NCBI GenBank assembly: GCA_017961325.1
Contig: JAGCXM010000005.1
Coordinates: 1 to 64,000, forward strand
DNA length: 64,000 nt
Direction: 5' to 3'
Origin: a bacterium
Lineage (GTDB): Bacteria > UBP6 > UBA1177
Each line of letters opens with the position of its first letter. Positions within the stretch are counted from its first letter, which is position 1. Shown piece by piece: positions 1-64,000 of the stretch. Made by a program: the position numbers and the translations under genes. The notes below the pieces were generated by a model, which made no database searches, was not told the origin of the DNA, and saw nothing but the letters and a program-made list of their open reading frames with translations.

Positions 1-699
1 ATAAGCAGGAATAATAAAATTATATTTTTGAGTCGCAATATCATAGGTAATGTATTTTCTGCCAACAGACCATTTTTGGGGATTAAGTTGAGCAGGATAG
101 AGGTTAAATCCAATTTTGCCTTCACTCATATTCCATGATTTGACTACACCGTGAGAACCGTCATGACTCCATGACCAAGGACTTATTTTTAAATCACATT
201 TGTGCATGGCTATATTTGTAGTATACATTTCATCGACTTCTTCTTTTGTCATCGGTTTCAAACTTTCAAGAACACACGGTGTTCCGCAGCAGGCGTATTC
301 AGGATATTCGTGACACAGTTTTTCGTTCTGCTCATCCCAAAGATTGCCGATGCAGATCGGATCGTCCGCTGTCGGCGCGTCGCAGTCAGGTCGGCAGAAA
401 GTTATTTTGCCGTCTTTGTCGTAATAAGGGAATGCTGCCTGACTTAACGGCGGATAACATTCATCAGAATCGGATTTTTCAGAATCGGAATCCGAATCCT
501 GTTCGGGTTTTTCATCAGAATCATCAACAATTTCCGAATCTTGAGCGCTAAAATCATGATCCGTCGTTTCCGAAACCTGCGTGTCACTGTCAGAATCAGG
601 AATTGAGTCGGAATCATTTTTTGCCTTGTTGCCTGACGAACAGGAAACAAAACTGAAAATCATTAAGAAAACTGTCAAAAACTTGAGCAATTTTCGCAT
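1..699 (-). CDS. Asp/Ser-rich lipoprotein, 3' end beyond window
   Basis: The frame is open from the ATG at 697-699 to the window edge (233 codons, no stop), so the gene is cut off at its C-terminus. The product starts with a lipoprotein signal peptide (MRKLLKF..., lipobox FVSC at about residues 17-20). A linker rich in Asp, Ser and Glu follows to about residue 76, then a Cys-containing domain with CRPDCDAP and ACCGTPC. Such a linker is typical of surface lipoproteins, and several others in this window share the plan. The start is supported by GGAG 7 nt upstream, and the gene begins 13 bp after the DHH phosphoesterase stop, so the two are probably co-transcribed. No function is recognisable; Ser rather than Asp follows the lipidated Cys, which favours outer-membrane sorting. 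Confidence 0.85.
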   Translation of the reverse strand, partial: MRKLLKFLTVFLMIFSFVSCSSGNKAKNDSDSIPDSDSDTQVSETTDHDFSAQDSEIVDDSDEKPEQDSDSDSEKSDSDECYPPLSQAAFPYYDKDGKITFCRPDCDAPTADDPICIGNLWDEQNEKLCHEYPEYACCGTPCVLESLKPMTKEEVDEMYTTNIAMHKCDLKISPWSWSHDGSHGVVKSWNMSEGKIGFNLYPAQLNPQKWSVGRKYITYDIATQKYNFIIPAY

Positions 700-712
700 T
701 TTCGCACTCCGC

Positions 713-1681
713 CTACAAATCAAGCGTTTCGGCGATTTCTAGAACTGCTTTTCTTCCTTCATCCAAAGTGCCGTAAAAGGTGAATCCTGCAGCATTTTTG
801 TGACCGCCGCCGCCGAATTTCTGAGCTATCGGAATGCAGTCGATGTTTCCGCGGCTTCTGATGCTGAATTTCCACACTTTTCCGGCTTCGACTTCGCGGA
901 TTCTGAAAATGATTTTGACAGTTTTTATTCTGCGTATCTCCTCAACGAAAGGATCGATTTCATCTATTGCAAGATTAAATCTTTCAAGCTGGTCAAGGGT
1001 GGTGGCGAAGAAAACGACTTTGCCGTCACGGTATTTTTCCATGCTCTGAATCACTTCGGCGAACATCGCGAACCAGTTTTCGGGCAAAGTTTCGAAAAAC
1101 TGCGAGCAGAAATCACCGTAATTTATGATGCCGGCGAGTTCCGAAACGATGAAAAGCGCCTCTTTGTCAGTGCTTGCATAGCGAAGTCCGCCGGTATCAC
1201 CGAAAATTCCGAAACAGATGTCCTCGGCTTCGCCTTTCGTAAGTTCATGTCCCAGACTTTTTGCCCAGCGGTATACTATTGCTGCGGTTGCGCTTGCATC
1301 TTCATCGGAAACTTCGGCATCATAAAAACCTGTCTCCTTGTGTCTGTGGTGGTCGAAAAGGATTTTTCCGCTTTCCGAAGCCGACATTTTTGCAAAAAAC
1401 GCCTCGCCGGTTCTTTCCGGAGCCGCACTGTCAAGTATGAAGTAAAGATCAGGTTCGAAATCGGGAACAGTCTCGCTGGCTGAACCTGAATTTTCCAGAA
1501 AAGCGCCGTTGTGGGGATATCTGTCGCTGCGGTAAAGATAAACATCCTTTCCCATCGACCTGAGAATCGAACAGACCGCGAGTGCACTTCCCATGCAGTC
1601 GGGATCGGGATTGACGTGTCCCGCAACGATTATAGTCCTTGCACTGCTTAAAATTTCATTGATTCTGCTGAAATCACTCAT
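713..1681 (-). CDS. DHH-family phosphoesterase (NrnA-like oligoribonuclease/pAp phosphatase)
   Basis: A 322-residue DHH/DHHA1 protein. Motif I is GHVNPDPDCMGS near the N-terminus, motif III is the FDHHRH that names the family, and motif IV is GIFGDTGGLRY. The C-terminal DHHA1 signature is GGGGHKNAAG. Members of this size usually degrade very short oligoribonucleotides or pAp, and some act on cyclic dinucleotide products, so the exact substrate is open. The Gly usually found in PDGD is Pro here (PDPD). An in-frame GTG lies 6 nt upstream, but the ATG at 1681 sits 5 nt after GGAGG and is the better start. A promoter-like TTTACA-16-TATACT precedes it. Confidence 0.85.
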   Translation of the reverse strand: MSDFSRINEILSSARTIIVAGHVNPDPDCMGSALAVCSILRSMGKDVYLYRSDRYPHNGAFLENSGSASETVPDFEPDLYFILDSAAPERTGEAFFAKMSASESGKILFDHHRHKETGFYDAEVSDEDASATAAIVYRWAKSLGHELTKGEAEDICFGIFGDTGGLRYASTDKEALFIVSELAGIINYGDFCSQFFETLPENWFAMFAEVIQSMEKYRDGKVVFFATTLDQLERFNLAIDEIDPFVEEIRRIKTVKIIFRIREVEAGKVWKFSIRSRGNIDCIPIAQKFGGGGHKNAAGFTFYGTLDEGRKAVLEIAETLDL

Positions 1682-1705
1682 TTTCACCTCCTAAAAAAGC
1701 GGTAA

Positions 1706-1733
1706 AGTATAATTATTTTGAAGTCCTTGTAAA
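1706..1733 (-). promoter_or_regulatory. Promoter of the DHH phosphoesterase/lipoprotein unit
   Basis: On the minus strand the -35 TTTACA (1728-1733) and -10 TATACT (1706-1711) are separated by 16 bp and lie just upstream of the DHH gene. Each hexamer matches the sigma70 consensus at five of six positions. Confidence 0.6.
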
Positions 1734-1794
1734 AAAAACAGACCGGTATTGCGATTTTGCTGCTCATCAAGCAGTGCTAAATATTTTTTAAGAT

Positions 1795-1822
1795 TTGAAA
1801 TAATCACGAATTAGTGCATAAT
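1795..1822 (+). promoter_or_regulatory. Promoter of the lipid kinase gene
   Basis: TTGAAA (1795-1800), a 16-bp spacer and CATAAT (1817-1822). Transcription would begin near 1829. That leaves almost no leader for the in-frame TTG at 1833 and supports the ATG at 1863. Confidence 0.5.
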
Positions 1823-1862
1823 CCCGCGTCTGTTGCTGAGAACGATTGAAACCGGGGCATCT

Positions 1863-2786
1863 ATGCTTGCAGTCATTATAAATCCCAAATCGGGTAAAAA
1901 ACATCTGAAGCGTCAGCGCCACTATCTGATGCTCCGGCTTGAAGAGCACTGTACCGCTTTCACGACCAGAGATACCGAGTACAAAGGGCACGCCACGGAA
2001 ATTGCGCGTGATTTTGTCGAATCGGGCTGCGACACGATCCTTGTCTGGGGCGGCGACGGAACCATAAGCGAAACTGTAAACGGCATCATGACGGCAGATA
2101 TACCCGAAGAAAAGCGGAAAAACATCCGGCTAGGGCTTATTCCGCGCGGAACGGGCAACGATTTCGGACGTTTCTGGGGTCTGACAAAAAATTACAGGAG
2201 ATCACTCGACATCTTTTTTGACGGCAGGCCTCAGCCTCTGGATGTGGGAAGGCTTACATATTTCGAAAACGGCATTGAAAAGCACAGATACTTCATCAAT
2301 TCTATCGGCTACGGCGTTGATCCTTTGACTTGTGTCTATGCAGACAAGCTGAAACCCTTCATCGGCTCGCACCATCTCAACTATCTTTTCGGACTGATCG
2401 CGGCACTTTTCAAACAAAAACCTGTTCCCGTCACGCTGAAAGTTGACGGGACCGAGTGCTTCAAAGCGGGACTTTTCACGATGAATGTCGGAAACGGGCC
2501 TTATTCAGGCGGCGGAATACGCCAAAACCCCGATGCAGACCCGCGTGACGGCATTTTCAACGCGATGTTTGTCGAAAAACCGACGCTCGGACAACTTTTC
2601 AAGGCGCTTCCGAATCTGTTTAACGGTCATCTCACCGATGTGCCAGTAATCCACACGATAAAAGGCAGTGAAATCGAAATTGAAACTGAACAAAGTATTA
2701 TCGTCGAGACTGACGGGATCTTAATGAATTACAAGGGAAACGGACGCCTGAGCTGCATTCATAACGCGATAAACTTTATTATTTGA
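1863..2786 (+). CDS. Diacylglycerol/lipid kinase family protein (YegS/DagK-like)
   Basis: A 307-residue protein with the DAG-kinase catalytic fold. It has the N-terminal NPKSG motif, the nucleotide-binding GGDGTISETVNG, and PRGTGNDFGR. The C-terminal beta-rich half includes NVGNGPYSGGG and ends with DGI.MNYKG. Family members phosphorylate diacylglycerol or related lipids with ATP at the membrane; the specific lipid cannot be read from sequence. A TTG start 30 nt upstream is possible, but the native-looking N-terminus MLAVIINPKSG begins at this ATG. It converges with hutH and overlaps that gene's stop by 8 bp. Confidence 0.88.
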   Translation: MLAVIINPKSGKKHLKRQRHYLMLRLEEHCTAFTTRDTEYKGHATEIARDFVESGCDTILVWGGDGTISETVNGIMTADIPEEKRKNIRLGLIPRGTGNDFGRFWGLTKNYRRSLDIFFDGRPQPLDVGRLTYFENGIEKHRYFINSIGYGVDPLTCVYADKLKPFIGSHHLNYLFGLIAALFKQKPVPVTLKVDGTECFKAGLFTMNVGNGPYSGGGIRQNPDADPRDGIFNAMFVEKPTLGQLFKALPNLFNGHLTDVPVIHTIKGSEIEIETEQSIIVETDGILMNYKGNGRLSCIHNAINFII

Positions 2787-4305
2787 GAGCACCGACTGCC
2801 TTTTCAGCCGTTTTGACTATTTCGTATTCCTTCTTGAGGACATTCATGAACATCGGGTGAAGGAACGCGTCGTTTTCCATGAAAGGAACATCCTTGCGGA
2901 TAAGTTTGTAAACTGGTTCGATTCCGATTCCTGCCTTCATCGGTTTTCTGAAATCGATCGCCTGCATTGCAGTGAGAAGCTCGATGCAGATGATTTTAAC
3001 GGTGTTTTCAACAACAGCGGTGCACTTTCTTGCAGCAGTAGTACCCATGCTGACGTGGTCTTCCTTTCCGGCAGATGTCGGGATCGAATCGACTGTTGCG
3101 GGGAAAGACTGCGTTTTGTTTTCGCTTGCCAGACTTGCAGCCGCGACGTGAGCGATCATAAAGCCGCTGTTGAGACCTTTGTTTTTAACCAAAAATGCCG
3201 GAGCCTGGTTGAAAACCGGGTTGATGAGCTGCTCGATTCTTCTTTCGGAAATGCTTCCAAGCTCAGAAACAGCCGCAGTGAGGTAATCCATAACGAGTCC
3301 GATCGGCTCGCCGTGGAAGTTTCCTGCCGAGATCGTCTCTTTTTCATCGGGGAAAATAAGCGGGTTGTCGGTGGAAGAATTGAGCTCTGTCGTGATGACT
3401 TTCTCAACGTGGCGAAGAGCGTCACGGACTGCGCCGTGAACCTGCGGAGCGCAGCGGAGGCTGTATGCATCCTGGACTTTCGGGCAGTTGCGGTGGCTTT
3501 CTCTGATCTCCGATTTTGCGATAAGTTTGAGAACGTTTTCAGAAACTTCCGCCTGTCCGGGGTGAGCGCGAACGATATTTACTTTCTGGTCAAAAGCACG
3601 GTCTGTTCCCATGATGCCTTCGATAGTAGAGGTGAGCGCGATATCTGCAAGTTTGAGAAGGTTGTGGACTCTGTGGACTGCAAGAGCGCCGAGAGCCGTC
3701 ATGACCTGCGTTCCGTTAATGAGAGCGAGACCTTCCTTAGCCTTGAGCGTGATGGGTTTTATCTTTTTAGCTTTGAAAACTTCAGCTGTATCGACCATTC
3801 TGCCGTCATCGGTCATTACGAAGCCTTCTCCGCAGAGAACTATCGCGAGATGAGCCAGAGGAGCAAGGTCGCCGCTTGCGCCGACACTGCCCTGTGACGG
3901 GATAAAAGGAATTATGTCTTTATTGAGGAGTTCGAGAAGTTTGTCAAAAGTCTCAAGTGAAATTCCGCTGAAACCTTTTGCGAGGACGTTTGCACGGAGC
4001 AGCATGATCGCTCTGACAGTCTCTTTGTTGAAAGGAGCGCCGACACCGATCGCGTGGCTGCGGATAAGGTTGATCTGAAGCGTTTCAAGGTCTTTGTGCT
4101 CGACTTTGACATCGCTCAGAATGCCGAAACCGGTGTTGATTCCGTATACCGCCTTGTCATTTTTAAGGATCGAATCGACAAATTTGCGGCATTTTGCCAT
4201 TTTTGCCCTCGTCTTTTCGTTGATCGCTACTTCAGCCTGACCTTTGGCAACCAAAACGACATCATCGATCGTGAGATTTTCACCGTTAAGAAAAACTTTT
4301 TTCAT
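2779..4305 (-). CDS. hutH: Histidine ammonia-lyase
   Basis: A 508-residue enzyme that removes ammonia from L-histidine to give urocanate, the first step of histidine degradation. The Ala143-Ser144-Gly145 triad in GSVGASGDLAPLAH forms the MIO electrophile. YGINTGFG carries the catalytic Tyr (residue 54), and LINGTQ, QDAYSLRC and STDNPL are further conserved active-site segments. The length is typical. The start is set by GAGGG just upstream of the ATG. The gene stands alone; the third pathway enzyme, hutI, is about 8 kb away and urocanase is not in this window. Confidence 0.97.
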   Translation of the reverse strand: MKKVFLNGENLTIDDVVLVAKGQAEVAINEKTRAKMAKCRKFVDSILKNDKAVYGINTGFGILSDVKVEHKDLETLQINLIRSHAIGVGAPFNKETVRAIMLLRANVLAKGFSGISLETFDKLLELLNKDIIPFIPSQGSVGASGDLAPLAHLAIVLCGEGFVMTDDGRMVDTAEVFKAKKIKPITLKAKEGLALINGTQVMTALGALAVHRVHNLLKLADIALTSTIEGIMGTDRAFDQKVNIVRAHPGQAEVSENVLKLIAKSEIRESHRNCPKVQDAYSLRCAPQVHGAVRDALRHVEKVITTELNSSTDNPLIFPDEKETISAGNFHGEPIGLVMDYLTAAVSELGSISERRIEQLINPVFNQAPAFLVKNKGLNSGFMIAHVAAASLASENKTQSFPATVDSIPTSAGKEDHVSMGTTAARKCTAVVENTVKIICIELLTAMQAIDFRKPMKAGIGIEPVYKLIRKDVPFMENDAFLHPMFMNVLKKEYEIVKTAEKAVGALK

Positions 4306-4416
4306 AATTCCCTCTCAATTCAAGTTCATAAAACAAAAAACGAGTGTGTATAGCATAAAAAACGGAAAAAAGAATTTTTAAAAAATATTGCGTTCGTAAT
4401 TTTTTGCATTATTATA

Positions 4417-4451
4417 AAATTCACACACAAACAATTGCTGAGTGTGTATTT
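4417..4451. promoter_or_regulatory. Inverted repeat upstream of the first AbiEi-like gene (possible operator)
   Basis: AAATTCACAC (4417-4426) and GTGTGTATTT (4442-4451) form a 10-bp inverted repeat with one mismatch and a 15-bp spacer. A TATAAAAT box (4413-4420) overlaps the left arm. GAGTGTGTAT also occurs at 4342-4351 and 4440-4449 as a direct repeat. AbiEi antitoxins are known to repress their own promoters through inverted repeats, so autoregulation is plausible but untested. Confidence 0.4.
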
Positions 4452-4477
4452 ATTTTAAAATATTTGGTGTTTTTGTC

Positions 4478-5083
4478 ATGAAAATTCAGGAAGTTGTGAA
4501 AAATGTGATTAAAAAACACGGCGGGATCGCAAAATCTTCTGACTTTGTAGAGAACGGAATAAGTGCCGTTGACGTCGTAAATCTCTGTAACGCGAATTAT
4601 CTTTGTCGTGTGCGCCACGGCTATTATCAACTTGCGGAACAAACTTCCGTTTCGGAAGAAAAACTACTTGCCAAGCTCGTTCCTGAAGGAATAATCTGCC
4701 TTGAATCAGCACTTTTTTACTACGGCTACAGCGACTTTACTCCGCGAGAATGGTCGATCGCGGTTCCCAGGTCAGTTTCAAGAGCAAAACTAAAAATTGA
4801 CTCTCTACCGCTGAAAGTTTACTATGTGCAGGAAAATATTTATGAACTCGGGAAAACGACACTCAAAATAAACGGCGTTTCCATGCATATATACGACAGG
4901 GAACGCACCATCTGTGATTGTTTCAGAAACAGATCAAAACTGGACAGCGAAATATTTAATAAAGCCCTCAACGCCTACGCGAACGACGAAAATAAAAACC
5001 TCAGAAATCTTTCGGAATACGCAAAAAAACTGCGTATATACAACAAAGTAACTGATTTAATGGGAGTTCTGCTCAATGGCTGA
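4478..5083 (+). CDS. AbiEi-like antitoxin/transcriptional regulator (first pair)
   Basis: A 201-residue protein resembling AbiEi of type IV toxin-antitoxin systems. The N-terminus looks like a winged helix (IKKHGGIAKSSDFVENG...VVNLCNANYLCRVRHGYYQL). The domain that follows is typical of the family: CLESALFYYGYSDFTP, then VYYVQENIYELGKTTL, then IYDRERTICDCFRNR. In characterised systems AbiEi counters the nucleotidyltransferase toxin AbiEii and represses the operon. A GTG 36 nt upstream is in frame, but MKIQEVVKNV at this ATG is the natural domain start. The next gene overlaps its 3' end by 8 bp, the usual antitoxin-then-toxin order. Confidence 0.82.
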   Translation: MKIQEVVKNVIKKHGGIAKSSDFVENGISAVDVVNLCNANYLCRVRHGYYQLAEQTSVSEEKLLAKLVPEGIICLESALFYYGYSDFTPREWSIAVPRSVSRAKLKIDSLPLKVYYVQENIYELGKTTLKINGVSMHIYDRERTICDCFRNRSKLDSEIFNKALNAYANDENKNLRNLSEYAKKLRIYNKVTDLMGVLLNG

Positions 5084-5984
5084 CATCGCTGCATCCGTCC
5101 TCGCAAGACTGAAAAGCAAAGCTGCTGAAACCGGCAAAAGTTATCAGCTCTGTCTTCAGCTTTTCTGTCAGGAAGAATTTCTGCGCCGCTTGGAAAAATC
5201 CCGATATTCCGAAAATTTTGTGTTGAAAGGGGGATTGTTTCTATATTCTCTGACCGGATTTGACAGCCGGGTGACTGTTGACGTCGATTTTCTGCTTCGA
5301 AAAATACCGAATACTACCGAGCAATTGAGAATTATCGTCGAAGAAATAATCAGAATTTCTACAGAAAATGAATTTATCACTTTTGAAATCAAAGATATCA
5401 ACCCTATAGCTCTGACAAAAAAATATGCAGGAATCGGAATATCGCTTATTGCAAAAATAAAAAATACGCGGACTCCTTTCGGGATTGACATCGGCATCGG
5501 AGACGTGATCGTACCGAAAGAACAGAAACTTAGAATACCTACGCAGCTTCCCGATTTCCATGCACCGACCATAAACAGCTATTCGATAGAGACAACTGTA
5601 GCTGAAAAGATAGACGCGATCCTTGATCTGATGGAATTTTCCAGCAGGATGAAAGATTATTACGATATTTACTACCTCGCTTCGAAATTTGATTTTGAAG
5701 GAAAAATCCTTGCCGAAGCTCTGCAAAGAACTTTTGCAAACAGAGGGCATGTTTTTAGAGCGAATCAGCTCAAAGAAATCTGTAATTTCTGCGATGATGC
5801 CGCAATGAATAAAAAGTGGGATGCTTTCCTAAGAAAATCGGCAATCGGAGCATTTGACTACGCAATAGTTTTATCAAAAATAAGTGATTTTTTGTCTGAA
5901 CCTTTCTTCTCCGCAATAAAACAGAAAGATTTCAATAAACATTGGTCTGCTGCAGAAGGTTTTTGGAAATACACACAAAAATAA
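5076..5984 (+). CDS. AbiEii-like nucleotidyltransferase toxin (first pair)
   Basis: A 302-residue member of the AbiEii/AbiGii nucleotidyltransferase family. The polymerase-beta-type core is visible as VLKGGLFLYSLTG (Gly52-Gly53) followed by SRVTVDVDF with Asp69 and Asp71 as likely metal ligands. Later come ETTVAEKIDAILDL and SSRMKDYYDIYYLA, the family's downstream Lys/Asp signature. Homologous toxins transfer nucleotides to RNA and are linked to phage abortive infection. The start overlaps the antitoxin end by 8 bp, so translation is likely coupled. All core motif residues are intact, so the protein appears functional. Confidence 0.85.
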   Translation: MADIAASVLARLKSKAAETGKSYQLCLQLFCQEEFLRRLEKSRYSENFVLKGGLFLYSLTGFDSRVTVDVDFLLRKIPNTTEQLRIIVEEIIRISTENEFITFEIKDINPIALTKKYAGIGISLIAKIKNTRTPFGIDIGIGDVIVPKEQKLRIPTQLPDFHAPTINSYSIETTVAEKIDAILDLMEFSSRMKDYYDIYYLASKFDFEGKILAEALQRTFANRGHVFRANQLKEICNFCDDAAMNKKWDAFLRKSAIGAFDYAIVLSKISDFLSEPFFSAIKQKDFNKHWSAAEGFWKYTQK

Positions 5985-6012
5985 TCGCATTTCTAAAAAA
6001 TCAGACTATAAT
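5985..6012 (+). promoter_or_regulatory. Promoter upstream of the two-TM gene
   Basis: TCGCAT (5985-5990), 16 bp, then TATAAT (6007-6012). The spacer contains CTAAAAAA and closely matches the promoter at 9256-9283 beyond the hexamers. Confidence 0.6.
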
Positions 6013-6096
6013 TTTCGGAGCTTTTTTCTGGAGGATTCTGACAATATCAGGTGCGTAAGATAAAAAAGTGGAATTTTTGGCGATAGAGAAATTTTT

Positions 6097-6534
6097 TTGA
6101 AAGAGATTAATGTGAAAAACTTGGAAAACAAAATGTCGGAAGAAAATCCTAAGAAATTAAGCTGGTGGCAAGTTCTACTATTGATTTCCACCGTGTTGCT
6201 GATCATGGGTTTGATTCTGGTAAATTTCATTTACTCCGAAAACAGATTCGTCATTACAAGTTATATTGTTATACTTGTGTGTCTCCTGATCATCGTTGCT
6301 TTGAGTAAGTCTTTTGACAGTTTTTCAATAGTCGGCGTTTTCAATCTTCGCCGTGAAGTTAAGGAAAACAAAGAAAAAATTGATAAATTAGAGACGATGA
6401 TGTTTCAATCTGTCAACAATAATCTGCAGGCATTGCAGAGTTCGCAGAATATCAACAACTTTAACTTTGATACTAAAACAGATATTGGCACATGGATCCA
6501 GCAGAAAAGGAAAAAGAGAAAGAAGAAGATCTGA
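6097..6534 (+). CDS. Two-transmembrane-segment protein, probably 5' part of a split gene
   Basis: The frame encodes 145 residues: a short polar N-terminus, two hydrophobic helices (about residues 25-46 and 53-70), then FNLRREVKENKEKIDKLE, probably a coiled coil, and a Lys/Arg-rich end. The start is uncertain: TTG 6097, GTG 6112 and ATG 6133 are all possible and none has a strong ribosome site. MMFQSVNNN near the end is echoed as LMFQSFNNT in the next frame, and the MDPAEKEKEKEE that should follow it lies in the -1 frame. This suggests one ancestral protein split by a frameshift in the purine-rich stretch around 6505-6530. No family is recognised. The neighbours (AbiE pair, ORF6N pseudogene) suggest accessory, possibly defence-related DNA. 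Confidence 0.55.
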   Translation: MKEINVKNLENKMSEENPKKLSWWQVLLLISTVLLIMGLILVNFIYSENRFVITSYIVILVCLLIIVALSKSFDSFSIVGVFNLRREVKENKEKIDKLETMMFQSVNNNLQALQSSQNINNFNFDTKTDIGTWIQQKRKKRKKKI

Positions 6535-7133
6535 AACAAGAATTGATGTTTCAGTCTTTCAACAATACTAACTGTTTTGTAAACAATCCTGACAGTCTTG
6601 AAATTCAGTGTATGGATTCAGCCGACAAAGAAAAAATAAAAGAGGAAGAGCAACAGCAGGAAGAAGAGAAAAGGGAAGAGACTCCAACTCACCGTCAGCG
6701 ATTAGACAGAGAAAAATTCGCCAAATTATTATTAAGAAAATATTGTGACAAAAACCAGCAGTCTGACAATCTATTATATGACATGAAAATTTCTGACACA
6801 TTTATCAGTGACAGACCAGTTGCGTTTAAAGCATATATAAGAGATGACGAAAAAGAGTTGTTTATTGACACTTTTCAAGCTTCAGCCTTTAGTTTTTTGA
6901 TTTCTCACGACCGTATTTATGTGAAAATAAGCAAAATCTTCAACTATCGCAGCACAAAAAATACAAATGCAAAAATGGTGTGTTTGATTGGCAAGCCGGA
7001 TTTTGATGAAAAGTTTGACATTTCGAAGTTGCAAAATGATTTCTGGCCGGCTATAAAAAATAACTTGCTTGATATCGTTCCGATTTCTTACACTCAAGAA
7101 GAATACGAATCTTGTTTAATTCTAAAATCTTAA
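6492..7133 (+). CDS. Unknown protein, probably 3' part of the split two-TM gene
   Basis: A 213-residue frame overlapping the previous one by 43 bp in the -1 phase. It begins MDPAEKEKEKEEDLKQEL, then LMFQSFNNT, then MDSADKEKIKEEEQQQEEE, so the segment MFQS-NN...MD-A-KEK-KEE occurs twice across the two frames. The C-terminal 130 residues form an ordinary soluble domain (RQRLDREKFAKLLLRKYC... to SYTQEEYESCLILKS) that I do not recognise. No ribosome site is obvious before the ATG at 6492, which fits either translational coupling or origin as the tail of one longer protein. I cannot tell a fresh frameshift mutation from a functional two-gene arrangement. Confidence 0.5.
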   Translation: MDPAEKEKEKEEDLKQELMFQSFNNTNCFVNNPDSLEIQCMDSADKEKIKEEEQQQEEEKREETPTHRQRLDREKFAKLLLRKYCDKNQQSDNLLYDMKISDTFISDRPVAFKAYIRDDEKELFIDTFQASAFSFLISHDRIYVKISKIFNYRSTKNTNAKMVCLIGKPDFDEKFDISKLQNDFWPAIKNNLLDIVPISYTQEEYESCLILKS

Positions 7134-7178
7134 ATTTCCCATGTTTCTGCTCGTTTTATATCTTTAAGTTCTGATTTT

Positions 7179-8076
7179 TCACAAATTCTTCAAAATTTCT
7201 TCAATCCAGACTGAATCAAGCACCTCAAATGCAAAACATTTTTTGCCGAGATCTTTTAAGGATGCGCCGATATGATAAAGTGTTTTATCGTCAATTATCA
7301 AAAAGCGGTCGTGGACTTTCGATGTGTGTTTTGTTGTAAGTAATGGATATTGTTAGTTAAATTTCTGAACATCATCTTCGCTTAATTTTGCTTTGGGATC
7401 TGTATAAATCGTGACTTTCACGTCTTTTTGCTTTTTTGAAAGTCTTTCCAAAACCGATAAATCGACATAATTGTCAATGAGAATGATTCCATGCCCTGCA
7501 CTCTGAATAAATGACTCGAATTTTGCGTAGGCATCAAAAATCTGACCTTGGAAAAAGATTCCCTGTTTGTCTTCGATTTTGTACCTGTCCATTTTGTCGA
7601 AAAGTTCATCAATACGCTTGTCGGATTTGATCAGATGAACTTCGGTAATTACCTGTCTTTTTTCAACAAATTCCAACCGCTGAAAAAGAGCAGAGTTTTT
7701 CTGCAAAAAATGACGCATTGCAACAAAAGCGTTCATTATTCTGATGCTTACCTGAACGGCAGTTTTACTTTTGAACAGAAGCAAGCATAGCAACCCCCTG
7801 TTCGGTAAAAACATAAGGCAGATACTGACGACCTCCTCTGGTTTCTATTTTTGAGGTCGCAATTTGCGACCTCAAAAACTCAAATTCCTCATGGTTTAGT
7901 TGGAACATAAAATTGGCAGGGAATCTTTCTATATTTCTTCTCACTTGCTCATTTAATCTTTTTGTTCCCACGCCATAAAGTTCTGCCAAATCACAGTCGA
8001 GCATCACTTGTATTCCGCGAATTATCAGGATTTTATCTTCAATTTTTATTTCAGGTGACAAAATTTCATTGTCCAT
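7179..8076 (-). pseudogene. ORF6N-domain protein, broken by a frameshift and an in-frame stop
   Basis: The start ATG at 8076 has GGAG 6 nt upstream. The first frame encodes a typical ORF6N DNA-binding domain (RGIQVMLDCDLAELYGV, RRNIERFPANFMFQL, YLPYVFTEQGVAMLASV). Near 7773 the frame is lost: the DNA fits a deletion of 2 nt or gain of 1 nt. The next frame continues KSKTAVQVSIRIMNAFVAM...GIILIDNYVDLSVL. A TAA at 7353-7355 interrupts it, but the same frame resumes with SKVHDRFLIIDDKTLYHIGASLKDLGKK and ends at 7179-7181, as intact family members do. Two independent lesions indicate a true pseudogene. ORF6N genes are common in phage-derived and mobile DNA. Confidence 0.88.
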
Positions 8077-8380
8077 TTCGAACTCCAAAGATGTTAAAGA
8101 AGAGAAGCAGATAAATAAAATAATAATTTTAATAAAAAATCAAGCTATATTTTTACATATTAGAAAATCTATAAAGAATATATATAAAGAAATATCTAAA
8201 TCATGAGTAATAGATCCGTTTATCCGTAACGCTGATTAGCGCACGGTTTCAAAAAACAAGTTCTTGAGGTTTCAAGAGATTTTTTTATTAACGCAGGCAA
8301 ATATTTGCCGAATTTTGAAATAATTTTAATATTACCGCTGTTTTTTTACCGTTTTTTGTTGGAGATTGCAGGGATTTGCG
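8077..8380. other. AT-rich intergenic region with weak hairpin
   Basis: About 300 bp between the divergent ORF6N pseudogene and the DUF58 gene. The first half is very AT-rich and shows no convincing gene. The hairpin TCTTGA-ggtt-TCAAGA (8262-8277) is followed by GATTTTTTT, which resembles a weak rho-independent terminator or attenuator reading rightward. No clear promoter with both hexamers was identified for the DUF58 gene. Confidence 0.4.
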
Positions 8381-9244
8381 ATGCTGAATGAAGAATTGCT
8401 TAAAAAAATCAGATACATAGAGCTTAATGTAAAAAAGAAGGTTGACAGCTGCTTCCAGGGTTCATACCAGACTTTGTTCAAAGGACACGGCCTGGAGTTT
8501 CAGGAAGTGCGCGAATACACCGAAAACGATGATGCAAGACTCATCGACTGGAACGTCACGGCGAGAACGGGAAAGCCTTTCGTCAAACTCTATCAGGAGG
8601 AGCGCGAACTCACCGTCATGGTCACAGCCGACATTTCAGGTTCCAGCATATACGGTCAGAGAAGCGGAATCCGCGACGCGATGACGACGATCGCAGCGGC
8701 ACTCACGTTCAGCGCGATAAAAAATTCGGATAAAGTCGGGCTTCTTCTTTTTTCAGACAAAGTCGAGGAGTACATTCCGCCGAGAAAGGGCAAAAACCAT
8801 CTGCTGACAGTGATCCGCTCGCTTCTCACCGCTGAACCGACGGGGCGCGGCACCGATCCCGACGCTGCTTTCACGTTTCTCAACAAAATGATGAAGCGGA
8901 AAGCGCTCGTTTTTTTCCTTTCAGACATGCTTTTCGACAAACTGCCGGATTCGATCAAAACAACTGCGGCGAAACACGAAATCGTTTCAGTCGGACTTGT
9001 CGACGGTATGCTTTTTTCACCGTTTACGGACGGCGCGCTCAGAACGGTTGACCCCGAAAACGGAGAAACGGCACTGCTTGACTTCACAAATGCGGCAAAA
9101 ATCGGAGAAGAACGCTTCATCGCCGAAAAAAAGAGCGGATTCGACCGGCTCGGAATCTCATCAATGTGGATAAGAAACCGCGAAAACTACATGGACGACC
9201 TGGTCAATGAGTTCCAGAAACTGAACCGGATCAGGAAAAGATAG
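8381..9244 (+). CDS. DUF58 domain protein
   Basis: A 287-residue DUF58 protein. The signature GHGLEFQEVREYTENDDARLIDWNVTAR is followed by KLYQEEREL and a von Willebrand A-like segment with TADISGSS (MIDAS-like DxSxS) and DPDAAFTFL. Such proteins usually sit beside a MoxR AAA+ ATPase and other vWA genes and are thought to act in complex assembly or envelope processes. No MoxR gene is present here, so it is an orphan within this window. The ATG at 8381 follows AGGGA at proper spacing; the upstream in-frame TTG (8366) is less likely. Confidence 0.87.
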   Translation: MLNEELLKKIRYIELNVKKKVDSCFQGSYQTLFKGHGLEFQEVREYTENDDARLIDWNVTARTGKPFVKLYQEERELTVMVTADISGSSIYGQRSGIRDAMTTIAAALTFSAIKNSDKVGLLLFSDKVEEYIPPRKGKNHLLTVIRSLLTAEPTGRGTDPDAAFTFLNKMMKRKALVFFLSDMLFDKLPDSIKTTAAKHEIVSVGLVDGMLFSPFTDGALRTVDPENGETALLDFTNAAKIGEERFIAEKKSGFDRLGISSMWIRNRENYMDDLVNEFQKLNRIRKR

Positions 9245-9255
9245 CCCGGAAAATT

Positions 9256-9283
9256 TTGCATTTTTCTAAAAATTCCTTATAAT
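9256..9283 (+). promoter_or_regulatory. Promoter of the patatin gene
   Basis: TTGCAT (9256-9261), 16 bp, TATAAT (9278-9283, perfect consensus). The spacer TTTTCTAAAAATTCCT is shared in large part with the promoter at 5985-6012 and the region at 43558-43584. Confidence 0.7.
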
Positions 9284-9322
9284 TTTTGGCTTTTTGACAA
9301 AATTTTGCGGTTTGAGGTTTTC

Positions 9323-10183
9323 ATGTCTGACAAAATCGGAATCGTGCTCGAAGGCGGCGCAATGCGCGGAATGTTCACTTCGGGCGTGCTTGACGTGTTT
9401 ATGGAGAACGGTATCACTTTCGACGCTGCTGTCGGTGTTTCAGCCGGAGCGACTTTCGGCTGCAACTTCAAGTCGAAACAGATCGGACGCGCCATCCGCT
9501 ACAATCTGAAGTATGCTCACGACAAAAGGTACTGCAGTTTCCATTCGCTTATTACTTCGGGCAATCTTTACAACGCAGATTTCTGCTACAACGTGCTGCC
9601 GAACCGGCTTGACCTGTTCGATTATGAAGCTTACGCCGGCAATCCGATGGAATTTTACGTCGTCGTTACCGATGCCGAAACAGGTAAAACCCTTTACAAA
9701 AAACTGGAGGACTGCCGCGAAAAGGATATGCTCTGGATGCGTGCTTCGGCCTCGATGCCGTTAGTTTCGCGACCGGTAGAAATCGACGGCGGAAAATTTC
9801 TTGACGGCGGAATAACCGATTCTGTTCCGCTCGAATATTTTGAAAGCATCGGCTACGCCAGAAACGTCGTCGTTCTCACGCAGCCCCGCGATTTCATCAA
9901 ACAACCGCCGAAAATCCTTCCGCTTATGAAAATTATTCTCCGCAAGTATCCTAAAATCATTGAAGCCGTTACAATGCGTCATTTGAGATACAACAAACAG
10001 CGCGAATTCATTTTTTCCCGCGAAAAGGAGGGAAAGGCGCTAGTCATCTGCCCGGAAAAGGCTCTCGGAATAAGCAGAACCGAAAAGGACACCAATGAAC
10101 TGAAGCGCGTTTATGAAGAGGGACGCGCTGTTGCAATGAAACGCCTGAATGAAATCCAGGAATTTCTTGGCGCCGCTCTTTAG
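9323..10183 (+). CDS. Patatin-like phospholipase family protein
   Basis: A 286-residue patatin-fold serine lipase. The oxyanion-hole motif is GGAMRG near residue 12, the nucleophile elbow is GVSAG, and the catalytic dyad Asp lies in DGGITD. It resembles the soluble YjjU/RssA group rather than autotransporter patatins, so an intracellular acyl-ester or phospholipid hydrolase is likely. GAGG lies 6 nt before the ATG at 9323; the annotated longer frame (from 9305) has no ribosome site. A strong promoter sits 40-70 bp upstream, so it is probably a single-gene unit. Confidence 0.88.
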   Translation: MSDKIGIVLEGGAMRGMFTSGVLDVFMENGITFDAAVGVSAGATFGCNFKSKQIGRAIRYNLKYAHDKRYCSFHSLITSGNLYNADFCYNVLPNRLDLFDYEAYAGNPMEFYVVVTDAETGKTLYKKLEDCREKDMLWMRASASMPLVSRPVEIDGGKFLDGGITDSVPLEYFESIGYARNVVVLTQPRDFIKQPPKILPLMKIILRKYPKIIEAVTMRHLRYNKQREFIFSREKEGKALVICPEKALGISRTEKDTNELKRVYEEGRAVAMKRLNEIQEFLGAAL

Positions 10184-10219
10184 CCGCCGTCCTCGATATC
10201 ACGACAGGATCCGGCGGCT
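10182..10219. terminator. Inverted repeat between convergent genes
   Basis: AGCCGCCG (10182-10189) and CGGCGGCT (10212-10219) pair perfectly over 8 bp with a 22-nt loop, between the convergent patatin and YitT genes. No T-tract follows, so intrinsic termination is uncertain. Confidence 0.35.
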
Positions 10220-10225
10220 CGGCAA

Positions 10226-11131
10226 CTATTCAATATCCTTGACCGGCAGAAATCCCTGTCCGTAAATTTCGTTTGTCTGAAAAATGATGATGAAAGCCTG
10301 CGGATCTATTGATTTGATGTATTCCTTGAGAAAGGCCGATTCGCGTCTGCTGACAGCGGTGAAGATGATTTTGCGCTCGTCGTCCCTGAACATTCCATGT
10401 CCGTAAATCATCGTTCCGCCGCGCCGCATCTGGGTGAGAAGCTTTTCCTTGACCTCGTCGTATTTGTTCGAAATGATGAAAATTCCTTTGTAGTATGAAT
10501 TTCCCTCGAGGATGACATCCATCACTTTCGCCGTGGTGTACTGCGTTATTATTGCGTAAACTATCATTCTGAAGAATTCAGTTGTTTCCTGATTTTTCAT
10601 GTGGATTGAAAAAGCACCGAGCGAAAGAAAAATTATGTTTGTAAAAAGGACGACTTTACCGGTCGAAAACTTGAACTTGACGTGGAAAAGCTGAGCTATG
10701 ATATCGGTACCGCCCGTTGTAGCCTTTGCCTTGAAAATCGAGGCCACACCTGCTCCTACCAGGGTTCCGCCGATTATTCCGCTCAAAAATATGTCATCGG
10801 TCAGCTTTACATCGTGCCAGAAATAGTTCATCACGTCGTTGAAAACCGAAAGAAGCGTCATCCCGAGAATCGTCTTGTAACCGAAACGGTTGCCGAGAAT
10901 CTTCATTCCGAGCAGAATCAGCGGGATGTTGAGGATTATTGTGAGCAGACCGACCGGAATTCCGAGCAGATGATAAAAAACACTGCTCAGGCCCATGAGT
11001 CCGCCCGGGATGATTTTGTGCGGAATGAGGAAAAAATTGTATCCGAAAGCGGCGATAAGCGCACCCTGGATTATAAGATAAAGGCTTTTAAACCACTCTT
11101 TAGAGAAGAGTTTGTCTGCATAGAGAAGCAT
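10226..11131 (-). CDS. YitT family membrane protein
   Basis: A 301-residue protein with an N-terminal multi-pass membrane domain (about residues 1-200). It contains the family motifs PHKIIPGGLMGLS, GIIGGTLVGAGVASIFKAKATTGGTDI and DVILEGNSYYKG. A soluble C-terminal DUF2179-type domain follows, with GGTMIYGHGMFRDDERKIIFTAVSRRE. YitT proteins are widespread, their transport substrate is unknown, and the C-terminal domain is thought to be a regulatory ligand-binding unit. The start lies 5 bp after the GDP-fucose synthase stop, so the two are co-transcribed. Confidence 0.9.
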   Translation of the reverse strand: MLLYADKLFSKEWFKSLYLIIQGALIAAFGYNFFLIPHKIIPGGLMGLSSVFYHLLGIPVGLLTIILNIPLILLGMKILGNRFGYKTILGMTLLSVFNDVMNYFWHDVKLTDDIFLSGIIGGTLVGAGVASIFKAKATTGGTDIIAQLFHVKFKFSTGKVVLFTNIIFLSLGAFSIHMKNQETTEFFRMIVYAIITQYTTAKVMDVILEGNSYYKGIFIISNKYDEVKEKLLTQMRRGGTMIYGHGMFRDDERKIIFTAVSRRESAFLKEYIKSIDPQAFIIIFQTNEIYGQGFLPVKDIE

Positions 11132-11136
11132 TAAAA

Positions 11137-12108
11137 TTACTCCTGATTCGAGTTGTTTCTGACATACCAGCGGTAAACTTTTTCTATTCCGTCAGTAAGA
11201 GAGGTTCGCGGTTTCCAGCCGAAACTTTTGATTTTTGAAATGTCAAGGAGTTTGCGCGGCGTTCCGTCCGGTTTTGAGGTGTTCCAGACTATGTCGCCGT
11301 CATAGCTTACGATGTCTTTGATTATGTAGGCGAGTTCGTAAATCGTAATGTCTTCTCCGGTTCCGATGTTGATGTGGGTGTTGCGGATCTCCTTCATCCC
11401 TCCGGTCAAATCGGAAAACGACACTTTTTCCATGAGCATGACGGCTGCTTCCGCCAGATCGGCGCTATAAAGAAATTCGCGTTTCGGCCTGCCGCTTCCC
11501 CAGAGTTCGACGAAATCGCGCCCCTGAACCTTCGCCTCGTGGAATTTTCTGATCATCACGGGCAGAACGTGACCGTTTTCGAGGTCGAACGAATCGTTTT
11601 CACCGTAAAGATTGGTCGGCATGACCGAAATGAAGTCCGTTCCGTACTGAATGTTATATGATTCGCACATTTTTAGTCCGGCGATTTTCGCTATTGCGTA
11701 AGGTTCGTTCGTGTATTCTAGTTCACTCGTTAGGAGCACGTTTTCATTCATCGGCTGCGGCGCAAATTTGGGATAAATGCAGCTCGAGCCTAGAAAAAGG
11801 AGCTTTTTCACGTCGAATTTGTATGAATTGTGAATCACGTTCGATTCGATCATCAGGTTATTGTAAATCATTTCGGCGCGGTGAACGGTGTTTGCTCCGA
11901 TCCCGCCTACTCTCGCCGCTGCAAGAAAAACATATTCAGGCCTTTTTTCAGCGAAAAAGCGCTCCGTTTCAGCCTGATTTCTGAGATCAAGTTCGGCAGA
12001 ATTTTTAAAAATCAGATTGTTGTAACCTTTTGACTGCAGTTCGCGGATGATTGCACTTCCGACAAGTCCTTTGTGACCTGCGACGAAAATCAAAGAATTT
12101 TTTTCCAT
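11137..12108 (-). CDS. fcl: GDP-L-fucose synthase
   Basis: A 323-residue extended-SDR enzyme that epimerises and reduces GDP-4-keto-6-deoxymannose to GDP-L-fucose, a sugar donor for surface polysaccharide. It has the NADP-binding VAGHKGLVGSAI, the conserved GSSCIYP, the catalytic YAIAKIAG (Tyr-x3-Lys), and PTNLYGENDSFD plus GSGRPKREFLY. The frame can be opened to 12243, but the extension encodes an unrelated hydrophobic stretch, while MEKNSLIFVAG at 12108 has GGAG 6 nt upstream. The partner gmd is not in this window. Confidence 0.93.
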   Translation of the reverse strand: MEKNSLIFVAGHKGLVGSAIIRELQSKGYNNLIFKNSAELDLRNQAETERFFAEKRPEYVFLAAARVGGIGANTVHRAEMIYNNLMIESNVIHNSYKFDVKKLLFLGSSCIYPKFAPQPMNENVLLTSELEYTNEPYAIAKIAGLKMCESYNIQYGTDFISVMPTNLYGENDSFDLENGHVLPVMIRKFHEAKVQGRDFVELWGSGRPKREFLYSADLAEAAVMLMEKVSFSDLTGGMKEIRNTHINIGTGEDITIYELAYIIKDIVSYDGDIVWNTSKPDGTPRKLLDISKIKSFGWKPRTSLTDGIEKVYRWYVRNNSNQE

Positions 12109-12236
12109 AGCACGCTCCAAAGCACAAAAAATAATGGCTATGCTACCGAAGTTCAGCCAAAAAACAAGAATTAAAATAAAAACGGCAATGCAAATCAAAA
12201 GTTTAGAATTTCTCCGTTCTTGCAACAGTTTAAAAC

Positions 12237-12264
12237 TTGACATTTGAACTTTTCTGCGTATAAA
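12237..12264 (+). promoter_or_regulatory. Promoter of rpsT-hutI
   Basis: TTGACA (12237-12242, perfect -35), 16-bp spacer, TATAAA (12259-12264). This is the strongest promoter in the window and suits a ribosomal protein gene. It leaves a leader of about 40 nt before the TTG start. Confidence 0.75.
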
Positions 12265-12303
12265 GGGGCGGTTTTTTGTTCAGTGAGATCTAATTTTATG
12301 AAT

Positions 12304-12316
12304 GGAGGATATTTTG
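12304..12316 (+). promoter_or_regulatory. Ribosome binding site selecting a TTG start for S20
   Basis: GGAGG (12304-12308) is followed by 5 nt and TTG (12314-12316). The upstream ATG at 12302 overlaps the Shine-Dalgarno itself, so it cannot use it. Starting at TTG gives MAHHKSAKKRIR, the normal S20 N-terminus. Confidence 0.85.
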
Positions 12317-12586
12317 GCTCACCACAAATCGGCAAAAAAAAGAATTAGAACAAGTGAAAAAAGAAGACTTTACAACCGCGCTGTAAAATCAAGAGTAAAA
12401 ACTTTCTCGCACTACTTCGAAGCTGCCGCTGACTCGGCTGAAAACCGCGAAGAAGCTGCTAAAAAACTTAATACCGCTATAAGCGAGATCCAGAAAGCTG
12501 CAAGCAAAGGCGTTCTTCACAAAAACACCGCTGCAAGAAAAGTTGCAAGACTTGCACGCAAATTCAACAGATCTTTCTCCGAATAA
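12314..12586 (+). CDS. rpsT: 30S ribosomal protein S20
   Basis: A 90-residue basic protein of the small ribosomal subunit. It begins MAHHKSAKKRIRTSEKRR, has the central KTAISEIQKAASKGVLHKNTA-type helix region (here LNTAISEIQKAASKG) and ends KFNRSFSE. It binds the 5' domain of 16S rRNA during assembly. The TTG start is chosen by the ribosome site at 12304. In E. coli rpsT also starts at UUG and is feedback-regulated at translation, so similar control is plausible here. hutI follows after only 3 bp, an unusual operon partner. Confidence 0.96.
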   Translation: MAHHKSAKKRIRTSEKRRLYNRAVKSRVKTFSHYFEAAADSAENREEAAKKLNTAISEIQKAASKGVLHKNTAARKVARLARKFNRSFSE

Positions 12587-12589
12587 GAT

Positions 12590-13825
12590 TTGAATTACTC
12601 TCTTATACTAGAAAACATTTCAGAAATTTTCACCGCAGAAAAATTGTCTCCCGTTTTGAAAGGCCCGCATCTTCTGATCGCGGCTGACGGAAACGGCAGA
12701 ATCTCTTTTGTAGGCAGAAGTGAAGATTTCAGAAAAACAGAGCCCGTTTTCGAGAGAAATTTCAAAGAAGTTGTCGTTGATGCAGGGAACAAAGCGGTTT
12801 TTCCCGGACTCGTAGACAGTCACACGCACCTTGTTTTTGCTGCGACCCGCGAAGACGAATTCGCGATGAAATCGAGAGGTGCGACTTACGAAGAGATCGC
12901 GGCAGCCGGCGGCGGTATCATAAACAGCACTGTCAAAACGAAGAAAGCGACTCTGGAAGAGATCGTCGAACAGGCTTCGAAACGCTTGTCCCAGCTCGTT
13001 TCCTACGGTGTTACGACTGTCGAAATCAAGTCGGGTTACGGACTTGACACTGAAAGCGAGCTCAAACTTCTGACGGCGATCGCCGAGCTTAAGAAACGTT
13101 TTCCGATCGAGATAGTTCCGACGTTTCTCGGCGCTCACGCATATCCGCCCGAATTCAAAAACGACCACGAAGGTTACATCAGCCTCATAAACAACGAGAT
13201 GCTGCCTGAAATAAAGGCGAGAAATCTTGCCGAATTCGCCGATGTCTTCTGCGAGGAAGGCTACTTCTCGCTCAAAGAGACCGAAAAACTCATGCTGAGA
13301 GCGAAAGAACTAGGTTTTGGACTCAAACTCCACGCTGACGAATTCCACTCTTTAGGCGGAACCGAGCTTGCTGCCGAAATGGGAGCGGCGTCGGTCGATC
13401 ATCTCGAGGCGATAAGCGACGAAGGGATCAGAAAACTTGCCGAAAACGGCGTTGTAGCAGGTGTTCTGCCGATAACTTCGGTCTTTTCGAGACTCCCGTT
13501 TGCTCCGGCCCGCAAAATGGCTGAAAACGGCGTAACGGTAGCTCTTGCGACCGACATGAACCCCGGAAGCTGCATGTGCGGATTCCTCCCGCTCGCTGCA
13601 AGTCTGGGAGCGACTCAGCTCAAACTCAGCGTTGAAGAATCGCTCAAAGGAATAACCATAAACGGTGCAAAATCGCTCAGAAGAGACAAAACCAAAGGCT
13701 CCATCGAAGCAGGCAAGGACGCAGATTTAGTCATCATGGACTCTCCGAGCGTCGCATATCCGATATACCACTTCGCACACAACCACTGCGAAAAGGTTTT
13801 CGTCAAAGGCAGAAGAATCGTCTGA
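12590..13825 (+). CDS. hutI: Imidazolonepropionase
   Basis: A 411-residue amidohydrolase that hydrolyses 4-imidazolone-5-propanoate to N-formimino-L-glutamate, the third step of histidine degradation. The metal ligands are visible in VDSHTHLVF, LHADEFHSLGG and the Asp of ALATDMNPGS. EIKSGYGLDTESELK and FLGAHAYPPEF are family signatures. The start appears to be TTG (12590), 3 bp after rpsT, with only a weak ribosome site, so translation may be coupled to S20. The last ~320 bp of this gene recur as a diverged fragment at 17616-17936, and a third relic lies near 19700. Confidence 0.95.
   Translation: MNYSLILENISEIFTAEKLSPVLKGPHLLIAADGNGRISFVGRSEDFRKTEPVFERNFKEVVVDAGNKAVFPGLVDSHTHLVFAATREDEFAMKSRGATYEEIAAAGGGIINSTVKTKKATLEEIVEQASKRLSQLVSYGVTTVEIKSGYGLDTESELKLLTAIAELKKRFPIEIVPTFLGAHAYPPEFKNDHEGYISLINNEMLPEIKARNLAEFADVFCEEGYFSLKETEKLMLRAKELGFGLKLHADEFHSLGGTELAAEMGAASVDHLEAISDEGIRKLAENGVVAGVLPITSVFSRLPFAPARKMAENGVTVALATDMNPGSCMCGFLPLAASLGATQLKLSVEESLKGITINGAKSLRRDKTKGSIEAGKDADLVIMDSPSVAYPIYHFAHNHCEKVFVKGRRIV
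13504..13825 (+). repeat. Direct repeat, left copy: 3' end of intact hutI
   Basis: This segment of hutI matches 17616-17936. Similarity begins exactly at TCCGG (13504-13508) and runs to the stop codon. The two copies bracket the AbiE/GmrSD island. Another TCCGG lies 5 bp after the hutI stop (13831-13835). Confidence 0.9.
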
Positions 13826-13874
13826 TAAAATCCGGAATGAACGAGCTTGACATGTTTTTTTTTGAGTATAAGAT

Positions 13875-13912
13875 TTGATCTGTTGTATGTTGAAATGTAA
13901 AATTAACATACA
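13875..13912 (+). promoter_or_regulatory. Promoter with overlapping inverted-repeat operator, second AbiE pair
   Basis: The -35 TTGATC (13875-13880), a 17-bp spacer and the -10 TAAAAT (13898-13903) form a good promoter. A perfect 8-bp inverted repeat, TGTATGTT (13884-13891) and AACATACA (13905-13912), places one half-site inside the spacer and the other at about the transcription start. A repressor bound here would block RNA polymerase. AbiEi-family antitoxins autorepress through inverted repeats, so the product of the next gene is the likely ligand. Confidence 0.65.
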
Positions 13913-13934
13913 TTTAGTCTAAAACGGAGCGCAA

Positions 13935-14477
13935 ATGATATACACATACAGCGACTGTATTAAAATTTACAAATCGGATTATCAGATAAAAAAAGCTGTC
14001 AGCAGCGGACGGATTTTTCAGATAGAAAAGGGGATTTACGCTGACAAACCAGATGTTTCCGTATTGGCGGTGATAGCGGCGAAGTATCCTGATGTGATAA
14101 TTACGATGGATACGGCGTTTTTCTATCACGGACTGACAGATGTCGTCCCCGATGAATACTGCATTGCGACACCGGAGTCATCAAGAGCCTTGCGTGACAA
14201 ACGTATCCGGCAGTTTTTTGTCAATACCGACATTCTGAATTTAGGGGTGATGACGGCCAATCGCGGCGATGCTGTTTTCAAAATGTATGACCGCGAGCGT
14301 ATGCTAATCGAACTTTTGAGATTCAAAAACAAGCTTCCCTATGATTATTACAAGGAAATTCTCGGAAATTACAGGCGTATTATCTATGAAATGGATATTG
14401 AGCGCGTTCAGGAATATGCATCGTTTTTCCCGAGGCACAAGATGATCAGCGAAGCATTGGACTCGGAGGTCTTTTGA
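13935..14477 (+). CDS. AbiEi-like antitoxin/transcriptional regulator (second pair)
   Basis: A 180-residue protein with an N-terminal helix-turn-helix-like region (YTYSDCIKIYKSDYQIKKAVSSGRIFQIEKGIYAD). The AbiEi-type core follows: ITMDTAFFYHGLTDVVPDEYCIATP and KMYDRERMLIELLRFKNKL. By analogy it neutralises the next gene's product and represses the operon through the inverted repeat at 13884-13912. GGAG lies 6 nt before the ATG. It has only distant resemblance to the first pair's antitoxin at 4478, so the two systems are not a recent duplication. Confidence 0.8.
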   Translation: MIYTYSDCIKIYKSDYQIKKAVSSGRIFQIEKGIYADKPDVSVLAVIAAKYPDVIITMDTAFFYHGLTDVVPDEYCIATPESSRALRDKRIRQFFVNTDILNLGVMTANRGDAVFKMYDRERMLIELLRFKNKLPYDYYKEILGNYRRIIYEMDIERVQEYASFFPRHKMISEALDSEVF

Positions 14478-15313
14478 TGGCGGTTATTGATGAAATGCTG
14501 CACGCAGCCAACGAAGAGGGCTTTTTCAATGAAAGTGCTGAATCCAAGGTTTGTCAGGATATAGTTTTAAAAGCACTTGCAGAAAGTTCCTTCAACCGAA
14601 ATGTCACTATAAAAGGCGGCGTTGTTATGAGAAGTATCACTAAAAGTGCGCGGAGAGCCACCCAGGACATGGATATCGACTTTATCCGTTACTCTCTGAA
14701 TGACGATTCAATCCGGCTATTTATAGATAAACTCAACTGCTTGCCCGATATTCGCATCGAACAGAGTGGAGAAATAGAAGAATTGAGGCAGGAGGATTAT
14801 TTCGGAAAACGTGTTCACATAATAATATCAGATAGCAACGGAAAGGCTATTGAAAGCAAGGTCGATATCGGTGTGCATAAGCACATGGATATTGCACAGG
14901 AGGAGTTTTGTTTTGACATCGCCTGTTTTGAAGATGGAGCGAACCTTTTGATTAACTCCAGGGAGCAGATGTTTGTGGAAAAACTGCGTTCGTTGTTAAA
15001 GTTCGGTGCAAATTCTACACGCTTTAAAGATATTTTTGATTTATGCTATTTATCGGATTCAGTTGATAGAAAAAGACTTGAAACCTGTTTGGAGGCATTT
15101 GTGTTCCTGAATCCTGGAATGAGGGAAAATTCAACGCAGGATGTTGTTCGCAGAGTTGAAAACACCTTTTTAAATCCAAAGTATGTCGCCAGACTTTCAA
15201 CTTCGAGGAAGAATTGGCTCGATATGCCGGTAGAGGAAGTGCTTTTAAAACTGAAAAAGTTTTTGAGGTCGTTGAGCGGGTCGGCGGAAAACGTTTCGGT
15301 CATTGGGAAATAA
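14477..15313 (+). CDS. AbiEii-like nucleotidyltransferase toxin (second pair)
   Basis: A 278-residue nucleotidyltransferase of the AbiEii family. The core is TIKGGVVMRSI (Gly47-Gly48) and RRATQDMDIDF with Asp64 and Asp66 as likely metal ligands. FVEKLRSLLKFG and TRFKDIFDLCYL give the downstream Lys and Asp signature. The antitoxin stop TGA overlaps this ATG by one base (TGATG), with GGAGG 7 nt upstream; a TTG one codon earlier is also possible. Coupled translation is expected. The protein appears intact. Confidence 0.82.
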   Translation: MAVIDEMLHAANEEGFFNESAESKVCQDIVLKALAESSFNRNVTIKGGVVMRSITKSARRATQDMDIDFIRYSLNDDSIRLFIDKLNCLPDIRIEQSGEIEELRQEDYFGKRVHIIISDSNGKAIESKVDIGVHKHMDIAQEEFCFDIACFEDGANLLINSREQMFVEKLRSLLKFGANSTRFKDIFDLCYLSDSVDRKRLETCLEAFVFLNPGMRENSTQDVVRRVENTFLNPKYVARLSTSRKNWLDMPVEEVLLKLKKFLRSLSGSAENVSVIGK

Positions 15314-15322
15314 AGGAGCAAT

Positions 15323-15361
15323 ATGTCGTCAAATAATGAAATTGATTTTTTTGGTATATAA
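15323..15361 (+). CDS. 12-codon mini-ORF with strong ribosome site
   Basis: GGAG followed by CAAT and an ATG opens a 12-codon frame (MSSNNEIDFFGI) between the AbiEii-like toxin and the GmrSD gene. It may be the start of a gene whose remainder was lost, or a leader peptide. Expression is not assured. Confidence 0.25.
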   Translation: MSSNNEIDFFGI

Positions 15362-15416
15362 GGTGTCGGGTTGTTGTTTCTAAGAGGGGTCTTTTTTTGA
15401 TTGGAGGAAATACACT

Positions 15417-17510
15417 ATGGCAAATGAATTGCAGTCGCTATCGCAGCTTTTTAATCAAAGATTGTTCAGAATACCAGACTATCAGCGAGGCTATGCATGG
15501 TTGCAGCAACAGCTGGTCGATTTTTGGGATGATCTTGTCAATCTTCAGGACGACCGCTACCACTATACAGGTCTCCTGTCGCTTAAGCCGCTGAAAAGCG
15601 ATGAGCTTGCTAGCTGGGGCGAAGATCTCTGGCTGGTAAAGAATGGTTATAAGCCGTGCCATATAGTTGATGGGCAACAACGCATTACTACATTTCTTAT
15701 CCTTTTGAATGAAATCGTAGGTTTTGTGCGCGGTCTGGATAAAAATAGAGCTAATTCGGACAAGGAAATCATTCTCGGCTATGAAACGGTTGAGGAAATT
15801 GTCTCGAAATATATCTGTCGTAAGAGATCTCAGAATAGTGTGGTCACGACGTATTTTTTTGGATATGAGGTAGATAATCCCAGTGCGGAATACATGAAAT
15901 ATAAGGTTTTTGGAGAGCCTTATTCTGGTACGATAAGCGAGAGTTATTATACAAAGAATCTTGAATTCGCTAAAGAATTCTTTGCCAGGAACATTAGAAG
16001 ACTGTATGATGAGTTCAGAGAAGGTGGTCTGGAGGCGGTAACTGCTCTATACAAGAAACTCACCCAGAACCTAATGTTCAATCTTCATGAGATTAGCGAT
16101 GATTACAATGTGTTGGTGGCATTTGAAACCATGAATAACCGTGGTAAGAAGCTGACGAATCTCGAGTTATTAAAGAACAGGTTAATCTATCTGACCACAT
16201 TGTATGATAGTGATGTTTTTGACGAGATTGAGAAATCTTCTCTTCGCAAGAAAATAAACGATGCTTGGAAAGAAGTTTATTATCGGCTCGGAAGGAATAA
16301 GACTATTCCGCTTTCTGATGATGATTTCCTGCGTGCACATTGGATTATATATTTCAGCTATTCCCGTAAACGTGGTGATGACTACATCAATTTTTTGCTG
16401 AACAAGTTCTCGCCCAAATGCATATTTGAAAAGAGACCGGTTTTGGTCGAGTCCGAAGTCGAACCAGCAATTATAGATGACATTGCTGATGCCGAGGATT
16501 CCGAGGTCGCTGAAATGGAGGAGATGGAGACCATGGAAGTTTCCAAACTTCAACCACAGGACATTGAGAATTATATCAACAGTCTCAAAGATATGGCTAA
16601 ATATTGGTATGACACATTTTTTCCGTCTGAAAGCGCAAATCTAACGACAGATGAGAAAAAATACGTTGATAGTCTTAACCGTATCGGAATTGGTTACTTT
16701 AGACCGCTTGTTGCTGTAGTCATCAGTCGGCAGGATATTCTACCGGAAAGTAGAGTGAAAATCTTTAAAGCTATCGAGCGTTTCATCTTTATTTCATTCC
16801 GTTTGGGCAACTTCAACGCCTCTTATAAAAGCAGCGATTTTTACCGAACTACTCGGCTGTTTTATTCAAAAGAAAAAGATATAGATGAACTCTGCAATGA
16901 AATTGATAACGGAATCATGAAATACCTTGAGGAGGCCAAGAACAACTTTGTTATCAGAATCGGAAAATGTTTTTCCGTAGGCAAAGGGAGCGGCTATTAC
17001 AACTGGAGTAGTCTAAGATACTTCTTCTATGAGTATGAGACATGGTTGGCGGAGAAACATAATATTGATCGCTTCTGCAGATGGTCAATGTTCACAAAAT
17101 CCGAGAAAGATAAGGTTTCTATAGAGCATATTCTTCCGCAGACTTTGACAGATTATTGGCGTAATATGTTTCGGCAATTTAGTGATTCTGAAATCAAGAT
17201 GCTTTCTGGAGCCATTGGAAACCTTCTGCCATTGTCTAAGAGCATAAACTCTGCGTTGCAGAATGATAGTTTTGAGGACAAAAAACATTCTAAGACCTCA
17301 GGCCGACGTGGTTATGAAAATGGTTCTCATTCAGAGATAGAGGTATCCAAGCTGCAGGATTGGACTGCATCGGAGATATACAATCGAAGTGAAAGCCTCC
17401 TAAAGTTCATGCAGAAGCGTTGGAATTTTGAGTTTACTGAAGAACAAATGACAAAGTTAATTGGTCTCTCTTTCGTCAAAAACAACTCTGCAATTTCTGA
17501 AAACAAATAG
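15417..17510 (+). CDS. GmrSD-type restriction protein (DUF262 + DUF1524 HNH)
   Basis: A 697-residue protein of the family that includes the type IV modification-dependent restriction enzyme GmrSD. The N-terminal DUF262 domain has FRIPDYQRGYAW and the nucleotide-binding HIVDGQQRITT (Asp85-Arg89), then TMNNRGKKLTNLELLKNRL. The C-terminal DUF1524 nuclease domain has SIEHILPQTL (His571) and GAIGNLLPLSKSIN (Asn602), an His-Asn-His arrangement. A central acidic insertion (about residues 350-385) precedes helical filler. Known members cleave DNA with modified cytosines, such as glucosylated phage DNA. GGAGG lies 9 nt before the ATG. With the AbiE-like pair it makes a compact anti-phage island. Confidence 0.88.
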   Translation: MANELQSLSQLFNQRLFRIPDYQRGYAWLQQQLVDFWDDLVNLQDDRYHYTGLLSLKPLKSDELASWGEDLWLVKNGYKPCHIVDGQQRITTFLILLNEIVGFVRGLDKNRANSDKEIILGYETVEEIVSKYICRKRSQNSVVTTYFFGYEVDNPSAEYMKYKVFGEPYSGTISESYYTKNLEFAKEFFARNIRRLYDEFREGGLEAVTALYKKLTQNLMFNLHEISDDYNVLVAFETMNNRGKKLTNLELLKNRLIYLTTLYDSDVFDEIEKSSLRKKINDAWKEVYYRLGRNKTIPLSDDDFLRAHWIIYFSYSRKRGDDYINFLLNKFSPKCIFEKRPVLVESEVEPAIIDDIADAEDSEVAEMEEMETMEVSKLQPQDIENYINSLKDMAKYWYDTFFPSESANLTTDEKKYVDSLNRIGIGYFRPLVAVVISRQDILPESRVKIFKAIERFIFISFRLGNFNASYKSSDFYRTTRLFYSKEKDIDELCNEIDNGIMKYLEEAKNNFVIRIGKCFSVGKGSGYYNWSSLRYFFYEYETWLAEKHNIDRFCRWSMFTKSEKDKVSIEHILPQTLTDYWRNMFRQFSDSEIKMLSGAIGNLLPLSKSINSALQNDSFEDKKHSKTSGRRGYENGSHSEIEVSKLQDWTASEIYNRSESLLKFMQKRWNFEFTEEQMTKLIGLSFVKNNSAISENK

Positions 17511-17615
17511 GCTGATAAAACAAGATTTTTTCCTCACTTGCTTGCCTGTAGAAAGAACAGCTATATACGGCATCTATTTCAACATATCGCTCTAAATTGA
17601 AATAAAACTCTAAAT

Positions 17616-17936
17616 TCCGGCGCGCAAAATGGCTGAAAACGGCGTAACGGTAGCTCTTGCGACCGACATGAACCCCGGAAGCTGCATGTGCGATTTTTGC
17701 CGCTAGCGGCAAGTCTGGGTGCTACTCAGCTCAAACTCAGCGTTGAAGAATCGCTCAAAGGGATCACCATAAACGGTGCGAGATCGCTCAGAAGAGACAA
17801 AACCAAAGGTTCCATCGAAGCAGGCAAGGACGCAGATCTCGTCATCATGGATTCGCCGAGCGTCGCATATCCGATATACCACTTCGCACACAACCACTGC
17901 GAAAAGGTTTTCGTCAAAGGAAAACGGATCCTCTGA
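17616..17936 (+). pseudogene. Truncated, frameshifted 3' copy of hutI (right direct repeat)
   Basis: This matches hutI codons from the ARKMAENG region to the stop. The first ~75 bp differ at one position; then around 17692-17710 the copy has a patch of changes with a net 1-nt loss, which breaks the frame (TAG at 17704-17706). The remaining ~230 bp differ at about 16 positions, almost all synonymous, with only K-to-R, R-to-K and V-to-L replacements near the end. It therefore derives from a hutI that evolved under selection, such as an older paralogue or a related strain's allele. The 9-bp sequence CTCTAAATT occurs twice just before the junction (17590-17598 and 17608-17616). Confidence 0.92.
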
Positions 17937-17965
17937 GATTTTTCTGTGCATTTTCTAGTCATTTT

Positions 17966-17994
17966 TTGATTTTTTTTGGTTTTTCCCCTAAAAT
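17966..17994 (+). promoter_or_regulatory. Promoter of the Cys-rich lipoprotein gene
   Basis: TTGATT (17966-17971), 17 bp, TAAAAT (17989-17994). It lies between the hutI fragment and the lipoprotein gene and gives a leader of roughly 25 nt. Confidence 0.6.
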
Positions 17995-18027
17995 TACAAG
18001 CTTTTTTGATTTTTTGGAGGTGACATG

Positions 18028-19635
18028 ATGAAAAAACTTTGCTTAATCTGCATTATCTTTTCCATTTTTGTTTTTACAGGATGCGGTTCGGAAAAAAGGG
18101 CTGAAGATGAAAAACCTGACACTGCCGATTCATCATCAGACAAACCAGACACAGATTCGAGTGATTCAGGGTCCACAGGCAAACCAGATACCGGAGATAC
18201 TTCCGATACTACCGACCCCGCTGATACAACTGACACTGCTCCGGGCAGCAATGCTTTTGATTTCAACAAGTCGTGCGAAGCTTCAGGCGGAACACCGACG
18301 GACGGCGTCTGTGTATGCAGCAAAACGATATGCGATGTCGGCGTTGTCTGCAACTTTGAAACAAAACAGTGCGCAAACGCAGGCGAAGCAGGCAGTGACT
18401 GCACGGTTGACACTCCTTCGACATGCACAAACTCAGGAATAGGAATCGGCATCGTCAAAGAGTGCCAGAACGGTCACAAAGTCAATGTCAGCTGTCAGAC
18501 GGTCTCATGCAGCGAAGCCGGCGACTCATGCGGCGAATGTCTGAATTCTCAGGGAACGACCTGCTCGAACAACCCGTCTTTCATCGGAGAAACAACTGAA
18601 TGCAAAAACGGCAAAATAGTCAAAAAATCGTGTTCCGCATCGTGCAATCAGGGTGAATGCGGAAAATGCAAAAACTACGAGCAGTTCTGCGAGAACAAGC
18701 TCAGCGATAAAGGCGAAGAGATAGGCAGGATCCTTGAATGTCAGGAAGGAAAATCCGGCAAGCAGATTGCCGACTGCGTCAATGTTTCCTGCAGAACCGA
18801 CCTTCCTGCATGCGGAGAATGTGTAAACGGCACAACCAAATGTTCCGAGGACAACAACAATAACGCAATCATGTGGCGCTGCGTCGACGGCAAGTGGAAA
18901 CGCTTAGTGAATAAATACGATCCGCTCGACATAGAAAACTTCAAGTGTCCCGCAGAATGCCGCATAGATGCACTTCCTGAACATAAAGACATAGGATGCA
19001 GAGAAAAAATCAGACTAGATCCTGATTTATGCCTGAGCTGTGATCCGTGCGTGGGAGTAGGCGATGATGATGATATTGAACATCCTGAGACTTGGAGTGA
19101 TTACAATCCGTGCCACAGCAACGAGAGATGCGCACAGATTCTTGCTGAAGAAGACCCCGATTATCCGCCTTTCCGCGATTACGATACTTCTCTCAAGCTG
19201 ATAGAACGCAACGCTTATACCAAAGCTGCAAATACCATGAAAGAAGTTTTCGGCTACAACTTCAATAATCATGAGTCAGTTTCAGACCCTTCGGATAGAG
19301 AGGAAAATTTCAAACTTGATCTTACAAACGGAAGGGCACATGTTTCGTGCAATGCTGACAAAACTTATTACGGTGTCTGCCACAATTCGCTTCAGATCTG
19401 CATCAATGAACATTATCATACAATGGGCTACATTGTTCAGTGTGCAAACGGTGCACTGACCGACTACGACGGCAACGGCGACGGCATCGCATGTCACTGT
19501 GAAAATCTCGGCAACTCAAATGCATACGGCTGCTGCTATACACGGAGCAACTGTTTCAAAAACACTTCGATTTTCACTGGTGAAGAATTGTGCAAAAAAC
19601 CGAAAAAAGAGGATGATGGCAATTACGGTGATTGA
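18028..19635 (+). CDS. Cys-rich surface lipoprotein
   Basis: A 535-residue lipoprotein with lipobox FTGC at about residue 20. A linker of Asp/Ser/Thr/Pro repeats (KPDT, DTTDPADTTDT) runs to about residue 75. The rest is a long region with dozens of cysteines in loosely repeated modules of the type ECxNGxxxxxSC...CGEC. This suggests a disulfide-stapled extracellular domain. The C-terminal segment contains TDYDGNGDGIACHCENLG, an excalibur-like DxDGDGxAC motif. The family is not recognised. Two ATGs lie 3 nt apart (18025 and 18028); the second has the better spacing to GGAGG. It sits between two hutI remnants. Confidence 0.85.
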   Translation: MKKLCLICIIFSIFVFTGCGSEKRAEDEKPDTADSSSDKPDTDSSDSGSTGKPDTGDTSDTTDPADTTDTAPGSNAFDFNKSCEASGGTPTDGVCVCSKTICDVGVVCNFETKQCANAGEAGSDCTVDTPSTCTNSGIGIGIVKECQNGHKVNVSCQTVSCSEAGDSCGECLNSQGTTCSNNPSFIGETTECKNGKIVKKSCSASCNQGECGKCKNYEQFCENKLSDKGEEIGRILECQEGKSGKQIADCVNVSCRTDLPACGECVNGTTKCSEDNNNNAIMWRCVDGKWKRLVNKYDPLDIENFKCPAECRIDALPEHKDIGCREKIRLDPDLCLSCDPCVGVGDDDDIEHPETWSDYNPCHSNERCAQILAEEDPDYPPFRDYDTSLKLIERNAYTKAANTMKEVFGYNFNNHESVSDPSDREENFKLDLTNGRAHVSCNADKTYYGVCHNSLQICINEHYHTMGYIVQCANGALTDYDGNGDGIACHCENLGNSNAYGCCYTRSNCFKNTSIFTGEELCKKPKKEDDGNYGD

Positions 19636-19653
19636 CGGAAACAACCGTTTTTT
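19635..19653 (+). terminator. Weak terminator after the Cys-rich lipoprotein
   Basis: ACGG-aaacaa-CCGT followed by a run of six T. The stem is only 4 bp, so efficiency is doubtful. Confidence 0.25.
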
Positions 19654-19691
19654 CACAGAATGAAAACAGATTGGTTTTCCGCGCCGCAAGA

Positions 19692-19785
19692 TACGGCGGA
19701 AAACGATCTTAAAGCCGCATCTGTCGATCACCTCGGGGCGATAGGCGATTTCGGCATAAAAAACTTGCCGAAAACGGATCGTCTG
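19692..19785 (+). pseudogene. Internal-deletion relic of hutI
   Basis: From about 19714 to 19776 the sequence aligns with hutI 13388-13450 (ASVDHLEAISDEG...LAENG). It then jumps directly to a hutI-like end, ATCGTCTGA. The junction falls on AAAACGG, which occurs at both deletion ends in intact hutI sequences (GCCGAAAACGG inside the gene, GGAAAACGGATC at the end of the 17.9-kb copy). That indicates a deletion at short homology. Upstream similarity (GGCGGAA...CGA.CTT) extends back to about 19692. It no longer codes for anything. Confidence 0.7.
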
Positions 19786-19799
19786 AGGATTATCTCATC

Positions 19800-19827
19800 T
19801 TGACATAGTTTTTTTCCGCTTTATCAT
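19800..19827 (+). promoter_or_regulatory. Promoter of the smpB operon
   Basis: TTGACA (19800-19805, perfect), 16 bp, TATCAT (19822-19827). It directly follows the hutI relic and precedes smpB by about 30 bp. Confidence 0.65.
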
Positions 19828-19856
19828 ATTTGGTTTTTGATTTTTTGGTAACTGAA

Positions 19857-20312
19857 ATGGACAGAATCGTATCGGTCGCAAAAAACAAAAAAGCTTTCAG
19901 AGCTTATGAAATCCTTGACAAACTGGAAGCGGGCATCGTTCTGCAGGGAACGGAGATAAAATCGATCCGCGACGGCAATATTTCTTTCAGAGACAGCTTC
20001 ATTGATATCGTAAACGGTGAAATGTGGCTCACGGGCTTTTATATCGCGCCTTACACCGCCGGAAGCATCTGGAATCACGCTTCCGACAGGCGCAGAAAAC
20101 TGCTTCTCAACAGAAAAGAAATCAGAAAATGGGATGCTAAAGTGCGTGAAAAAGGCTTTACGGTAGTTCCGATCGAACTTTACATCAAAAACGGAAAGGC
20201 GAAAATACTGATCGGGCTTGCACGCGGCAAGACTTCATTCGACAGAAAGGATGATCTGAAAGAACGGGAAATCAGAAAAGACAGCGAAAGATTTACTGAA
20301 AAATACAGATGA
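19857..20312 (+). CDS. smpB: SsrA-binding protein SmpB
   Basis: A 151-residue partner of tmRNA in rescuing stalled ribosomes. It shows the core AYEILDKLEAGIVLQGTEIKSIRDGNISFRDSF, then FYIAPYTAGSIWNHASDRRRKLLLNRKEI, and a basic C-terminal tail (ARGKTSFDRKDDLKEREIRKD) that enters the ribosome. The ATG at 19857 gives the usual N-terminus; a GTG at 19830 is too close to the predicted transcription start. The tmRNA gene was not found in this window. It overlaps yraN by ATGA. Confidence 0.95.
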   Translation: MDRIVSVAKNKKAFRAYEILDKLEAGIVLQGTEIKSIRDGNISFRDSFIDIVNGEMWLTGFYIAPYTAGSIWNHASDRRRKLLLNRKEIRKWDAKVREKGFTVVPIELYIKNGKAKILIGLARGKTSFDRKDDLKEREIRKDSERFTEKYR

Positions 20313-20689
20313 ACACGCGTGAAACGGGAAATGAAGCCGAGACTTTCGCAGCGGACTGGCTTTTTAAAAAAGGCTGGGAAATTCTTGACCGGAATTTCTG
20401 CATGAAAGGAGGAGAGCTCGACATAATCGCAAAAAAGGGAGACATTCTCGCTTTCGTCGAAGTGAGAAGCTGGGAACGCCAGTTCTGGGACGGCGGAACC
20501 CCGCTTGAAACGATACACCCTGCAAAGATAAAACATATAATAAAAACAGCACTTTATTATATTCAAAGCAGGAAAATCCGGATGCAGGACTTCAACATCC
20601 GATTCGATGTTGCAGGACTCATAAAAAAGGATGACGGCACTTTCGATATCAACTATGTCGAAGCCGCTTTCGATGCAACGGGGTACTGA
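20309..20689 (+). CDS. yraN: YraN family (UPF0102) nuclease-fold protein
   Basis: A 126-residue protein of the UPF0102 family. It contains the restriction-nuclease-fold signature GNEAETFAADWLFKKGWEIL, then KGGELDIIAKKGDILAFVEVRSW (Glu-Leu-Asp and Glu-Val-x motif), then KIKHIIKTALYYI. The cellular role is not established; in many genomes it lies beside rsmI, as here. The start overlaps the smpB stop by 4 bp, and rsmI starts 1 bp after its stop. Confidence 0.88.
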   Translation: MNTRETGNEAETFAADWLFKKGWEILDRNFCMKGGELDIIAKKGDILAFVEVRSWERQFWDGGTPLETIHPAKIKHIIKTALYYIQSRKIRMQDFNIRFDVAGLIKKDDGTFDINYVEAAFDATGY

Positions 20690-20690
20690 A

Positions 20691-21485
20691 ATGGCGGGAA
20701 CTCTTTTTGTAACTGCGACTCCTATCGGAAACATGGGTGACATCACGTCCAGAGCGGTTTCCGTGCTCGAAAGCTGCGACATCGTGCTTGCCGAAGACAG
20801 CCGTGTTTCAGGGAATCTACTTAGCCGGCTCGGAATAAAAAAACCGATTTTTTCATACCACAAATTTACCGAAAAGAAGTTTCTTGAGCAGCATATCGAA
20901 GAGCTCAAAAGCGGAAAAAACATAGCTATCATCAGTGATGCCGGAACTCCTGCTGTGAGTGACCCCGGAAAATTTTTAGTCCGGGCGGCTCTTGACGAAA
21001 ATATTCCGGTCGTGCCGGTTCCGGGTGCAAGTGCCGCGGTTTCGGCATTTTCATGCTGCGGAAGTATCGAAAACTCGTTCGTTTTTGCAGGTTTTCTCCC
21101 TTCAAAGGGGGCTGAAAGGGTCAGCGAATGCGAAAGATTCCTCTCTTTCGGACTTCCTGTCGTTTTTTACGAAGCACCGACAAGAATAAAAGATCTGCTT
21201 GAAATGATTAAAGAAAAGTGTTCGAGAATAGTTGTCGGGCGCGAACTTACGAAGCAGTTCGAAGAAATTTTCGTCTATACCGGCGGTGAAATTAAGGAGA
21301 AAGGGGAATTCACGATAGTCGCAGAACCTCTGAAAAAAGAGGAAAAAGTTGCAGAAATCGATGAAGAACTGATCGATTTGATTGCAAAATCCGGAATTTC
21401 GGCTAAAACTGCCTGTGAAATTGCGGCGAAGGTTTATCCCGAGCTGAAGAAAAACGATTTGAAAAAGTTTTTTATGAATAAGTAA
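20691..21485 (+). CDS. rsmI: 16S rRNA 2'-O-ribose C1402 methyltransferase
   Basis: A 264-residue SAM-dependent enzyme that methylates the ribose of C1402 in the decoding centre of 16S rRNA. The tetrapyrrole-methylase fold is marked by FVTATPIGNMGDITSRA, VLAEDSR, IISDAGTPAVSDPG, VPGASAAVSAFSCCG and FYEAPTRI. The frame opens earlier, but MAGTLFVTATPIGN is the family start. It is coupled to yraN. Confidence 0.95.
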   Translation: MAGTLFVTATPIGNMGDITSRAVSVLESCDIVLAEDSRVSGNLLSRLGIKKPIFSYHKFTEKKFLEQHIEELKSGKNIAIISDAGTPAVSDPGKFLVRAALDENIPVVPVPGASAAVSAFSCCGSIENSFVFAGFLPSKGAERVSECERFLSFGLPVVFYEAPTRIKDLLEMIKEKCSRIVVGRELTKQFEEIFVYTGGEIKEKGEFTIVAEPLKKEEKVAEIDEELIDLIAKSGISAKTACEIAAKVYPELKKNDLKKFFMNK

Positions 21486-21510
21486 CTTATTGATTTGATT
21501 GGAGATTCAA

Positions 21511-22527
21511 TTGGAAGTCGTCCGCAGATTCAGAAATCACTACCTTCTTTACTATTACCTGCTTTTCCTCTGCATTTTAGGTTCGTGCAATCTCAAAAAT
21601 TCACATCAGGACCCGGAAGAGAGGGAAGGAGTCGAGGATATCGACGAAGATTACGGCGAAAATGATGAGGATATTGCCGGATTCGATGCGGCAGAAACCG
21701 GAAACGACACCGATTTTGACGAAAAAAGCGATATGGAAGACAATGATCATGGCATTGCTGCAGATGACGATGTTTTTGCAGATGACTATTCCGGAAGGGA
21801 TTTTCCCGATATGACCGGAACCTGGGTTAATCTTACGATTTTCAAAGGTTCGGCAAAGGTCCCTCTTCTTGGTTCAACCCTTCCTGCCTGGGCGGTAATG
21901 GTTTCAAAAGTCGACATATATTCGCAGGAAAACGGTACTTTGAAAGCGCACACTGAAATGTGCCGCCTTAAAGCTGGAACGGCAACTGATTTGGTTTATC
22001 CGTATTTGCCGGACAGCTATGCTGAAAGTCTCGGAAACGTGGATAAAACATTTTATCTTTCGTACGGCGGAAACGGTGAAGTCAGATTCCGTCAGGACAA
22101 GTTGTGGGAAGTGCGCTCGTGTACGCTTAACGATCCTGAAAACGATTCTCTTCCGACCGACATCAACGACGAAAGGGTTTTTGATGCCGATAACTCAGGA
22201 ATGAACGGACTTTATATGGGAATGGTCGGAAAAGCTAGCGGCAGAGCCGAAATCGTGCAGAAGGTAAGTACTATACTTGACGGAGAGTTCAACGAAAACG
22301 GTGAAATTCACGGTATTACGACATGGTTCGAAGCCCAGAGCGTTCTTTGGACAGATACTTTTCTGCTTGAAAACGGTGCACCTACTTCTCCGGCAGGTGC
22401 CGATCCGAATGAAAGCGTTTTTATTTTCAAGAGAATAGATTCTTCGTGGGACTGCACGGCTGTAAAAGAAAACAGTGCCGCACTTTTCCCCGAACAGGCT
22501 GCACTTTATCCGAATGAATTTAAATAG
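21511..22527 (+). CDS. Acidic lipoprotein of unknown function
   Basis: A 338-residue lipoprotein. The TTG at 21511 has GGAG 6 nt upstream and is preferred to the in-frame TTG at 21499. The hydrophobic signal (YLLYYYLLFLCILGSC) ends in a lipobox, and a strongly acidic linker (Asp/Glu repeats to about residue 90) follows. The C-terminal domain begins DMTGTWVNLTIFKGSAKVP, a form reminiscent of lipocalin-like 'GTW' domains, and contains GLYMGMVGKASGRAEIVQ. No family is assigned. It lies between rsmI and an epimerase with short gaps, so it is in the same operon. Confidence 0.8.
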   Translation: MEVVRRFRNHYLLYYYLLFLCILGSCNLKNSHQDPEEREGVEDIDEDYGENDEDIAGFDAAETGNDTDFDEKSDMEDNDHGIAADDDVFADDYSGRDFPDMTGTWVNLTIFKGSAKVPLLGSTLPAWAVMVSKVDIYSQENGTLKAHTEMCRLKAGTATDLVYPYLPDSYAESLGNVDKTFYLSYGGNGEVRFRQDKLWEVRSCTLNDPENDSLPTDINDERVFDADNSGMNGLYMGMVGKASGRAEIVQKVSTILDGEFNENGEIHGITTWFEAQSVLWTDTFLLENGAPTSPAGADPNESVFIFKRIDSSWDCTAVKENSAALFPEQAALYPNEFK

Positions 22528-22536
22528 GAGGAAAAA

Positions 22537-23574
22537 ATGAGAGTTCTTATCACCGGCGGCGCAGGTTTTTTCGCGCTTCACATGACAAAAAAATGTGTTG
22601 AAATGGGTTGTGACGTTACGCTTCTCGACATTGCCGAATACCATGCCGAGGATTACGACAAATCGGTCAAACTTGTAAACGGAGACGTCCGCGATGAAAA
22701 GAAAATGGACGAACTCATTTCTCAGACAGACTGGGTCATCCACGCTGCGGCAGCTCTTCCTCTTGCAACGAGAAAGGAGATTTTCTCGACAAATGTTGAC
22801 GGCAGCAGAAACGTTCTTTCGCTCTGCTACAAGCACAAGATAAAAAGAGTAGCCGTAATCTCATCTACTGCGGTTTACGGCGTTCCCGACCATCATCCGC
22901 TTTTTGAAACGGACAAACTTGAAGGTGTCGGCAACTACGGCGAAAGCAAGGTCGCACTTGAAGGGATCTGCAACGAATTCCGCGAAAAAGGGCTCTACAT
23001 TTCGACGATCAGACCAAAAACCTTCATCGGAACTTACCGCCTCGGCGTTTTCCAGATCCTTTACAACTGGGTCGAGGAAGGACACAAGATCCCGCTCATC
23101 GGAAACGGCAAAAACAGATACCAGCTTCTTGAAGTCGACGATCTCTGCGACGCGGTTTATCTCGCACTTTCGCACGAAGGCGACGACGCGAACGACATTT
23201 TCAACATCGGCGCGGTCAGCACGCTCACCGAAAACGAGTATGTCGGAGCACTCTGCGAATATGCGAAAAGCGGTTCAAGAGTAATGCATACTCCGGTCTG
23301 GCTTGTAATTCCGGCACTCACGATTTTTGAAAAACTTCATCTTTCGCCGCTTTACAAGTGGGTCTACGGCACTGCTCACACAGACAGTTTCGTTTCCGTC
23401 GACAAGGCCCGTAAAGTTCTCGGCTGGGAACCGAAATACGACGAATCTCAGGCTCTGATAAGAAGCTATCAGTGGTATATCGACAATAAAGGTTCGATTG
23501 CGAAAGGAACCGGAACGACCCACAGAATCGCATGGGCGCAGGGCATTTTAGCACTTTTCAAAAAATTTCTTTAA
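22537..23574 (+). CDS. NAD(P)-dependent epimerase/3-beta-HSD-type SDR
   Basis: A 345-residue extended short-chain dehydrogenase. The cofactor loop is MRVLITGGAGFFALH, NGDVRD follows, and the catalytic region shows ISSTAVYG and NYGESKVALE (Tyr-x3-Lys). RPKTFIG and DDLCDAVYLAL are typical. The C-terminus resembles 3-beta-hydroxysteroid/NAD-sugar epimerase proteins (ARKVLGWEPKYD). The substrate cannot be read from sequence. AGGAGG lies just upstream of the ATG, 9 bp after the lipoprotein stop. Confidence 0.85.
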   Translation: MRVLITGGAGFFALHMTKKCVEMGCDVTLLDIAEYHAEDYDKSVKLVNGDVRDEKKMDELISQTDWVIHAAAALPLATRKEIFSTNVDGSRNVLSLCYKHKIKRVAVISSTAVYGVPDHHPLFETDKLEGVGNYGESKVALEGICNEFREKGLYISTIRPKTFIGTYRLGVFQILYNWVEEGHKIPLIGNGKNRYQLLEVDDLCDAVYLALSHEGDDANDIFNIGAVSTLTENEYVGALCEYAKSGSRVMHTPVWLVIPALTIFEKLHLSPLYKWVYGTAHTDSFVSVDKARKVLGWEPKYDESQALIRSYQWYIDNKGSIAKGTGTTHRIAWAQGILALFKKFL

Positions 23575-23620
23575 TACGAATCAATTAAAAGGTTTTAATA
23601 AAATCAGGTGCTTTGTCGGT

Positions 23621-24442
23621 TTAGAGGCTTAAAGACTGTCTCGGTTTGTTAGGCCGCGGATTGTCATAAGTTGCAGTAAAATCGAAATTGACTTCGACTT
23701 CATCGTCGCTGTCGCCTTGCGGAAAAACGGTATCTTCAAGTTTTTCTATGGTGCAGTTCACAACGTATTTATCCGTGAAAGTATTGTTTCTGAGTTTGAT
23801 GTCATAGACTTCGCCGTCGGGAGCAATCATGAATTTAAGAGTGAATTTGCCCTTCATTCTAGGGTTTTTAGCCTTCCGGGACTCGTAGCATTCGCGGAAT
23901 TTCTTCATCTTTGCCAAAGACGCAATCGTTTTTGAACGCAAATTGTTTTTTGCAACTTTTGCCTTATTCTGCTTTGTCATTTGTTTCGGTTTGTCCTTGA
24001 CGACTTTATACGAAAGCCGGTAATCGGCACTTCTAGGATTTCCTGGACGAACTCCTATCGACTCGATCTCTTCTCCGACGCATTCTGCAATTTTAAGTGC
24101 TTCCTTTGATTGAAGTTCCCCTATCCGGATATCTTCAAAAAAACCGTCGTCGTCAATTTCAAGTTCAAAATCGATGTCGATGTCTTCCGCTCGGCCGATT
24201 TTGACCGTGTTCCGGTAACAGTCGATAAAATCAATGTCGAGAAGCCTCATTTTGCGAACGACTTCGGAATCTTTCGAATACCCGTAAAGATGAAGCATTT
24301 CGCCGCCTTCCATTTCTGCTGAACCGATTTCGGAATTAGTTACTCTTTTTTCCGATTTTGCCTTTTTGGAAGTGCCGCCGGACGAGCAGGAAAATGAAAA
24401 AACGACACAGAAAACTGACAGAACAATCAATAAACGTTTCAT
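23621..24442 (-). CDS. Lipoprotein with AgmX/PglI-like C-terminal domain
   Basis: A 273-residue lipoprotein (lipobox SFSC near residue 19). The last ~90 residues follow the pattern FRECYESRKAKNP...GKFTLKFMIAPDGEVYDIKL...NCTIEKLEDTVFP. This is the TonB-like AgmX/PglI C-terminal domain common in Myxococcota, where it is linked to gliding and envelope complexes. A related half-repeat (DFIDCYRNTVK...FELEIDDDGFFEDIRIGEL) occurs in the N-terminal part, so the protein probably holds two such folds. Its start immediately follows the HAD gene's stop. Confidence 0.78.
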   Translation of the reverse strand: MKRLLIVLSVFCVVFSFSCSSGGTSKKAKSEKRVTNSEIGSAEMEGGEMLHLYGYSKDSEVVRKMRLLDIDFIDCYRNTVKIGRAEDIDIDFELEIDDDGFFEDIRIGELQSKEALKIAECVGEEIESIGVRPGNPRSADYRLSYKVVKDKPKQMTKQNKAKVAKNNLRSKTIASLAKMKKFRECYESRKAKNPRMKGKFTLKFMIAPDGEVYDIKLRNNTFTDKYVVNCTIEKLEDTVFPQGDSDDEVEVNFDFTATYDNPRPNKPRQSLSL

Positions 24443-25090
24443 TCAACCTCTGATTATTTTTACAAGTTCTCCTATAGATTCAAAAACCGGAGCTCCGGTA
24501 TTTCTTAATATTTCCGCATTGTTATGGCCTCTGGAGACAAGTGCCGCATCGCAGCACAGAGCTTTTGCAGTTTCATAGTCGTGACAGGTGTCGCCTACAA
24601 AGAGAATCTCTCTTTCAGAATATCCCGATTTTTCGAGAATTTTCTTGCAGAGATGGGTTTTTCCTTCGGCGTAATAGTTTTCAATTCCTTCAATAAAACG
24701 GAAATATTGGGAAATCCTCAGCATTTCGACATGTCTGTTCAGCATTTCGTGTTCCATCGCCGAAAAAATCCCGAGTTCGATTCCGGATTTCCGGAGTTCT
24801 TCCAAAGTCGGAACGATATCCGGGAAAAGTTTTACCCTGTCAACGTTGGAAATGTACAATTCCCCGAATTCTTTAGTGATTTCTTCCCATTCGTTGCTTA
24901 CGTCCAAGCCTAACTCCCTGTAAAACGTAGAAACGGGAAATAAAAAATTTTCCCTGTAATATTCAAGGGTTATCGGTTTAATTCTTCTTTTTTCCAGAAC
25001 ACCGTTTATCGCATTGAGATTAAGCCAGACATCGTCGATCAGAGTGCCGTTCCAGTCGAAGATGATCATTTTTTTGTTGTCGTAGATCAT
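24443..25090 (-). CDS. HAD family phosphatase
   Basis: A 215-residue haloacid-dehalogenase hydrolase. Motif I is IIFDWNGTLIDD with Asp as nucleophile, motif II is GIFSAMEHE, the Lys of motif III lies in GKTHLCKKIL, and motif IV is ILFVGDTCHDYETAK. The cap is helical, as in phosphoglycolate-phosphatase-like enzymes, but the substrate is unknown. DWNGT (rather than DxDGT) is a common variant. GGAG precedes the ATG, and the gene lies 3 bp from the upstream lipoprotein gene, forming a three-gene unit with the AgmX-like gene. Confidence 0.88.
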   Translation of the reverse strand: MIYDNKKMIIFDWNGTLIDDVWLNLNAINGVLEKRRIKPITLEYYRENFLFPVSTFYRELGLDVSNEWEEITKEFGELYISNVDRVKLFPDIVPTLEELRKSGIELGIFSAMEHEMLNRHVEMLRISQYFRFIEGIENYYAEGKTHLCKKILEKSGYSEREILFVGDTCHDYETAKALCCDAALVSRGHNNAEILRNTGAPVFESIGELVKIIRG

Positions 25091-25093
25091 TCT

Positions 25094-25678
25094 TTACTCC
25101 ACGGCATAGCTTATAAGCTCGGTAGTCGTCTGAGGATAAACCTTGTCTTCGCGGACGTCTTCAAGAACTGTGACTATTTTGACGATACCGACTTTCAATG
25201 CGAAATAATGGTATGTGTGCAGCACTTTTTTATCCGGCAGTTCCACGGACGAGTGAACTTTTATCGTTCCCTCGAAAGTTCCGGCGGGAACCGTAACGGT
25301 CTCGTCGACTCCTTCGGTTTTTCTGATTTCGCGCGTTTTCTGATTTACGATCGTAATCCACGATTCCCTTTGGAGCGGGAACATCAAAAGATAACGTTCA
25401 GTGTCGCGGATTCCGTGTCTGTCGACCTTGAGTTTGCCGCCCTTGTTGTCAAGAAACCATTCGCCGTCAGTTCCGACGATGCTGATCTCGTTTTCGCCGC
25501 TCTGACCGAAATAGTTGACCTTGTATTTCCAGCTGTTGCCGACGGCAAGCGGGAAATAGCGCATAGCCGACTCTCTGTAATCGGAAAGATGGTAAGGCTT
25601 ATCCTTTTTTTTGTCTGCGCTGCACGAAATCTGAACGACCGAAATAAACACGATAAAAAGCAAAAGCAGTTTTTTCAT
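25094..25678 (-). CDS. Small lipoprotein of unknown function
   Basis: A 194-residue lipoprotein with signal MKKLLLLFIVFISVVQISC. The mature part starts with a short charged linker, then YFPLAVGNSWKYKVNYFGQSGENEISIVG and VPAGTFEGTIKVHSSVEL. The wording 'PLAVGNSWxY...VPAGTFxG' recurs in many secreted bacterial proteins of unknown role. The start at 25678 has AGAGG 5 nt upstream; the frame extends further but without signal-peptide character. It is the first gene of the unit with the HAD and AgmX-like genes. Confidence 0.82.
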   Translation of the reverse strand: MKKLLLLFIVFISVVQISCSADKKKDKPYHLSDYRESAMRYFPLAVGNSWKYKVNYFGQSGENEISIVGTDGEWFLDNKGGKLKVDRHGIRDTERYLLMFPLQRESWITIVNQKTREIRKTEGVDETVTVPAGTFEGTIKVHSSVELPDKKVLHTYHYFALKVGIVKIVTVLEDVREDKVYPQTTTELISYAVE

Positions 25679-25714
25679 AACAACCTCTTTAAAGACCCAA
25701 ATTTTTGACGAAAG

Positions 25715-25742
25715 ATTATAATGATTTGCAAAAAAAGAGCAA
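25715..25742 (-). promoter_or_regulatory. Promoter of the lipoprotein-HAD-AgmX unit
   Basis: On the minus strand, TTGCTC (25737-25742), 16 bp, TATAAT (25715-25720, perfect). It lies 37 bp before the start codon. Confidence 0.65.
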
Positions 25743-25792
25743 TTTAATGTTGAATAGAGATTTCTGTGCAAAATTTCGGGTGATTTCCCTCC

Positions 25793-25820
25793 TTGACTCT
25801 GCATGTATAAAAAATAAACT
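25793..25820 (+). promoter_or_regulatory. Promoter of the small peptide gene
   Basis: TTGACT (25793-25798), 16 bp, TAAACT (25815-25820), about 30 bp before the ribosome site of the small ORF at 25850. Confidence 0.45.
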
Positions 25821-25849
25821 AATCAGTTTTTAATTCTTCGGAGATACAC

Positions 25850-26008
25850 ATGTCCGGATGCTTAAAATTATTTTTGGTTTTCTTGGTTTTGCTCCTATTT
25901 GTTTCCTCTTCATACTCAAACGTGATTGGGAATGTTACTGTAAAGAAACAGGAATTTGTCCGTTGGAAGAATAAAAATTTCGGCAGAAGCCGAAGAAAAC
26001 GATTATGA
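25850..26008 (+). CDS. Small secreted or membrane peptide (52 aa)
   Basis: The ATG is preceded by GGAG at 6 nt and by a promoter-like pair at 25793-25820. The product starts MSGCLKLFLVFLVLLLFVSSSYS, a textbook signal peptide or single membrane helix. About 28 polar residues follow, ending in a strongly basic tail (FGRSRRKRL). It may be a secreted cationic peptide or a small membrane protein. It lies 57 bp upstream of the helicase gene. No family is recognised. Confidence 0.55.
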   Translation: MSGCLKLFLVFLVLLLFVSSSYSNVIGNVTVKKQEFVRWKNKNFGRSRRKRL

Positions 26009-26065
26009 TTTAAGTGAAATAAATTTATTTTTTGGTTATTGTTCGCAAGGAGGTGATTTTTCACA

Positions 26066-28180
26066 ATGGCAAGATTCGTTGTCACAGAAAACGGAGGCTT
26101 TCTTGAAATCGAGCCTGAGGACTTAGGGCTGAGTTCCGACTTTTCGGAATACGACTTTCCTGAACTCGACAGTTCCGAGCGGGAACGTTACAACGAGCTG
26201 AAATCGGTCATAAAAAGCATCGAAGAGCGTGTTACGCCGGTTTCAAAATTCAAAATCGGCGAAATCGAGCAGATTTATAAAAATCAGCTGAATCAGGCAC
26301 AGGCCGATGCCGTTTTTGCAACGGAAGGTCCGGTTTTGGTTATTGCCGGAGCAGGAAGCGGAAAGACGCGGACGATTGTTTACCGGACAGCTTACATGCT
26401 GCAGAAGGGGATTTCCCCCGAATCGATTCTGCTTCTCACTTTTACGAGACGCGCCGCAGGAGAGATGACCGACCGCGTGAACAAGCTCATAGGTTCGGCA
26501 CTCGCCGACAGGATCACGGCCGGAACATTCCACAGTTTTGCAAATCTTCAGCTCAGGAAATACGGGCGTTTCATCGGTATCATGCCGAATTTCACGATAT
26601 GCGATACCGTCGATTCAGCCGATATGATGGACCTCATAAAAAACAAGCTCGACATAAAGAAAAACGGCAAGACGATGCCTAAGAAAGGGACTATTGCAGA
26701 GATCATCAGCCGTTCGCGCAACCACCTCAAACCTATATCCGAAGTTATAGAAGGGTATTACTGCAAATATATTGATTTTATTGATGAAATAAACCAGATT
26801 GCAGAGCTCTACGCACAGTATAAGGCCGAAAGGAATCTACTTGATTATGACGATCTCCTGGAAAAATTCATGCAGCTGCTCGAAAGTTCGCCCGAAGTTT
26901 TGGAAAAGCTGCAGAACCGCTACAGATACGTGATGGTTGACGAATATCAGGATACAAATGTATTTCAGGGCAAGATCGCCGATCTCATTGCACAAAAAAG
27001 CCGTAACATTATGGTCGTCGGTGACGATTCGCAGAGCATTTACGCTTTCAGAGGAGCGAATTTCGAAAACATTCTCCGTTTTCCGCAGAAGTGGGAGGAT
27101 GCGCGTCTTATCAAACTTTTCAGAAACTACCGTTCGGAAAGGGCTTTGCTTGACTACACCAATGAAATCATTAATAATTTTTATGTCTCATACGAAAAAG
27201 CGCTCGTCTCGAATATCGATCGGACATGCGTGAAACCGGTTGTCAGAAGGTTCGAATCAGCTGAAAAGGAGGGCGAATTCGTTGCTGATGAAATCGAAAA
27301 ACTGCTTGAAAGCCGCATCAGACCTGAAGAGATCGCAGTGCTTTACCGTTCGAGTTTTCACGCGAATTTCATTCAGACCGCACTTTTGAAAAGAGGGATA
27401 GAGTTTGCCGTTTTCGGCGGAGTGAAATTTATGGAAAGGCGGCACATCAAGGACGTTCTGAGCTATCTCAAAGTCGTGCAGAACAGAAGCGATTCCGTTG
27501 CCCTCAACAGGATTTTCAAGCTCGTTCCCGGAGTCGGTGCTGCAACTGCCGCAAAAATTGCTGAAGGTTACGCTGCAGAAGGCGCCGGAGTTTTGAAAAA
27601 ATACGCCAAAAAGAAATATTATGAAGATCTGGAAAAACTCTGCGATATGCTTGAATCGGCTTCAAACGATGAACTTAAAATAAGTGAAGTGCTTAAAATC
27701 GTTATGGATTTTTACAAGCCCGTTCTTGAGGAACTTGAAGAGGACAGCGATGACAGAATGAAGGATTTTTCGGTTCTTGTCCAACTTGCCTCAGCTTATT
27801 CGGAACTTGAAAAATTCCTTGCAGATTTCGCACTCGATCCGCCCGATTCGCAGCTTAATTCCTCAAAAGTCGCGGCAAATCCGGCTGAAAACGGAAACAA
27901 GGTCGTTCTTTCGACGATTCACAGCGCGAAAGGGCTTGAATGGGACAGCGTTTTCGTGATAAATCTCTGCGAAGGAGCCTTCCCCGCTGAAAAATCGGTC
28001 ACGAAAATCGACGATCTGGAAGAGGAACGGAGGCTTTTTTACGTCGCATGCTCTAGAGCGAAATCGAGGCTTTATCTCACTTATCCGCAGCAGAGAAACA
28101 TGTACGGCAGATTCAATGCCGGTGTTTTGCCGAGCAGGTTTCTGGCGGAAATCGGCAGGTCTTTTTACGAATTTTCCTAA
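26066..28180 (+). CDS. UvrD/Rep/PcrA-type superfamily I DNA helicase
   Basis: A 704-residue 3'-5' DNA helicase. An unusual acidic N-terminal extension of about 75 residues precedes the Q-motif LNQAQADAV. Helicase motifs follow in order: Walker A AGAGSGKTRT, LLTFTRRAAGEM (Ia), VDEYQDTN (II), GDDSQSIYAFRGA (III), FRNYRS (IV), STIHSAKGLEWDSVFVI (V) and EERRLFYVACSRAKSRLYL (VI). Such enzymes act in DNA repair and removal of protein blocks; which of UvrD, Rep or PcrA it replaces is not decidable here. A full AAGGAGGTGA site precedes the ATG. Confidence 0.93.
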   Translation: MARFVVTENGGFLEIEPEDLGLSSDFSEYDFPELDSSERERYNELKSVIKSIEERVTPVSKFKIGEIEQIYKNQLNQAQADAVFATEGPVLVIAGAGSGKTRTIVYRTAYMLQKGISPESILLLTFTRRAAGEMTDRVNKLIGSALADRITAGTFHSFANLQLRKYGRFIGIMPNFTICDTVDSADMMDLIKNKLDIKKNGKTMPKKGTIAEIISRSRNHLKPISEVIEGYYCKYIDFIDEINQIAELYAQYKAERNLLDYDDLLEKFMQLLESSPEVLEKLQNRYRYVMVDEYQDTNVFQGKIADLIAQKSRNIMVVGDDSQSIYAFRGANFENILRFPQKWEDARLIKLFRNYRSERALLDYTNEIINNFYVSYEKALVSNIDRTCVKPVVRRFESAEKEGEFVADEIEKLLESRIRPEEIAVLYRSSFHANFIQTALLKRGIEFAVFGGVKFMERRHIKDVLSYLKVVQNRSDSVALNRIFKLVPGVGAATAAKIAEGYAAEGAGVLKKYAKKKYYEDLEKLCDMLESASNDELKISEVLKIVMDFYKPVLEELEEDSDDRMKDFSVLVQLASAYSELEKFLADFALDPPDSQLNSSKVAANPAENGNKVVLSTIHSAKGLEWDSVFVINLCEGAFPAEKSVTKIDDLEEERRLFYVACSRAKSRLYLTYPQQRNMYGRFNAGVLPSRFLAEIGRSFYEFS

Positions 28181-28203
28181 TTATCTTTATATTTTTAAAA
28201 AAT

Positions 28204-28231
28204 TTGAGTATTTAATATTGCTGAGTAGTAT
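28204..28231 (+). promoter_or_regulatory. Promoter of the coaBC-to-M23 operon
   Basis: TTGAGT (28204-28209), 16 bp, TAGTAT (28226-28231), giving a leader of about 25 nt before coaBC. Confidence 0.45.
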
Positions 28232-28263
28232 GAAGCGTTTGTTTTTGAAGTGGTTTTTTTTGC

Positions 28264-29493
28264 ATGGTTTCTGCGGGATTGGAAAATAAGAATCTTCTTC
28301 TCATAGTTTCCGGCGGAATTGCGGCCTATAAATCGGTTTTTCTTCTGAGGAAACTTGTTAAATCCGGTGCTTCAGTTCAGGTTGTTGGAACTGCCAACTC
28401 ATTGAATTTTATAGGAAAATCTACCTGGGAAGCGCTTTCCGGCAAAACTCCGCTATTCGATTCTTTCGAAACTTTCGATTCATCGAAAATAACCCACATC
28501 ACGCTTGCTCAGGATGTTGACGCCGTTATCGTCGCGCCTGCTACGGCGAATATCATTGCAAAAGCATCATGCGGAATAGCGGACGATCTTGCTTCGACGA
28601 TTCTTGCTGCGGCAACCGTGCCTGTTCTTTTCGCTCCGGCGATGAATACGGCCATGTTCGGGAACCCTGCAAATCTTGAAAATATCGAACGGCTGAAAAA
28701 ACGGAAAAACGTTTTTTTCGCCGAGCCTGAAAGCGGTTGCCTTGCATGCGGAACGGTCGGAAAGGGGAGAATGGTCGAACCTGAGGAGATTATTTTCAAA
28801 CTTGATGAAATTTTTTACCCGCTGAAACGAAGCGGCGTGAAATGGCTTGTTACGGGCGGTGCGACACGGGAATATCTTGATCCGGTGAGGTTCGTTACGA
28901 ACGGTTCTTCGGGAAAAACCGGTTTCGCAGTTTCGGAAGCTGCTTTCAAAACCGGGGGGGATGTTACTTTCGTCGGCGTCAACGCAGAACCTTCGTTTAA
29001 TCCGGGATATTCGGTCGTCAAAACGGTTACAGCTGCAGAAACGGCCGGAACCGTTGAAAAATATGTGAAAAATGCCGATATTTTCGTTATGAGTGCTGCG
29101 ATTGCCGACTATTCTCCGGAAAAAAGCGGACAGAAAATCAAAAAAGGGGAAGAATCACTTTCTGTAGAATTTTTCAGGACTTCGGACATTCTTGCCGAAT
29201 CGGTGAAGTGGACGAAACCGGATGCAGTACGTATCGGTTTCGCAGCCGAGACTGAAAATCTCGAAGAAAACGCGCGGAAAAAACTCGAAAGGAAAAATCT
29301 CGATTTCGTTGTAGCAAATCTTGTATCTTCGGAGTTCAATCCTTTCGGGGCGGATACCAACTCCGTCAGAATCGTTTTTGCAGACCGCATTGAAGAATTT
29401 GAAAACATAACAAAGACTCAACTTGCAGATATTATTGTAGAATATGCTCTGAAAACATATGAGGTGAAACACAATGAACGAAAGAACAGGTGA
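28264..29493 (+). CDS. coaBC: Phosphopantothenoylcysteine decarboxylase/phosphopantothenate-cysteine ligase
   Basis: A 409-residue bifunctional enzyme of coenzyme A synthesis. The N-terminal flavoprotein half (CoaC) has VSGGIAAYKS, the catalytic His of THITLAQ, PATANIIAK, APAMNTAM and the active Cys in SGCLACGTVGKGRM. The C-terminal half (CoaB) has VTGGATREYLDPVRFVTNGSSGKTG and MSAAIADYSP. It adds cysteine to 4'-phosphopantothenate and then decarboxylates the product. It shares its operon with coaD, five genes downstream. It overlaps the DtxR-like gene by 20 bp. Confidence 0.96.
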   Translation: MVSAGLENKNLLLIVSGGIAAYKSVFLLRKLVKSGASVQVVGTANSLNFIGKSTWEALSGKTPLFDSFETFDSSKITHITLAQDVDAVIVAPATANIIAKASCGIADDLASTILAAATVPVLFAPAMNTAMFGNPANLENIERLKKRKNVFFAEPESGCLACGTVGKGRMVEPEEIIFKLDEIFYPLKRSGVKWLVTGGATREYLDPVRFVTNGSSGKTGFAVSEAAFKTGGDVTFVGVNAEPSFNPGYSVVKTVTAAETAGTVEKYVKNADIFVMSAAIADYSPEKSGQKIKKGEESLSVEFFRTSDILAESVKWTKPDAVRIGFAAETENLEENARKKLERKNLDFVVANLVSSEFNPFGADTNSVRIVFADRIEEFENITKTQLADIIVEYALKTYEVKHNERKNR

Positions 29494-29917
29494 CAGAAAT
29501 CTCACTTCGACGCAGGAAGATTATCTTGAAGCGATACTTGAACTTACCGCTGAAAGAGCCGTCGCCAGAAATATGGAGCTTTCGAGCAAACTCGGCGTCC
29601 GCCGCGCAACAGTCACGAGAGCGTTGAAACTTCTGACGCAGAAAGGGCTTGTCAACCACGAGATGAACGGATATGTCACTTTAACCGAAGAAGGGAAGGT
29701 CATTGCGCAGGATATTCTTGCGAGACACGAGCTTTTCAAACATTTTTTCAGAGACATTCTCAATCTGGAAGAAGACGAAGCGGATGAAATCGCATGCAAA
29801 ATCGAACATACGGTTTCGGGAAACGCTTTGAATAAGTTCAGACTTTTTATAAAACGTGCAGATGAATGCGAGGGCAAGTGCCCGAATTCATTGAAGTTAA
29901 AGAAAGAAGAGGCTTGA
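29474..29917 (+). CDS. DtxR/MntR-family metal-dependent regulator
   Basis: A 147-residue metal-sensing repressor. The winged helix-turn-helix spans LTSTQEDYLEAILEL...ELSSKLGVRRATVTRALKLLTQKGLVNHEMNGYVTLTEEG. The metal-binding/dimerisation part has ILARHELFKHFFRDIL and EDEADEIACKIEHTVS. No C-terminal SH3-like domain is present, as in MntR. It probably senses Fe(II) or Mn(II). GGTGA precedes the ATG, which lies inside the coaBC end. Its position in a CoA operon is unusual. Confidence 0.9.
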   Translation: MNERTGDRNLTSTQEDYLEAILELTAERAVARNMELSSKLGVRRATVTRALKLLTQKGLVNHEMNGYVTLTEEGKVIAQDILARHELFKHFFRDILNLEEDEADEIACKIEHTVSGNALNKFRLFIKRADECEGKCPNSLKLKKEEA

Positions 29918-29918
29918 T

Positions 29919-30581
29919 TTGCTGGATAAGGATTTTCTGCCGGGCGACATCATACTCATGAAAGGCGATTTTTCACCGTATTTTTTTCTGATAAAGCGCG
30001 GACGCGTTAAATTCGACAACGGAAAAGAGACTTTTTTCCTTTCGGAAGATGATTTCTTCGGCGAGGAAGGATGTTTCTTAGGAAAATCTGCAGATTTTAC
30101 TTCTGCGGTCTGTGAAGAAACCCTGCTCCAGCTTATGGAAAAAGACGAGGCTGAACAATTCATTAATGAAAACGGACAGTTGGCGTTTAAACTCTTTGTT
30201 AAAAATGCCGCTAAGACATATGAATCGGAAGAACCTTTGACGCCGCAGAGTCCGCAGCACATCAGACTTGTTGCCGGAATTCTGCCCTATGTCCTTGAAA
30301 AAAACGGTGAAAAGCCTGAGTTTGCAGCTGAAATAGATTTCGAAACGCTGGCGTCACAGCTCGAACTTTCAAACGACAAGCTCTTGAATCTGTTCGAACT
30401 TTCAAAAGAATTCGGCTATGCGGCGTTCTCAGACGGGCAGATTTTTTCATGCGGCAGGGACAAACTGGTTTCCCTTTTGAAAGATTACGACCGTAAGGAG
30501 GTTTTTGCCGGAATCGGAGGAGAGACGGGGCTCGGAACTTTCTCCTGTTTTAACATTTTAGACGATAAGACAAATATATAA
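29919..30581 (+). CDS. Cyclic-nucleotide-binding-like (CRP-type) protein
   Basis: A 220-residue protein. The N-terminal ~90 residues follow the cNMP-binding beta-roll (LPGDIILMKGDFSPYFFLIKRGRVKF...LSEDDFFGEEGCFLGKSADFTSAVCEETLLQLM). The Arg/Ser of the phosphate-binding cassette are not clearly present, so cyclic nucleotide binding is doubtful. The C-terminal half could be a divergent winged helix (FETLASQLELSNDKLLNLFELSKEFGYAAF) but lacks a strong helix-turn-helix signature. The TTG start has GAAGAGG 6 nt upstream and lies 1 bp after the DtxR-like gene. Confidence 0.7.
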   Translation: MLDKDFLPGDIILMKGDFSPYFFLIKRGRVKFDNGKETFFLSEDDFFGEEGCFLGKSADFTSAVCEETLLQLMEKDEAEQFINENGQLAFKLFVKNAAKTYESEEPLTPQSPQHIRLVAGILPYVLEKNGEKPEFAAEIDFETLASQLELSNDKLLNLFELSKEFGYAAFSDGQIFSCGRDKLVSLLKDYDRKEVFAGIGGETGLGTFSCFNILDDKTNI

Positions 30582-30600
30582 ACAATTCAGAGGTGTTGAA

Positions 30601-33600
30601 ATGAAAATTGTATGTTCAAAATGTAACACAAGCTACCAGATAGACGATTCACGGATTCCCGAAAAGGGGCTTCTGGTGAAATGTTCGGCTTGTCAGAACA
30701 AATTCAGAGTTTTTCTTGAAAAGGAAGACGAAGGGGATTCGAAGGATCCGGATCTTCTTGAATCTGAAAAAAGCGAACCGAAGGAATCGACCGAATCCGG
30801 CATCAAGGAAGAGTCTGTTCAGGAAGAGATTCAGGAAAAACCGGTTGATTTCAGTGCCGGCAGCGAAGCTCAGTTAGATAAAAAAGAGGAAAAATCCGAT
30901 ATCGATTTTTCAAATGACCGCTTTGATTCCGATGACGAACTTTTTGCCGACGATGCTTCCAGTAATTCTAATGAAAAACTTGATTTCGACGATCTGTTTT
31001 CTGATGCTCCTGCTTCCTCCGGAACTTCAGCGAAAACTTCCGGCAACAGTGCGAAAAACCTTTTTGATGACGATGAAGGCGATGATTTGTTCAGCGATCT
31101 TTCGGATGACATAAAGAAAAAGAAGAATGATGCCGAAGACTTTTTGAAAGAACTTTTTGATGGAAATCCGGAGCCGTCGGTTGCATCTCAGACTGTTTTT
31201 TTTAAAAACAGAAAAACAGGCAAAATAACGGGTCCGGTCGAAGAATCTCAGGTAGACCGGCTTATGATGAGCGGCGAAATTTCGGAGGACGACGACATCA
31301 GCTATGACGGCGTTAACTGGGACAGTGATTCCGCTAAAGGAGCGGAAAAATCTGATTTCGAAGATGAAAAAATAGACGATAATTTCGGCAGCGTTCTGTT
31401 TGAAGAGGGAACGATGATTCACAAAGGCGATGCCGAAGAGATAGATTTGAGCGGTTCGGACGAAGGTGACAATGTCGATCATGTCTACATTCCGGATGAA
31501 TTCAGCGAATCCGGTGCAGGAAAACATAAAAAGGCGGCGAAGAAGGGCAAAGGTCGCGGCAATTCGATTCTTTTTTATGCCGGAACGACAGTTGCAACTA
31601 TCGCGATTCTTGCGATTATCGGCGGCGGAGCCTACTATTTTTACGCAAAACGCAGCAATTCTGCGGATATTCTCGACAACATCAGCGAGCAGATTGCGGT
31701 AAATACGGGAACTTTGGCCGATGTCCGCGAAGCTTTGGACAAAGATACGCCGGAAGACTACATGAACAGTATCGGAATCCTGAAACAGTACATAAAACCT
31801 GATGATTCCGCTCCTAGTGCGGTCGGTCTTGACGGCCAGGTCAAGATGAATCTTCTGATTTCATACAACAGAAGGATTGAATCTTCGGCTTCGATAGACG
31901 ACAAAATCACGACCGCTATGAAAAAGGCGGCCGGAAATGCCGATCTCATCAAGGCAAAGGCACTTTATCTCTACGATCAGAAACAATACGACGAAGCGGC
32001 GGCTCTTCTGCAGCCTCTCATCGACAAGAGCGATCAGGAGGTTTTCTATATTTTAGGTTTGATTGCAAGCGGAAAACAGGATCTTGAAAAGGCGGAGAAC
32101 TTCTTCAATACCGGTTTCATTCAGGGCGGCGGAAAAAGCGTTAAAATCATGTATGCTCTGGCAAATATGAAGTTCCAGAACGGCGATACGCAGTCTGCGA
32201 TGGCTTTCATCAACAGAATCATTTCCGAAGCGCCGAATTACATGAAGGCTTATCTTCTGAAGTCGAGAATTTTGATGAACGGCGACATTGAAGAAGCAGA
32301 CAGATTTTTGAAAGGAGTCGATACAAACATCGTCGCTAAGGCGGAAGACTTCCAAAAAGCTGAATATTATCAGATGCTTGCATCTATAGCAAACAGGCGC
32401 GGATTTATGAAGGACGCGATAAAATATTATGAAAAAGCGGTTGAAATCAACCAGAACGATACCGATGCCATAACGAAAATCGCCGATTTCTACGTTCAGA
32501 TTTCAGATTCGACGAAGGCGATGGAATATTACGACATGGCTTTGAAGCTTGATCCGAAATATTCTGCGGCGATCATCGGAAAAACCGAAGTTTATGTTCT
32601 TCTTTCCCAAAAGGAAAAGATTTATCTCGAACTTGCAAAACTTGACCTTAAAACTCTGACCAATCCGCAGCTTCTGGCGCGCGTTGCGAAAATTTATTCC
32701 AACATCGGTGATAAGACAAAGGCGCTGGAATTCTACGATCTGGCGATAAAGTCTGATTCGTCCTATCTTGAGTCTTATATAGCCAAGTCTCAGATTTTAC
32801 TGATGGATTTCAATAAGGTTAAAGAACTTGATCAGATTCTGGTCGTTCTTGAAAAATTGGGGAAGGACCGTTACCCGTATCATTTGATTAAGGCTATTAT
32901 CGACCACAAAAACGCTGATTACAAGAGTGCGGCGGAACATTTTAGACTTGCGGAAGAGAAAAATTCCGCAGGTGACGAAAGAGTCTACTTCTTTTACGGT
33001 GAATTTTTGAAGGATCAGCAGAGGTATGCCGAAGCGTCGGCCATGCTTTACCGCGCATACAAAGTCGATCCGGAGAATTACGATTATATGCAGTCGTATG
33101 TCGACAGCCTTGAAAAGGAGGGAAAATGGAAAAACATTATTTCGCTGCTTGAATCTAAAACTTTTATTGAAAAGAGAAAATACAGAAGCTATTCGTCTCT
33201 TGCAAATGCCTATTTCCACGTCAAAGAATACGATAAGGCCGTTGCAAGCATCGATCATGCTCTTGAACTCAGCTCGCAGAACAGTTCCAATTACTATTTG
33301 AAAGCGAAAATTCTCTATACGATGGGGCGTTATGCCGACGCTGAAAAAGAGATTGACACCGCTGTCGTTCTCGATATGAAAAATTTCGACAACTATATGC
33401 TTTATGCGAGAATTCTTTCGAAACGCGGCGATTTCAAGGGAGCAGTCGAGAAAATCGAAGCTGCGGAAAAACTTGATCCGCATGATCAGGATCTTCTGCT
33501 TATGAAAGGCGTCATCTACAAAAATCTGGATGATTACAGGAACGCATTGAAGTATTTCAACAGAGTCACTAACAAGTCACTGAAAAAAGAGGCCTATCTT

Positions 33601-34245
33601 GAAATCGGAGAAAGCTATCTCCAGCTGGGCAGACGAAAAGAGGCTTTGGAATATTTAAGGAAAGCTGAAAGGTCCGGCAACCGTGCCGCTGAAAAACACA
33701 TCGCCAGCATTCTTTACGAAAACGGTAAAACCGATCAGGCGATAAGTTATTTCAAGAAAGTTCTCCGTCATAACAAAAACGACGTCGAGGTTATGAGACA
33801 GCTTGGCTACATTTATAAAGAACGCGAAGAGTTGACGAAAGCGCTTTCCTACTTCAAGCTTTATCTCAAAAAGGTATCCGATTACAACGAAAGAAAGATG
33901 ATAGAAAACGAGGTCTATTACATTCAGCAGAATCTTCCGCAGGGAAAAACTGTAAAAGGTGCGGCGCCGGAAGATCCGGAGAAAAACGAACCGTCGGATG
34001 TAAATTCGGATAAAAACGAATCTGATGATTTAAATTCGGAGAAAGATGAATCGGCAGATGTAAATTCGGAGGCGAAAGAGCTTTACGAAGAAGGGCTGAA
34101 TTTGAAGGACGGAGACCCTGAGGAGGCGAAGAGCTTTTTTCAGGAAGTTCTGAAAATCGCTCCGAAAAACAGCGAATACTACCAGAAAGCCCTTAAAGCT
34201 CTGAACCAGCTTGATGAAAAACAGGAAAAATCCGGGGAAAAATAA
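30601..34245 (+). CDS. Zinc-ribbon/GYF-like/TPR giant membrane protein
   Basis: A 1214-residue protein. Residues 1-40 form an MJ0042-type zinc ribbon (CSKCNTSYQIDDSRIPEKG..VKCSACQNKF). A long acidic disordered stretch (about 45-195) leads to a GYF_2-like domain (VFFKNRKTGKITGPVEESQVDRLMMSGEI). A single transmembrane helix lies near residues 320-345 (ILFYAGTTVATIAILAIIGGGAYYFY). About 800 residues of TPR repeats follow (e.g. AIKYYEKAVEINQNDTDAI) and a repetitive tail of DVNSDKNES type. The zinc ribbon and GYF-like part would be cytoplasmic and the TPR part periplasmic. This domain plan is typical of Myxococcota, where relatives act in motility or envelope complexes; the role here is unknown. 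GAGGTG precedes the ATG. Confidence 0.85.
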   Translation: MKIVCSKCNTSYQIDDSRIPEKGLLVKCSACQNKFRVFLEKEDEGDSKDPDLLESEKSEPKESTESGIKEESVQEEIQEKPVDFSAGSEAQLDKKEEKSDIDFSNDRFDSDDELFADDASSNSNEKLDFDDLFSDAPASSGTSAKTSGNSAKNLFDDDEGDDLFSDLSDDIKKKKNDAEDFLKELFDGNPEPSVASQTVFFKNRKTGKITGPVEESQVDRLMMSGEISEDDDISYDGVNWDSDSAKGAEKSDFEDEKIDDNFGSVLFEEGTMIHKGDAEEIDLSGSDEGDNVDHVYIPDEFSESGAGKHKKAAKKGKGRGNSILFYAGTTVATIAILAIIGGGAYYFYAKRSNSADILDNISEQIAVNTGTLADVREALDKDTPEDYMNSIGILKQYIKPDDSAPSAVGLDGQVKMNLLISYNRRIESSASIDDKITTAMKKAAGNADLIKAKALYLYDQKQYDEAAALLQPLIDKSDQEVFYILGLIASGKQDLEKAENFFNTGFIQGGGKSVKIMYALANMKFQNGDTQSAMAFINRIISEAPNYMKAYLLKSRILMNGDIEEADRFLKGVDTNIVAKAEDFQKAEYYQMLASIANRRGFMKDAIKYYEKAVEINQNDTDAITKIADFYVQISDSTKAMEYYDMALKLDPKYSAAIIGKTEVYVLLSQKEKIYLELAKLDLKTLTNPQLLARVAKIYSNIGDKTKALEFYDLAIKSDSSYLESYIAKSQILLMDFNKVKELDQILVVLEKLGKDRYPYHLIKAIIDHKNADYKSAAEHFRLAEEKNSAGDERVYFFYGEFLKDQQRYAEASAMLYRAYKVDPENYDYMQSYVDSLEKEGKWKNIISLLESKTFIEKRKYRSYSSLANAYFHVKEYDKAVASIDHALELSSQNSSNYYLKAKILYTMGRYADAEKEIDTAVVLDMKNFDNYMLYARILSKRGDFKGAVEKIEAAEKLDPHDQDLLLMKGVIYKNLDDYRNALKYFNRVTNKSLKKEAYLEIGESYLQLGRRKEALEYLRKAERSGNRAAEKHIASILYENGKTDQAISYFKKVLRHNKNDVEVMRQLGYIYKEREELTKALSYFKLYLKKVSDYNERKMIENEVYYIQQNLPQGKTVKGAAPEDPEKNEPSDVNSDKNESDDLNSEKDESADVNSEAKELYEEGLNLKDGDPEEAKSFFQEVLKIAPKNSEYYQKALKALNQLDEKQEKSGEK

Positions 34246-34733
34246 TGTCAAAATCGGCGATTTATCCCGGAAGTTTCGATCCTTTCACGCTCGGACATCT
34301 CGATATCGTCCAGCGGGCTTTGAAAATTTTTGACAAAATCTACATTGCAATCGGTGAAAACCGAAGCAAAACGAACCTTTTTACTCCGAAGGAACGCAAG
34401 CTGCAGATTGAGGAGATTTTTCAGGATAATCCGGCGATAACGGTGGTGATTTTCGATGATCTGCTTGTCGATTTCGCGCGCCAGGTCAATGTTTTTACGG
34501 TAATAAGAGGGCTGCGTGCCGTGTCGGATTTCGAGTATGAATTTCTTATGGCTTCGACGAACCGCGCGATGGAGCAGGAAATAGAGTCGGTCTTTTTTAT
34601 GACTTCCGACAGGTATTCTTTTCTTTCGTCAAGCATCGTGAAGGAAGTTGCGTCGAAAAACACTTCCTATCTTTCGCATTTCGTCACTCCCAATGTCGAA
34701 AAAGCCCTGTGCGGGAAATTCCGTCTGATGTAA
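34245..34733 (+). CDS. coaD: Phosphopantetheine adenylyltransferase
   Basis: A 162-residue hexameric enzyme that converts 4'-phosphopantetheine and ATP to dephospho-CoA. The nucleotidyltransferase signature is YPGSFDPFTLGHLDI, then RGLRAVSDFEYEF for substrate binding, and YSFLSSSIVKEVA near the C-terminus. The start overlaps the TPR gene's stop by one base (TAATG), so translation is coupled. Confidence 0.97.
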   Translation: MSKSAIYPGSFDPFTLGHLDIVQRALKIFDKIYIAIGENRSKTNLFTPKERKLQIEEIFQDNPAITVVIFDDLLVDFARQVNVFTVIRGLRAVSDFEYEFLMASTNRAMEQEIESVFFMTSDRYSFLSSSIVKEVASKNTSYLSHFVTPNVEKALCGKFRLM

Positions 34734-34753
34734 TTTGAGTTTCCGGAGTCTTA

Positions 34754-36262
34754 ATGAACAGTGACAACAAACAGATACTTTCGTTTTTGGTTTTTGCTTT
34801 CGTCGTTCTCCTGCTTGTCTTGATCGTAATCTTTTCCGGTAAAAACAGGGAATCCGCAGAAAAAACTTTACCTGCACCATCCCAGGAAAAAACGAAACCA
34901 GCCGTAGAGACGTTCCATGAAACGTCTCTACAACATCAAACAGCCGCGGAAATGAAGGAAAACGAGGAGACCGTAGGCGAAACAATACCTGAATCGGCTC
35001 CTGCGCCTCAGAAAGAAAGCGAAGACATTGAATCTGCCGAAATTGCAGGCGGAGTCGATGTCGAAGTTGCGAAGGACAAGGATTCTACCGTCGATCAGGA
35101 AGGCTTTCTTCACGGCAAAATCCTGCCGAAAAAGGGAATGGAAGAGGCGCTGCTCAAAGTTCCCGGACTTCAGCTCAAGCACGCGATGGAAATAAGCAAC
35201 GCTATAAGATACGACGTCGATCTGACGCAGATAAAAGCCGGCGAGGATTTCAAAGTTAAATTTGACAAGGACGGAAACGTCGAAGAGTTCGTTTACTATC
35301 CAGATATCGTAACTTTCCATGTTTTAAAGCGCGATCCAACCGAAAAAAAGCTGAAATACACCGCAAAAATTCTGCCGACCGAGCGCAGATTCAGGATAAT
35401 CGAAGGAACCATCGACTCAACTCTCAACGAATCGCTTGTCAGGAGGGAGGACGTCACCCGGAATATCCGCGCCGTCACGGTCGGAATTCTCGAATGTATC
35501 GTCAGTTTCAGTACCGATGCGAGAAAGGGGGACGAATACAGGATTCTTGTCGAAGACAGATACTATAAAGGTGAAATGGTGCCTGGTTCGAAGGTGCTTT
35601 ATGCTTCATACCGCGGAAAGCAGGCCGGTTTCAGTGAGGCTTTCCGTTACGAGGACGAAGATCCGAAATCGGCTTTCAACGCTCACTATACGGACAAAGG
35701 AAAGGCGCTTATTCCGAGCGCGATGAGGCTTCCGCTGGATACGATACGCATCACGAGTCCGTTCGGCGTCCGCCGTCATCCGATAACCGGAAAAATGACG
35801 CAGCATCACGGCGTTGATTACGGCGCCCCTGTCGGGACGCCAGTTTATGCCGTTGCTCCCGGCAAGGTAATCGAAGTCAAGCAGACTCCGCTCGGCGGCA
35901 AGCAGGTGACGATAAATCATGCGGACAATACGAAAACCTACTATCTTCACCTGAACAGCTTCAATGTCAGTGTCGGAACGGCGGTTTCGGCGCGTCAGAG
36001 AATCGCTTCGGTCGGTAACACCGGAAGAAGCACCGGCCCGCATCTGCATTTCGGCATAAAAAGTCCGCAGGGAAGCTGGCTGAATCCTCTTAAAATCAAG
36101 ATGATCGCGACTCCCCAGCTCGATGCAAAAAGGATGCCGCGTTTCAAAACCCAGATGAAGGAGATTGTTACTCTTCTCGACAACACGGCACAGTATCAGG
36201 AGTGGATAAAAAAATACGACGAAGGGCCGCAGCCCGGTGATTTTTATAAGCAGTACAATTAA
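34754..36262 (+). CDS. M23 family metallopeptidase (murein hydrolase)
   Basis: A 502-residue envelope protein with an N-terminal membrane anchor (about residues 8-28). A variable linker to about residue 115 precedes an OapA/LysM-like central part (AMEISNAIRYDVDLTQIKAGEDFKVKFD). The C-terminal LytM domain has the zinc ligands in HHGVDYGAP and GPHLHFG. Such enzymes cut peptidoglycan cross-bridges or, as MepM-like proteins, allow wall expansion. The linker contains an inserted palindrome (34904-34931) that reads in frame as VETFHETSL. Its 3' end overlaps the convergent peptidyl-prolyl isomerase by 4 bp. Confidence 0.9.
   Translation: MNSDNKQILSFLVFAFVVLLLVLIVIFSGKNRESAEKTLPAPSQEKTKPAVETFHETSLQHQTAAEMKENEETVGETIPESAPAPQKESEDIESAEIAGGVDVEVAKDKDSTVDQEGFLHGKILPKKGMEEALLKVPGLQLKHAMEISNAIRYDVDLTQIKAGEDFKVKFDKDGNVEEFVYYPDIVTFHVLKRDPTEKKLKYTAKILPTERRFRIIEGTIDSTLNESLVRREDVTRNIRAVTVGILECIVSFSTDARKGDEYRILVEDRYYKGEMVPGSKVLYASYRGKQAGFSEAFRYEDEDPKSAFNAHYTDKGKALIPSAMRLPLDTIRITSPFGVRRHPITGKMTQHHGVDYGAPVGTPVYAVAPGKVIEVKQTPLGGKQVTINHADNTKTYYLHLNSFNVSVGTAVSARQRIASVGNTGRSTGPHLHFGIKSPQGSWLNPLKIKMIATPQLDAKRMPRFKTQMKEIVTLLDNTAQYQEWIKKYDEGPQPGDFYKQYN
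34904..34931. repeat. 28-nt palindromic element inserted in frame in the M23 gene
   Basis: GTAGAGACGTT (34904-34914) and AACGTCTCTAC (34921-34931) are exact reverse complements around a 6-nt centre. The whole 28 nt is a palindrome except for one mismatched pair in the centre. It lies in the disordered linker, keeps the reading frame, and resembles small palindromic repeats that spread in bacterial genomes. A diverged copy is at 59335-59362. Confidence 0.85.
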
Positions 36263-37188
36263 AGAAGAATATCTATCTTGCTTTCGCTGCGTTTCTTTTT
36301 GATCCAGGTCTGGAACATTTTTTCGACGTTTTGCTGATAGTAGATGTTTTTCAGCATTTCATAAGCTTCGCTGTATGTCGGCGGATCGTGTTTTTCGGCT
36401 TTTTCAAGCATGACGATATGCCATCCGTAACGCGTTCTGAAAGGTTCGCTGACTTCGCCTTCCTTCATTACAGCAAGTCTTTCTGAAAATTCCGGAACCA
36501 TGTCGTGTGCCGAAAAAGTTCCCAAAGAACCGCCGTTGGGAGCCGAACCGTCCTGCGAATAGGTTTTTGCCGCCTTTGCGAATGTCATTTTTCCGCTTGT
36601 GACTTCTTTGTAAATTGCAGTTACGGCATCTTTGACTTCGGCATCTTTGCTCTCGTCTGACTGGAGAATGATGTGGGAAGCCGTGAAATAAAGTTCCGGT
36701 TCGCGGCTGAACTCTTTTTCGTAAATGTCGTGCAAAGCCCTTTCGTCCACATCCATTGTGACGATTATCTTTTTTTTCAGTTTCAGAAGCAGAAGCTGCT
36801 CGCGCAGAACCTCGTTGCGGTAGGTGTCAAACGACATCCGGTTCTTTGCAAGTTCACTGTTGAACTGTTCGCGCGTCATTTTATTCTGCGCAAGAACCGA
36901 CTGCACGGCAGATTCGAGCTCTTCGTCCGTAACCTGAATGTCCAGATTTTTCGCTTCCTGCTTCGCGATTGCGTTGTTTATCAGCTGGTCGATCAGTTTG
37001 TCCTTCCTAGAAAGTACAGCCTGAGTGCTGACGCTTTCGGGATCGTCGAAACGCAGCAGTTTTTTGCAGTCGTAAATAGTGTAAACTTTTCCGTTTACGC
37101 GGACAACGGTTTTGTTGACAAGCTGTTCTTCTGCAAATAAAGAGAAAAAAGATAATAAAATAAATAAGATGACGAATCTGAATTTCAT
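36259..37188 (-). CDS. Periplasmic parvulin peptidyl-prolyl isomerase (SurA-like)
   Basis: A 309-residue secreted chaperone. The signal peptide (MKFRFVILFILLSFFSLFA) is followed by a SurA-type N-terminal domain (VVRVNGKVYTIYD...DKLIDQLINNAIAKQEA). A parvulin domain follows (ASHIILQSDES...YSQDGSAPNGGSLGTFSAHDMVPEF...PFRTRYGWHIVML). It likely assists folding of exported outer-membrane proteins. The gene starts 4 bp after the lipoprotein isomerase upstream, so they form an operon. Confidence 0.92.
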   Translation of the reverse strand: MKFRFVILFILLSFFSLFAEEQLVNKTVVRVNGKVYTIYDCKKLLRFDDPESVSTQAVLSRKDKLIDQLINNAIAKQEAKNLDIQVTDEELESAVQSVLAQNKMTREQFNSELAKNRMSFDTYRNEVLREQLLLLKLKKKIIVTMDVDERALHDIYEKEFSREPELYFTASHIILQSDESKDAEVKDAVTAIYKEVTSGKMTFAKAAKTYSQDGSAPNGGSLGTFSAHDMVPEFSERLAVMKEGEVSEPFRTRYGWHIVMLEKAEKHDPPTYSEAYEMLKNIYYQQNVEKMFQTWIKKKRSESKIDILL

Positions 37189-37192
37189 GAAG

Positions 37193-38299
37193 CTACTGTT
37201 TTTTCTCTTTCGGTTTAAGTTGAAGTTTTATGCTGTTTTCGTCATTTTTAAGTTCTTTCTGCTGTTGTTTCAGCTGTTCGAGCTGCTCTTTCGTAAGCAG
37301 GGGTTTCTGGAGCTTTCTCGCCTGCTGCTGATTTTTGTCAAAACTTTCGGAAGCGTCCTTTGCCTGCTGCGAAACCGAGAACTCTATGGCCATAGCCGAA
37401 TCCTTGTCGAATTTGTAGCCGAGTTCCTTTTTGATTTCCTCAACGGTGTTTTCATAACCGCTTTTTCTCTTTTCGGTTTTGAGTGTGTTTTCGATGGAGT
37501 TCTTAACATCTTCAAAAGTTTTTTCGACTTTGTCTTTTTTGCCGGTCAGTTTGATGATGTGGAAGCCGAATTGCGATTCAACCGGATCGCTGATGTCGCC
37601 GACTTCTTTAAGAGCGAAAGCGCCGTCACTGAACTCTTTGACCATTTTGCCTCCTTCTTCGGTTCTTTCAAAGTAACCGAGGTCGCCGCCTCTTTTCTTG
37701 GAACCTTCGTCTTCGCTGTATTTTTCGGCAAGTTTAGCGAAACTTCCCATGTCTTTTGCCGATTTTCTTGCCTCTTCAGCAACTTTTTCAGCAAGTTTTT
37801 TAGCAGCTTCCTTGTCCTTATTTTCGTCTACCTTGATAAGAATGTGGCTTGCTTTGACCTTTTCCGGCGTGTTGAAGGTATCTTTCTTCTCTTCGTAGTA
37901 TTTTTTCATTTCGTCTTCGGTAATCTTGAGGGATTCTTCGATTTTGACTTTCAGTTTCGTGCCGCTGTAGTATCTCGCAATCGTGTTTTTGAGCTGGGAA
38001 AGAAGTACAGGATCATCAAGCGCGCCGTCGAGAATCGCTTTTCTTGCGATAAGTTCGCCTTCGATGATTTTTGTAATAAGCTCTTCCTTTCTTTCCGGCG
38101 TATTGTAACGGCTTTTAAGATAATCGTTGAGATTGTCGATATAGTTTTTGATGTATTTGTCGCTGAGACGGACTCCGCCGAACTCTGCAATCGTTTTGCT
38201 GCCGCCGTCATTCGGATAAAGCACGTTCGCGGATTTTTCGCAAGAACATGAAATACACATAAGAATTGTGCCGAGCACAACTAAAAGCATTTTTTTCAT
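37193..38299 (-). CDS. Lipoprotein parvulin peptidyl-prolyl isomerase (PrsA/PpiD-like)
   Basis: A 368-residue lipoprotein with lipobox CISC near residue 17. A SurA-like N-terminal helical part precedes a parvulin domain (ASHILIKVDENKDKEAAKKLAEK...AEKYSEDEGSKKRGGDLGYFE...PVESQFGFHIIKLTGKK). The C-terminal tail is Gln/Lys-rich and likely coiled. The frame extends to 38362, but the ATG at 38299 has GGAGG 5 nt upstream and starts the signal peptide. It pairs with the soluble isomerase at 36259. Confidence 0.9.
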   Translation of the reverse strand: MKKMLLVVLGTILMCISCSCEKSANVLYPNDGGSKTIAEFGGVRLSDKYIKNYIDNLNDYLKSRYNTPERKEELITKIIEGELIARKAILDGALDDPVLLSQLKNTIARYYSGTKLKVKIEESLKITEDEMKKYYEEKKDTFNTPEKVKASHILIKVDENKDKEAAKKLAEKVAEEARKSAKDMGSFAKLAEKYSEDEGSKKRGGDLGYFERTEEGGKMVKEFSDGAFALKEVGDISDPVESQFGFHIIKLTGKKDKVEKTFEDVKNSIENTLKTEKRKSGYENTVEEIKKELGYKFDKDSAMAIEFSVSQQAKDASESFDKNQQQARKLQKPLLTKEQLEQLKQQQKELKNDENSIKLQLKPKEKKQ

Positions 38300-38351
38300 A
38301 ACTTCCTCCAATATAAAATTAACAACTTTCCGAATCCGGAAAAAACGCAGT

Positions 38352-38379
38352 ATTAAAACCAAATATTGATTTAAGTCAA
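38352..38379 (-). promoter_or_regulatory. Promoter of the two-isomerase operon
   Basis: On the minus strand TTGACT (38374-38379), 16 bp, TTTAAT (38352-38357), about 50 bp before the lipoprotein isomerase start. Confidence 0.55.
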
Positions 38380-38410
38380 GAGCAGCTTTGCTTCCCGACT
38401 TTCATTTTTG

Positions 38411-38438
38411 TTGATTTTTTATGGTTTTTGCGTAGAAT
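38411..38438 (+). promoter_or_regulatory. Promoter of the first MopE/anchor-L lipoprotein
   Basis: TTGATT (38411-38416), 16 bp, TAGAAT (38433-38438). It resembles the promoters of two other lipoprotein genes (17966, 41939). Confidence 0.55.
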
Positions 38439-38471
38439 TTTCCGTCTTTTGTGATGATAAAGGGGGCTTTT

Positions 38472-40130
38472 ATGAAAATTGTTCGTTTTTTGGTCGTTTC
38501 AGTTATTTTGGCGGCTTGTTTTCTTTTATCTTCCTGCAGCGGCTGCAGTAAGGAAAAATTCTCCTGCTTGAATTGCCCGATCGGTACGACATGCGATATT
38601 GAAAAGAAAATGTGTATCGAAGAGATATCCAATAATGAAAACGGAGATGACTCTACTGAAAGTTGGACGGATGGCGACTGTAATCCAGGCGAAATACAGG
38701 TTTGTGACTATAACGGTCCGGACGGAACGGAAGGCGTCGGTCCGTGCAGAGCGCCGATAAGAATCTGCAAGGAAGACGGAACCTGGGGAATATGCGAAGA
38801 CGGATACGAACCTGTTCATGAAAGGGGCGAAGAACTCTGCGCCAACGGAATCGACGACGACTGCAACGGAGTCGTTGATGACGGTGTTGATATTGACGGC
38901 GACGGCTACGGTGAATGTGCCGACTGCTGTGAATCAGAGTTCGTCTGTAAAGGTTTCGATCCTTCGATGATACATCCCGGAGCTTACGAAATGATCGGTG
39001 ATGAAATTGACAACAACTGCGACGGACAGATCGATGAACCTACTTCGTGCGACGCTGAGGAAGAACCGCTTGCAGTCGGTGATTATAAAGGAAATGCGGT
39101 AAAACTTGCCCGCGCGATTGGAATCTGCGGAGACCAGCTTGTTTCGGCAGAGATTTCGCTTGCTGGAAAACCGGTAGTGGAACACATCGCCGATGATTTT
39201 TGCGTATCCGAGATAATAAACAATCCCGACATATTGGAATCGAGAAAAATGGATGAACTGGAGAAACATAAATTCGACAGAATGAGCCGGGGTATGCCGT
39301 ATTACAACGATGAATACCAGACTTTTGCAGCTGAGCCGGGATTCGGCACAAAAATTGTTCCGCTTGAAGGTTCAAAGATAGCAATCCTTTCGACAGGTCA
39401 CTGGAAAAATCCGACAAAAGATGTCGATTGCGCGACACTTGAACAGGGTGATATGAAAACCGCGAGTACGGTTCCCGAAGACTGGATAAATATGATGCCT
39501 GACTGTACGATTCCGAAATCGCCTTCGTGCGGCGGAACGGTTGTTGAAGACGGTCTCAAGAATCAGTGTGACGGAAAGGATATCCCGTCGGTTCAGGATC
39601 CTGTCATGCTCACGCTTAAAGTAAAAGTTCCGGAAAATGCGCGTGCTTTTGAGTTCAACCTATTCTTCTTTTCGAAAGAATACCCGGGAACGGTTTGCGA
39701 CGATAGAAAGTTCAACGACTTTTTTGTTGCACTGCTTGATTCGGAATACAATGAAAATCCTGATGACGAATTCAGGAATCCTTACGACAAAAACCTCGCA
39801 AAAGACGAAAAAGGCAATTTCGTAGGTGTCGATCTTGCTCCGGACGGGCTTTTTCAGGTGTGTGACCCGGACGACGAAAAATCGGAATATGCATCCAGCT
39901 GCGTACAGGGCAAGGAGCTTCTTCTTGGAACACATTTCAAAGGCGGTACCGGCTGGCTCACGACCCGCGGAAATGTAATTGAGGGTGAAATTATCACTTT
40001 GAGATTCGCAATCTGGGAATACGGAACGGTCACTTACGGTCCGGACCATTCATTCGATTCTACGGTTCTTCTTGACGGCTTCAGGTGGCTGCCCAAACCT
40101 GCAAAAGCAGGAACATCCGGCCGGCAGTAG
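38472..40130 (+). CDS. Lipoprotein with MopE-type motif and choice-of-anchor-L-like domain (paralogue 1)
   Basis: A 552-residue lipoprotein (lipobox LSSC near residue 19). In order it has CLNCPIGTTCDIEKKMC, a YNGPDGTEGVGPC...CKEDGTWGICEDGYEPV module, and the MopE metal-binding motif CANGIDDDCNGVVDDGVDIDGDG with a second half GDEIDNNCDGQIDE. The C-terminal ~200 residues resemble choice-of-anchor-L domains: FEFNLFFFSKEYPGTVC, FNDFFVALLDS, GNFVGVDLAPDGLF, GGTGWLTTRGNV, LRFAIWE and DSTVLLDGFRW. These are calcium-binding, disulfide-rich surface modules; the function is unknown. The ATG at 38472 has AGGGGG upstream. Confidence 0.85.
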   Translation: MKIVRFLVVSVILAACFLLSSCSGCSKEKFSCLNCPIGTTCDIEKKMCIEEISNNENGDDSTESWTDGDCNPGEIQVCDYNGPDGTEGVGPCRAPIRICKEDGTWGICEDGYEPVHERGEELCANGIDDDCNGVVDDGVDIDGDGYGECADCCESEFVCKGFDPSMIHPGAYEMIGDEIDNNCDGQIDEPTSCDAEEEPLAVGDYKGNAVKLARAIGICGDQLVSAEISLAGKPVVEHIADDFCVSEIINNPDILESRKMDELEKHKFDRMSRGMPYYNDEYQTFAAEPGFGTKIVPLEGSKIAILSTGHWKNPTKDVDCATLEQGDMKTASTVPEDWINMMPDCTIPKSPSCGGTVVEDGLKNQCDGKDIPSVQDPVMLTLKVKVPENARAFEFNLFFFSKEYPGTVCDDRKFNDFFVALLDSEYNENPDDEFRNPYDKNLAKDEKGNFVGVDLAPDGLFQVCDPDDEKSEYASSCVQGKELLLGTHFKGGTGWLTTRGNVIEGEIITLRFAIWEYGTVTYGPDHSFDSTVLLDGFRWLPKPAKAGTSGRQ

Positions 40131-40179
40131 TCAGAATGACATTCGATGATTAGTAAGATATTTTGTTTCGGAGGCTAAG

Positions 40180-41922
40180 ATGAAGTATTGGCATTTATTT
40201 CTTGTTTTGTTTGTCTGTGCCTTTTGTTTTGTTTCGTGCGGCGGCGAAGAATCTTCTGCTCCAGCAGCAGGAAAAGTTTGTTCGTCAAACAATGATTGCC
40301 CGATAGGTTACTCTTGCGACACTCAGACAGGAAACTGCTATCAGGGCAGCAGCAATCAGAGTGATTCCGGAGATTCAGGAAACGGAGGCAGCTCTGACTC
40401 AGGCTCCGGTGACAATTCCGATTCAGGCTCCGGTGACAATTCCGATTCAGGTGACGGCGGTGATTCAGGCAGGCAGGACGGTGACGAAGATCCGATAACC
40501 GGAAAATGCGAACCCGGCAAAAAGCAGACCTGCGGCTATGAAGGCCCTGACGGAACAGAAAATGTCGGCCCGTGCAAGGCAGCTGTAAGAACCTGCAAAG
40601 AAGACGGAACATGGGGAAAATGCGAAGACGGATACGAGCCTGTTACCGAAATAGGCGAACTCTGCGGCAACGGAATCGATGATGACTGCAACGGCGTTGT
40701 CGACGACGGAACCGATATTGACGGCGACGGTCACGGTGCATGCACAGACTGCTGCGAATCGGCTTCAAATTGCAACGGTTACGATCCTGCAACGATACAT
40801 CCCGGTGCTTATGAAATGATGGGTGATGAAATTGACAACAACTGCAACGGCGAAGTAGATGAAGCCACTTCATGCGACGGCGAAGATTCGCCCCTTGTAC
40901 TTGATGATTACGCAGGCAACGCGGTAAAACTCGCCCACGCAATGGGAATCTGCGGCGACCAGCTTGTTTCTGCCGAAATTTCGCTCGCGGGACCCGCCGC
41001 AACTGAACAAATTGCGGATGAACAATGCGTAAGCATAGGAACCGGAAACAGAGGTCCACGACAAAGTCTTCCCTTGCCGTATTACACCAGCGAATATCAG
41101 ACTTTTGCAGCAGAACCGAAATTCGGGAACAATGTTCTTCCGAAAGAAGGTTCGAAAATGGCGATTCTCTCAACCGGGGCTTGGAATCATCCGACACAGA
41201 ATGCAACTTGCGCAAAACTTGATTACGGTGACATGAAAACGGCAAGCAAAATTCCCGAAGACTGGATAAACATGATGAAAGACTGCGTAGTTCCGAAATC
41301 ACCGACATGCAATGACAATAAACCTATCGAAACAGGTCTTTCCAATCAGTGTGTAGGAAAAGAGATTCCCACGGTTCAAGATCCGATCATGCTCACACTC
41401 AAAGTGAAAGCGCCGATGAACGCAAGAGCATTTGAGTTCAATCTTTTCTTTTTTTCGGCTGAATATCCGAACATGGTGTGCAATGACCTTAATTATAATG
41501 ATTTCTTCATTGCGTTACTTGATTCAGAAAATAATGAGAAATATCCTAATGACGAGCAGAATCCCTATGACAAAAATCTGGCAATAAATGAAAACGGTAA
41601 CTTTGTCGGAGTTGATCTTGCTCCTGACGGGCTTTTTACGGTTTGCGGCACAAACGGAAGCTATTCTTCATTCTGTAAAGACGGAACAACACTGCTTGCC
41701 GGAACTGGTTTCGACAATCTTCCACGTTATAACGGGGGCGGAACGAACTGGCTCACGACACGCGGAAACGTCGTTCCAGGCGAAATCATAACGTTGAGAC
41801 TTGCGCTTTGGGAACAGGGAGAAGTTAATTACGGTTCGGATCATTCTTATGATTCTACGGTTCTTCTCGACGGCTTCAGATGGCTTCCGAATCCTGCAAA
41901 AGCGGGAACAGGTCAGCAGTAA
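40180..41922 (+). CDS. Lipoprotein with MopE-type motif and choice-of-anchor-L-like domain (paralogue 2)
   Basis: A 580-residue close paralogue of the preceding gene (lipobox FVSC near residue 20). It has a longer Ser/Asp/Gly linker that includes a 24-nt tandem DNA repeat. CSSNNDCPIGYSCDTQTGNC, the GYEGPDGTENVGPC...CKEDGTWGKCEDGYEPV module, CGNGIDDDCNGVVDDGTDIDGDG and GDEIDNNCNGEVDE follow. The C-terminal domain repeats FEFNLFFFSAEYPNMVC, YNDFFIALLDS, VGVDLAPDGLF, NWLTTRGNV and DSTVLLDGFRW. The middle part (ADEIS...YYTSEYQTFAAEP) also matches paralogue 1. GGAGG lies 5 nt before the ATG. Confidence 0.85.
   Translation: MKYWHLFLVLFVCAFCFVSCGGEESSAPAAGKVCSSNNDCPIGYSCDTQTGNCYQGSSNQSDSGDSGNGGSSDSGSGDNSDSGSGDNSDSGDGGDSGRQDGDEDPITGKCEPGKKQTCGYEGPDGTENVGPCKAAVRTCKEDGTWGKCEDGYEPVTEIGELCGNGIDDDCNGVVDDGTDIDGDGHGACTDCCESASNCNGYDPATIHPGAYEMMGDEIDNNCNGEVDEATSCDGEDSPLVLDDYAGNAVKLAHAMGICGDQLVSAEISLAGPAATEQIADEQCVSIGTGNRGPRQSLPLPYYTSEYQTFAAEPKFGNNVLPKEGSKMAILSTGAWNHPTQNATCAKLDYGDMKTASKIPEDWINMMKDCVVPKSPTCNDNKPIETGLSNQCVGKEIPTVQDPIMLTLKVKAPMNARAFEFNLFFFSAEYPNMVCNDLNYNDFFIALLDSENNEKYPNDEQNPYDKNLAINENGNFVGVDLAPDGLFTVCGTNGSYSSFCKDGTTLLAGTGFDNLPRYNGGGTNWLTTRGNVVPGEIITLRLALWEQGEVNYGSDHSYDSTVLLDGFRWLPNPAKAGTGQQ
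40399..40446 (+). repeat. 24-nt tandem repeat in the lipoprotein linker
   Basis: Two exact 24-nt units (40399-40422 and 40423-40446) encode the repeated linker SGSGDNSD. A shorter third match follows. Unit gain or loss would change linker length without a frameshift. Confidence 0.85.
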
Positions 41923-41938
41923 TAAAAAAGCAACCCTC

Positions 41939-41966
41939 TTGATTCTCTGACAAAAATTCATAAAAT
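41939..41966 (+). promoter_or_regulatory. Promoter of the third MopE/anchor-L lipoprotein
   Basis: TTGATT (41939-41944), 16 bp, TAAAAT (41961-41966), with a leader of about 25 nt. Confidence 0.6.
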
Positions 41967-41998
41967 ATACTGTTTTTATTCGTTATTTGGAGGCTGAT

Positions 41999-43540
41999 AT
42001 GAAATCTGTGCGTTTACTCCTTATTCTGTCGCTTTGTGCGTTTTCTTTCGTTTCGTGCATGGAAGATGACGACGAATTTGAATCGTCTGCACCGCAGCGA
42101 TGTGAATCAAATTACGACTGCCGGCTCGGTTGGGTATGCGACACAACACAAAAAATCTGCGTTAACGATACAGACAATTCTGAAGAAGGCGGCAATTCTG
42201 ATGAAAGTGATTCCGGAGATAAGGGAAATTCCGGCGAAAACGGCGGAGAAGACGGCGGTGAAAGTGGGGGCGACGGCGGAAATTCAGGTCAGCAGACCGG
42301 TGACGGTGATCCGATAACCGGAAACTGCGAACCGGGTAAAACGCAGACCTGCGGCTATGAAGGCCCGGACGGAACTGAAGGCATCGGTCCGTGCAAGGCG
42401 GCTGTAAGAACCTGTCAGGATGACGGAACTTGGGGAAAATGCGAAGGCGGATACGAGCCCGTTTCAGAAATAGGAGAACTCTGCGGCAACGGAATCGATG
42501 ATGACTGTAACGGTATAATTGATGATGGCACGGATTTTGACGGTGACGGTCACGGTGCATGTACCGACTGCTGTGAGACGACGAAACAATGCCCAGATCC
42601 GAAGTCGGCATATGATAACAGTATTCCTGACCATCTCTGCGAATACGGAGAAGAAATGGTATACGGTTGTGATACCAATATCAATGTTTCATCAAATGAA
42701 CCGATTGATTATGCAAAAGCAATCGGTATCTGTAAGACGACGACCGAAGATTCTGATGAATGGGGACTTATCAGGGCGACAATATCTGCTCCGAACGGCA
42801 GTGCAACAGTTCATGCCGGCAGCAACGGTCTGCTTGCCAAACTTGGTAATGTCATAAAACCTAAAGCCGGCAGTCTTATGCTCGGACTTAGTTCAGGGAC
42901 GGTTTCAGATCCTTTCGTCTCAAATTATTCGGGTGCGACAAGCGGTGCCCCGTCTGACTGGCTGGCAGCAAACGGCGGTCAATTCCCTTCGGCAGCTTCG
43001 TGTTCTTCATCCGGCAGAACAGGATCAGTAAATGATGCCGTAATGCTCGAAATGAGGATAAGGGTTCCGAAAACGGCGAAATCGTTCAGTTTCAACATCT
43101 ATTTTTTGACCATAGAATATCCAAGTTGGATATGCTCAAAGTATAATGATTTCTTTATTGCACTGCTTGATTCAGGCTACACAAGCAGCGACCCGACTTT
43201 GCAGAATCCTGCCGACAAAAATTTGGCAATGGATGAAAAAGGAAATCCTGTCGGAGTAAACCTCGCTGCCGGCGGTCTTTTTACGCAATGCTCTTCGGTT
43301 TACGCGTATCCCGCTACACAGGAATCGTGTGTCGGAACGGAAGAACTGAAGGGAACAGGATTTGACTCAAACGGCGGAACCGGCTGGCTCACGACGCGCG
43401 GAAACGTTGTCGGAGGCGAAATCATTACTCTGAGACTTGCTATCTGGGATCTCGGAGATCATGCTCTGGATTCACTTGTCTTGATAGATAATTTCAAATG
43501 GGATGTCGTAGAATACACACCCGGAACCGGACAATACTAA
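41999..43540 (+). CDS. Lipoprotein with MopE-type motif and choice-of-anchor-L-like domain (paralogue 3)
   Basis: A 513-residue lipoprotein (lipobox FVSC near residue 18). The N-terminal modules are close to paralogue 2: CESNYDCRLGWVCDTTQKIC, a Gly/Asp/Ser linker, the GYEGPDGTEGIGPC module and CGNGIDDDCNGIIDDGTDFDGDG. After the CTDCCE segment the central part differs: the second MopE half-motif is missing and is replaced by CEYGEEMVYGCDTNINVSSNEPIDYAKAIG-type sequence. The C-terminal domain is again anchor-L-like (FSFNIYFLTIEYPSWIC, YNDFFIALLDS, GGTGWLTTRGNV, LRLAIWDLGDHALDSLVLIDNFKW). Hence a mosaic paralogue. The ATG at 41999 has GGAGG 5 nt upstream. Confidence 0.85.
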   Translation: MKSVRLLLILSLCAFSFVSCMEDDDEFESSAPQRCESNYDCRLGWVCDTTQKICVNDTDNSEEGGNSDESDSGDKGNSGENGGEDGGESGGDGGNSGQQTGDGDPITGNCEPGKTQTCGYEGPDGTEGIGPCKAAVRTCQDDGTWGKCEGGYEPVSEIGELCGNGIDDDCNGIIDDGTDFDGDGHGACTDCCETTKQCPDPKSAYDNSIPDHLCEYGEEMVYGCDTNINVSSNEPIDYAKAIGICKTTTEDSDEWGLIRATISAPNGSATVHAGSNGLLAKLGNVIKPKAGSLMLGLSSGTVSDPFVSNYSGATSGAPSDWLAANGGQFPSAASCSSSGRTGSVNDAVMLEMRIRVPKTAKSFSFNIYFLTIEYPSWICSKYNDFFIALLDSGYTSSDPTLQNPADKNLAMDEKGNPVGVNLAAGGLFTQCSSVYAYPATQESCVGTEELKGTGFDSNGGTGWLTTRGNVVGGEIITLRLAIWDLGDHALDSLVLIDNFKWDVVEYTPGTGQY

Positions 43541-43557
43541 ATATTACCTAAAAAAAA

Positions 43558-43584
43558 TTGCATTTTATCTAAAATTTATAAAAT
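43558..43584 (+). promoter_or_regulatory. Promoter of the khpA-rarA operon
   Basis: TTGCAT (43558-43563), 15 bp, TAAAAT (43579-43584). The sequence around it (GCATTTTATCTAAAA) matches the extended motif at 9256 and 5985. Confidence 0.5.
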
Positions 43585-43639
43585 GATGCGCTTGTGTCAT
43601 GTTGAAAAGTTTTCTAACTTGATTTTTTTGGAGGATGTT

Positions 43640-43879
43640 ATGAGAGAATTTGTTGAATTTATTGTGAAGAGAATTGTCGATTCACCGGACTCAGTCGATG
43701 TCAGCTACATCGAAGGCAAAAGCACGGCGATAATCGAACTCAGAGTCGCTTCCGAAGATGTCGGTAAAATCATCGGAAAAAGCGGTCGTACCGCAAACGC
43801 GCTCCGTACGCTCGTCAGCGCGGTTGCAAGCCGTCAGAATCAGAAAGTCGTATTGGAAATCATAGAAGAGAACAAGTAA
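43640..43879 (+). CDS. khpA: KH-domain RNA-binding protein KhpA
   Basis: A 79-residue single KH domain, MREFVEFIVKRIVDSPDSVDV...VASEDVGKIIGKSGRTANALRTLVSAVASR, with the GxxG loop GKSG. KhpA binds RNA, often together with KhpB, and influences cell elongation and translation in other bacteria. It usually neighbours rpsP/rimM, but not here. GGAGG precedes the ATG at 43640; the longer frame has no ribosome site. The stop overlaps the next start (TAATG). Confidence 0.92.
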   Translation: MREFVEFIVKRIVDSPDSVDVSYIEGKSTAIIELRVASEDVGKIIGKSGRTANALRTLVSAVASRQNQKVVLEIIEENK

Positions 43880-45543
43880 TGTCCCCAAAAAGAAAAGTAC
43901 GCGCATCAGAACTTACAGCAAGCAGAAACAACAACTCTCAATGGCGTTACCTCATCCTCCTCATAATAATCGGCGGACTTTTTCTTTACTTCATGATCAA
44001 ATGGACAAGCGACAAGGAATACGACAGATTCGCTCTTGCTAAGCAGTATTCCGAATATTACAAGGATTTTTTTGTCGAAAAACCGCTTACATACACGGTT
44101 TTTGAGGAAAACAAACTTGTGATAAGGGCCATCAATCTTGGTTCCGAATTTTGGAACAACGAGTTCCCGGCAATGATCCGGCAGTCTGAAAACGAAGTCA
44201 ACGAAATGCTGAGCGTTGCAAAACTGATTAACGAGAGTCATTCTCAGAACGGCGAATCGGTAAAGGAAGAGCAGAATCTTTCGTCATTCCCTGCACTTTA
44301 CGAACTTCTTGAAACTGGTAAAAAAATGTCCGAAATTTCATACTACAATCTGGCATCGGGTGAAATTTCGGAGTTCTGGGAAAGGCAGTATCGGAATTTT
44401 AAAAAGAAATCAACGGCTTATGCTAAAGCTGAAGTCGTTTTGAACTATCTTTTCGATAATCCGATGCTGTCCCCGACAGAGATTCAGAACAGAAAGAAAC
44501 TTCTCGACACTTTAACGAAGGAAAAAACCGATTCCGCTTCTTCAATCGACGATCTGGCAAACCAGATTTACGCGATGAGCGACAAAACTTTCGCCGGAAT
44601 GCTGAAAGATGCCCTTTCAAAGCCTTCTTCAATTTCCGAAAATGAGAAAAAAGCGCTTCTGCTCAACATTCTGGGCAATATGAAAGTTCATTCGACAATC
44701 GACAAAACACCGGATTTCGAGAGCGTCAAGGCGTTCATTCCGTATGCAGACCCGAAAAAAATAGAACTGAACGGCGACAGGAAAAGCGTCCGGATAACGA
44801 GTCCGAACGTAAGTGTCGACATCAATTTTTTCAAAGAGGCCCTTTTCCTGAAAAAGTTGAAGGAAAAACTGCCGAAAGTCAAATTCAACTACCTGATTTT
44901 CCTGGGCGACCGTCACGGAATGTGGAAACTTCCGAAAGAATATGTCCGCTGGTCGGTTTCTATCGACGATCCGTTTTCAGTCACCGACAAAATCCGCGGC
45001 GCGGTCAAGCTCATGCCTGAGGAAGGTTATTTCGTCATTACGCGGCGCAATGAAGACATGATAATGACGCGTCTTGAGGATGTTAGCGAAAAAATCAGGA
45101 AAGACCTTGATGCCATTAAGGAATACGACGCTAAAAACGCCTATCTCATCCAGCTGAGAAAGGATTATCCCGGCAAACTTTACTTCTTCGACCCGATCAA
45201 AAAGACGATGTTCCGCAAATACGATACTCCGGTAGACTGGCGGACGGCTTTGCAGGTTGAAAACAATCTGGCTGCTCTCGTAATCGACGAAGAGGATCCG
45301 GTTAGGGCGAGAATGCTTTCCTATTCGCTTTTCATCTCGGACGACGCGCGGTTAGCTGATCACGAAAAAGGTTTTTCCGATACGGTTTTCGCTGTTCTGA
45401 AAAGCGATTCGACCGTATTCGTGCCGCAGAAATTCAAAGAGCTTTTTATGACTCCCGAAGATGTGAAGGAAGCCAGAATCAAAGCCGACTACAAGGCGAG
45501 AGGGCTTAATCCCGACGGTACTGTTCCGACCAAAAAGAAATGA
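43879..45543 (+). CDS. Membrane-anchored protein with degenerate ApbE-like fold
   Basis: A 554-residue protein with one membrane helix near residues 24-41 (YLILLIIIGGLFLYFMI) after a basic N-terminus. The remainder has the spacing and sequence flavour of ApbE flavin transferases: ENEVNEMLSVAKLINES, then YNLASGEISEFWE, then KKIELNGDRKSVRITSPNVSVDINFF, then NYLIFLGDRHGMWKLPKEYVRWSVSIDDPF. The glycine-rich motif expected after the 'sidlg' strand (GGIAKG) is replaced by FFKEA, and the GGD-like metal loop reads GDRHG, so flavin transfer seems unlikely. Function unknown. It sits between khpA and rarA with overlaps on both sides. Confidence 0.55.
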   Translation: MSPKRKVRASELTASRNNNSQWRYLILLIIIGGLFLYFMIKWTSDKEYDRFALAKQYSEYYKDFFVEKPLTYTVFEENKLVIRAINLGSEFWNNEFPAMIRQSENEVNEMLSVAKLINESHSQNGESVKEEQNLSSFPALYELLETGKKMSEISYYNLASGEISEFWERQYRNFKKKSTAYAKAEVVLNYLFDNPMLSPTEIQNRKKLLDTLTKEKTDSASSIDDLANQIYAMSDKTFAGMLKDALSKPSSISENEKKALLLNILGNMKVHSTIDKTPDFESVKAFIPYADPKKIELNGDRKSVRITSPNVSVDINFFKEALFLKKLKEKLPKVKFNYLIFLGDRHGMWKLPKEYVRWSVSIDDPFSVTDKIRGAVKLMPEEGYFVITRRNEDMIMTRLEDVSEKIRKDLDAIKEYDAKNAYLIQLRKDYPGKLYFFDPIKKTMFRKYDTPVDWRTALQVENNLAALVIDEEDPVRARMLSYSLFISDDARLADHEKGFSDTVFAVLKSDSTVFVPQKFKELFMTPEDVKEARIKADYKARGLNPDGTVPTKKK

Positions 45544-46778
45544 ACGATTCCGCTTATATTCCGCTCTATTCGGTTCTGCGTCCGCAGACTTTTGACGATG
45601 TGGTCGGTCAGCAGAATGTTATTAAGCTGTTGAAATCATTCTTAAAATCAGGTTTTTTGCCGTCGATGGTCTTTTACGGTCCGCCCGGAACGGGTAAAAC
45701 TACCGTCGCAAGAATAACGGCTGAACTTTACAAAGCGAAACTTTACAAATTTTCGGCAGTTACAGACAGTTCGGCCGATATAAAAAAGACGATATACAAA
45801 GACCGCGAATCGGTTTTTATAAACAAACAGATTGTTTTTATTGACGAAATTCACCGTTTCAACAAGGCTCAGCAGGATATTTTCCTGCCGATGATTGAAA
45901 ACGAAGGAATAGTTTTTATCGGTGCGACAACAGAAAATCCGTCGTTTTACGTCAACAATGCGCTGCTTTCCAGAGCCAGAAGCGTTCGTTTTTCCAAAAT
46001 TTCTGTCCTGGACATCGTAAAAGTGCTGCACAGGGCAACAGACTATCTGAAAACGGAAATTGAAGAAGAACTCCTTGAAATTATTGCGAAAGAGGCAGAC
46101 GGAGACGTCAGGATCGCAGTTTCGATACTTGAAAGCGCATACCATCTGAGCGATAAAAGCATAATTTCCCGCGAAAATGTGATGGAGATGATTGAGAATC
46201 CGGCACAATACGACAAAACGGGTGATTTTCACTACCGGACGATCTCTGCTTTCATCAAAAGTCTCCGCGGGAGCGACCCCGATGCCGCGCTGTACTATCT
46301 TGTCAAAATGATTGAATCTGGGGATAACCCCTTGTTTTTATTGCGTAGAATGATAATTTTTGCTTCCGAAGACGTCGGAAATGCCGATCCGAGGGCTCTT
46401 GAACTTGCCGTCGCTGCACTTCACGCGTTTCAGGCTGTGGGATATCCCGAAGGAAAGATAATTTTAGCGCATATCGTCAACTATCTTGCTACCGCTCCAA
46501 AAAGTAACGCAAGCTATATGGGGCTTCACGCTGCCGAAGATTTTTTCAAGGAAAATCCGTCACTTGAAATTCCGAAACATCTCATAAACGATTCTTCTTT
46601 TGCTCCCGGCGAAGAGAAGGGGGACTACAAATATCCTCACGATTACGAAAATCACTGGGTCGATCAGCGTTATTTCCCCGGCGACGGCGAGCCACCTCTA
46701 TTCTACAAAATGAAGAACATCGGCTACGAAGCAAAAATCAAGGATTACTGGGAAAAAATCAAGGAGGTAAAACAATGA
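45540..46778 (+). CDS. rarA: Replication-associated recombination protein A (AAA+ ATPase)
   Basis: A 412-residue clamp-loader-like ATPase (MgsA/RarA) that acts at stalled forks. It has LRPQTFDDVVGQQNVI, Walker A YGPPGTGKTT, Walker B VFIDEIHRFNKAQQD, sensor 1 GATTENPSFYVNNALLSRA, and the C-terminal RarA part with DPDAALYYLVKMIESGDNPLFLLRRMIIFASEDVGNADP. The start overlaps the ApbE-like gene's stop by ATGA, and the same overlap links it to the next gene. Confidence 0.95.
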   Translation: MNDSAYIPLYSVLRPQTFDDVVGQQNVIKLLKSFLKSGFLPSMVFYGPPGTGKTTVARITAELYKAKLYKFSAVTDSSADIKKTIYKDRESVFINKQIVFIDEIHRFNKAQQDIFLPMIENEGIVFIGATTENPSFYVNNALLSRARSVRFSKISVLDIVKVLHRATDYLKTEIEEELLEIIAKEADGDVRIAVSILESAYHLSDKSIISRENVMEMIENPAQYDKTGDFHYRTISAFIKSLRGSDPDAALYYLVKMIESGDNPLFLLRRMIIFASEDVGNADPRALELAVAALHAFQAVGYPEGKIILAHIVNYLATAPKSNASYMGLHAAEDFFKENPSLEIPKHLINDSSFAPGEEKGDYKYPHDYENHWVDQRYFPGDGEPPLFYKMKNIGYEAKIKDYWEKIKEVKQ

Positions 46779-47512
46779 AAAAGTTTTGCTCAATTTCAGT
46801 TTTCTTCTTAGTTTTTCTGTCTGTTATGGCAGTTTATGCCGACTGCGTAGTCTTTCTTGACCGCGACGGCGACGGTTTCGGCAGTGAAAAAACTGTTTTT
46901 GACTACGACTGTCCCGATGATACGCCGATGGGTTATGCCAAAAAAGGCGGCGACTGCAACGATTCCAACCGCTATATTAATCCGAAAGCCGAGGAACTCT
47001 GCAACGGAATTGACGACAACTGCGACGGAATCGTCGATCCGCAGAATGTCAGAGACTGCAACAGATACTACAAGGATCTTGATTACGACGGCTTCGGAAC
47101 CGACGAATACCGCTGTCTGTGCATTTCCGAAGGCGATTTCCGCGCTCTTGAACGCGGCGACTGCAACGATTCGAATCCGAAGGTCCATCCCGAAGCGCGT
47201 GAAGTATGCAACGATTTGGACGACAACTGCAACGGCGAAGCGGATGAAGGTGAAAATATCACAAACTGCCGTCCGTTCTACCGCGATTCCGACGGCGACG
47301 GTTTCGGAATCGGCGATGACAGCAAGTGTTTATGCAAGCCTACCGGTCTTTTCAGGGCAGACAGGACGGGCGACTGCAACGACAACAATTCTGAAATCTA
47401 TCCCGGCGCCTACGAATATTTCGACCGTTTGGACAACAACTGCAACGGCGTAATCGACGAAAATCCCGGACATTTCCCCGCTCCGCCGAGAAAACATAGG
47501 AAATCACGGTAA
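46775..47512 (+). CDS. Secreted protein with three MopE-type metal-binding repeats
   Basis: A 245-residue secreted protein (signal MKKFCSISVFFLVFLSVMAVYA, cleaved rather than lipidated). It holds three repeats, each of the form D-DGDGFG...GDCNDSN..I-P-A-E-CNGIDDNCDG-VD: DRDGDGFG, DLDYDGFG and DSDGDGFG with GDCND and CNG/DNNCNG partners. The acidic loops suit calcium or copper binding, as in MopE of methanotrophs and its Myxococcota relatives. The C-terminus is short and basic. It is unusual as the last gene of a khpA-rarA operon. Confidence 0.88.
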   Translation: MKKFCSISVFFLVFLSVMAVYADCVVFLDRDGDGFGSEKTVFDYDCPDDTPMGYAKKGGDCNDSNRYINPKAEELCNGIDDNCDGIVDPQNVRDCNRYYKDLDYDGFGTDEYRCLCISEGDFRALERGDCNDSNPKVHPEAREVCNDLDDNCNGEADEGENITNCRPFYRDSDGDGFGIGDDSKCLCKPTGLFRADRTGDCNDNNSEIYPGAYEYFDRLDNNCNGVIDENPGHFPAPPRKHRKSR

Positions 47513-47521
47513 TAGCTGAAC

Positions 47522-48877
47522 TCAGTTCAGTTCACTGACAAGATTTTTTATCCACTTTTTTGAAATGTAGCGCTTGAATCCCCAGATGAATTTTATCGCC
47601 TCTTCCGACTTGCCTAGAACGAGAACCCAGTAAAGCGGCAGTTCGAAAAAGACGGCTCCGGCAAACGAGAGCGGAACCGCAATTATCCAGAGTGCGCCGA
47701 CATCGATGAGAAATGCCGCCTTCGTATCGCCTCCGCTGCGCAGGATGCCGACAATATTGAGATTGTTGAACGCGACTACCGGCAGGAAGAATATCCAGAC
47801 GAGGGTGCTTTTGTAGGCGAGATCGTAAACACTCTGCGATATGTTGTAAACGGAAAGTATCGGATTAGTGAAGAGAAAAACGAGAAGTGAAAGAAAAATA
47901 CCGGTCGATATCGAAAGTTTGACGAGTCTTACCGAGGTGCACCAAACTTTTTCAGAATCGATGCATGCCCCGATATCGTGCCCTAAAACTACGCCGCCGG
48001 CGTTGCCGATACCTATGAAAGCGGCGAAGAAGAGCTGCGTCACGCTGTCTGAAATGTTTATGGCTGCGACCGATTCGGTTCCTAGTTTCGCGTAAATCCA
48101 GTTGAGCGCCAGAATTCCGAAAGCCCACGTCGTTTCGTTGAAGAAAACTGGCATCGCCGTCTTGAACAGCTGATTTAGAAGGTCTTTTTTAGCACTGAAA
48201 AGCTCGCTGAATCTGGCTGCCGCCGCAAGATTTTTAATGTATGTGTAGGCAAGCGTAAGGACAAGTTCGGCTATTCGCGCAATGAGTGTCGCCGCCGCTG
48301 CGCCGCGAATGCCCATTTCGGGAAAACCGAGATGCCCGAAAATAAGAAGCCAGTTGAAAAAAACGTTTATAATCAATGATATAACGCATGAATAGACGGG
48401 AAGACGCGGACTGTCGGTGCAGCGGAGAACTACCTGAAAAATAAATGAAACCGCGGTAAAAACATAGCTGAAGGAGACGATTTCCAGATATTCGCAGGCC
48501 AGAGAGATGACTTCCGGATCTTCAGAAAAAAGTCCGACAAGCTCTTTCGGAAAGAGGCTGGCCCCGATAAGCGCCGCAAGTGAAACGGCTACTCCGAAAA
48601 CGAGAGTGACTCCCATGACGCGCCGCAGATTTAGAAGGTCTTTTTTGCCGTAAAACTGCGAAACGAAAATCTGTCCGCCGCTTCCCATTCCGAAAAGAAA
48701 GAGAATCAAGAGAAACATCAGATGGTTGCTTATCCCCAAAGCGGCGATCGCTTCTTCACCGAGCTGTCCGACCATGAAGACATCCGCCATGTTTATCGCG
48801 GAAATCATCAGGTTGTGTATCGCAATCGGAACCGCTATTCCGAGAACCCGTCTGTAAAAACCGTCACTTCGAGACAT
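47522..48877 (-). CDS. MATE family efflux transporter
   Basis: A 451-residue inner-membrane protein with about 12 hydrophobic segments in two related halves. The first half starts VLGIAVPIAIHNLMISAINMADVFMVGQLGEEAIAALGISN. The second starts LFKTAMPVFFNETTWAFGILALNWIYAKLGTESVAAINISDS. MATE proteins export cationic drugs or metabolites in exchange for Na+ or H+. It converges with the MopE-repeat gene 9 bp away and is divergent from the alpha-2-macroglobulin gene. Confidence 0.92.
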   Translation of the reverse strand: MSRSDGFYRRVLGIAVPIAIHNLMISAINMADVFMVGQLGEEAIAALGISNHLMFLLILFLFGMGSGGQIFVSQFYGKKDLLNLRRVMGVTLVFGVAVSLAALIGASLFPKELVGLFSEDPEVISLACEYLEIVSFSYVFTAVSFIFQVVLRCTDSPRLPVYSCVISLIINVFFNWLLIFGHLGFPEMGIRGAAAATLIARIAELVLTLAYTYIKNLAAAARFSELFSAKKDLLNQLFKTAMPVFFNETTWAFGILALNWIYAKLGTESVAAINISDSVTQLFFAAFIGIGNAGGVVLGHDIGACIDSEKVWCTSVRLVKLSISTGIFLSLLVFLFTNPILSVYNISQSVYDLAYKSTLVWIFFLPVVAFNNLNIVGILRSGGDTKAAFLIDVGALWIIAVPLSFAGAVFFELPLYWVLVLGKSEEAIKFIWGFKRYISKKWIKNLVSELN

Positions 48878-49070
48878 CGCATATCCGTCAAAACAGTTCG
48901 CAGGATGTTAGCACAAGATAATTTTCAAAAACAGAAAAAACGCCAGGTTAATTATTCTTTAATAAAATCAGATGTTTATCATTTTTTTAAAATTTTTATC
49001 AGAAAAACCGGCACTTTATGTTACTAAATAGATGTTGTCTTTGTTTTTTAACTTTGCAAAGGAGAGATCT

Positions 49071-52000
49071 ATGAGAAAATCAGCGATTTTGTTGTTAATT
49101 ACCGCATTTATTGCAGTTTTTATCTGTTCATGCAGCAATTCCGGTTCAGGTTCGGAAATCATAAATCCTTTTGAAAACGAAGGAGACCGAATCGTAAAAG
49201 TCGGAAATCTGGAAGTAAATGAAAGTAAGATTTTCATCTTCTACAAATCCGGTAAATTTTTTCTGAATATACCGGTCAAACTTGACAAAGGCAGCGATCC
49301 TATAGCTGCAACCTGTTCGGTAAGCACGGAAGGGCTTGACGGAATGCCGAAAGAAGACTCGGAAAAGCAGCAGAAAGAACAAATCAGCGACAAAACCGAA
49401 ACGCTCGCAATAGATCTCGGCGCAGATTATCTGCCCGACATTGAAGAACTGACAAATCTCATTTTGAAATATTCGATAAAATGGAACAGCCACAATCTCA
49501 GCGGCAAAGTTTCAATGTTCAGAATCTCACCGAAAATGAGAACGTTCATAATCGGAAACAAAGAGGTTGTCAGCGGAGGAACCTCGATTTTCAGGATTTT
49601 TGTAAGTGACGTTCTTTCGGGAGAGCCGATAGCAAGCGGTTCGCCTCTCATGAATAAAGAGATAACGGTCGAGTTTTTCAGCGGAGACGAGCTAGTCGGT
49701 AAAGTTTCGGCAAAAACAGACAAGGGCGGAATGGCAGAAATTCCCGTTTCTCTCGATGATTCCGTTACAGGAAATATTACGATGGTCGCAACAACCGAAA
49801 CCGTTTACGGGAAGCGTACTCTTTCGGCAAATCTGGTCTCAGCGACACAGGAAAGTTACAACAAAACGCTGCTTACAACCGACAAACCCCTCTATCAGCC
49901 GGGACAGACTATACACATACGCTCGCTTTCACTTGGACTTCCTGACAAAAAACCGATGGATAATACCGATATAACGTTTGAACTCAGCGATCCGAAAGGA
50001 AACAAGGTGTTCAAAAAAACGGGCAAAACCAGCAGATACGGCATATTTTCGGCCGATTTCAAGCTTGCGAACCTTGTAAGTCTCGGAAATTATCAGCTCT
50101 CGGCATTGATAGACGGCGTAATCGCAGCGCAGAAAACACTCACGGTTGAAAAGTACGTCCTTCCGAAGTTCGGAATCGAATTTTCGGCTGACAAAGGTTT
50201 TTATCTGCCGGGCGAAACGATGGAAGGTGAAATTGTTTCAAACTATTTCTACGGGAAACCGGTAAGCAATGGCATAATTCACATCGAGGCAAAGACCTCA
50301 GATGTTTCGGAAACGACTTTTCAGACGATTGACGCAACTCTTTCGCAGGACGGCAAATACACATTTTCGATAAAACTGCCGAATTATTTTACAGGCAGCA
50401 CACTTGAGCAGGGAAATGCCAAAGTGAAACTCGAAATAACCGTTACGGACACGGCTGACCATGCACAGTCTGTCGTCAAATATCTGACTGTCGCACAGTC
50501 TCCGGTCATAGCTACACTCGTTCCGGCAGCCGGCAAGATGCTTCCGGGAACGGAACAAACGATGTATCTCATCCTTACAGATCCTCAGGGGAATCCTGTT
50601 TCGGGCAAAGCCGCGATAAAAGCTAGTGGTGAATCCGTCGAACAGAACGTTGACGAAAGCGGTTTTGCGGAATTTAAAATGGTTCTTCCCGAAGACGGCA
50701 AGGTTACTGTCGGAATCAAGTATGACGGAAAAACTTACGAAAGCGTAAAATATTTTAAAAATGACGGAAACGCCGAATTCATCTTCCTTTCGACCGATTC
50801 ACCGATTTACGATGCCGGAGAAGATGTTGAAGTGAGTGTTTTCACAGGTTTCGACCCGAATGCGGAACAGCCTTCGATGCTTCCAGACAGAGCTTATCTG
50901 GATGTTGTTGTCGAAGACCAGATAAGGCTTACCAAAGTGGTTGAACTGAAAGAAGGAAAGGGAAAAATATCGCTTCCGCTTGATGAAACGATGCACGGAG
51001 TCGTAGAGTTTCTTGCATACTATCTCACGAAAGAAGGCAACATCATCCGCTCGTCAAAAGCGGTTTACGTCCGAAAGGCAAGCTCGCTTTCAGTTGAATT
51101 TTCAACAGATAAAGAGGAATACAAGCCGAGAGAGACAGCAAAAGCGCGTTTCACCGTTAAAGATGTCGAAGGAAAACCGGCACCGGCTGCACTAGGAGTC
51201 GCAATGGTTGATGAAGCCGTTTTCCATGTCATGGATTTCGTTCCCGGAATGGAAGCGACATATTTCAACATCGAAAGTGCGATTATGGAATCGAATTTTG
51301 TGATTTACGGAACAAGTTATCAGGACATCGTTTCAAGCAGTAAAGATGAAGAACTTGAAGAAGAAACCGAAAAGAGGGTGAGCGCTTTCTTTGCTGACAA
51401 TGCAGGAAATCTGCAGCATGACATAGCAAAGGAAGACTACTCGCAGTATGAATCAAAGCACAATTCTGCGGCCAGAAGTGCCGTAGGAAACAAAGTCTCA
51501 GGAGCACTTTCGGATACAGATTGGAACTACTGCGAAGACATCAATGAAATCAATGAAAAACTCAAAAAGATTTTCGCAAAATCTGAAAATGCCGACCCGT
51601 GGGGCAACGTGATGAATGCCTCGGCCAAACAAGATCATTGGGGTACTTATGCCGTGATTGCCTCGGCAGGTCCCGATGAAACAGCTGAAACGGAGGATGA
51701 TATTAAGATAGAAGTTACATTGTGTGAGGAATATTGGGATGAAGACGCTGATGCCGAAGCCGGAAACTGGGATGGAGGTGACACAGGTTCAGAAGCTGGC
51801 TATGACGGTGATGATACAGGTGAGGCCGGAAACAGCGGCAAAAAAATAAAGGTCAGAGAATGGTTTCCGGAGACTCTCTACTACAATCCTCAGCTTATCA
51901 CCGACGATTCCGGAAAAGCCGAAGTCGAAATACAGATGGCAGATTCCATAACGTCATGGCGCGTCACGGCTCTTGCAAACACTCTTGGCGGTGCAATCGG

Positions 52001-53948
52001 AAGTTCGCTTGACAGCATAAGGGTTTTTCAGGACTTCTTTGTAGATATCGACTTCCCTGTTTCTCTGACCCAGAATGACGAAATTTCCGTTCCTGTCGGA
52101 ATTTACAACTATCTCAATGTTGAACAGAACATAACTTTAGAAGCGGAAAGCGACGACTGGTTTGAAATGACAGGTGACTCGGCGATAAACGTTACCGTCC
52201 CGGCAAACTCGGTAACATCGGCGTATTTCCCGATAAAAGTGCTGAAAATAGGAACGCACAGCATGACGATTTTCGCCCACGGCTCGCAGATGTCTGACGC
52301 TATAAAGCGCACAGTCACCGTCAAACCCGACGGAATAATGGAGGACAAGTCTGAAAGCGCAGTATTCAGCGGCAACAAAACGATAAAACTTACGATTCCC
52401 GAAAACGCAATTCCCGACAGCGCGGAACTTTTCGTAAAAATCTATCCCGGTTTCATGAGTCAGGCTGTCGAAGGGCTCGATTCGATACTTCAGCTGCCTT
52501 ACGGCTGTTTCGAGCAGACTTCTTCGACGACTTATCCGAACGTTTTAGTTCTTCAATACATGATTGCGGCTGACACGCTGACTCCCGAAATCGAACTTAA
52601 AGCAAGGGATTACATAACTCAGGGCTATCAGAGACTGCTCACCTACGAAGTTCAGGGCGGCGGTTTTGAATGGTTCGGCGATTCGCCAGCGCACCTCACG
52701 CTTACGGCTTACGGACTTCTCGAATTCAACGACATGAGCAAAGTCCACACGATTGATCCAAACCTCATTGACAGAACTGCCGCATGGATCGCGCAGCAGC
52801 AGAAATCCGACGGCTCGTTCGTCACCGAGAACGGATACATGGACGGAGCAATCAACAATTTCCTCGCATCAGCTCTCAGAACGACGGCTTACGCGGCCTG
52901 GGCTCTTGCTGAGACCGACAAAGAACTTTCGGCAAGGCAGAAGGCTGTTCAATACATCGAATCGCATCTTTCGGAAGCCGACGACATCTATTCAAAAGCG
53001 ATGGCCGCGATCGCGCTTATTAAAAACGGCGGTACTGCGACAAAAATCGAACAGCTCGTAAACGAAATCCTGGAAGCTAAACAGGAAGACGCCGAGGGCA
53101 GTATTTACTGGAATCAGACTCTGAGCACAGAGACATACACTTCCGGAGAAGGGGCAAAGCTCGAAACAACGGCTCTGGTCGGTTCGCTTCTCGTCTACAA
53201 AGGCGGATACGCCAACATTACTGACCGCATTCTCAAATGGATCGTCAAGCAGAAAGACTCTTTCGGCAACTGGTCAACGACACAGGGAACTATCCGCGCA
53301 CTCAAATTCATGGTCGAATCAATGTATGCTTCCGCAGCACCGGATACAAATGCGACTCTGAAAATTTCCGCAAACGGTTCGCCTGAAACCACAATAAAAG
53401 TAACGCCTGATGACTCCGACGTAATGCGCCTGATCGACTTCAAAGAACATCTGGTTTACGGAGAAAACACGATCGAAATAAAATCAAATTCAGATTCCAA
53501 CATGCTTTATCAGGCAACTGCGACCTGGTATGTGCCGGGATCCAGCGCAGTTTCGACAGGTCCGCTCACGATAGACGTGACCTACGACAAAACGAACCTT
53601 GCCGTAAACGATACTGTAAAGGCGGCCGTGACTATCAAAAATGTCAGTGAAGAAAAAGTGAACATGGTTCTTGCAAGCGTAGGTATAGCACCCGGATTTA
53701 CGCTGATTCCGGCACTGCTTGACGCAGCCGTCGAAAACGGAACCCCGCTCAGAAAATACGAATCGACTCCGCGCCAGATCATCCTTTATCTCAACTATAT
53801 CGAAGCGAACTCGACTCAGACTTACCAGTTCGAACTTGTGGCCGATTATCCGATCAAAGGAGCGACCGGCGAATCATCAGTACATCCCTACTACAATCCT
53901 GAAGAAAACTACAACGATCTTTCACAGGAAATCGTGATCAGTGAATGA
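49071..53948 (+). CDS. Alpha-2-macroglobulin family lipoprotein with thioester
   Basis: A 1625-residue lipoprotein (lipobox ICSC near residue 23). Macroglobulin-type domains follow (LLTTDKPLYQPGQTIHIRSLSLG, FLSTDSPIYDAGEDVEVSVFTGF, EYKPRETAKARFTVKDVEGKPAPAALGVAMVDEAVFHVMDF). Next is a likely bait region with an acidic Gly-rich stretch (DADAEAGNWDGGDTG...) before REWFPETLYYNPQ. The A2M domain (ADSITSWRVTALANTLGGAIG) and the thioester motif GCFEQT (Cys1146-Gln1149) are intact. A thioester helical domain and a C-terminal macroglobulin domain end the protein. Bacterial homologues trap proteases in the periplasm or at the surface. The frequent partner PBP1C is not adjacent. AAGGAG precedes the ATG. 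Confidence 0.92.
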   Translation: MRKSAILLLITAFIAVFICSCSNSGSGSEIINPFENEGDRIVKVGNLEVNESKIFIFYKSGKFFLNIPVKLDKGSDPIAATCSVSTEGLDGMPKEDSEKQQKEQISDKTETLAIDLGADYLPDIEELTNLILKYSIKWNSHNLSGKVSMFRISPKMRTFIIGNKEVVSGGTSIFRIFVSDVLSGEPIASGSPLMNKEITVEFFSGDELVGKVSAKTDKGGMAEIPVSLDDSVTGNITMVATTETVYGKRTLSANLVSATQESYNKTLLTTDKPLYQPGQTIHIRSLSLGLPDKKPMDNTDITFELSDPKGNKVFKKTGKTSRYGIFSADFKLANLVSLGNYQLSALIDGVIAAQKTLTVEKYVLPKFGIEFSADKGFYLPGETMEGEIVSNYFYGKPVSNGIIHIEAKTSDVSETTFQTIDATLSQDGKYTFSIKLPNYFTGSTLEQGNAKVKLEITVTDTADHAQSVVKYLTVAQSPVIATLVPAAGKMLPGTEQTMYLILTDPQGNPVSGKAAIKASGESVEQNVDESGFAEFKMVLPEDGKVTVGIKYDGKTYESVKYFKNDGNAEFIFLSTDSPIYDAGEDVEVSVFTGFDPNAEQPSMLPDRAYLDVVVEDQIRLTKVVELKEGKGKISLPLDETMHGVVEFLAYYLTKEGNIIRSSKAVYVRKASSLSVEFSTDKEEYKPRETAKARFTVKDVEGKPAPAALGVAMVDEAVFHVMDFVPGMEATYFNIESAIMESNFVIYGTSYQDIVSSSKDEELEEETEKRVSAFFADNAGNLQHDIAKEDYSQYESKHNSAARSAVGNKVSGALSDTDWNYCEDINEINEKLKKIFAKSENADPWGNVMNASAKQDHWGTYAVIASAGPDETAETEDDIKIEVTLCEEYWDEDADAEAGNWDGGDTGSEAGYDGDDTGEAGNSGKKIKVREWFPETLYYNPQLITDDSGKAEVEIQMADSITSWRVTALANTLGGAIGSSLDSIRVFQDFFVDIDFPVSLTQNDEISVPVGIYNYLNVEQNITLEAESDDWFEMTGDSAINVTVPANSVTSAYFPIKVLKIGTHSMTIFAHGSQMSDAIKRTVTVKPDGIMEDKSESAVFSGNKTIKLTIPENAIPDSAELFVKIYPGFMSQAVEGLDSILQLPYGCFEQTSSTTYPNVLVLQYMIAADTLTPEIELKARDYITQGYQRLLTYEVQGGGFEWFGDSPAHLTLTAYGLLEFNDMSKVHTIDPNLIDRTAAWIAQQQKSDGSFVTENGYMDGAINNFLASALRTTAYAAWALAETDKELSARQKAVQYIESHLSEADDIYSKAMAAIALIKNGGTATKIEQLVNEILEAKQEDAEGSIYWNQTLSTETYTSGEGAKLETTALVGSLLVYKGGYANITDRILKWIVKQKDSFGNWSTTQGTIRALKFMVESMYASAAPDTNATLKISANGSPETTIKVTPDDSDVMRLIDFKEHLVYGENTIEIKSNSDSNMLYQATATWYVPGSSAVSTGPLTIDVTYDKTNLAVNDTVKAAVTIKNVSEEKVNMVLASVGIAPGFTLIPALLDAAVENGTPLRKYESTPRQIILYLNYIEANSTQTYQFELVADYPIKGATGESSVHPYYNPEENYNDLSQEIVISE

Positions 53949-53951
53949 TTT

Positions 53952-54428
53952 CTAGACCGTAACGTCAACCTGTCCCGACTCTTCGACACTTTTTTTGTCC
54001 CACTCGATTTTCGAACAGCAGCCCTCTTTTTTGAGCTGTCTGAGGAGGATGTCGATCGCGTTTCTGAGAACGGGAGAATTTTTCGAATGGAGTCCTTTGC
54101 CTGTGACGATACGGATCTTGTAGATTCTGCCGCTTTTCATGGCGCGGACATTGGTTTCGACAACTTTTTCTGCCTCGTCCTGCGTCAGTCCGTGGAGATC
54201 TATCTGAAATTCGGGAAGAACATTTTCGCTTCGCGGTCTGAAGAATTCTTTCTGTTCTTCCGCGCTTGATTCCTTTTCGCGTTTGTGGATCTCGAAATCG
54301 ATGTCGGAATATTCTTCGAGAAGGTCGGCGAAACTTTCGGTTTTCTGATCCTTTTTTGTATCTTTGCCGGCAAAAATTTCGGCAAAATTCATCGAATCAT
54401 CGTTATTTTTATTGAATTTTTTACTCAT
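53952..54428 (-). CDS. Smr domain protein
   Basis: A 158-residue protein. A charged, probably disordered N-terminal half (MNFAEIFAGKDTKKDQK..., EIHKREKESSAEEQKEFF) is followed by an Smr domain: QIDLHGLTQDEAEKVV and IRIVTGKGLHSKNSPVLRNAIDILLRQ. Smr domains nick or cut nucleic acids; stand-alone SmrB-type proteins cleave mRNA at collided ribosomes, while the short N-terminus here gives no clear assignment. It is the last gene of the kinase/Hsp33-like/nadK unit, 2 bp after nadK. Confidence 0.88.
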   Translation of the reverse strand: MSKKFNKNNDDSMNFAEIFAGKDTKKDQKTESFADLLEEYSDIDFEIHKREKESSAEEQKEFFRPRSENVLPEFQIDLHGLTQDEAEKVVETNVRAMKSGRIYKIRIVTGKGLHSKNSPVLRNAIDILLRQLKKEGCCSKIEWDKKSVEESGQVDVTV

Positions 54429-54430
54429 TT

Positions 54431-55264
54431 TTACAACCTCTTGCCCAAATGCAGCCTTTCCGAAAGTATATCAAAAAAACTCCTTTCCGGGTTTGAAACG
54501 ACGCTCAGGCAGCGTTCGTTTCTGCGGACAAGCACAACGTCGTTTTCGCAGACTTCGATCGTGTTTTTTCCGTCGCAGGTAAGAAATCCGAGAGTACATT
54601 CCTTCAAAGTCGCCTTCACCGTTCCCGCCGCAGGAAGGACGATCGGACGGTGCGTAAGGGCGTGCGGCGCAATTGCGTTGATTACGAAAGATTCATCTGC
54701 CGGATAAATAATCGGACCGTTGCACGAAAGATTGTATGCGGTGGAACCGGTCGGAGTCGCAACGATAAGTCCATCGCACTTGTACTGCGGCATCTCTTCG
54801 CTGTCGTATTCGATTCCGAAGCAGAGCATCGGTGAAATGTTTATGTCGCGTATGACCGTTACTTCGTTGAGGGCGGTGAAGGTCGCGATTTCGCTGCCGT
54901 TTCTGATGAGTCTGACATCCATCATCATTCGCTGTTTCACGTCAAATTGCCCGCTCAGAAGATTTTCGATCATTGTATCTTCGTCGGGATTTATTTCCGC
55001 CAGAAAGCCGAGCTGTCCGACATTTATTCCCGCAATCGGAACGTTTCTTTCAAAGGCGAGTGTCGCTCCGGCAAGGAATGTGCCGTCTCCGCCGATCGTG
55101 ATTATCAAATCGGATCCGTTTATCTCTTCAATGTTTTCAATAATTTGAACACCGAATTTTTTGCTTTTTTCGGTTATGGAATTTCTGATTCTGTGCTGCT
55201 CGGGCAGCTTTCTTCCGTCGTTTCTGAAAAAAAGGAAAACTTTTGAAATTTTATCGGAGATCAT
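54431..55264 (-). CDS. nadK: NAD kinase
   Basis: A 277-residue enzyme that phosphorylates NAD to NADP. It has the ATP-binding IITIGGDGTFLAGATL, GINVGQLGFLAEI, LNEVTVIRD, and the substrate loop CDGLIVATPTGSTAYNLSCNGPIIYP. The length is normal. The start overlaps the Hsp33-like gene's end by 14 bp, so translation is probably coupled. Confidence 0.96.
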   Translation of the reverse strand: MISDKISKVFLFFRNDGRKLPEQHRIRNSITEKSKKFGVQIIENIEEINGSDLIITIGGDGTFLAGATLAFERNVPIAGINVGQLGFLAEINPDEDTMIENLLSGQFDVKQRMMMDVRLIRNGSEIATFTALNEVTVIRDINISPMLCFGIEYDSEEMPQYKCDGLIVATPTGSTAYNLSCNGPIIYPADESFVINAIAPHALTHRPIVLPAAGTVKATLKECTLGFLTCDGKNTIEVCENDVVLVRRNERCLSVVSNPERSFFDILSERLHLGKRL

Positions 55265-55970
55265 CTTTTTTTATCCTGTATTTCTGCCCGCATCTCGGAC
55301 ACTCGATACTTAAAACAGATTCGGTTTCAAAGAGAAAATCTACGTCCTTTTTAGACATTCTGGTAAAAATATCGGCGATTTTGCTTTTTGTGCAGCCGCA
55401 TTTGAATTTAAGTTCAACCTCTTTAATCTGTTCGTCCTTTTCGTCAAAATCTTCCGGAAGCGTGTCTCTTATGCCGAAGGTTTCTCCGTTTTCGTAAATT
55501 TCAAGACCGTTTTGCGACTCTTCGGCAAAAAATTTTGTAAAAAGCGTGTTCAGAATCTTATCGCTCGGAACATTTTCTCCACAGTCGACCGTCGTCGTGC
55601 TTTCCATTCCCGAAACGCCAGAAACCATCTGAACCGTCATGCGCGGATTTTTTTCGAAAGGCGAAGGATTCCAAGAATGGGTTCTTGCGACGAAAACGTT
55701 GTATTCGGAATCAACGCAGCAGAAAAGTCTGCGTTTCTGCAGAGGCATTGAAACGTTCCAGGCGAAACTCCAGTCAGGAGGCATAAGCGGAAGATAGGCT
55801 GCCGCCATTGAAATCAGCTTTTTCAAATTCGGAAAACACTCTTTCGGAACTGCTTCAACTGGGTTCTGGACATAAAAATCGAGATAAAGACCCATAAAAT
55901 CGACTGAATTGACCTCGGAAAACGATATTTCCCCCTCTTTTTCGCCGAATTTAACAGTTGCAGACGTCAT
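55251..55970 (-). CDS. Hsp33-like zinc-binding protein
   Basis: A 239-residue protein whose end carries the Hsp33 redox-switch pattern: KFKCGCTKSKIADIFTRMSKKDVDFLFETESVLSIECPRCGQKYRIKKDDL, i.e. CxC...CxxC with the usual spacing. The N-terminal part (PNLKKLISMAAAYLPLMP, VSMPLQKRRLFCCVDSEYNVFVARTH) matches Hsp33 only loosely and is shorter than the usual ~290-residue protein. Hsp33 is a chaperone switched on by oxidation and loss of zinc. Its overlap with nadK, which makes the NADPH precursor, fits a redox-related unit. The assignment rests mainly on the cysteine region. Confidence 0.6.
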   Translation of the reverse strand: MTSATVKFGEKEGEISFSEVNSVDFMGLYLDFYVQNPVEAVPKECFPNLKKLISMAAAYLPLMPPDWSFAWNVSMPLQKRRLFCCVDSEYNVFVARTHSWNPSPFEKNPRMTVQMVSGVSGMESTTTVDCGENVPSDKILNTLFTKFFAEESQNGLEIYENGETFGIRDTLPEDFDEKDEQIKEVELKFKCGCTKSKIADIFTRMSKKDVDFLFETESVLSIECPRCGQKYRIKKDDLR

Positions 55971-55972
55971 TT

Positions 55973-57370
55973 TTACCTCTTTTTCAGAACCATTCTGATG
56001 TAGCGGTTGTCAGAAGTCGGGACGAATTCAAGTCCGCCGATCATATCGTCTTTCCTGAATTCGATGATGTACTGTTTGTTAAGTTCGAGCTGCAGGGAGG
56101 CAGGAGTTTTTTTGCCGGTATCTTCGCCGTTTACGAAAATCTGTGCGCCTCCGGGTTCTGAAAAAACTGTCACCATGTCAACTTTTACATCAGGATCGAT
56201 AAAAAGAAACTTCAGAATCATTCCTATTATGAAAATACCTCCGGCGATCCCCGCCGCAAAAGAGGTTTTTGAAATTATGGATTTGCGTTGTTGACGCTTT
56301 TTTTCTTCATTTTCCTTTTTCTTTTTCTCCTCTTCGACCCGCTTTTTCGATTTAATGTCAATATCTTCCAACTCACCGATATTGTTGAATAATTCATCCA
56401 TCAAATACTCGGTTTGCGCCTGTTCGATGATTTTTGTCATCTTGATGAAGTGCGAAGGAAAGAGTTTTTTGACCAAGGCGGGAAGCATTTCGCCGTTCGG
56501 ATCGAATTCAAGCGAATTGTAGATACGGAGCAGATCTTCGCGCATATCCATCGCCGTGGCATAGCGGTCGTTCGGATCTTTTTCCAAAGCCTTCATCACG
56601 ATTTCGGCAAGTTTCGGATCGATGTCGGGCATAAGCTCGTCTATAGGCTCGATTTCATCGTTCATAATGGCGTTCATTATAGCCATATCGCTGTCGAGTT
56701 GTTTGTAGAGAGTCTGTCCCGTCAGCATTTCGTAAAGAATTATGCCGACTGAAAAAATATCGCTCCGTCTGTCAACGGCGGTACCGCTGCACTGTTCTGG
56801 CGAAAGATAGGCATATGTCCCCTGAATACCGCTGTCGTTCCTCAGTTTTCTGGTGTAATTCGCATTTGCAATGCCGAAATCGACGACTTTTATCTTTCCT
56901 TCATATGAAATCAGGATGTTATTCGGATTCATATCGAGGTGTACGATGTTCAGAAAAGTGCCGTTTCTGTCCTGAGCGTTATGAGCGTGATCCAGACCGC
57001 ACAGAACCGCTGAAATTATCTCGATGATTAGATTCAGAGGCAGTTTCTGTTTTTTTTCACCCAATTTTTCAAGAATTGCTCCCAGATTCTGCCCGAAAAC
57101 ATACTCCATCGCAATGAAGTACTGTTCTTCATATTTCCCGAAATCGTAGATTTTTACGATGTTTTCGTGACTTATGTTGCAGATTATCCTCGCTTCGGCA
57201 AGAAACATTTTTAAGAGAGTCGGATTGTTGCTGTATTTTTTCAACACCTTTTTGATTGCGATCGGCATTGAATTTATGGGCGAATTTACATGCTTGGCAA
57301 GATAAATCTCAGCCATTCCGCCTGTCGCGATTTTTGAAAGCAGCTGATAGTTGTCAAATTTTTCGAGCAT
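55973..57370 (-). CDS. Serine/threonine protein kinase with PEGA-like extracytoplasmic domain
   Basis: A 465-residue eukaryotic-type kinase. The Gly-loop is IATGGMAEIYLAK, the ATP-binding Lys is in AIKKVLK, the catalytic loop is IVHLDMNPNNIL (HLD instead of HRD), followed by DFG (VVDFGIA) and GTYAYLSPEQ. A Lys/Glu coiled linker leads to one membrane helix (FAAGIAGGIFIIGMILKFLF). The C-terminal ~60 residues form a PEGA-like fold (VFSEPGGAQIFVNGEDTGKKTP). Signals outside the membrane may control the kinase. It is the first gene of a tight unit with Hsp33-like, nadK and smr. Confidence 0.92.
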   Translation of the reverse strand: MLEKFDNYQLLSKIATGGMAEIYLAKHVNSPINSMPIAIKKVLKKYSNNPTLLKMFLAEARIICNISHENIVKIYDFGKYEEQYFIAMEYVFGQNLGAILEKLGEKKQKLPLNLIIEIISAVLCGLDHAHNAQDRNGTFLNIVHLDMNPNNILISYEGKIKVVDFGIANANYTRKLRNDSGIQGTYAYLSPEQCSGTAVDRRSDIFSVGIILYEMLTGQTLYKQLDSDMAIMNAIMNDEIEPIDELMPDIDPKLAEIVMKALEKDPNDRYATAMDMREDLLRIYNSLEFDPNGEMLPALVKKLFPSHFIKMTKIIEQAQTEYLMDELFNNIGELEDIDIKSKKRVEEEKKKKENEEKKRQQRKSIISKTSFAAGIAGGIFIIGMILKFLFIDPDVKVDMVTVFSEPGGAQIFVNGEDTGKKTPASLQLELNKQYIIEFRKDDMIGGLEFVPTSDNRYIRMVLKKR

Positions 57371-57466
57371 GGGCGCCTCCGAAGAACAAACTATAGAAAA
57401 ATAAATATTTTTAGGAAATTTTCAACAAATTATTTGAATTTTGTGGTGAATTTTAAGATTCAGAAG

Positions 57467-59203
57467 TTATTTTTCAGTTTTGATGCAGAGTTCCCTGAGC
57501 TGTTTTTCGGTGACCGGAGCAGGAGCCTGCGTCATGAGACATGTTGCACTCGTCGTTTTCGGGAATGCGATGACGTCTCTGATTGCGTCGGTGTTGTTGA
57601 GGAGCATCATCAGCCTGTCAAAGCCGAGTGCCAGACCGCCGTGCGGCGGAGCACCGAATTCGAGAGCTTCGACGAGGTATCCGAAATTCTCCTTTGCCTC
57701 TTCGTCGCTGATTCCTAAGAACTTGAAAACTTCCTTCTGCTTGTCGGTGTTGTGGATCCTTATGCTGCCGCCGCCCGCCTCGTAGCCGTTGATGACGATA
57801 TCGTAAGCGCGGGAATTTATCGTGCCGAGGTCGTCGCCGCGTTTTGCCGCTTCAAAATCGAAATCGGTGAAGGCGTGATGTTTCGCAACCCATTCTCCCG
57901 TCTCTTCATCAACTTCGAATGCCGGGAAGTTGGTGATCCATACGAATTCGTAGGAGTTTTTGTCGTAAAGTTCGTATTCCGCAGCAAGTCTCTTTCTGAG
58001 GTTTCCGAGAGCCGTAAGAGCAACGCCGGTTTTATCCGCAACGATGAAAATGATTCCGTTTTCAGAAATGATTTCAGAGATTTGCGCCTTCTCATTATCG
58101 TTGAAGAACTTCATAAGCGGAGAATCGAGCTCTCCGTTTTCCTTTTTTATCCATGCCAGGGCCTTCGCACCGTCGCCCTGAACGTCCTTTTCGATCTTTT
58201 TGATCTGGTTTTTCGAAAGTTCCGTCGCATGACCTTCGAGAACGACACCTTTTACGACCATTTTCGGGTCGTTTGCGGCATTTTTGAAAGCGGCGAATTC
58301 CGAATTTGCAAATATCGGATCAAGCGTTCTGAGTTCCATGCCGAACCTGAGGTCGGGCTTGTCGCTTCCGTATTTGTCCATCGCCTCGTTGAACGACATT
58401 TTTCTGAAAGGACGCTTGATGTCGAGGTTTTTGGTCTCCTTGAAAATTTTGCAGAGAAGCCCTTCGGTGACGCCCATGACGTCTTCCTCTTCGACGAAGC
58501 TCATCTCGAAGTCGATCTGCGTGAATTCAGGCTGTCTGTCGGCGCGCAGAGCCTCGTCCCTGAAGCACTTCGCAACCTGATAGTATTTGTCCATTCCGGC
58601 AACCATGAGAATCTGCTTGAAGACCTGCGGCGACTGCGGCAGAGCGTAGAAGGATCCAGGCCAGAGCCTGCTCGGAACAAGGAAATCTCTTGCACCGCCC
58701 GGGCTGCTCTTGATGAGGAAGGGAGTTTCGACTTCGACGAAATCAAGCGAATCAAAGTATGCGTGAACGAGTGCGCTCACTTTTGAACGAGAAATAAGGT
58801 TTTTCTGTATGTTCGATTTCCTGATGTCTATGTAGCGGTATTTCAGCTTGATCGTGTCTGATGCATCCTTTCTGAAATCGAAGGGAAGCGGCTTCGACGG
58901 GTTGAGAAGGGTGATTTTTTCAGCCTCGACTTCAATCGCGCCGGTCGGATATTTGTCAGTTCTGTTTTCTTTTCGGTCGATGACCGTTCCGCTTACCGAA
59001 ATGACCGATTCAAGCGTCAGTTTTTTTGCTGATTCAGCAAGTTCCGGATCGCTTACGAAAACCTGAGTCATTCCGTAACGGTCTGAAAGTATTAAGAAAA
59101 CCATAGGTCCCATTTCTCTTTTCTGGGTAAGCCATCCCGAAATGACGACATGCTCTCCCAGATTGTCGAGACTGAGCTCTCCGCAAGTGTGCGTGCGCAG
59201 CAT
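57467..59203 (-). CDS. aspS: Aspartyl-tRNA synthetase
   Basis: A 578-residue bacterial-type class II synthetase that charges tRNA-Asp. It has the N-terminal anticodon-binding OB fold ([26 protein letters not shown]), then the flipping-loop/motif 1 region [30 protein letters not shown], motif 2 [19 protein letters not shown], a bacterial GAD insertion, and motif 3 [12 protein letters not shown]. At the OB-fold position that is often His in non-discriminating and Leu in discriminating enzymes the residue is Met, so tRNA-Asn mischarging cannot be judged. Confidence 0.96.
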
Positions 59204-59241
59204 TTTAACCTCCGAAAAACAATAAACTTAAAAAGCGGCTA

Positions 59242-59269
59242 ATTATTCTCTCTAAATTTTTTAAATCAA
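59242..59269 (-). promoter_or_regulatory. Promoter of aspS
   Basis: On the minus strand TTGATT (59264-59269), 16 bp, AATAAT (59242-59247), about 40 bp before the aspS start. Confidence 0.5.
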
Positions 59270-59334
59270 GAAAATCGGTATTTCTTATGAAAGCGAAACG
59301 GACAAAAATTAAGGAAATATCCGGAAATTAAGCC

Positions 59335-59362
59335 GTAGAAACGTGTCAGAAAACGTCTCTAA
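59335..59362. repeat. Diverged second copy of the 28-nt palindrome
   Basis: It aligns over 28 nt with the element at 34904-34931 (compared with the perfect palindrome, 23 of 28 positions match), ending in AAACGTCTCTAA. AGCC precedes both copies. It supplies the TAG stop of the TPR gene on the minus strand (59359-59361). Confidence 0.65.
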
Positions 59363-60396
59363 AGCTGGTCGATAACTTTAATCTTTGAATCGGTGTTTTC
59401 GATCTTGCTGTCGAGTTTTTCGCGCAGCTGGTCATCCATTTTGAGAATTGCCAGTGCCTCTACATCGTCAGGAACGTATTTCAGAACCTTGTAATAATAT
59501 ATGTTGCGGTAAATGAGATTGTTCTGTTTTGCATAAATATTTGCAATGATTTTGAATACTTTTACGCAGTTGTCTATGTCGTTCATCTGTTTGTATACGA
59601 ACGCCTGACGCTTCAGGTAGTTGACATTTTCCGGATCTTTCGCAATCAGTTTCTTGAGCAGAACCATGACGCTGTCGTACTGCCCTATTTCGATTCTCGC
59701 CTCGATAAGTTCGCTGAGAATGACAAGATCGTCTTTTTTCAGGGAGTACAGCATCATAAGGCACGCTTCAAGGTCGCGTGTGTTGCTTATTTCACCTTTC
59801 TGATGTCTTGCACGGATCGACATAAGGATCTTTTCGGCTTCGTCGGTTATGTTTTCGTGAATCAGAATGCTCGAGAGATTCAACAGATCACGAACCGTCG
59901 CCTTGTTCATTTCGTTTATCGTGTGAAAAAGATAAATCGCGGTCATCCTGTCGTTTTTCTTGATGTAATAGTTGACGGCTGCACGGTATTTGTCGGCTGC
60001 GTCAGAAAATTTTCCCATTCTGATGTCGATGTCGGCACTGAATTTGTTGAGAAGCCCGTTGTCCGGTGCGGCATTCAGGCCCATATTGATATAACTTGAG
60101 GCGAGCTGATAGTTTTTTGCATCCATCTCACGCTGTGCCAGGCCCAGGTAGACTTCGACGGCTTTGTCGATTTTGTTTTTATAGCGGTAAAGTTCGGCAA
60201 GCTGGATGTAATTTTCGACTTTTTCTGGATTTTTTTTGATTTCGGCAAGAAGTTTTGTCGCTTTTGCGTCGCTCAGAAGATCGGAAACGTCGGTGTTGGC
60301 CATTTTCTCGATATCTTTCAGAGTTTCGTTGGAAAAAATATTGCCGAGATCCTTTTTCAGGAAATTGAGTATTTTGTCGAAAACGCCTTTTGCCAT
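59359..60396 (-). CDS. TPR-repeat protein
   Basis: A 345-residue soluble protein made largely of tetratricopeptide-like helices (e.g. ENYIQLAELYRYKNKIDKAVEVY, ADKYRAAVNYYIKKNDRMTAIYLF, VNYLKRQAFVYKQMNDIDNCVKVFKII). It has no signal peptide. TPR scaffolds bind other proteins; no partner is evident. The ATG at 60396 has GAGG 4 nt upstream and is preferred to 60408. Its stop lies in a palindromic repeat element, so the original C-terminus may have been longer or different. It follows the LolB-like gene by 57 bp. Confidence 0.82.
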   Translation of the reverse strand: MAKGVFDKILNFLKKDLGNIFSNETLKDIEKMANTDVSDLLSDAKATKLLAEIKKNPEKVENYIQLAELYRYKNKIDKAVEVYLGLAQREMDAKNYQLASSYINMGLNAAPDNGLLNKFSADIDIRMGKFSDAADKYRAAVNYYIKKNDRMTAIYLFHTINEMNKATVRDLLNLSSILIHENITDEAEKILMSIRARHQKGEISNTRDLEACLMMLYSLKKDDLVILSELIEARIEIGQYDSVMVLLKKLIAKDPENVNYLKRQAFVYKQMNDIDNCVKVFKIIANIYAKQNNLIYRNIYYYKVLKYVPDDVEALAILKMDDQLREKLDSKIENTDSKIKVIDQL

Positions 60397-60453
60397 AAGA
60401 CCTCGCAAAAAAAACGAAATAGGATAGTCATTTTGAAAAAATTGTCAAAAAAG

Positions 60454-61215
60454 TCAGAGTTCGTCAAATTCGTCTTTTTCGTCTGCGGCTGGCGGCGCAA
60501 AAAGAGAATCATCCAGAACAGCTTTTGAATTTATGGAGCTGTTTTCAAAAATGAAAGCATTTTTCCCGTTGGCGACACCTGTCCAGCGCAGGCCGTTTTT
60601 GAGAGTAGGGCGGTTTTTTTTGGGTGTACCTGTTCTTTTTTTCTTTTTGCCGGTCGTAACAAGTGTCGTTTCAGAAACGATGTACAGATCTCCGCTTATT
60701 ATTTCAACAACCCTTCCTTTTGAAATTTTGTAGTAGATTCCGTTTTTTCTGCACAGTTTCGAACCGATTCCGATTGCGGCGCACTCGCCTTCGAACTTGA
60801 ATCTTCCCCCCAGCATTACAGAAAAGACATCACCGTCGACCGGTGCGTTGAAAAGCTGCTTCGAAATCTCGCGCCACGGTGCACTGTCCCAGACTCCTTC
60901 GTGAAAAATGTAGGAGTTTTCGCCGTTTATCACGACAGTCGCAACTGAAATGTTGAAAGGTCCCGTGATTATCATCCGCCATTTTTCAGGTGATGCCGAA
61001 AGAATCTGGTAGTCGCCCGAAAATTTGCCTTTATACTGCTCGACATCGACCCACATCGTGACATCGCCCTCGGCGGAAAAAGCCTGATTCTGCGGATTCA
61101 TCTCGAAAGTTTCGCTTTTCCAGTTATAATTTCCGTTTTCATCCACGGTTTTATGCGGAACTGTCGAACAGGAAAAGAGAAGAAGCGCCGTCAGAAGAAG
61201 AAAAAATTTTTTCAT
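60454..61215 (-). CDS. LolB-like outer-membrane lipoprotein
   Basis: A 253-residue lipoprotein (lipobox LFSC near residue 16). The mature part (AFSAEGDVTMWVDVEQYKGKFSGDYQILSASPEKWRMIITGPFNISVATVVINGENSYIF) follows the open-barrel pattern of LolB and DUF4292 proteins, which receive lipoproteins at the outer membrane. The C-terminal ~70 residues (KKKKRTGTPKKNRP...) are extra and basic. The exact role is not proven. It starts 13 bp after ridA. Confidence 0.65.
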   Translation of the reverse strand: MKKFFLLLTALLLFSCSTVPHKTVDENGNYNWKSETFEMNPQNQAFSAEGDVTMWVDVEQYKGKFSGDYQILSASPEKWRMIITGPFNISVATVVINGENSYIFHEGVWDSAPWREISKQLFNAPVDGDVFSVMLGGRFKFEGECAAIGIGSKLCRKNGIYYKISKGRVVEIISGDLYIVSETTLVTTGKKKKRTGTPKKNRPTLKNGLRWTGVANGKNAFIFENSSINSKAVLDDSLFAPPAADEKDEFDEL

Positions 61216-61228
61216 GACGGAATCCCTG

Positions 61229-61606
61229 CTATTTTACGGCTACGCACTCTATTTCGACCATTGCGCCGAGCGGCAGTCTGACAACCTGAAATGCGGCTCT
61301 TGCTGGACATTCGGAAACAAAGAATTTCGCGTAAACTTCGTTCATTTCCTTGAAATCGTTCATGTCGCTGAGCAGAACCGTCGTTTTTACCACGTTTTCA
61401 TAGGAACAGCCGGCGGTTCTCAGAATTTCGCCGATGTTTTTAAGTGCCTGTTCCGTCTGTTCCCTGATTCCGCCTTCGACGAATCTGCCTGTTTTTACGT
61501 CAATCGGAAGCTGACCAGAAACATAAATCGTGCCGTTTGCCTCGACTGCCTGACTGTAGGGACCGATTGCTGCCGGAGCGTTAGGTGAACTGATTATTTT
61601 TTTCAT
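61229..61606 (-). CDS. ridA: RidA family enamine/imine deaminase
   Basis: A 125-residue trimeric enzyme that hydrolyses reactive enamines formed by PLP enzymes. It shows [30 protein letters not shown], the Arg-bearing [23 protein letters not shown] and [12 protein letters not shown]. The ATG at 61606 has GAGGGAG upstream. A 64-bp multi-hairpin repeat lies directly before this ribosome site. Confidence 0.95.
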
Positions 61607-61617
61607 TTTCTCCCTCC

Positions 61618-61681
61618 ACCTCACCTCTCAATCCCCTCTCCACTGTGGAGAGGGGAAGACGGTTTTCCGTCGGGGTGAGGT
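61618..61681. repeat. Compound hairpin element upstream of ridA
   Basis: Three nested or adjacent inverted repeats: outer ACCTCACC (61618-61625)/GGTGAGGT (61674-61681), inner CCCCTCTCCAC (61633-61643)/GTGGAGAGGGG (61645-61655), and GACGG (61658-61662)/CCGTC (61667-61671). The 64 bp can fold into a cloverleaf-like structure on either strand. It resembles the REP/MITE-type 'CCTCACC...GGTGAGG' repeats found in many genomes. It would lie in the ridA mRNA leader. Confidence 0.8.
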
Positions 61682-61739
61682 CAAACCGCCGCATTGTATT
61701 CAATTTTTATAAAATTGCGAGAGAAGAGGCATAAAAAAT

Positions 61740-61767
61740 TTGTCTTTTCATCCGTTGTTCTTAATAT
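61740..61767 (+). promoter_or_regulatory. Promoter of the outer-membrane-like protein gene
   Basis: TTGTCT (61740-61745), 16 bp, TAATAT (61762-61767), about 28 bp before the ATG. Confidence 0.45.
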
Positions 61768-61794
61768 GCCGGGACTTTTGATAATGGAGATACC

Positions 61795-63630
61795 ATGAAA
61801 AAATCTGTATTTCTTCTATGTGCATTTTTTTTGATTCACAACCTTTTTGCAGTTGAGAATACTGCGCTTCTTCAGGCTGACGAGACGCAGAAAACCTACG
61901 AAAGAAAGGCTGTCATGGGCTTCGGCGATATAGGTTTCATGCAGGATTCCGTTAAAGTTCCGATGCGCTACTGCGACATCGACGAAGAGGGCAGGGGAAG
62001 ATGTATTCCCTGGTCATTTTCGGTGAATTATCCGCTTGACCGGAACGAAAAACTCAAGGCTGCGAAGATTTTTTACCAGTGGACGATTACGAACCGCTTC
62101 GACAAGATAATTCTGGGTGAAAACGAAGCCTACATGTCTACAAAAAACGGCGAAGTCAGGCTCGGTTTAGGCGGAAAAATCCCCGTTTTTCATTCGGGAA
62201 CGACCGATAGTGTGTCTTTCAGGCGCAAACTTGAACATTATCTCAATTCCGACGTGAAGACCGTTTTCGGTAACCTGCTGGACGCTTCAGTTGAGCAGAG
62301 ATATTCTGAACTTTCCGGGAAAGAGCAGGAGACGTTCATGGCGACAAAGGCGAAAGAACTTGGGCTTTCAGCTGATTTCGTTAAAAAATTACTTAATTCA
62401 TCATACATTTTTGCGGCTCATGTTTCTCCTATCGGCGGTTCAGGAAAAGTTGTCCGCTCGAAACACAAATCCGCCGTAACCGGCTTGCCGTATTACTCTT
62501 TCGATGTCGAAATCGAACTTGCGGTAAATGTCGTATTTATGATTTATCACTATAATTTTGAAACGAAACGTTTCGAGCATTACGGTGATATCGTCGGGCA
62601 CTCAGGCTCAATTTCTGGCTCCACCGATACCGCGTTTCAGATAATACCGACTCCGGCGCAGGTTATGGCTGTTTTCAACGATGTTTTCCGCACCGCGATA
62701 AAGGCTGCTTCGATAAATGCCAACTATCAGCTGAAACAGGACGACAACTTCGCGATTTTCATGCCGGTAAAAAATACTGACGGCAAAAAAATCGAAAGCG
62801 AGTTCGGAGTTATGGAGGATATCAGAATCGACCATCCTTTTTCGATTTTTGAAACGGTTGACGGCAAAACCAGGCGAAAAGGTTTTGCCCGTGCCCGCAA
62901 AGTCGCACTCAACTGCAAGGATTGTGCTGAACCGACGATTATCAAAGTGACGAACGGCAATTCCGAGGAGGGCGACCAGCTCCGCGAATATCCGTGGACG
63001 GGACTTTATTTTAATCTGGGTTTGGAAGATAACGGTTTGCGGATAAACGGAGTGAAGACTGAGGAGAGGGATTGGAAAGAAGATGCGGGACATATTTTTA
63101 TCAGTCCGGGTCTGCATTTGGGAGTGGATGTCGATTTAGGTTATGTGTTGAACAGATCTGCTTTAAGCGAATTCTATTTTAGAGCCTTTTTAGATTTGAA
63201 TTTAGGTCTGACGCAGGACTACGACCCGGCTGAAGGTGGTTCTGATTTAGGAGAATTTCTTGCTTGGTTCGGCGGCGGTGTCGGCATTGCTAAAAGGTTT
63301 TACACCGATTCTGCCGGATTTTTCATCGCTCCGGCTATTGATGCGGCGTACCACGGCACGCTGAACGACGACTGGGATTTCCAGCGTTTCGTCATTACGC
63401 CGCAGCTGCACTTCGGGTTCAGCGCGACACCGAGCTTTGACTTCATCATCAAGGCGGGCTGGAATATCGGATTTCTCACAAAGGCGGAATACGAGGATTC
63501 GCGTGATGTTTCAAGCAGATATTCAAGTTTCGTCCACGGTCTTTATGCATCGCTCGACTTCAACTTCCATCTTCCGATAGTGAGCGCGATGGCGAGAATG
63601 TATACGCCGTCTTCAAATGTGTGCAGATAA
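61795..63630 (+). CDS. Secreted, probably outer-membrane-associated protein of unknown family
   Basis: A 611-residue protein with a cleavable signal peptide (MKKSVFLLCAFFLIHNLFA). The N-terminal two thirds look soluble (YSFDVEIELAVNVVFMIYHYNFETKRFEHYGDIVGHSGS, QIIPTPAQVMAVFNDVFRTAIKAA). The last ~200 residues alternate in beta-strand fashion with many aromatic and Gly residues (GHIFISPGLHLGVDVDLGYVL, YFRAFLDLNLGLTQDY, FVITPQLHFGFSATPSFDFIIKAGWNIGF), like a small outer-membrane barrel. The protein does not end in the typical aromatic residue. The family is not recognised. GGAG precedes the ATG. Confidence 0.75.
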   Translation: MKKSVFLLCAFFLIHNLFAVENTALLQADETQKTYERKAVMGFGDIGFMQDSVKVPMRYCDIDEEGRGRCIPWSFSVNYPLDRNEKLKAAKIFYQWTITNRFDKIILGENEAYMSTKNGEVRLGLGGKIPVFHSGTTDSVSFRRKLEHYLNSDVKTVFGNLLDASVEQRYSELSGKEQETFMATKAKELGLSADFVKKLLNSSYIFAAHVSPIGGSGKVVRSKHKSAVTGLPYYSFDVEIELAVNVVFMIYHYNFETKRFEHYGDIVGHSGSISGSTDTAFQIIPTPAQVMAVFNDVFRTAIKAASINANYQLKQDDNFAIFMPVKNTDGKKIESEFGVMEDIRIDHPFSIFETVDGKTRRKGFARARKVALNCKDCAEPTIIKVTNGNSEEGDQLREYPWTGLYFNLGLEDNGLRINGVKTEERDWKEDAGHIFISPGLHLGVDVDLGYVLNRSALSEFYFRAFLDLNLGLTQDYDPAEGGSDLGEFLAWFGGGVGIAKRFYTDSAGFFIAPAIDAAYHGTLNDDWDFQRFVITPQLHFGFSATPSFDFIIKAGWNIGFLTKAEYEDSRDVSSRYSSFVHGLYASLDFNFHLPIVSAMARMYTPSSNVCR

Positions 63631-64000
63631 TCAGTAGAGCCTGTGGTTTTTTATGTATTCGTAAATTCCTGCCGGAAGCAGGTTCTCGGGATTTTCGCCG
63701 TTTTGTATCATCGTTTTTATAGTTGTGCTTGAAATGTCGGGCAGGTAAAAATCTGCGCTGCCGTTTTTGCCTCTGCCGATGACGACTACTTCTCTGCACA
63801 ATTCTTCTATCTTACCGAAATCCTTCCATTTTTCACGCACATTCCAGTTGTCGGAGCCGATGAGGAGCGAAAAATCGTTCCCGGGGAACCGTTTTTTCAG
63901 ATATTCAATCAGGTCGACAGTGTAGACAGTTTCAAGCCCGGTTTCCCTTTCGGTTTCGAGGACTCTTGCCCGGTTTCCGAATGGTTCAGCCATGATACGG
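63631..64000 (-). CDS. nadD: Nicotinate-nucleotide adenylyltransferase, 5' end beyond window
   Basis: The frame is open to the right window edge, and the N-terminal GSFNPPHxGH part is missing. What remains is the C-terminal ~123 residues: TVYTVDLIEYLKKRF, FSLLIGSDNWNVREKWKDF, REVVVIGR, and SSTTIKTMIQNGENPENLLPAGIYEYIKNHRLY. These are the conserved later parts of NadD, which makes NaAD from nicotinate mononucleotide and ATP. The stop abuts the stop of the convergent outer-membrane-like gene with no gap. An internal ATG at 63993 is not the true start. Confidence 0.88.
   Translation of the reverse strand, partial: RIMAEPFGNRARVLETERETGLETVYTVDLIEYLKKRFPGNDFSLLIGSDNWNVREKWKDFGKIEELCREVVVIGRGKNGSADFYLPDISSTTIKTMIQNGENPENLLPAGIYEYIKNHRLY

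Follow-up and report, generated by a model that had tools for sequence, protein, structure and literature searches.

Introduction

How defence genes spread between species without an integrase or transposase is an open question, and the route proposed so far is double homologous recombination in the genes on either side, which leaves no trace. This is the model for hotspots without mobile elements (PMC5635113), where variable genes lie beside a core gene, no integrase is present and recombination takes place in the core gene. A second route is HFIR, known in S. pneumoniae, A. baylyi and P. stutzeri, which in the outline given by PMC3240628 has one homologous and one illegitimate side, short microhomology and no integrase. 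Thirdly, Vibrio cholerae T6SS effector modules (PMC5361080) and orphan Rhs tips enter via a conserved upstream stretch and displace the old 3' part downstream, and repeated events stack the remnants with the oldest farthest away.

Here we describe a locus that resembles all three. It lies in a 64,000-nucleotide stretch of DNA (contig JAGCXM010000005.1, positions 1 to 64,000), analysed as a whole and hereafter called the window, in which an AbiE-based defence island separates the housekeeping gene hutI from a displaced copy of its 3' end. Its mechanism is known in kind; what is new is that a housekeeping gene carries a defence module along and that four junctions can be compared. Unlike in the hotspot model, where both flanking genes recombine and no remnant is left, one side at hutI is illegitimate and leaves a readable scar. 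Whereas the displaced T6SS part comes from the effector locus itself and can go on serving as immunity genes (PMC5361080), hutI is an unrelated anchor and its remnant is dead. Laboratory HFIR, as far as PMC3240628 describes it, usually deletes recipient DNA of about the size of the insert; by contrast, the hutI end is kept here as a displaced remnant, the anchor gene is intact, and capture at hutI is known from species comparison.

An intact hutI and a displaced copy of its 3' end

The insertion is framed by two hutI segments:

12590 to 13825, + strand: hutI, imidazolonepropionase, intact, TTG start, 3' part mosaic among congeners (TIGR01224, 422 bits; cut-off 298 bits)
17616 to 17936, + strand: displaced hutI 3' end (hutI 915-1236) with a 1-bp deletion that shifts the frame and a native-type rather than an island tail

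A preliminary description had placed the end of an intact hutI at 13825 and recognised the second segment as a 321-bp copy of the last 322 bp of the gene, and both statements hold (92.9% identity, E ~1e-134). It had also reported that the first ~75 bp of the copies are nearly identical and that the rest differs at about 16 sites, nearly all synonymous. We find one difference within the first 76 bp and 16 substitutions at hutI 996-1155, but also five more in the final 16 bp and a frameshifting 1-bp deletion at hutI 991 that had been missed; third codon positions account for 16 of the 22 changes. The near-identity of the first 76 bp is weakly significant (~3.9 differences expected, P ~0.10), because that part of hutI is conserved throughout the genus. 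The doubling of CTCTAAATT at the right junction is present in the window as described. TCCGG does occur at 13504, 13831 and 17616, but this is probably chance, since none of the other three occupied loci (see below) has the motif at its right junction, and it was rejected as an end motif.

Content of the island

The block that follows hutI, previously put at ~3.79 kb, spans 13826-17615 (3790 bp) and encodes AbiEi, AbiEii and a fused GmrSD-type protein. Its features, including the hutI tail, are as follows:

13808 to 13835, + strand: island-borne hutI tail GGCAGAAGAATCGTCTGATAAAATCCGG, which in 15 congeneric genomes is confined to the four occupied loci
13884 to 13912, + strand: inverted repeat TGTATGTT-N13-AACATACA upstream of abiEi, read from the sequence
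13935 to 14477, + strand: abiEi-like antitoxin/regulator, 180 aa (PADLOC AbiEi 1.4e-75)
14474 to 15313, + strand: abiEii-like nucleotidyltransferase toxin, 279 aa (PF08843 1.3e-17; PADLOC AbiEii 2e-119)
15417 to 17510, + strand: fused GmrSD-type (DUF262 + DUF1524) protein, 697 aa (PF03235 8e-29, PF07510 7e-17)
17507 to 17550, + strand: 44-bp block common to the window and the island of a related genome, G014 (41/44)
17575 to 17599, + strand: 25-bp right-end block TATTTCAACATATCGCTCTAAATTG, found at the G014 island's right end too (shuffle P 0.0015 by local alignment)

The adjacent AbiEi-like regulator and DUF1814 nucleotidyltransferase match the AbiE type IV toxin-antitoxin systems (PMC3985639) in being a bicistronic pair, in the inverted repeat before the operon and in the GG-x15-DxD nucleotidyltransferase motif; the AbiEii translation carries KGG-x15-DMD, corresponding to motifs I and II (hG[G/S]-x15-DhD). 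The inverted repeat may be an AbiEi operator, autoregulation by AbiEi being established for the family (PMC3985639, PMC7319586). Unlike the AbiE system of PMC3985639, the pair is known from its sequence, its closest counterparts outside the genus are Lachnospiraceae pairs (61-62%), and the best solved relative of its AbiEii is AbiGII (9hlo). In the third protein, an N-terminal PF03235 and a C-terminal PF07510 domain both score above cut-off, as in GmrSD-type nucleases; a full-length close match is found only in the window's own genome (G000) among 28 genomes of the phylum. We infer from this content that the cargo may have an anti-phage role. In the G014 island the 44-bp block lies directly behind the hutI tail. 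A 25-bp right end common to G000 and G014 is not predicted by random illegitimate joins and speaks against capture by such a join.

The same locus in related species

The hutI locus was compared in 13 close congeners, and 15 congeneric genomes were searched for the hutI tail, ComEC, DprA and Ku; all are metagenome bins or drafts. The order hutI, AbiE pair, hutI 3' fragment was found in four of the 13 (G000, G004, G010 and G014), with fragments of ~111-321 bp that start at a different place in hutI in each (915, 1039, 1019 and 1123, respectively). The cargo ends after GmrSD in G000, in mid-abiEii in G004, at the end of abiEii in G010 and after another AbiE pair in G014; GmrSD is confined to G000. 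Laboratory HFIR is rare (PMC3240628), and a frequency of four in 13 species also counts against an HFIR-like origin.

The hutI tail CAGAAGAATCGTC-NGA-TAAAATCCGG occurs only in the occupied loci (four among the 15 genomes), and the right fragments bear native-type tails, behind which G004 and G014 have the native fam1 promoter region. The left copy differs from the right one by 8-14%, mostly at third codon positions, and the two are by this measure different alleles; tandem duplication of hutI was rejected for that reason. Empty sites were found in G001, G007, G009 and G012, each with a single hutI and neither island nor fragment. The preliminary description had proposed that the island came with a related hutI allele, recombined in hutI and left a chimera and a displaced end without the help of an integrase. 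It had suggested looking for relatives with one hutI and no island, and had named a fragment without an island as the finding that would speak against it. The fragment-free empty sites and the restriction of the tail to occupied loci support its proposal, and the fragment is confined to loci with an AbiE island in the three further species as well.

AbiE DNA is 99.3-99.6% identical among G000, G004 and G010 whereas their hutI genes are ~84-86% identical; the module has therefore moved between species, and vertical inheritance from a common ancestor was rejected (AbiE >99% versus hutI ~85%). Judged from these alignments, capture is recurrent, hutI having been entered in at least four related rumen species. 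In G004, hutI changes from G013-like to G007-like at 1026-1044 (P <0.0005), and the displaced fragment starts within this switch, so little or nothing can have been lost. The right fragment of G010 resembles another clade (G012/G007 type), and at least the G010 unit was therefore made elsewhere and moved whole, a point against the capture proposed below.

Proposed origin and alternatives

The island probably represents the capture of a defence module by homologous recombination on one side, in hutI, with an illegitimate, HFIR-like join opposite, an event repeated and followed by re-transfer among species. Linear donor DNA from a related species, arriving by transformation, conjugation or transduction, would bring a hutI end plus the AbiE-based island. 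The donor hutI end would pair and cross over with the recipient's hutI, and the far end, lacking homology, would be joined illegitimately, at a site with hardly any microhomology or none, to a later part of the recipient's hutI. The product would be an intact hutI chimera, with its 5' part from the recipient and its 3' end from the donor, followed by the cargo and by the recipient's former hutI 3' end, now a dead remnant; without a fixed join point, fragment lengths would vary. Once established, the island could spread by ordinary recombination in hutI, so that only the hutI tail and the cargo would stay identical between species.

As in HFIR, the left junction falls where donor and recipient share homology, inside hutI, as seen at the G004 switch. 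The other junction has microhomology within the 0-10 bp range (GAGCG in G010 and <=1 bp in G004, with the intact AbiE of G000 as reference). Loss of recipient DNA at the illegitimate side is not seen, recipient hutI being retained from the join onward; the process therefore works like HFIR but is not textbook HFIR.

An intact left chimera and a partial right copy could also arise from a Campbell-type single crossover of a circle carrying partial hutI and the module, giving hutI-module-hutI, and if the right copy was afterwards eroded by deletions, both the truncated abiEii of G004 and the varying starts of the fragments would follow. We consider this unlikely, as an extra deletion ending inside hutI is needed in each lineage, and the G004 switch beside the fragment start fits one-sided recombination more simply, as does, though it is a weak point, the near-identical first 76 bp in G000.

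Since G000 and G014 share a left end, the 44-bp internal block and the 25-bp right end despite different cargo genes, an integrase-less mobile unit might dock at hutI with defined ends (the travelling hutI tail on the left, CTCTAAATTG on the right), swap its defence cargo and rebuild the gene it enters through an unrecognised enzyme or activity. Such a unit is distinctly unlikely: in G004 and G010 the right end is missing and the island breaks off inside abiEii, none of the genes encodes a candidate enzyme, and the shared blocks are also expected from deletion within one larger donor island.

Elements commonly integrate into the 3' ends of genes and restore the end that they enter. If an integrase-type element brought a replacement hutI tail to an att site within the final ~30 bp of hutI, by means of an integrase since lost or supplied in trans, this would account for the same tail and left end in all four islands, and the conserved ~30 bp before the tail could act as the core. 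An attR derived from this core, however, would leave ~30-50 bp of hutI, so the fragment lengths already disfavour this origin. Fragments begin at four different places, and no recurring att site, that is, a short direct repeat at both ends and the same in all copies, was found at the occupied loci. As previously stated for the island at 13826-17615, no integrase is present; neither integrases nor transposases were found among the ORFs of the four islands, and no integrase lies close to any of the loci inspected. We regard an att-site origin as distinctly unlikely, and partial 3' copies beside islands need not be att sites.

An assembly chimera of co-occurring species at a conserved hutI stretch, conceivable for metagenome bins or drafts and for the foreign-clade fragment of G010, is very unlikely given four separate assemblies in which the junctions fall within contigs of 52-119 kb, an overlap of <=5 bp at the right junctions of G004 and G010, too little for an assembler join, and an in-frame AbiEii-HutI fusion in G004 that forms a single continuous ORF.

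Searches for a donor and for routes of entry

Neither the hutI tail pattern, hutI itself nor AbiEii had a match in viral contigs; GmrSD matched one (77% protein identity). Against plasmids and phages the island gave only distant GmrSD relatives (65-75% DNA identity, e.g. Streptococcus suis phage records). Close AbiEii relatives were confined to G000, G004 and G010 among 28 genomes of the phylum, and those in other phyla were mostly from Lachnospiraceae, with a best identity of 61-62%; hence no recent donor was found. A donor locus was likewise not found in viral contigs, plasmids, phages, genomes of the phylum or other phyla, which counts against the proposed capture. Ku was absent from the 15 congeneric genomes, and Ku-dependent end joining was rejected accordingly. 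A ComEC domain was detected in 14 of these genomes and a DprA-like protein, scoring below its family cut-off, in all 15. Both count in favour of the proposed capture but, being present in most bacteria, are no proof of competence.

An older remnant downstream

Because one-sided capture leaves a displaced gene end behind, it can be inferred how many captures took place, in which order and from which source; with four comparable junctions in one genus and an older, stacked remnant, the process is open to direct testing. That remnant lies behind a lipoprotein gene:

18025 to 19635, + strand: lipoprotein gene, 536 aa, with a homologue directly behind hutI in G008
19713 to 19788, + strand: older hutI remnant, in which the 8-bp repeat GAAAACGG links hutI 795-860 with a native-type tail of the gene

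No remnant of this type was found before smpB in 13 other congeners. In G000 it matches hutI at 80% over 66 bp (E 2e-9) and is an older, deletion-scarred second hutI remnant, in which the repeat-mediated deletion is visible in the sequence.

Organisation of the hutI locus

The window lies on contig C32 of a 2.35-Mb draft genome (G000), in which an AbiE-based defence island sits between an intact hutI (left copy) and a displaced second hutI 3' end (right copy):

12302-12586, S20 ribosomal protein gene, directly before hutI
12590-13825, hutI (TIGR01224)
13935-14477, abiEi-like gene
14474-15313, abiEii-like gene
15417-17510, fused GmrSD-type gene
17616-17936, second hutI 3' end (321 bp), followed by a lipoprotein gene and then smpB

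The two hutI ends were 92.9% identical, and the right copy carried a 1-bp frameshift. As stated in the preliminary description, no integrase gene was present in the block between them; no tRNA genes were found within the 64-kb window. Judged by family, both the AbiE pair and the GmrSD-type protein probably serve in defence against phages (PMC3985639), and an inverted repeat at 13884-13912, where the AbiEi operator would be expected, is a putative operator.

A hotspot behind hutI in congeneric genomes

The locus was compared across 15 species of the genus, one genome each, all of them drafts and probably all metagenome bins (in the names of the matching public records, G010 and G004 appear as metagenome-derived isolates of reindeer and yak). 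The order hutI, AbiE pair, hutI 3' fragment was seen in 4 of 13 close congeners including G000, with the fragment starting at hutI base 915 (G000), 1039 (G004), 1019 (G010) or 1123 (G014). Relatives with a single hutI and no island, which had been proposed as a check, do exist: G001, G007, G009 and G012 lack any hutI fragment, and fam1, which we read from its sequence as acyl-CoA dehydratase activase-like, lies ~75 bp behind hutI. Other cargo occupied the same slot elsewhere, namely an AbiL-like pair (AAA ATPase and RloB), a YhcG-type nuclease and a 1101-aa AAA-domain protein of no assigned family between hutI and fam1 in G003 (locus L027), AAA_14/DUF4143 ATPases in G002 and G013, and a lipoprotein gene in G008; the G006 locus was interrupted by a contig end. 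The slot behind hutI is a hotspot.

Origin of the two hutI ends

AbiE DNA was 99.3-99.6% identical among G000, G004 and G010 as far as the point where the G004 copy breaks off, and 97.2% identical between G000 and G010 past it, while hutI identity among the three was about 84-86%, evidence of horizontal spread of the AbiE module. All four occupied loci shared an island-borne hutI tail (CAGAAGAATCGTC, NGA, TAAAATCCGG) that occurred nowhere else in the 15 genomes when up to three mismatches were allowed. The ends of the right-hand fragments resembled hutI of empty sites, and in G004 and G014 the fragment continued directly into native intergenic DNA and fam1. Because the tail occurs only in occupied loci and the right fragments end native-like, the island brought the left tail with it, and the old end is the one on the right.

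Within each occupied locus the left and right ends were 8-14% apart, mostly at third codon positions, the pattern seen between alleles from different species. With so little change in the AbiE DNA, the difference between the hutI ends is older than the insertion. In general, hutI was mosaic among congeners. The G004 gene switched from G013-like to G007-like between 1026 and 1044 (triplet breakpoint test, P <0.0005), and its displaced fragment begins within this interval, at 1039, as would be expected if the donor tract starts where the recipient end was pushed aside. The near-identity reported at the start of the G000 copies was reproduced over their first 76 bp and fits a crossover near 990, but this part of hutI is conserved and the statistical test of it was weak (P ~0.10).

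Right-hand junctions and proposed mechanism

With the intact abiEii of G000 as reference, junction overlaps were readable for G010, where abiEii stops about nine codons short of its end (5-bp overlap, GAGCG), and for G004, where it stops after ~136 codons (at most 1 bp). In G004 (L024, reverse strand) the N-terminal half of abiEii is in frame with the last ~64 hutI codons, giving a 200-aa chimeric ORF without the second half of the toxin. G000 and G014 had two blocks in common, one of 44 bp and one of 25 bp at the right end, which suggests one larger donor island as ancestor or, alternatively, a unit whose ends are defined. The right fragment of G010 and ~40 bp behind it were of G007/G012 type and its fam1 upstream DNA of G014 type; given this mixture, the G010 unit was probably made in another species and later moved whole via recombination in hutI.

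The simplest account is homologous recombination on the hutI side and an illegitimate join on the other, after which the occupied locus would have passed between species through ordinary recombination. This resembles homology-facilitated illegitimate recombination (PMC3240628) in having one homologous side and one illegitimate join, but differs from the textbook form, since the recipient retains its own DNA in a displaced position. The later spread would take the recombination route suggested for hotspots that lack mobile elements (PMC5635113). Short hutI remnants would be expected to survive, because long duplications would vanish by recombination and joins past hutI would strike the following gene in its promoter or coding region. 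Natural transformation is allowed, though not proven, by the ComEC domain present in 14 of 15 genomes and the DprA-like protein present in all 15 (scoring below the family cut-off); Ku was absent from all 15 genomes.

An older remnant and other features of the window

Between the lipoprotein gene and smpB, at 19713-19788, hutI 795-860 is followed by a native-type hutI tail, with the join falling precisely on the 8-bp repeat GAAAACGG; none of 13 other congeners had this piece in front of smpB. We read it as a hutI end displaced in an earlier event and apparently shortened by deletion between two copies of GAAAACGG. The resulting G000 stack of new end, young remnant and old remnant is like the effector displacement arrays of Vibrio cholerae (PMC5361080).

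The GmrSD-type gene had DNA relatives (65.6% over 2 kb) in Streptococcus suis phage records H21-H26, most with names ending in rum and one annotated RloF. A second AbiEii-family gene (5100-5894, PF08843, 4e-44) was only ~25% identical to the island AbiEii. The window also held a short near-perfect palindrome (7848-7878, 31 bp, 97% self-complementary) and a pair of diverged direct repeats of ~2 kb each (38685-42576, 70% identity), with more partial copies at ~43370.
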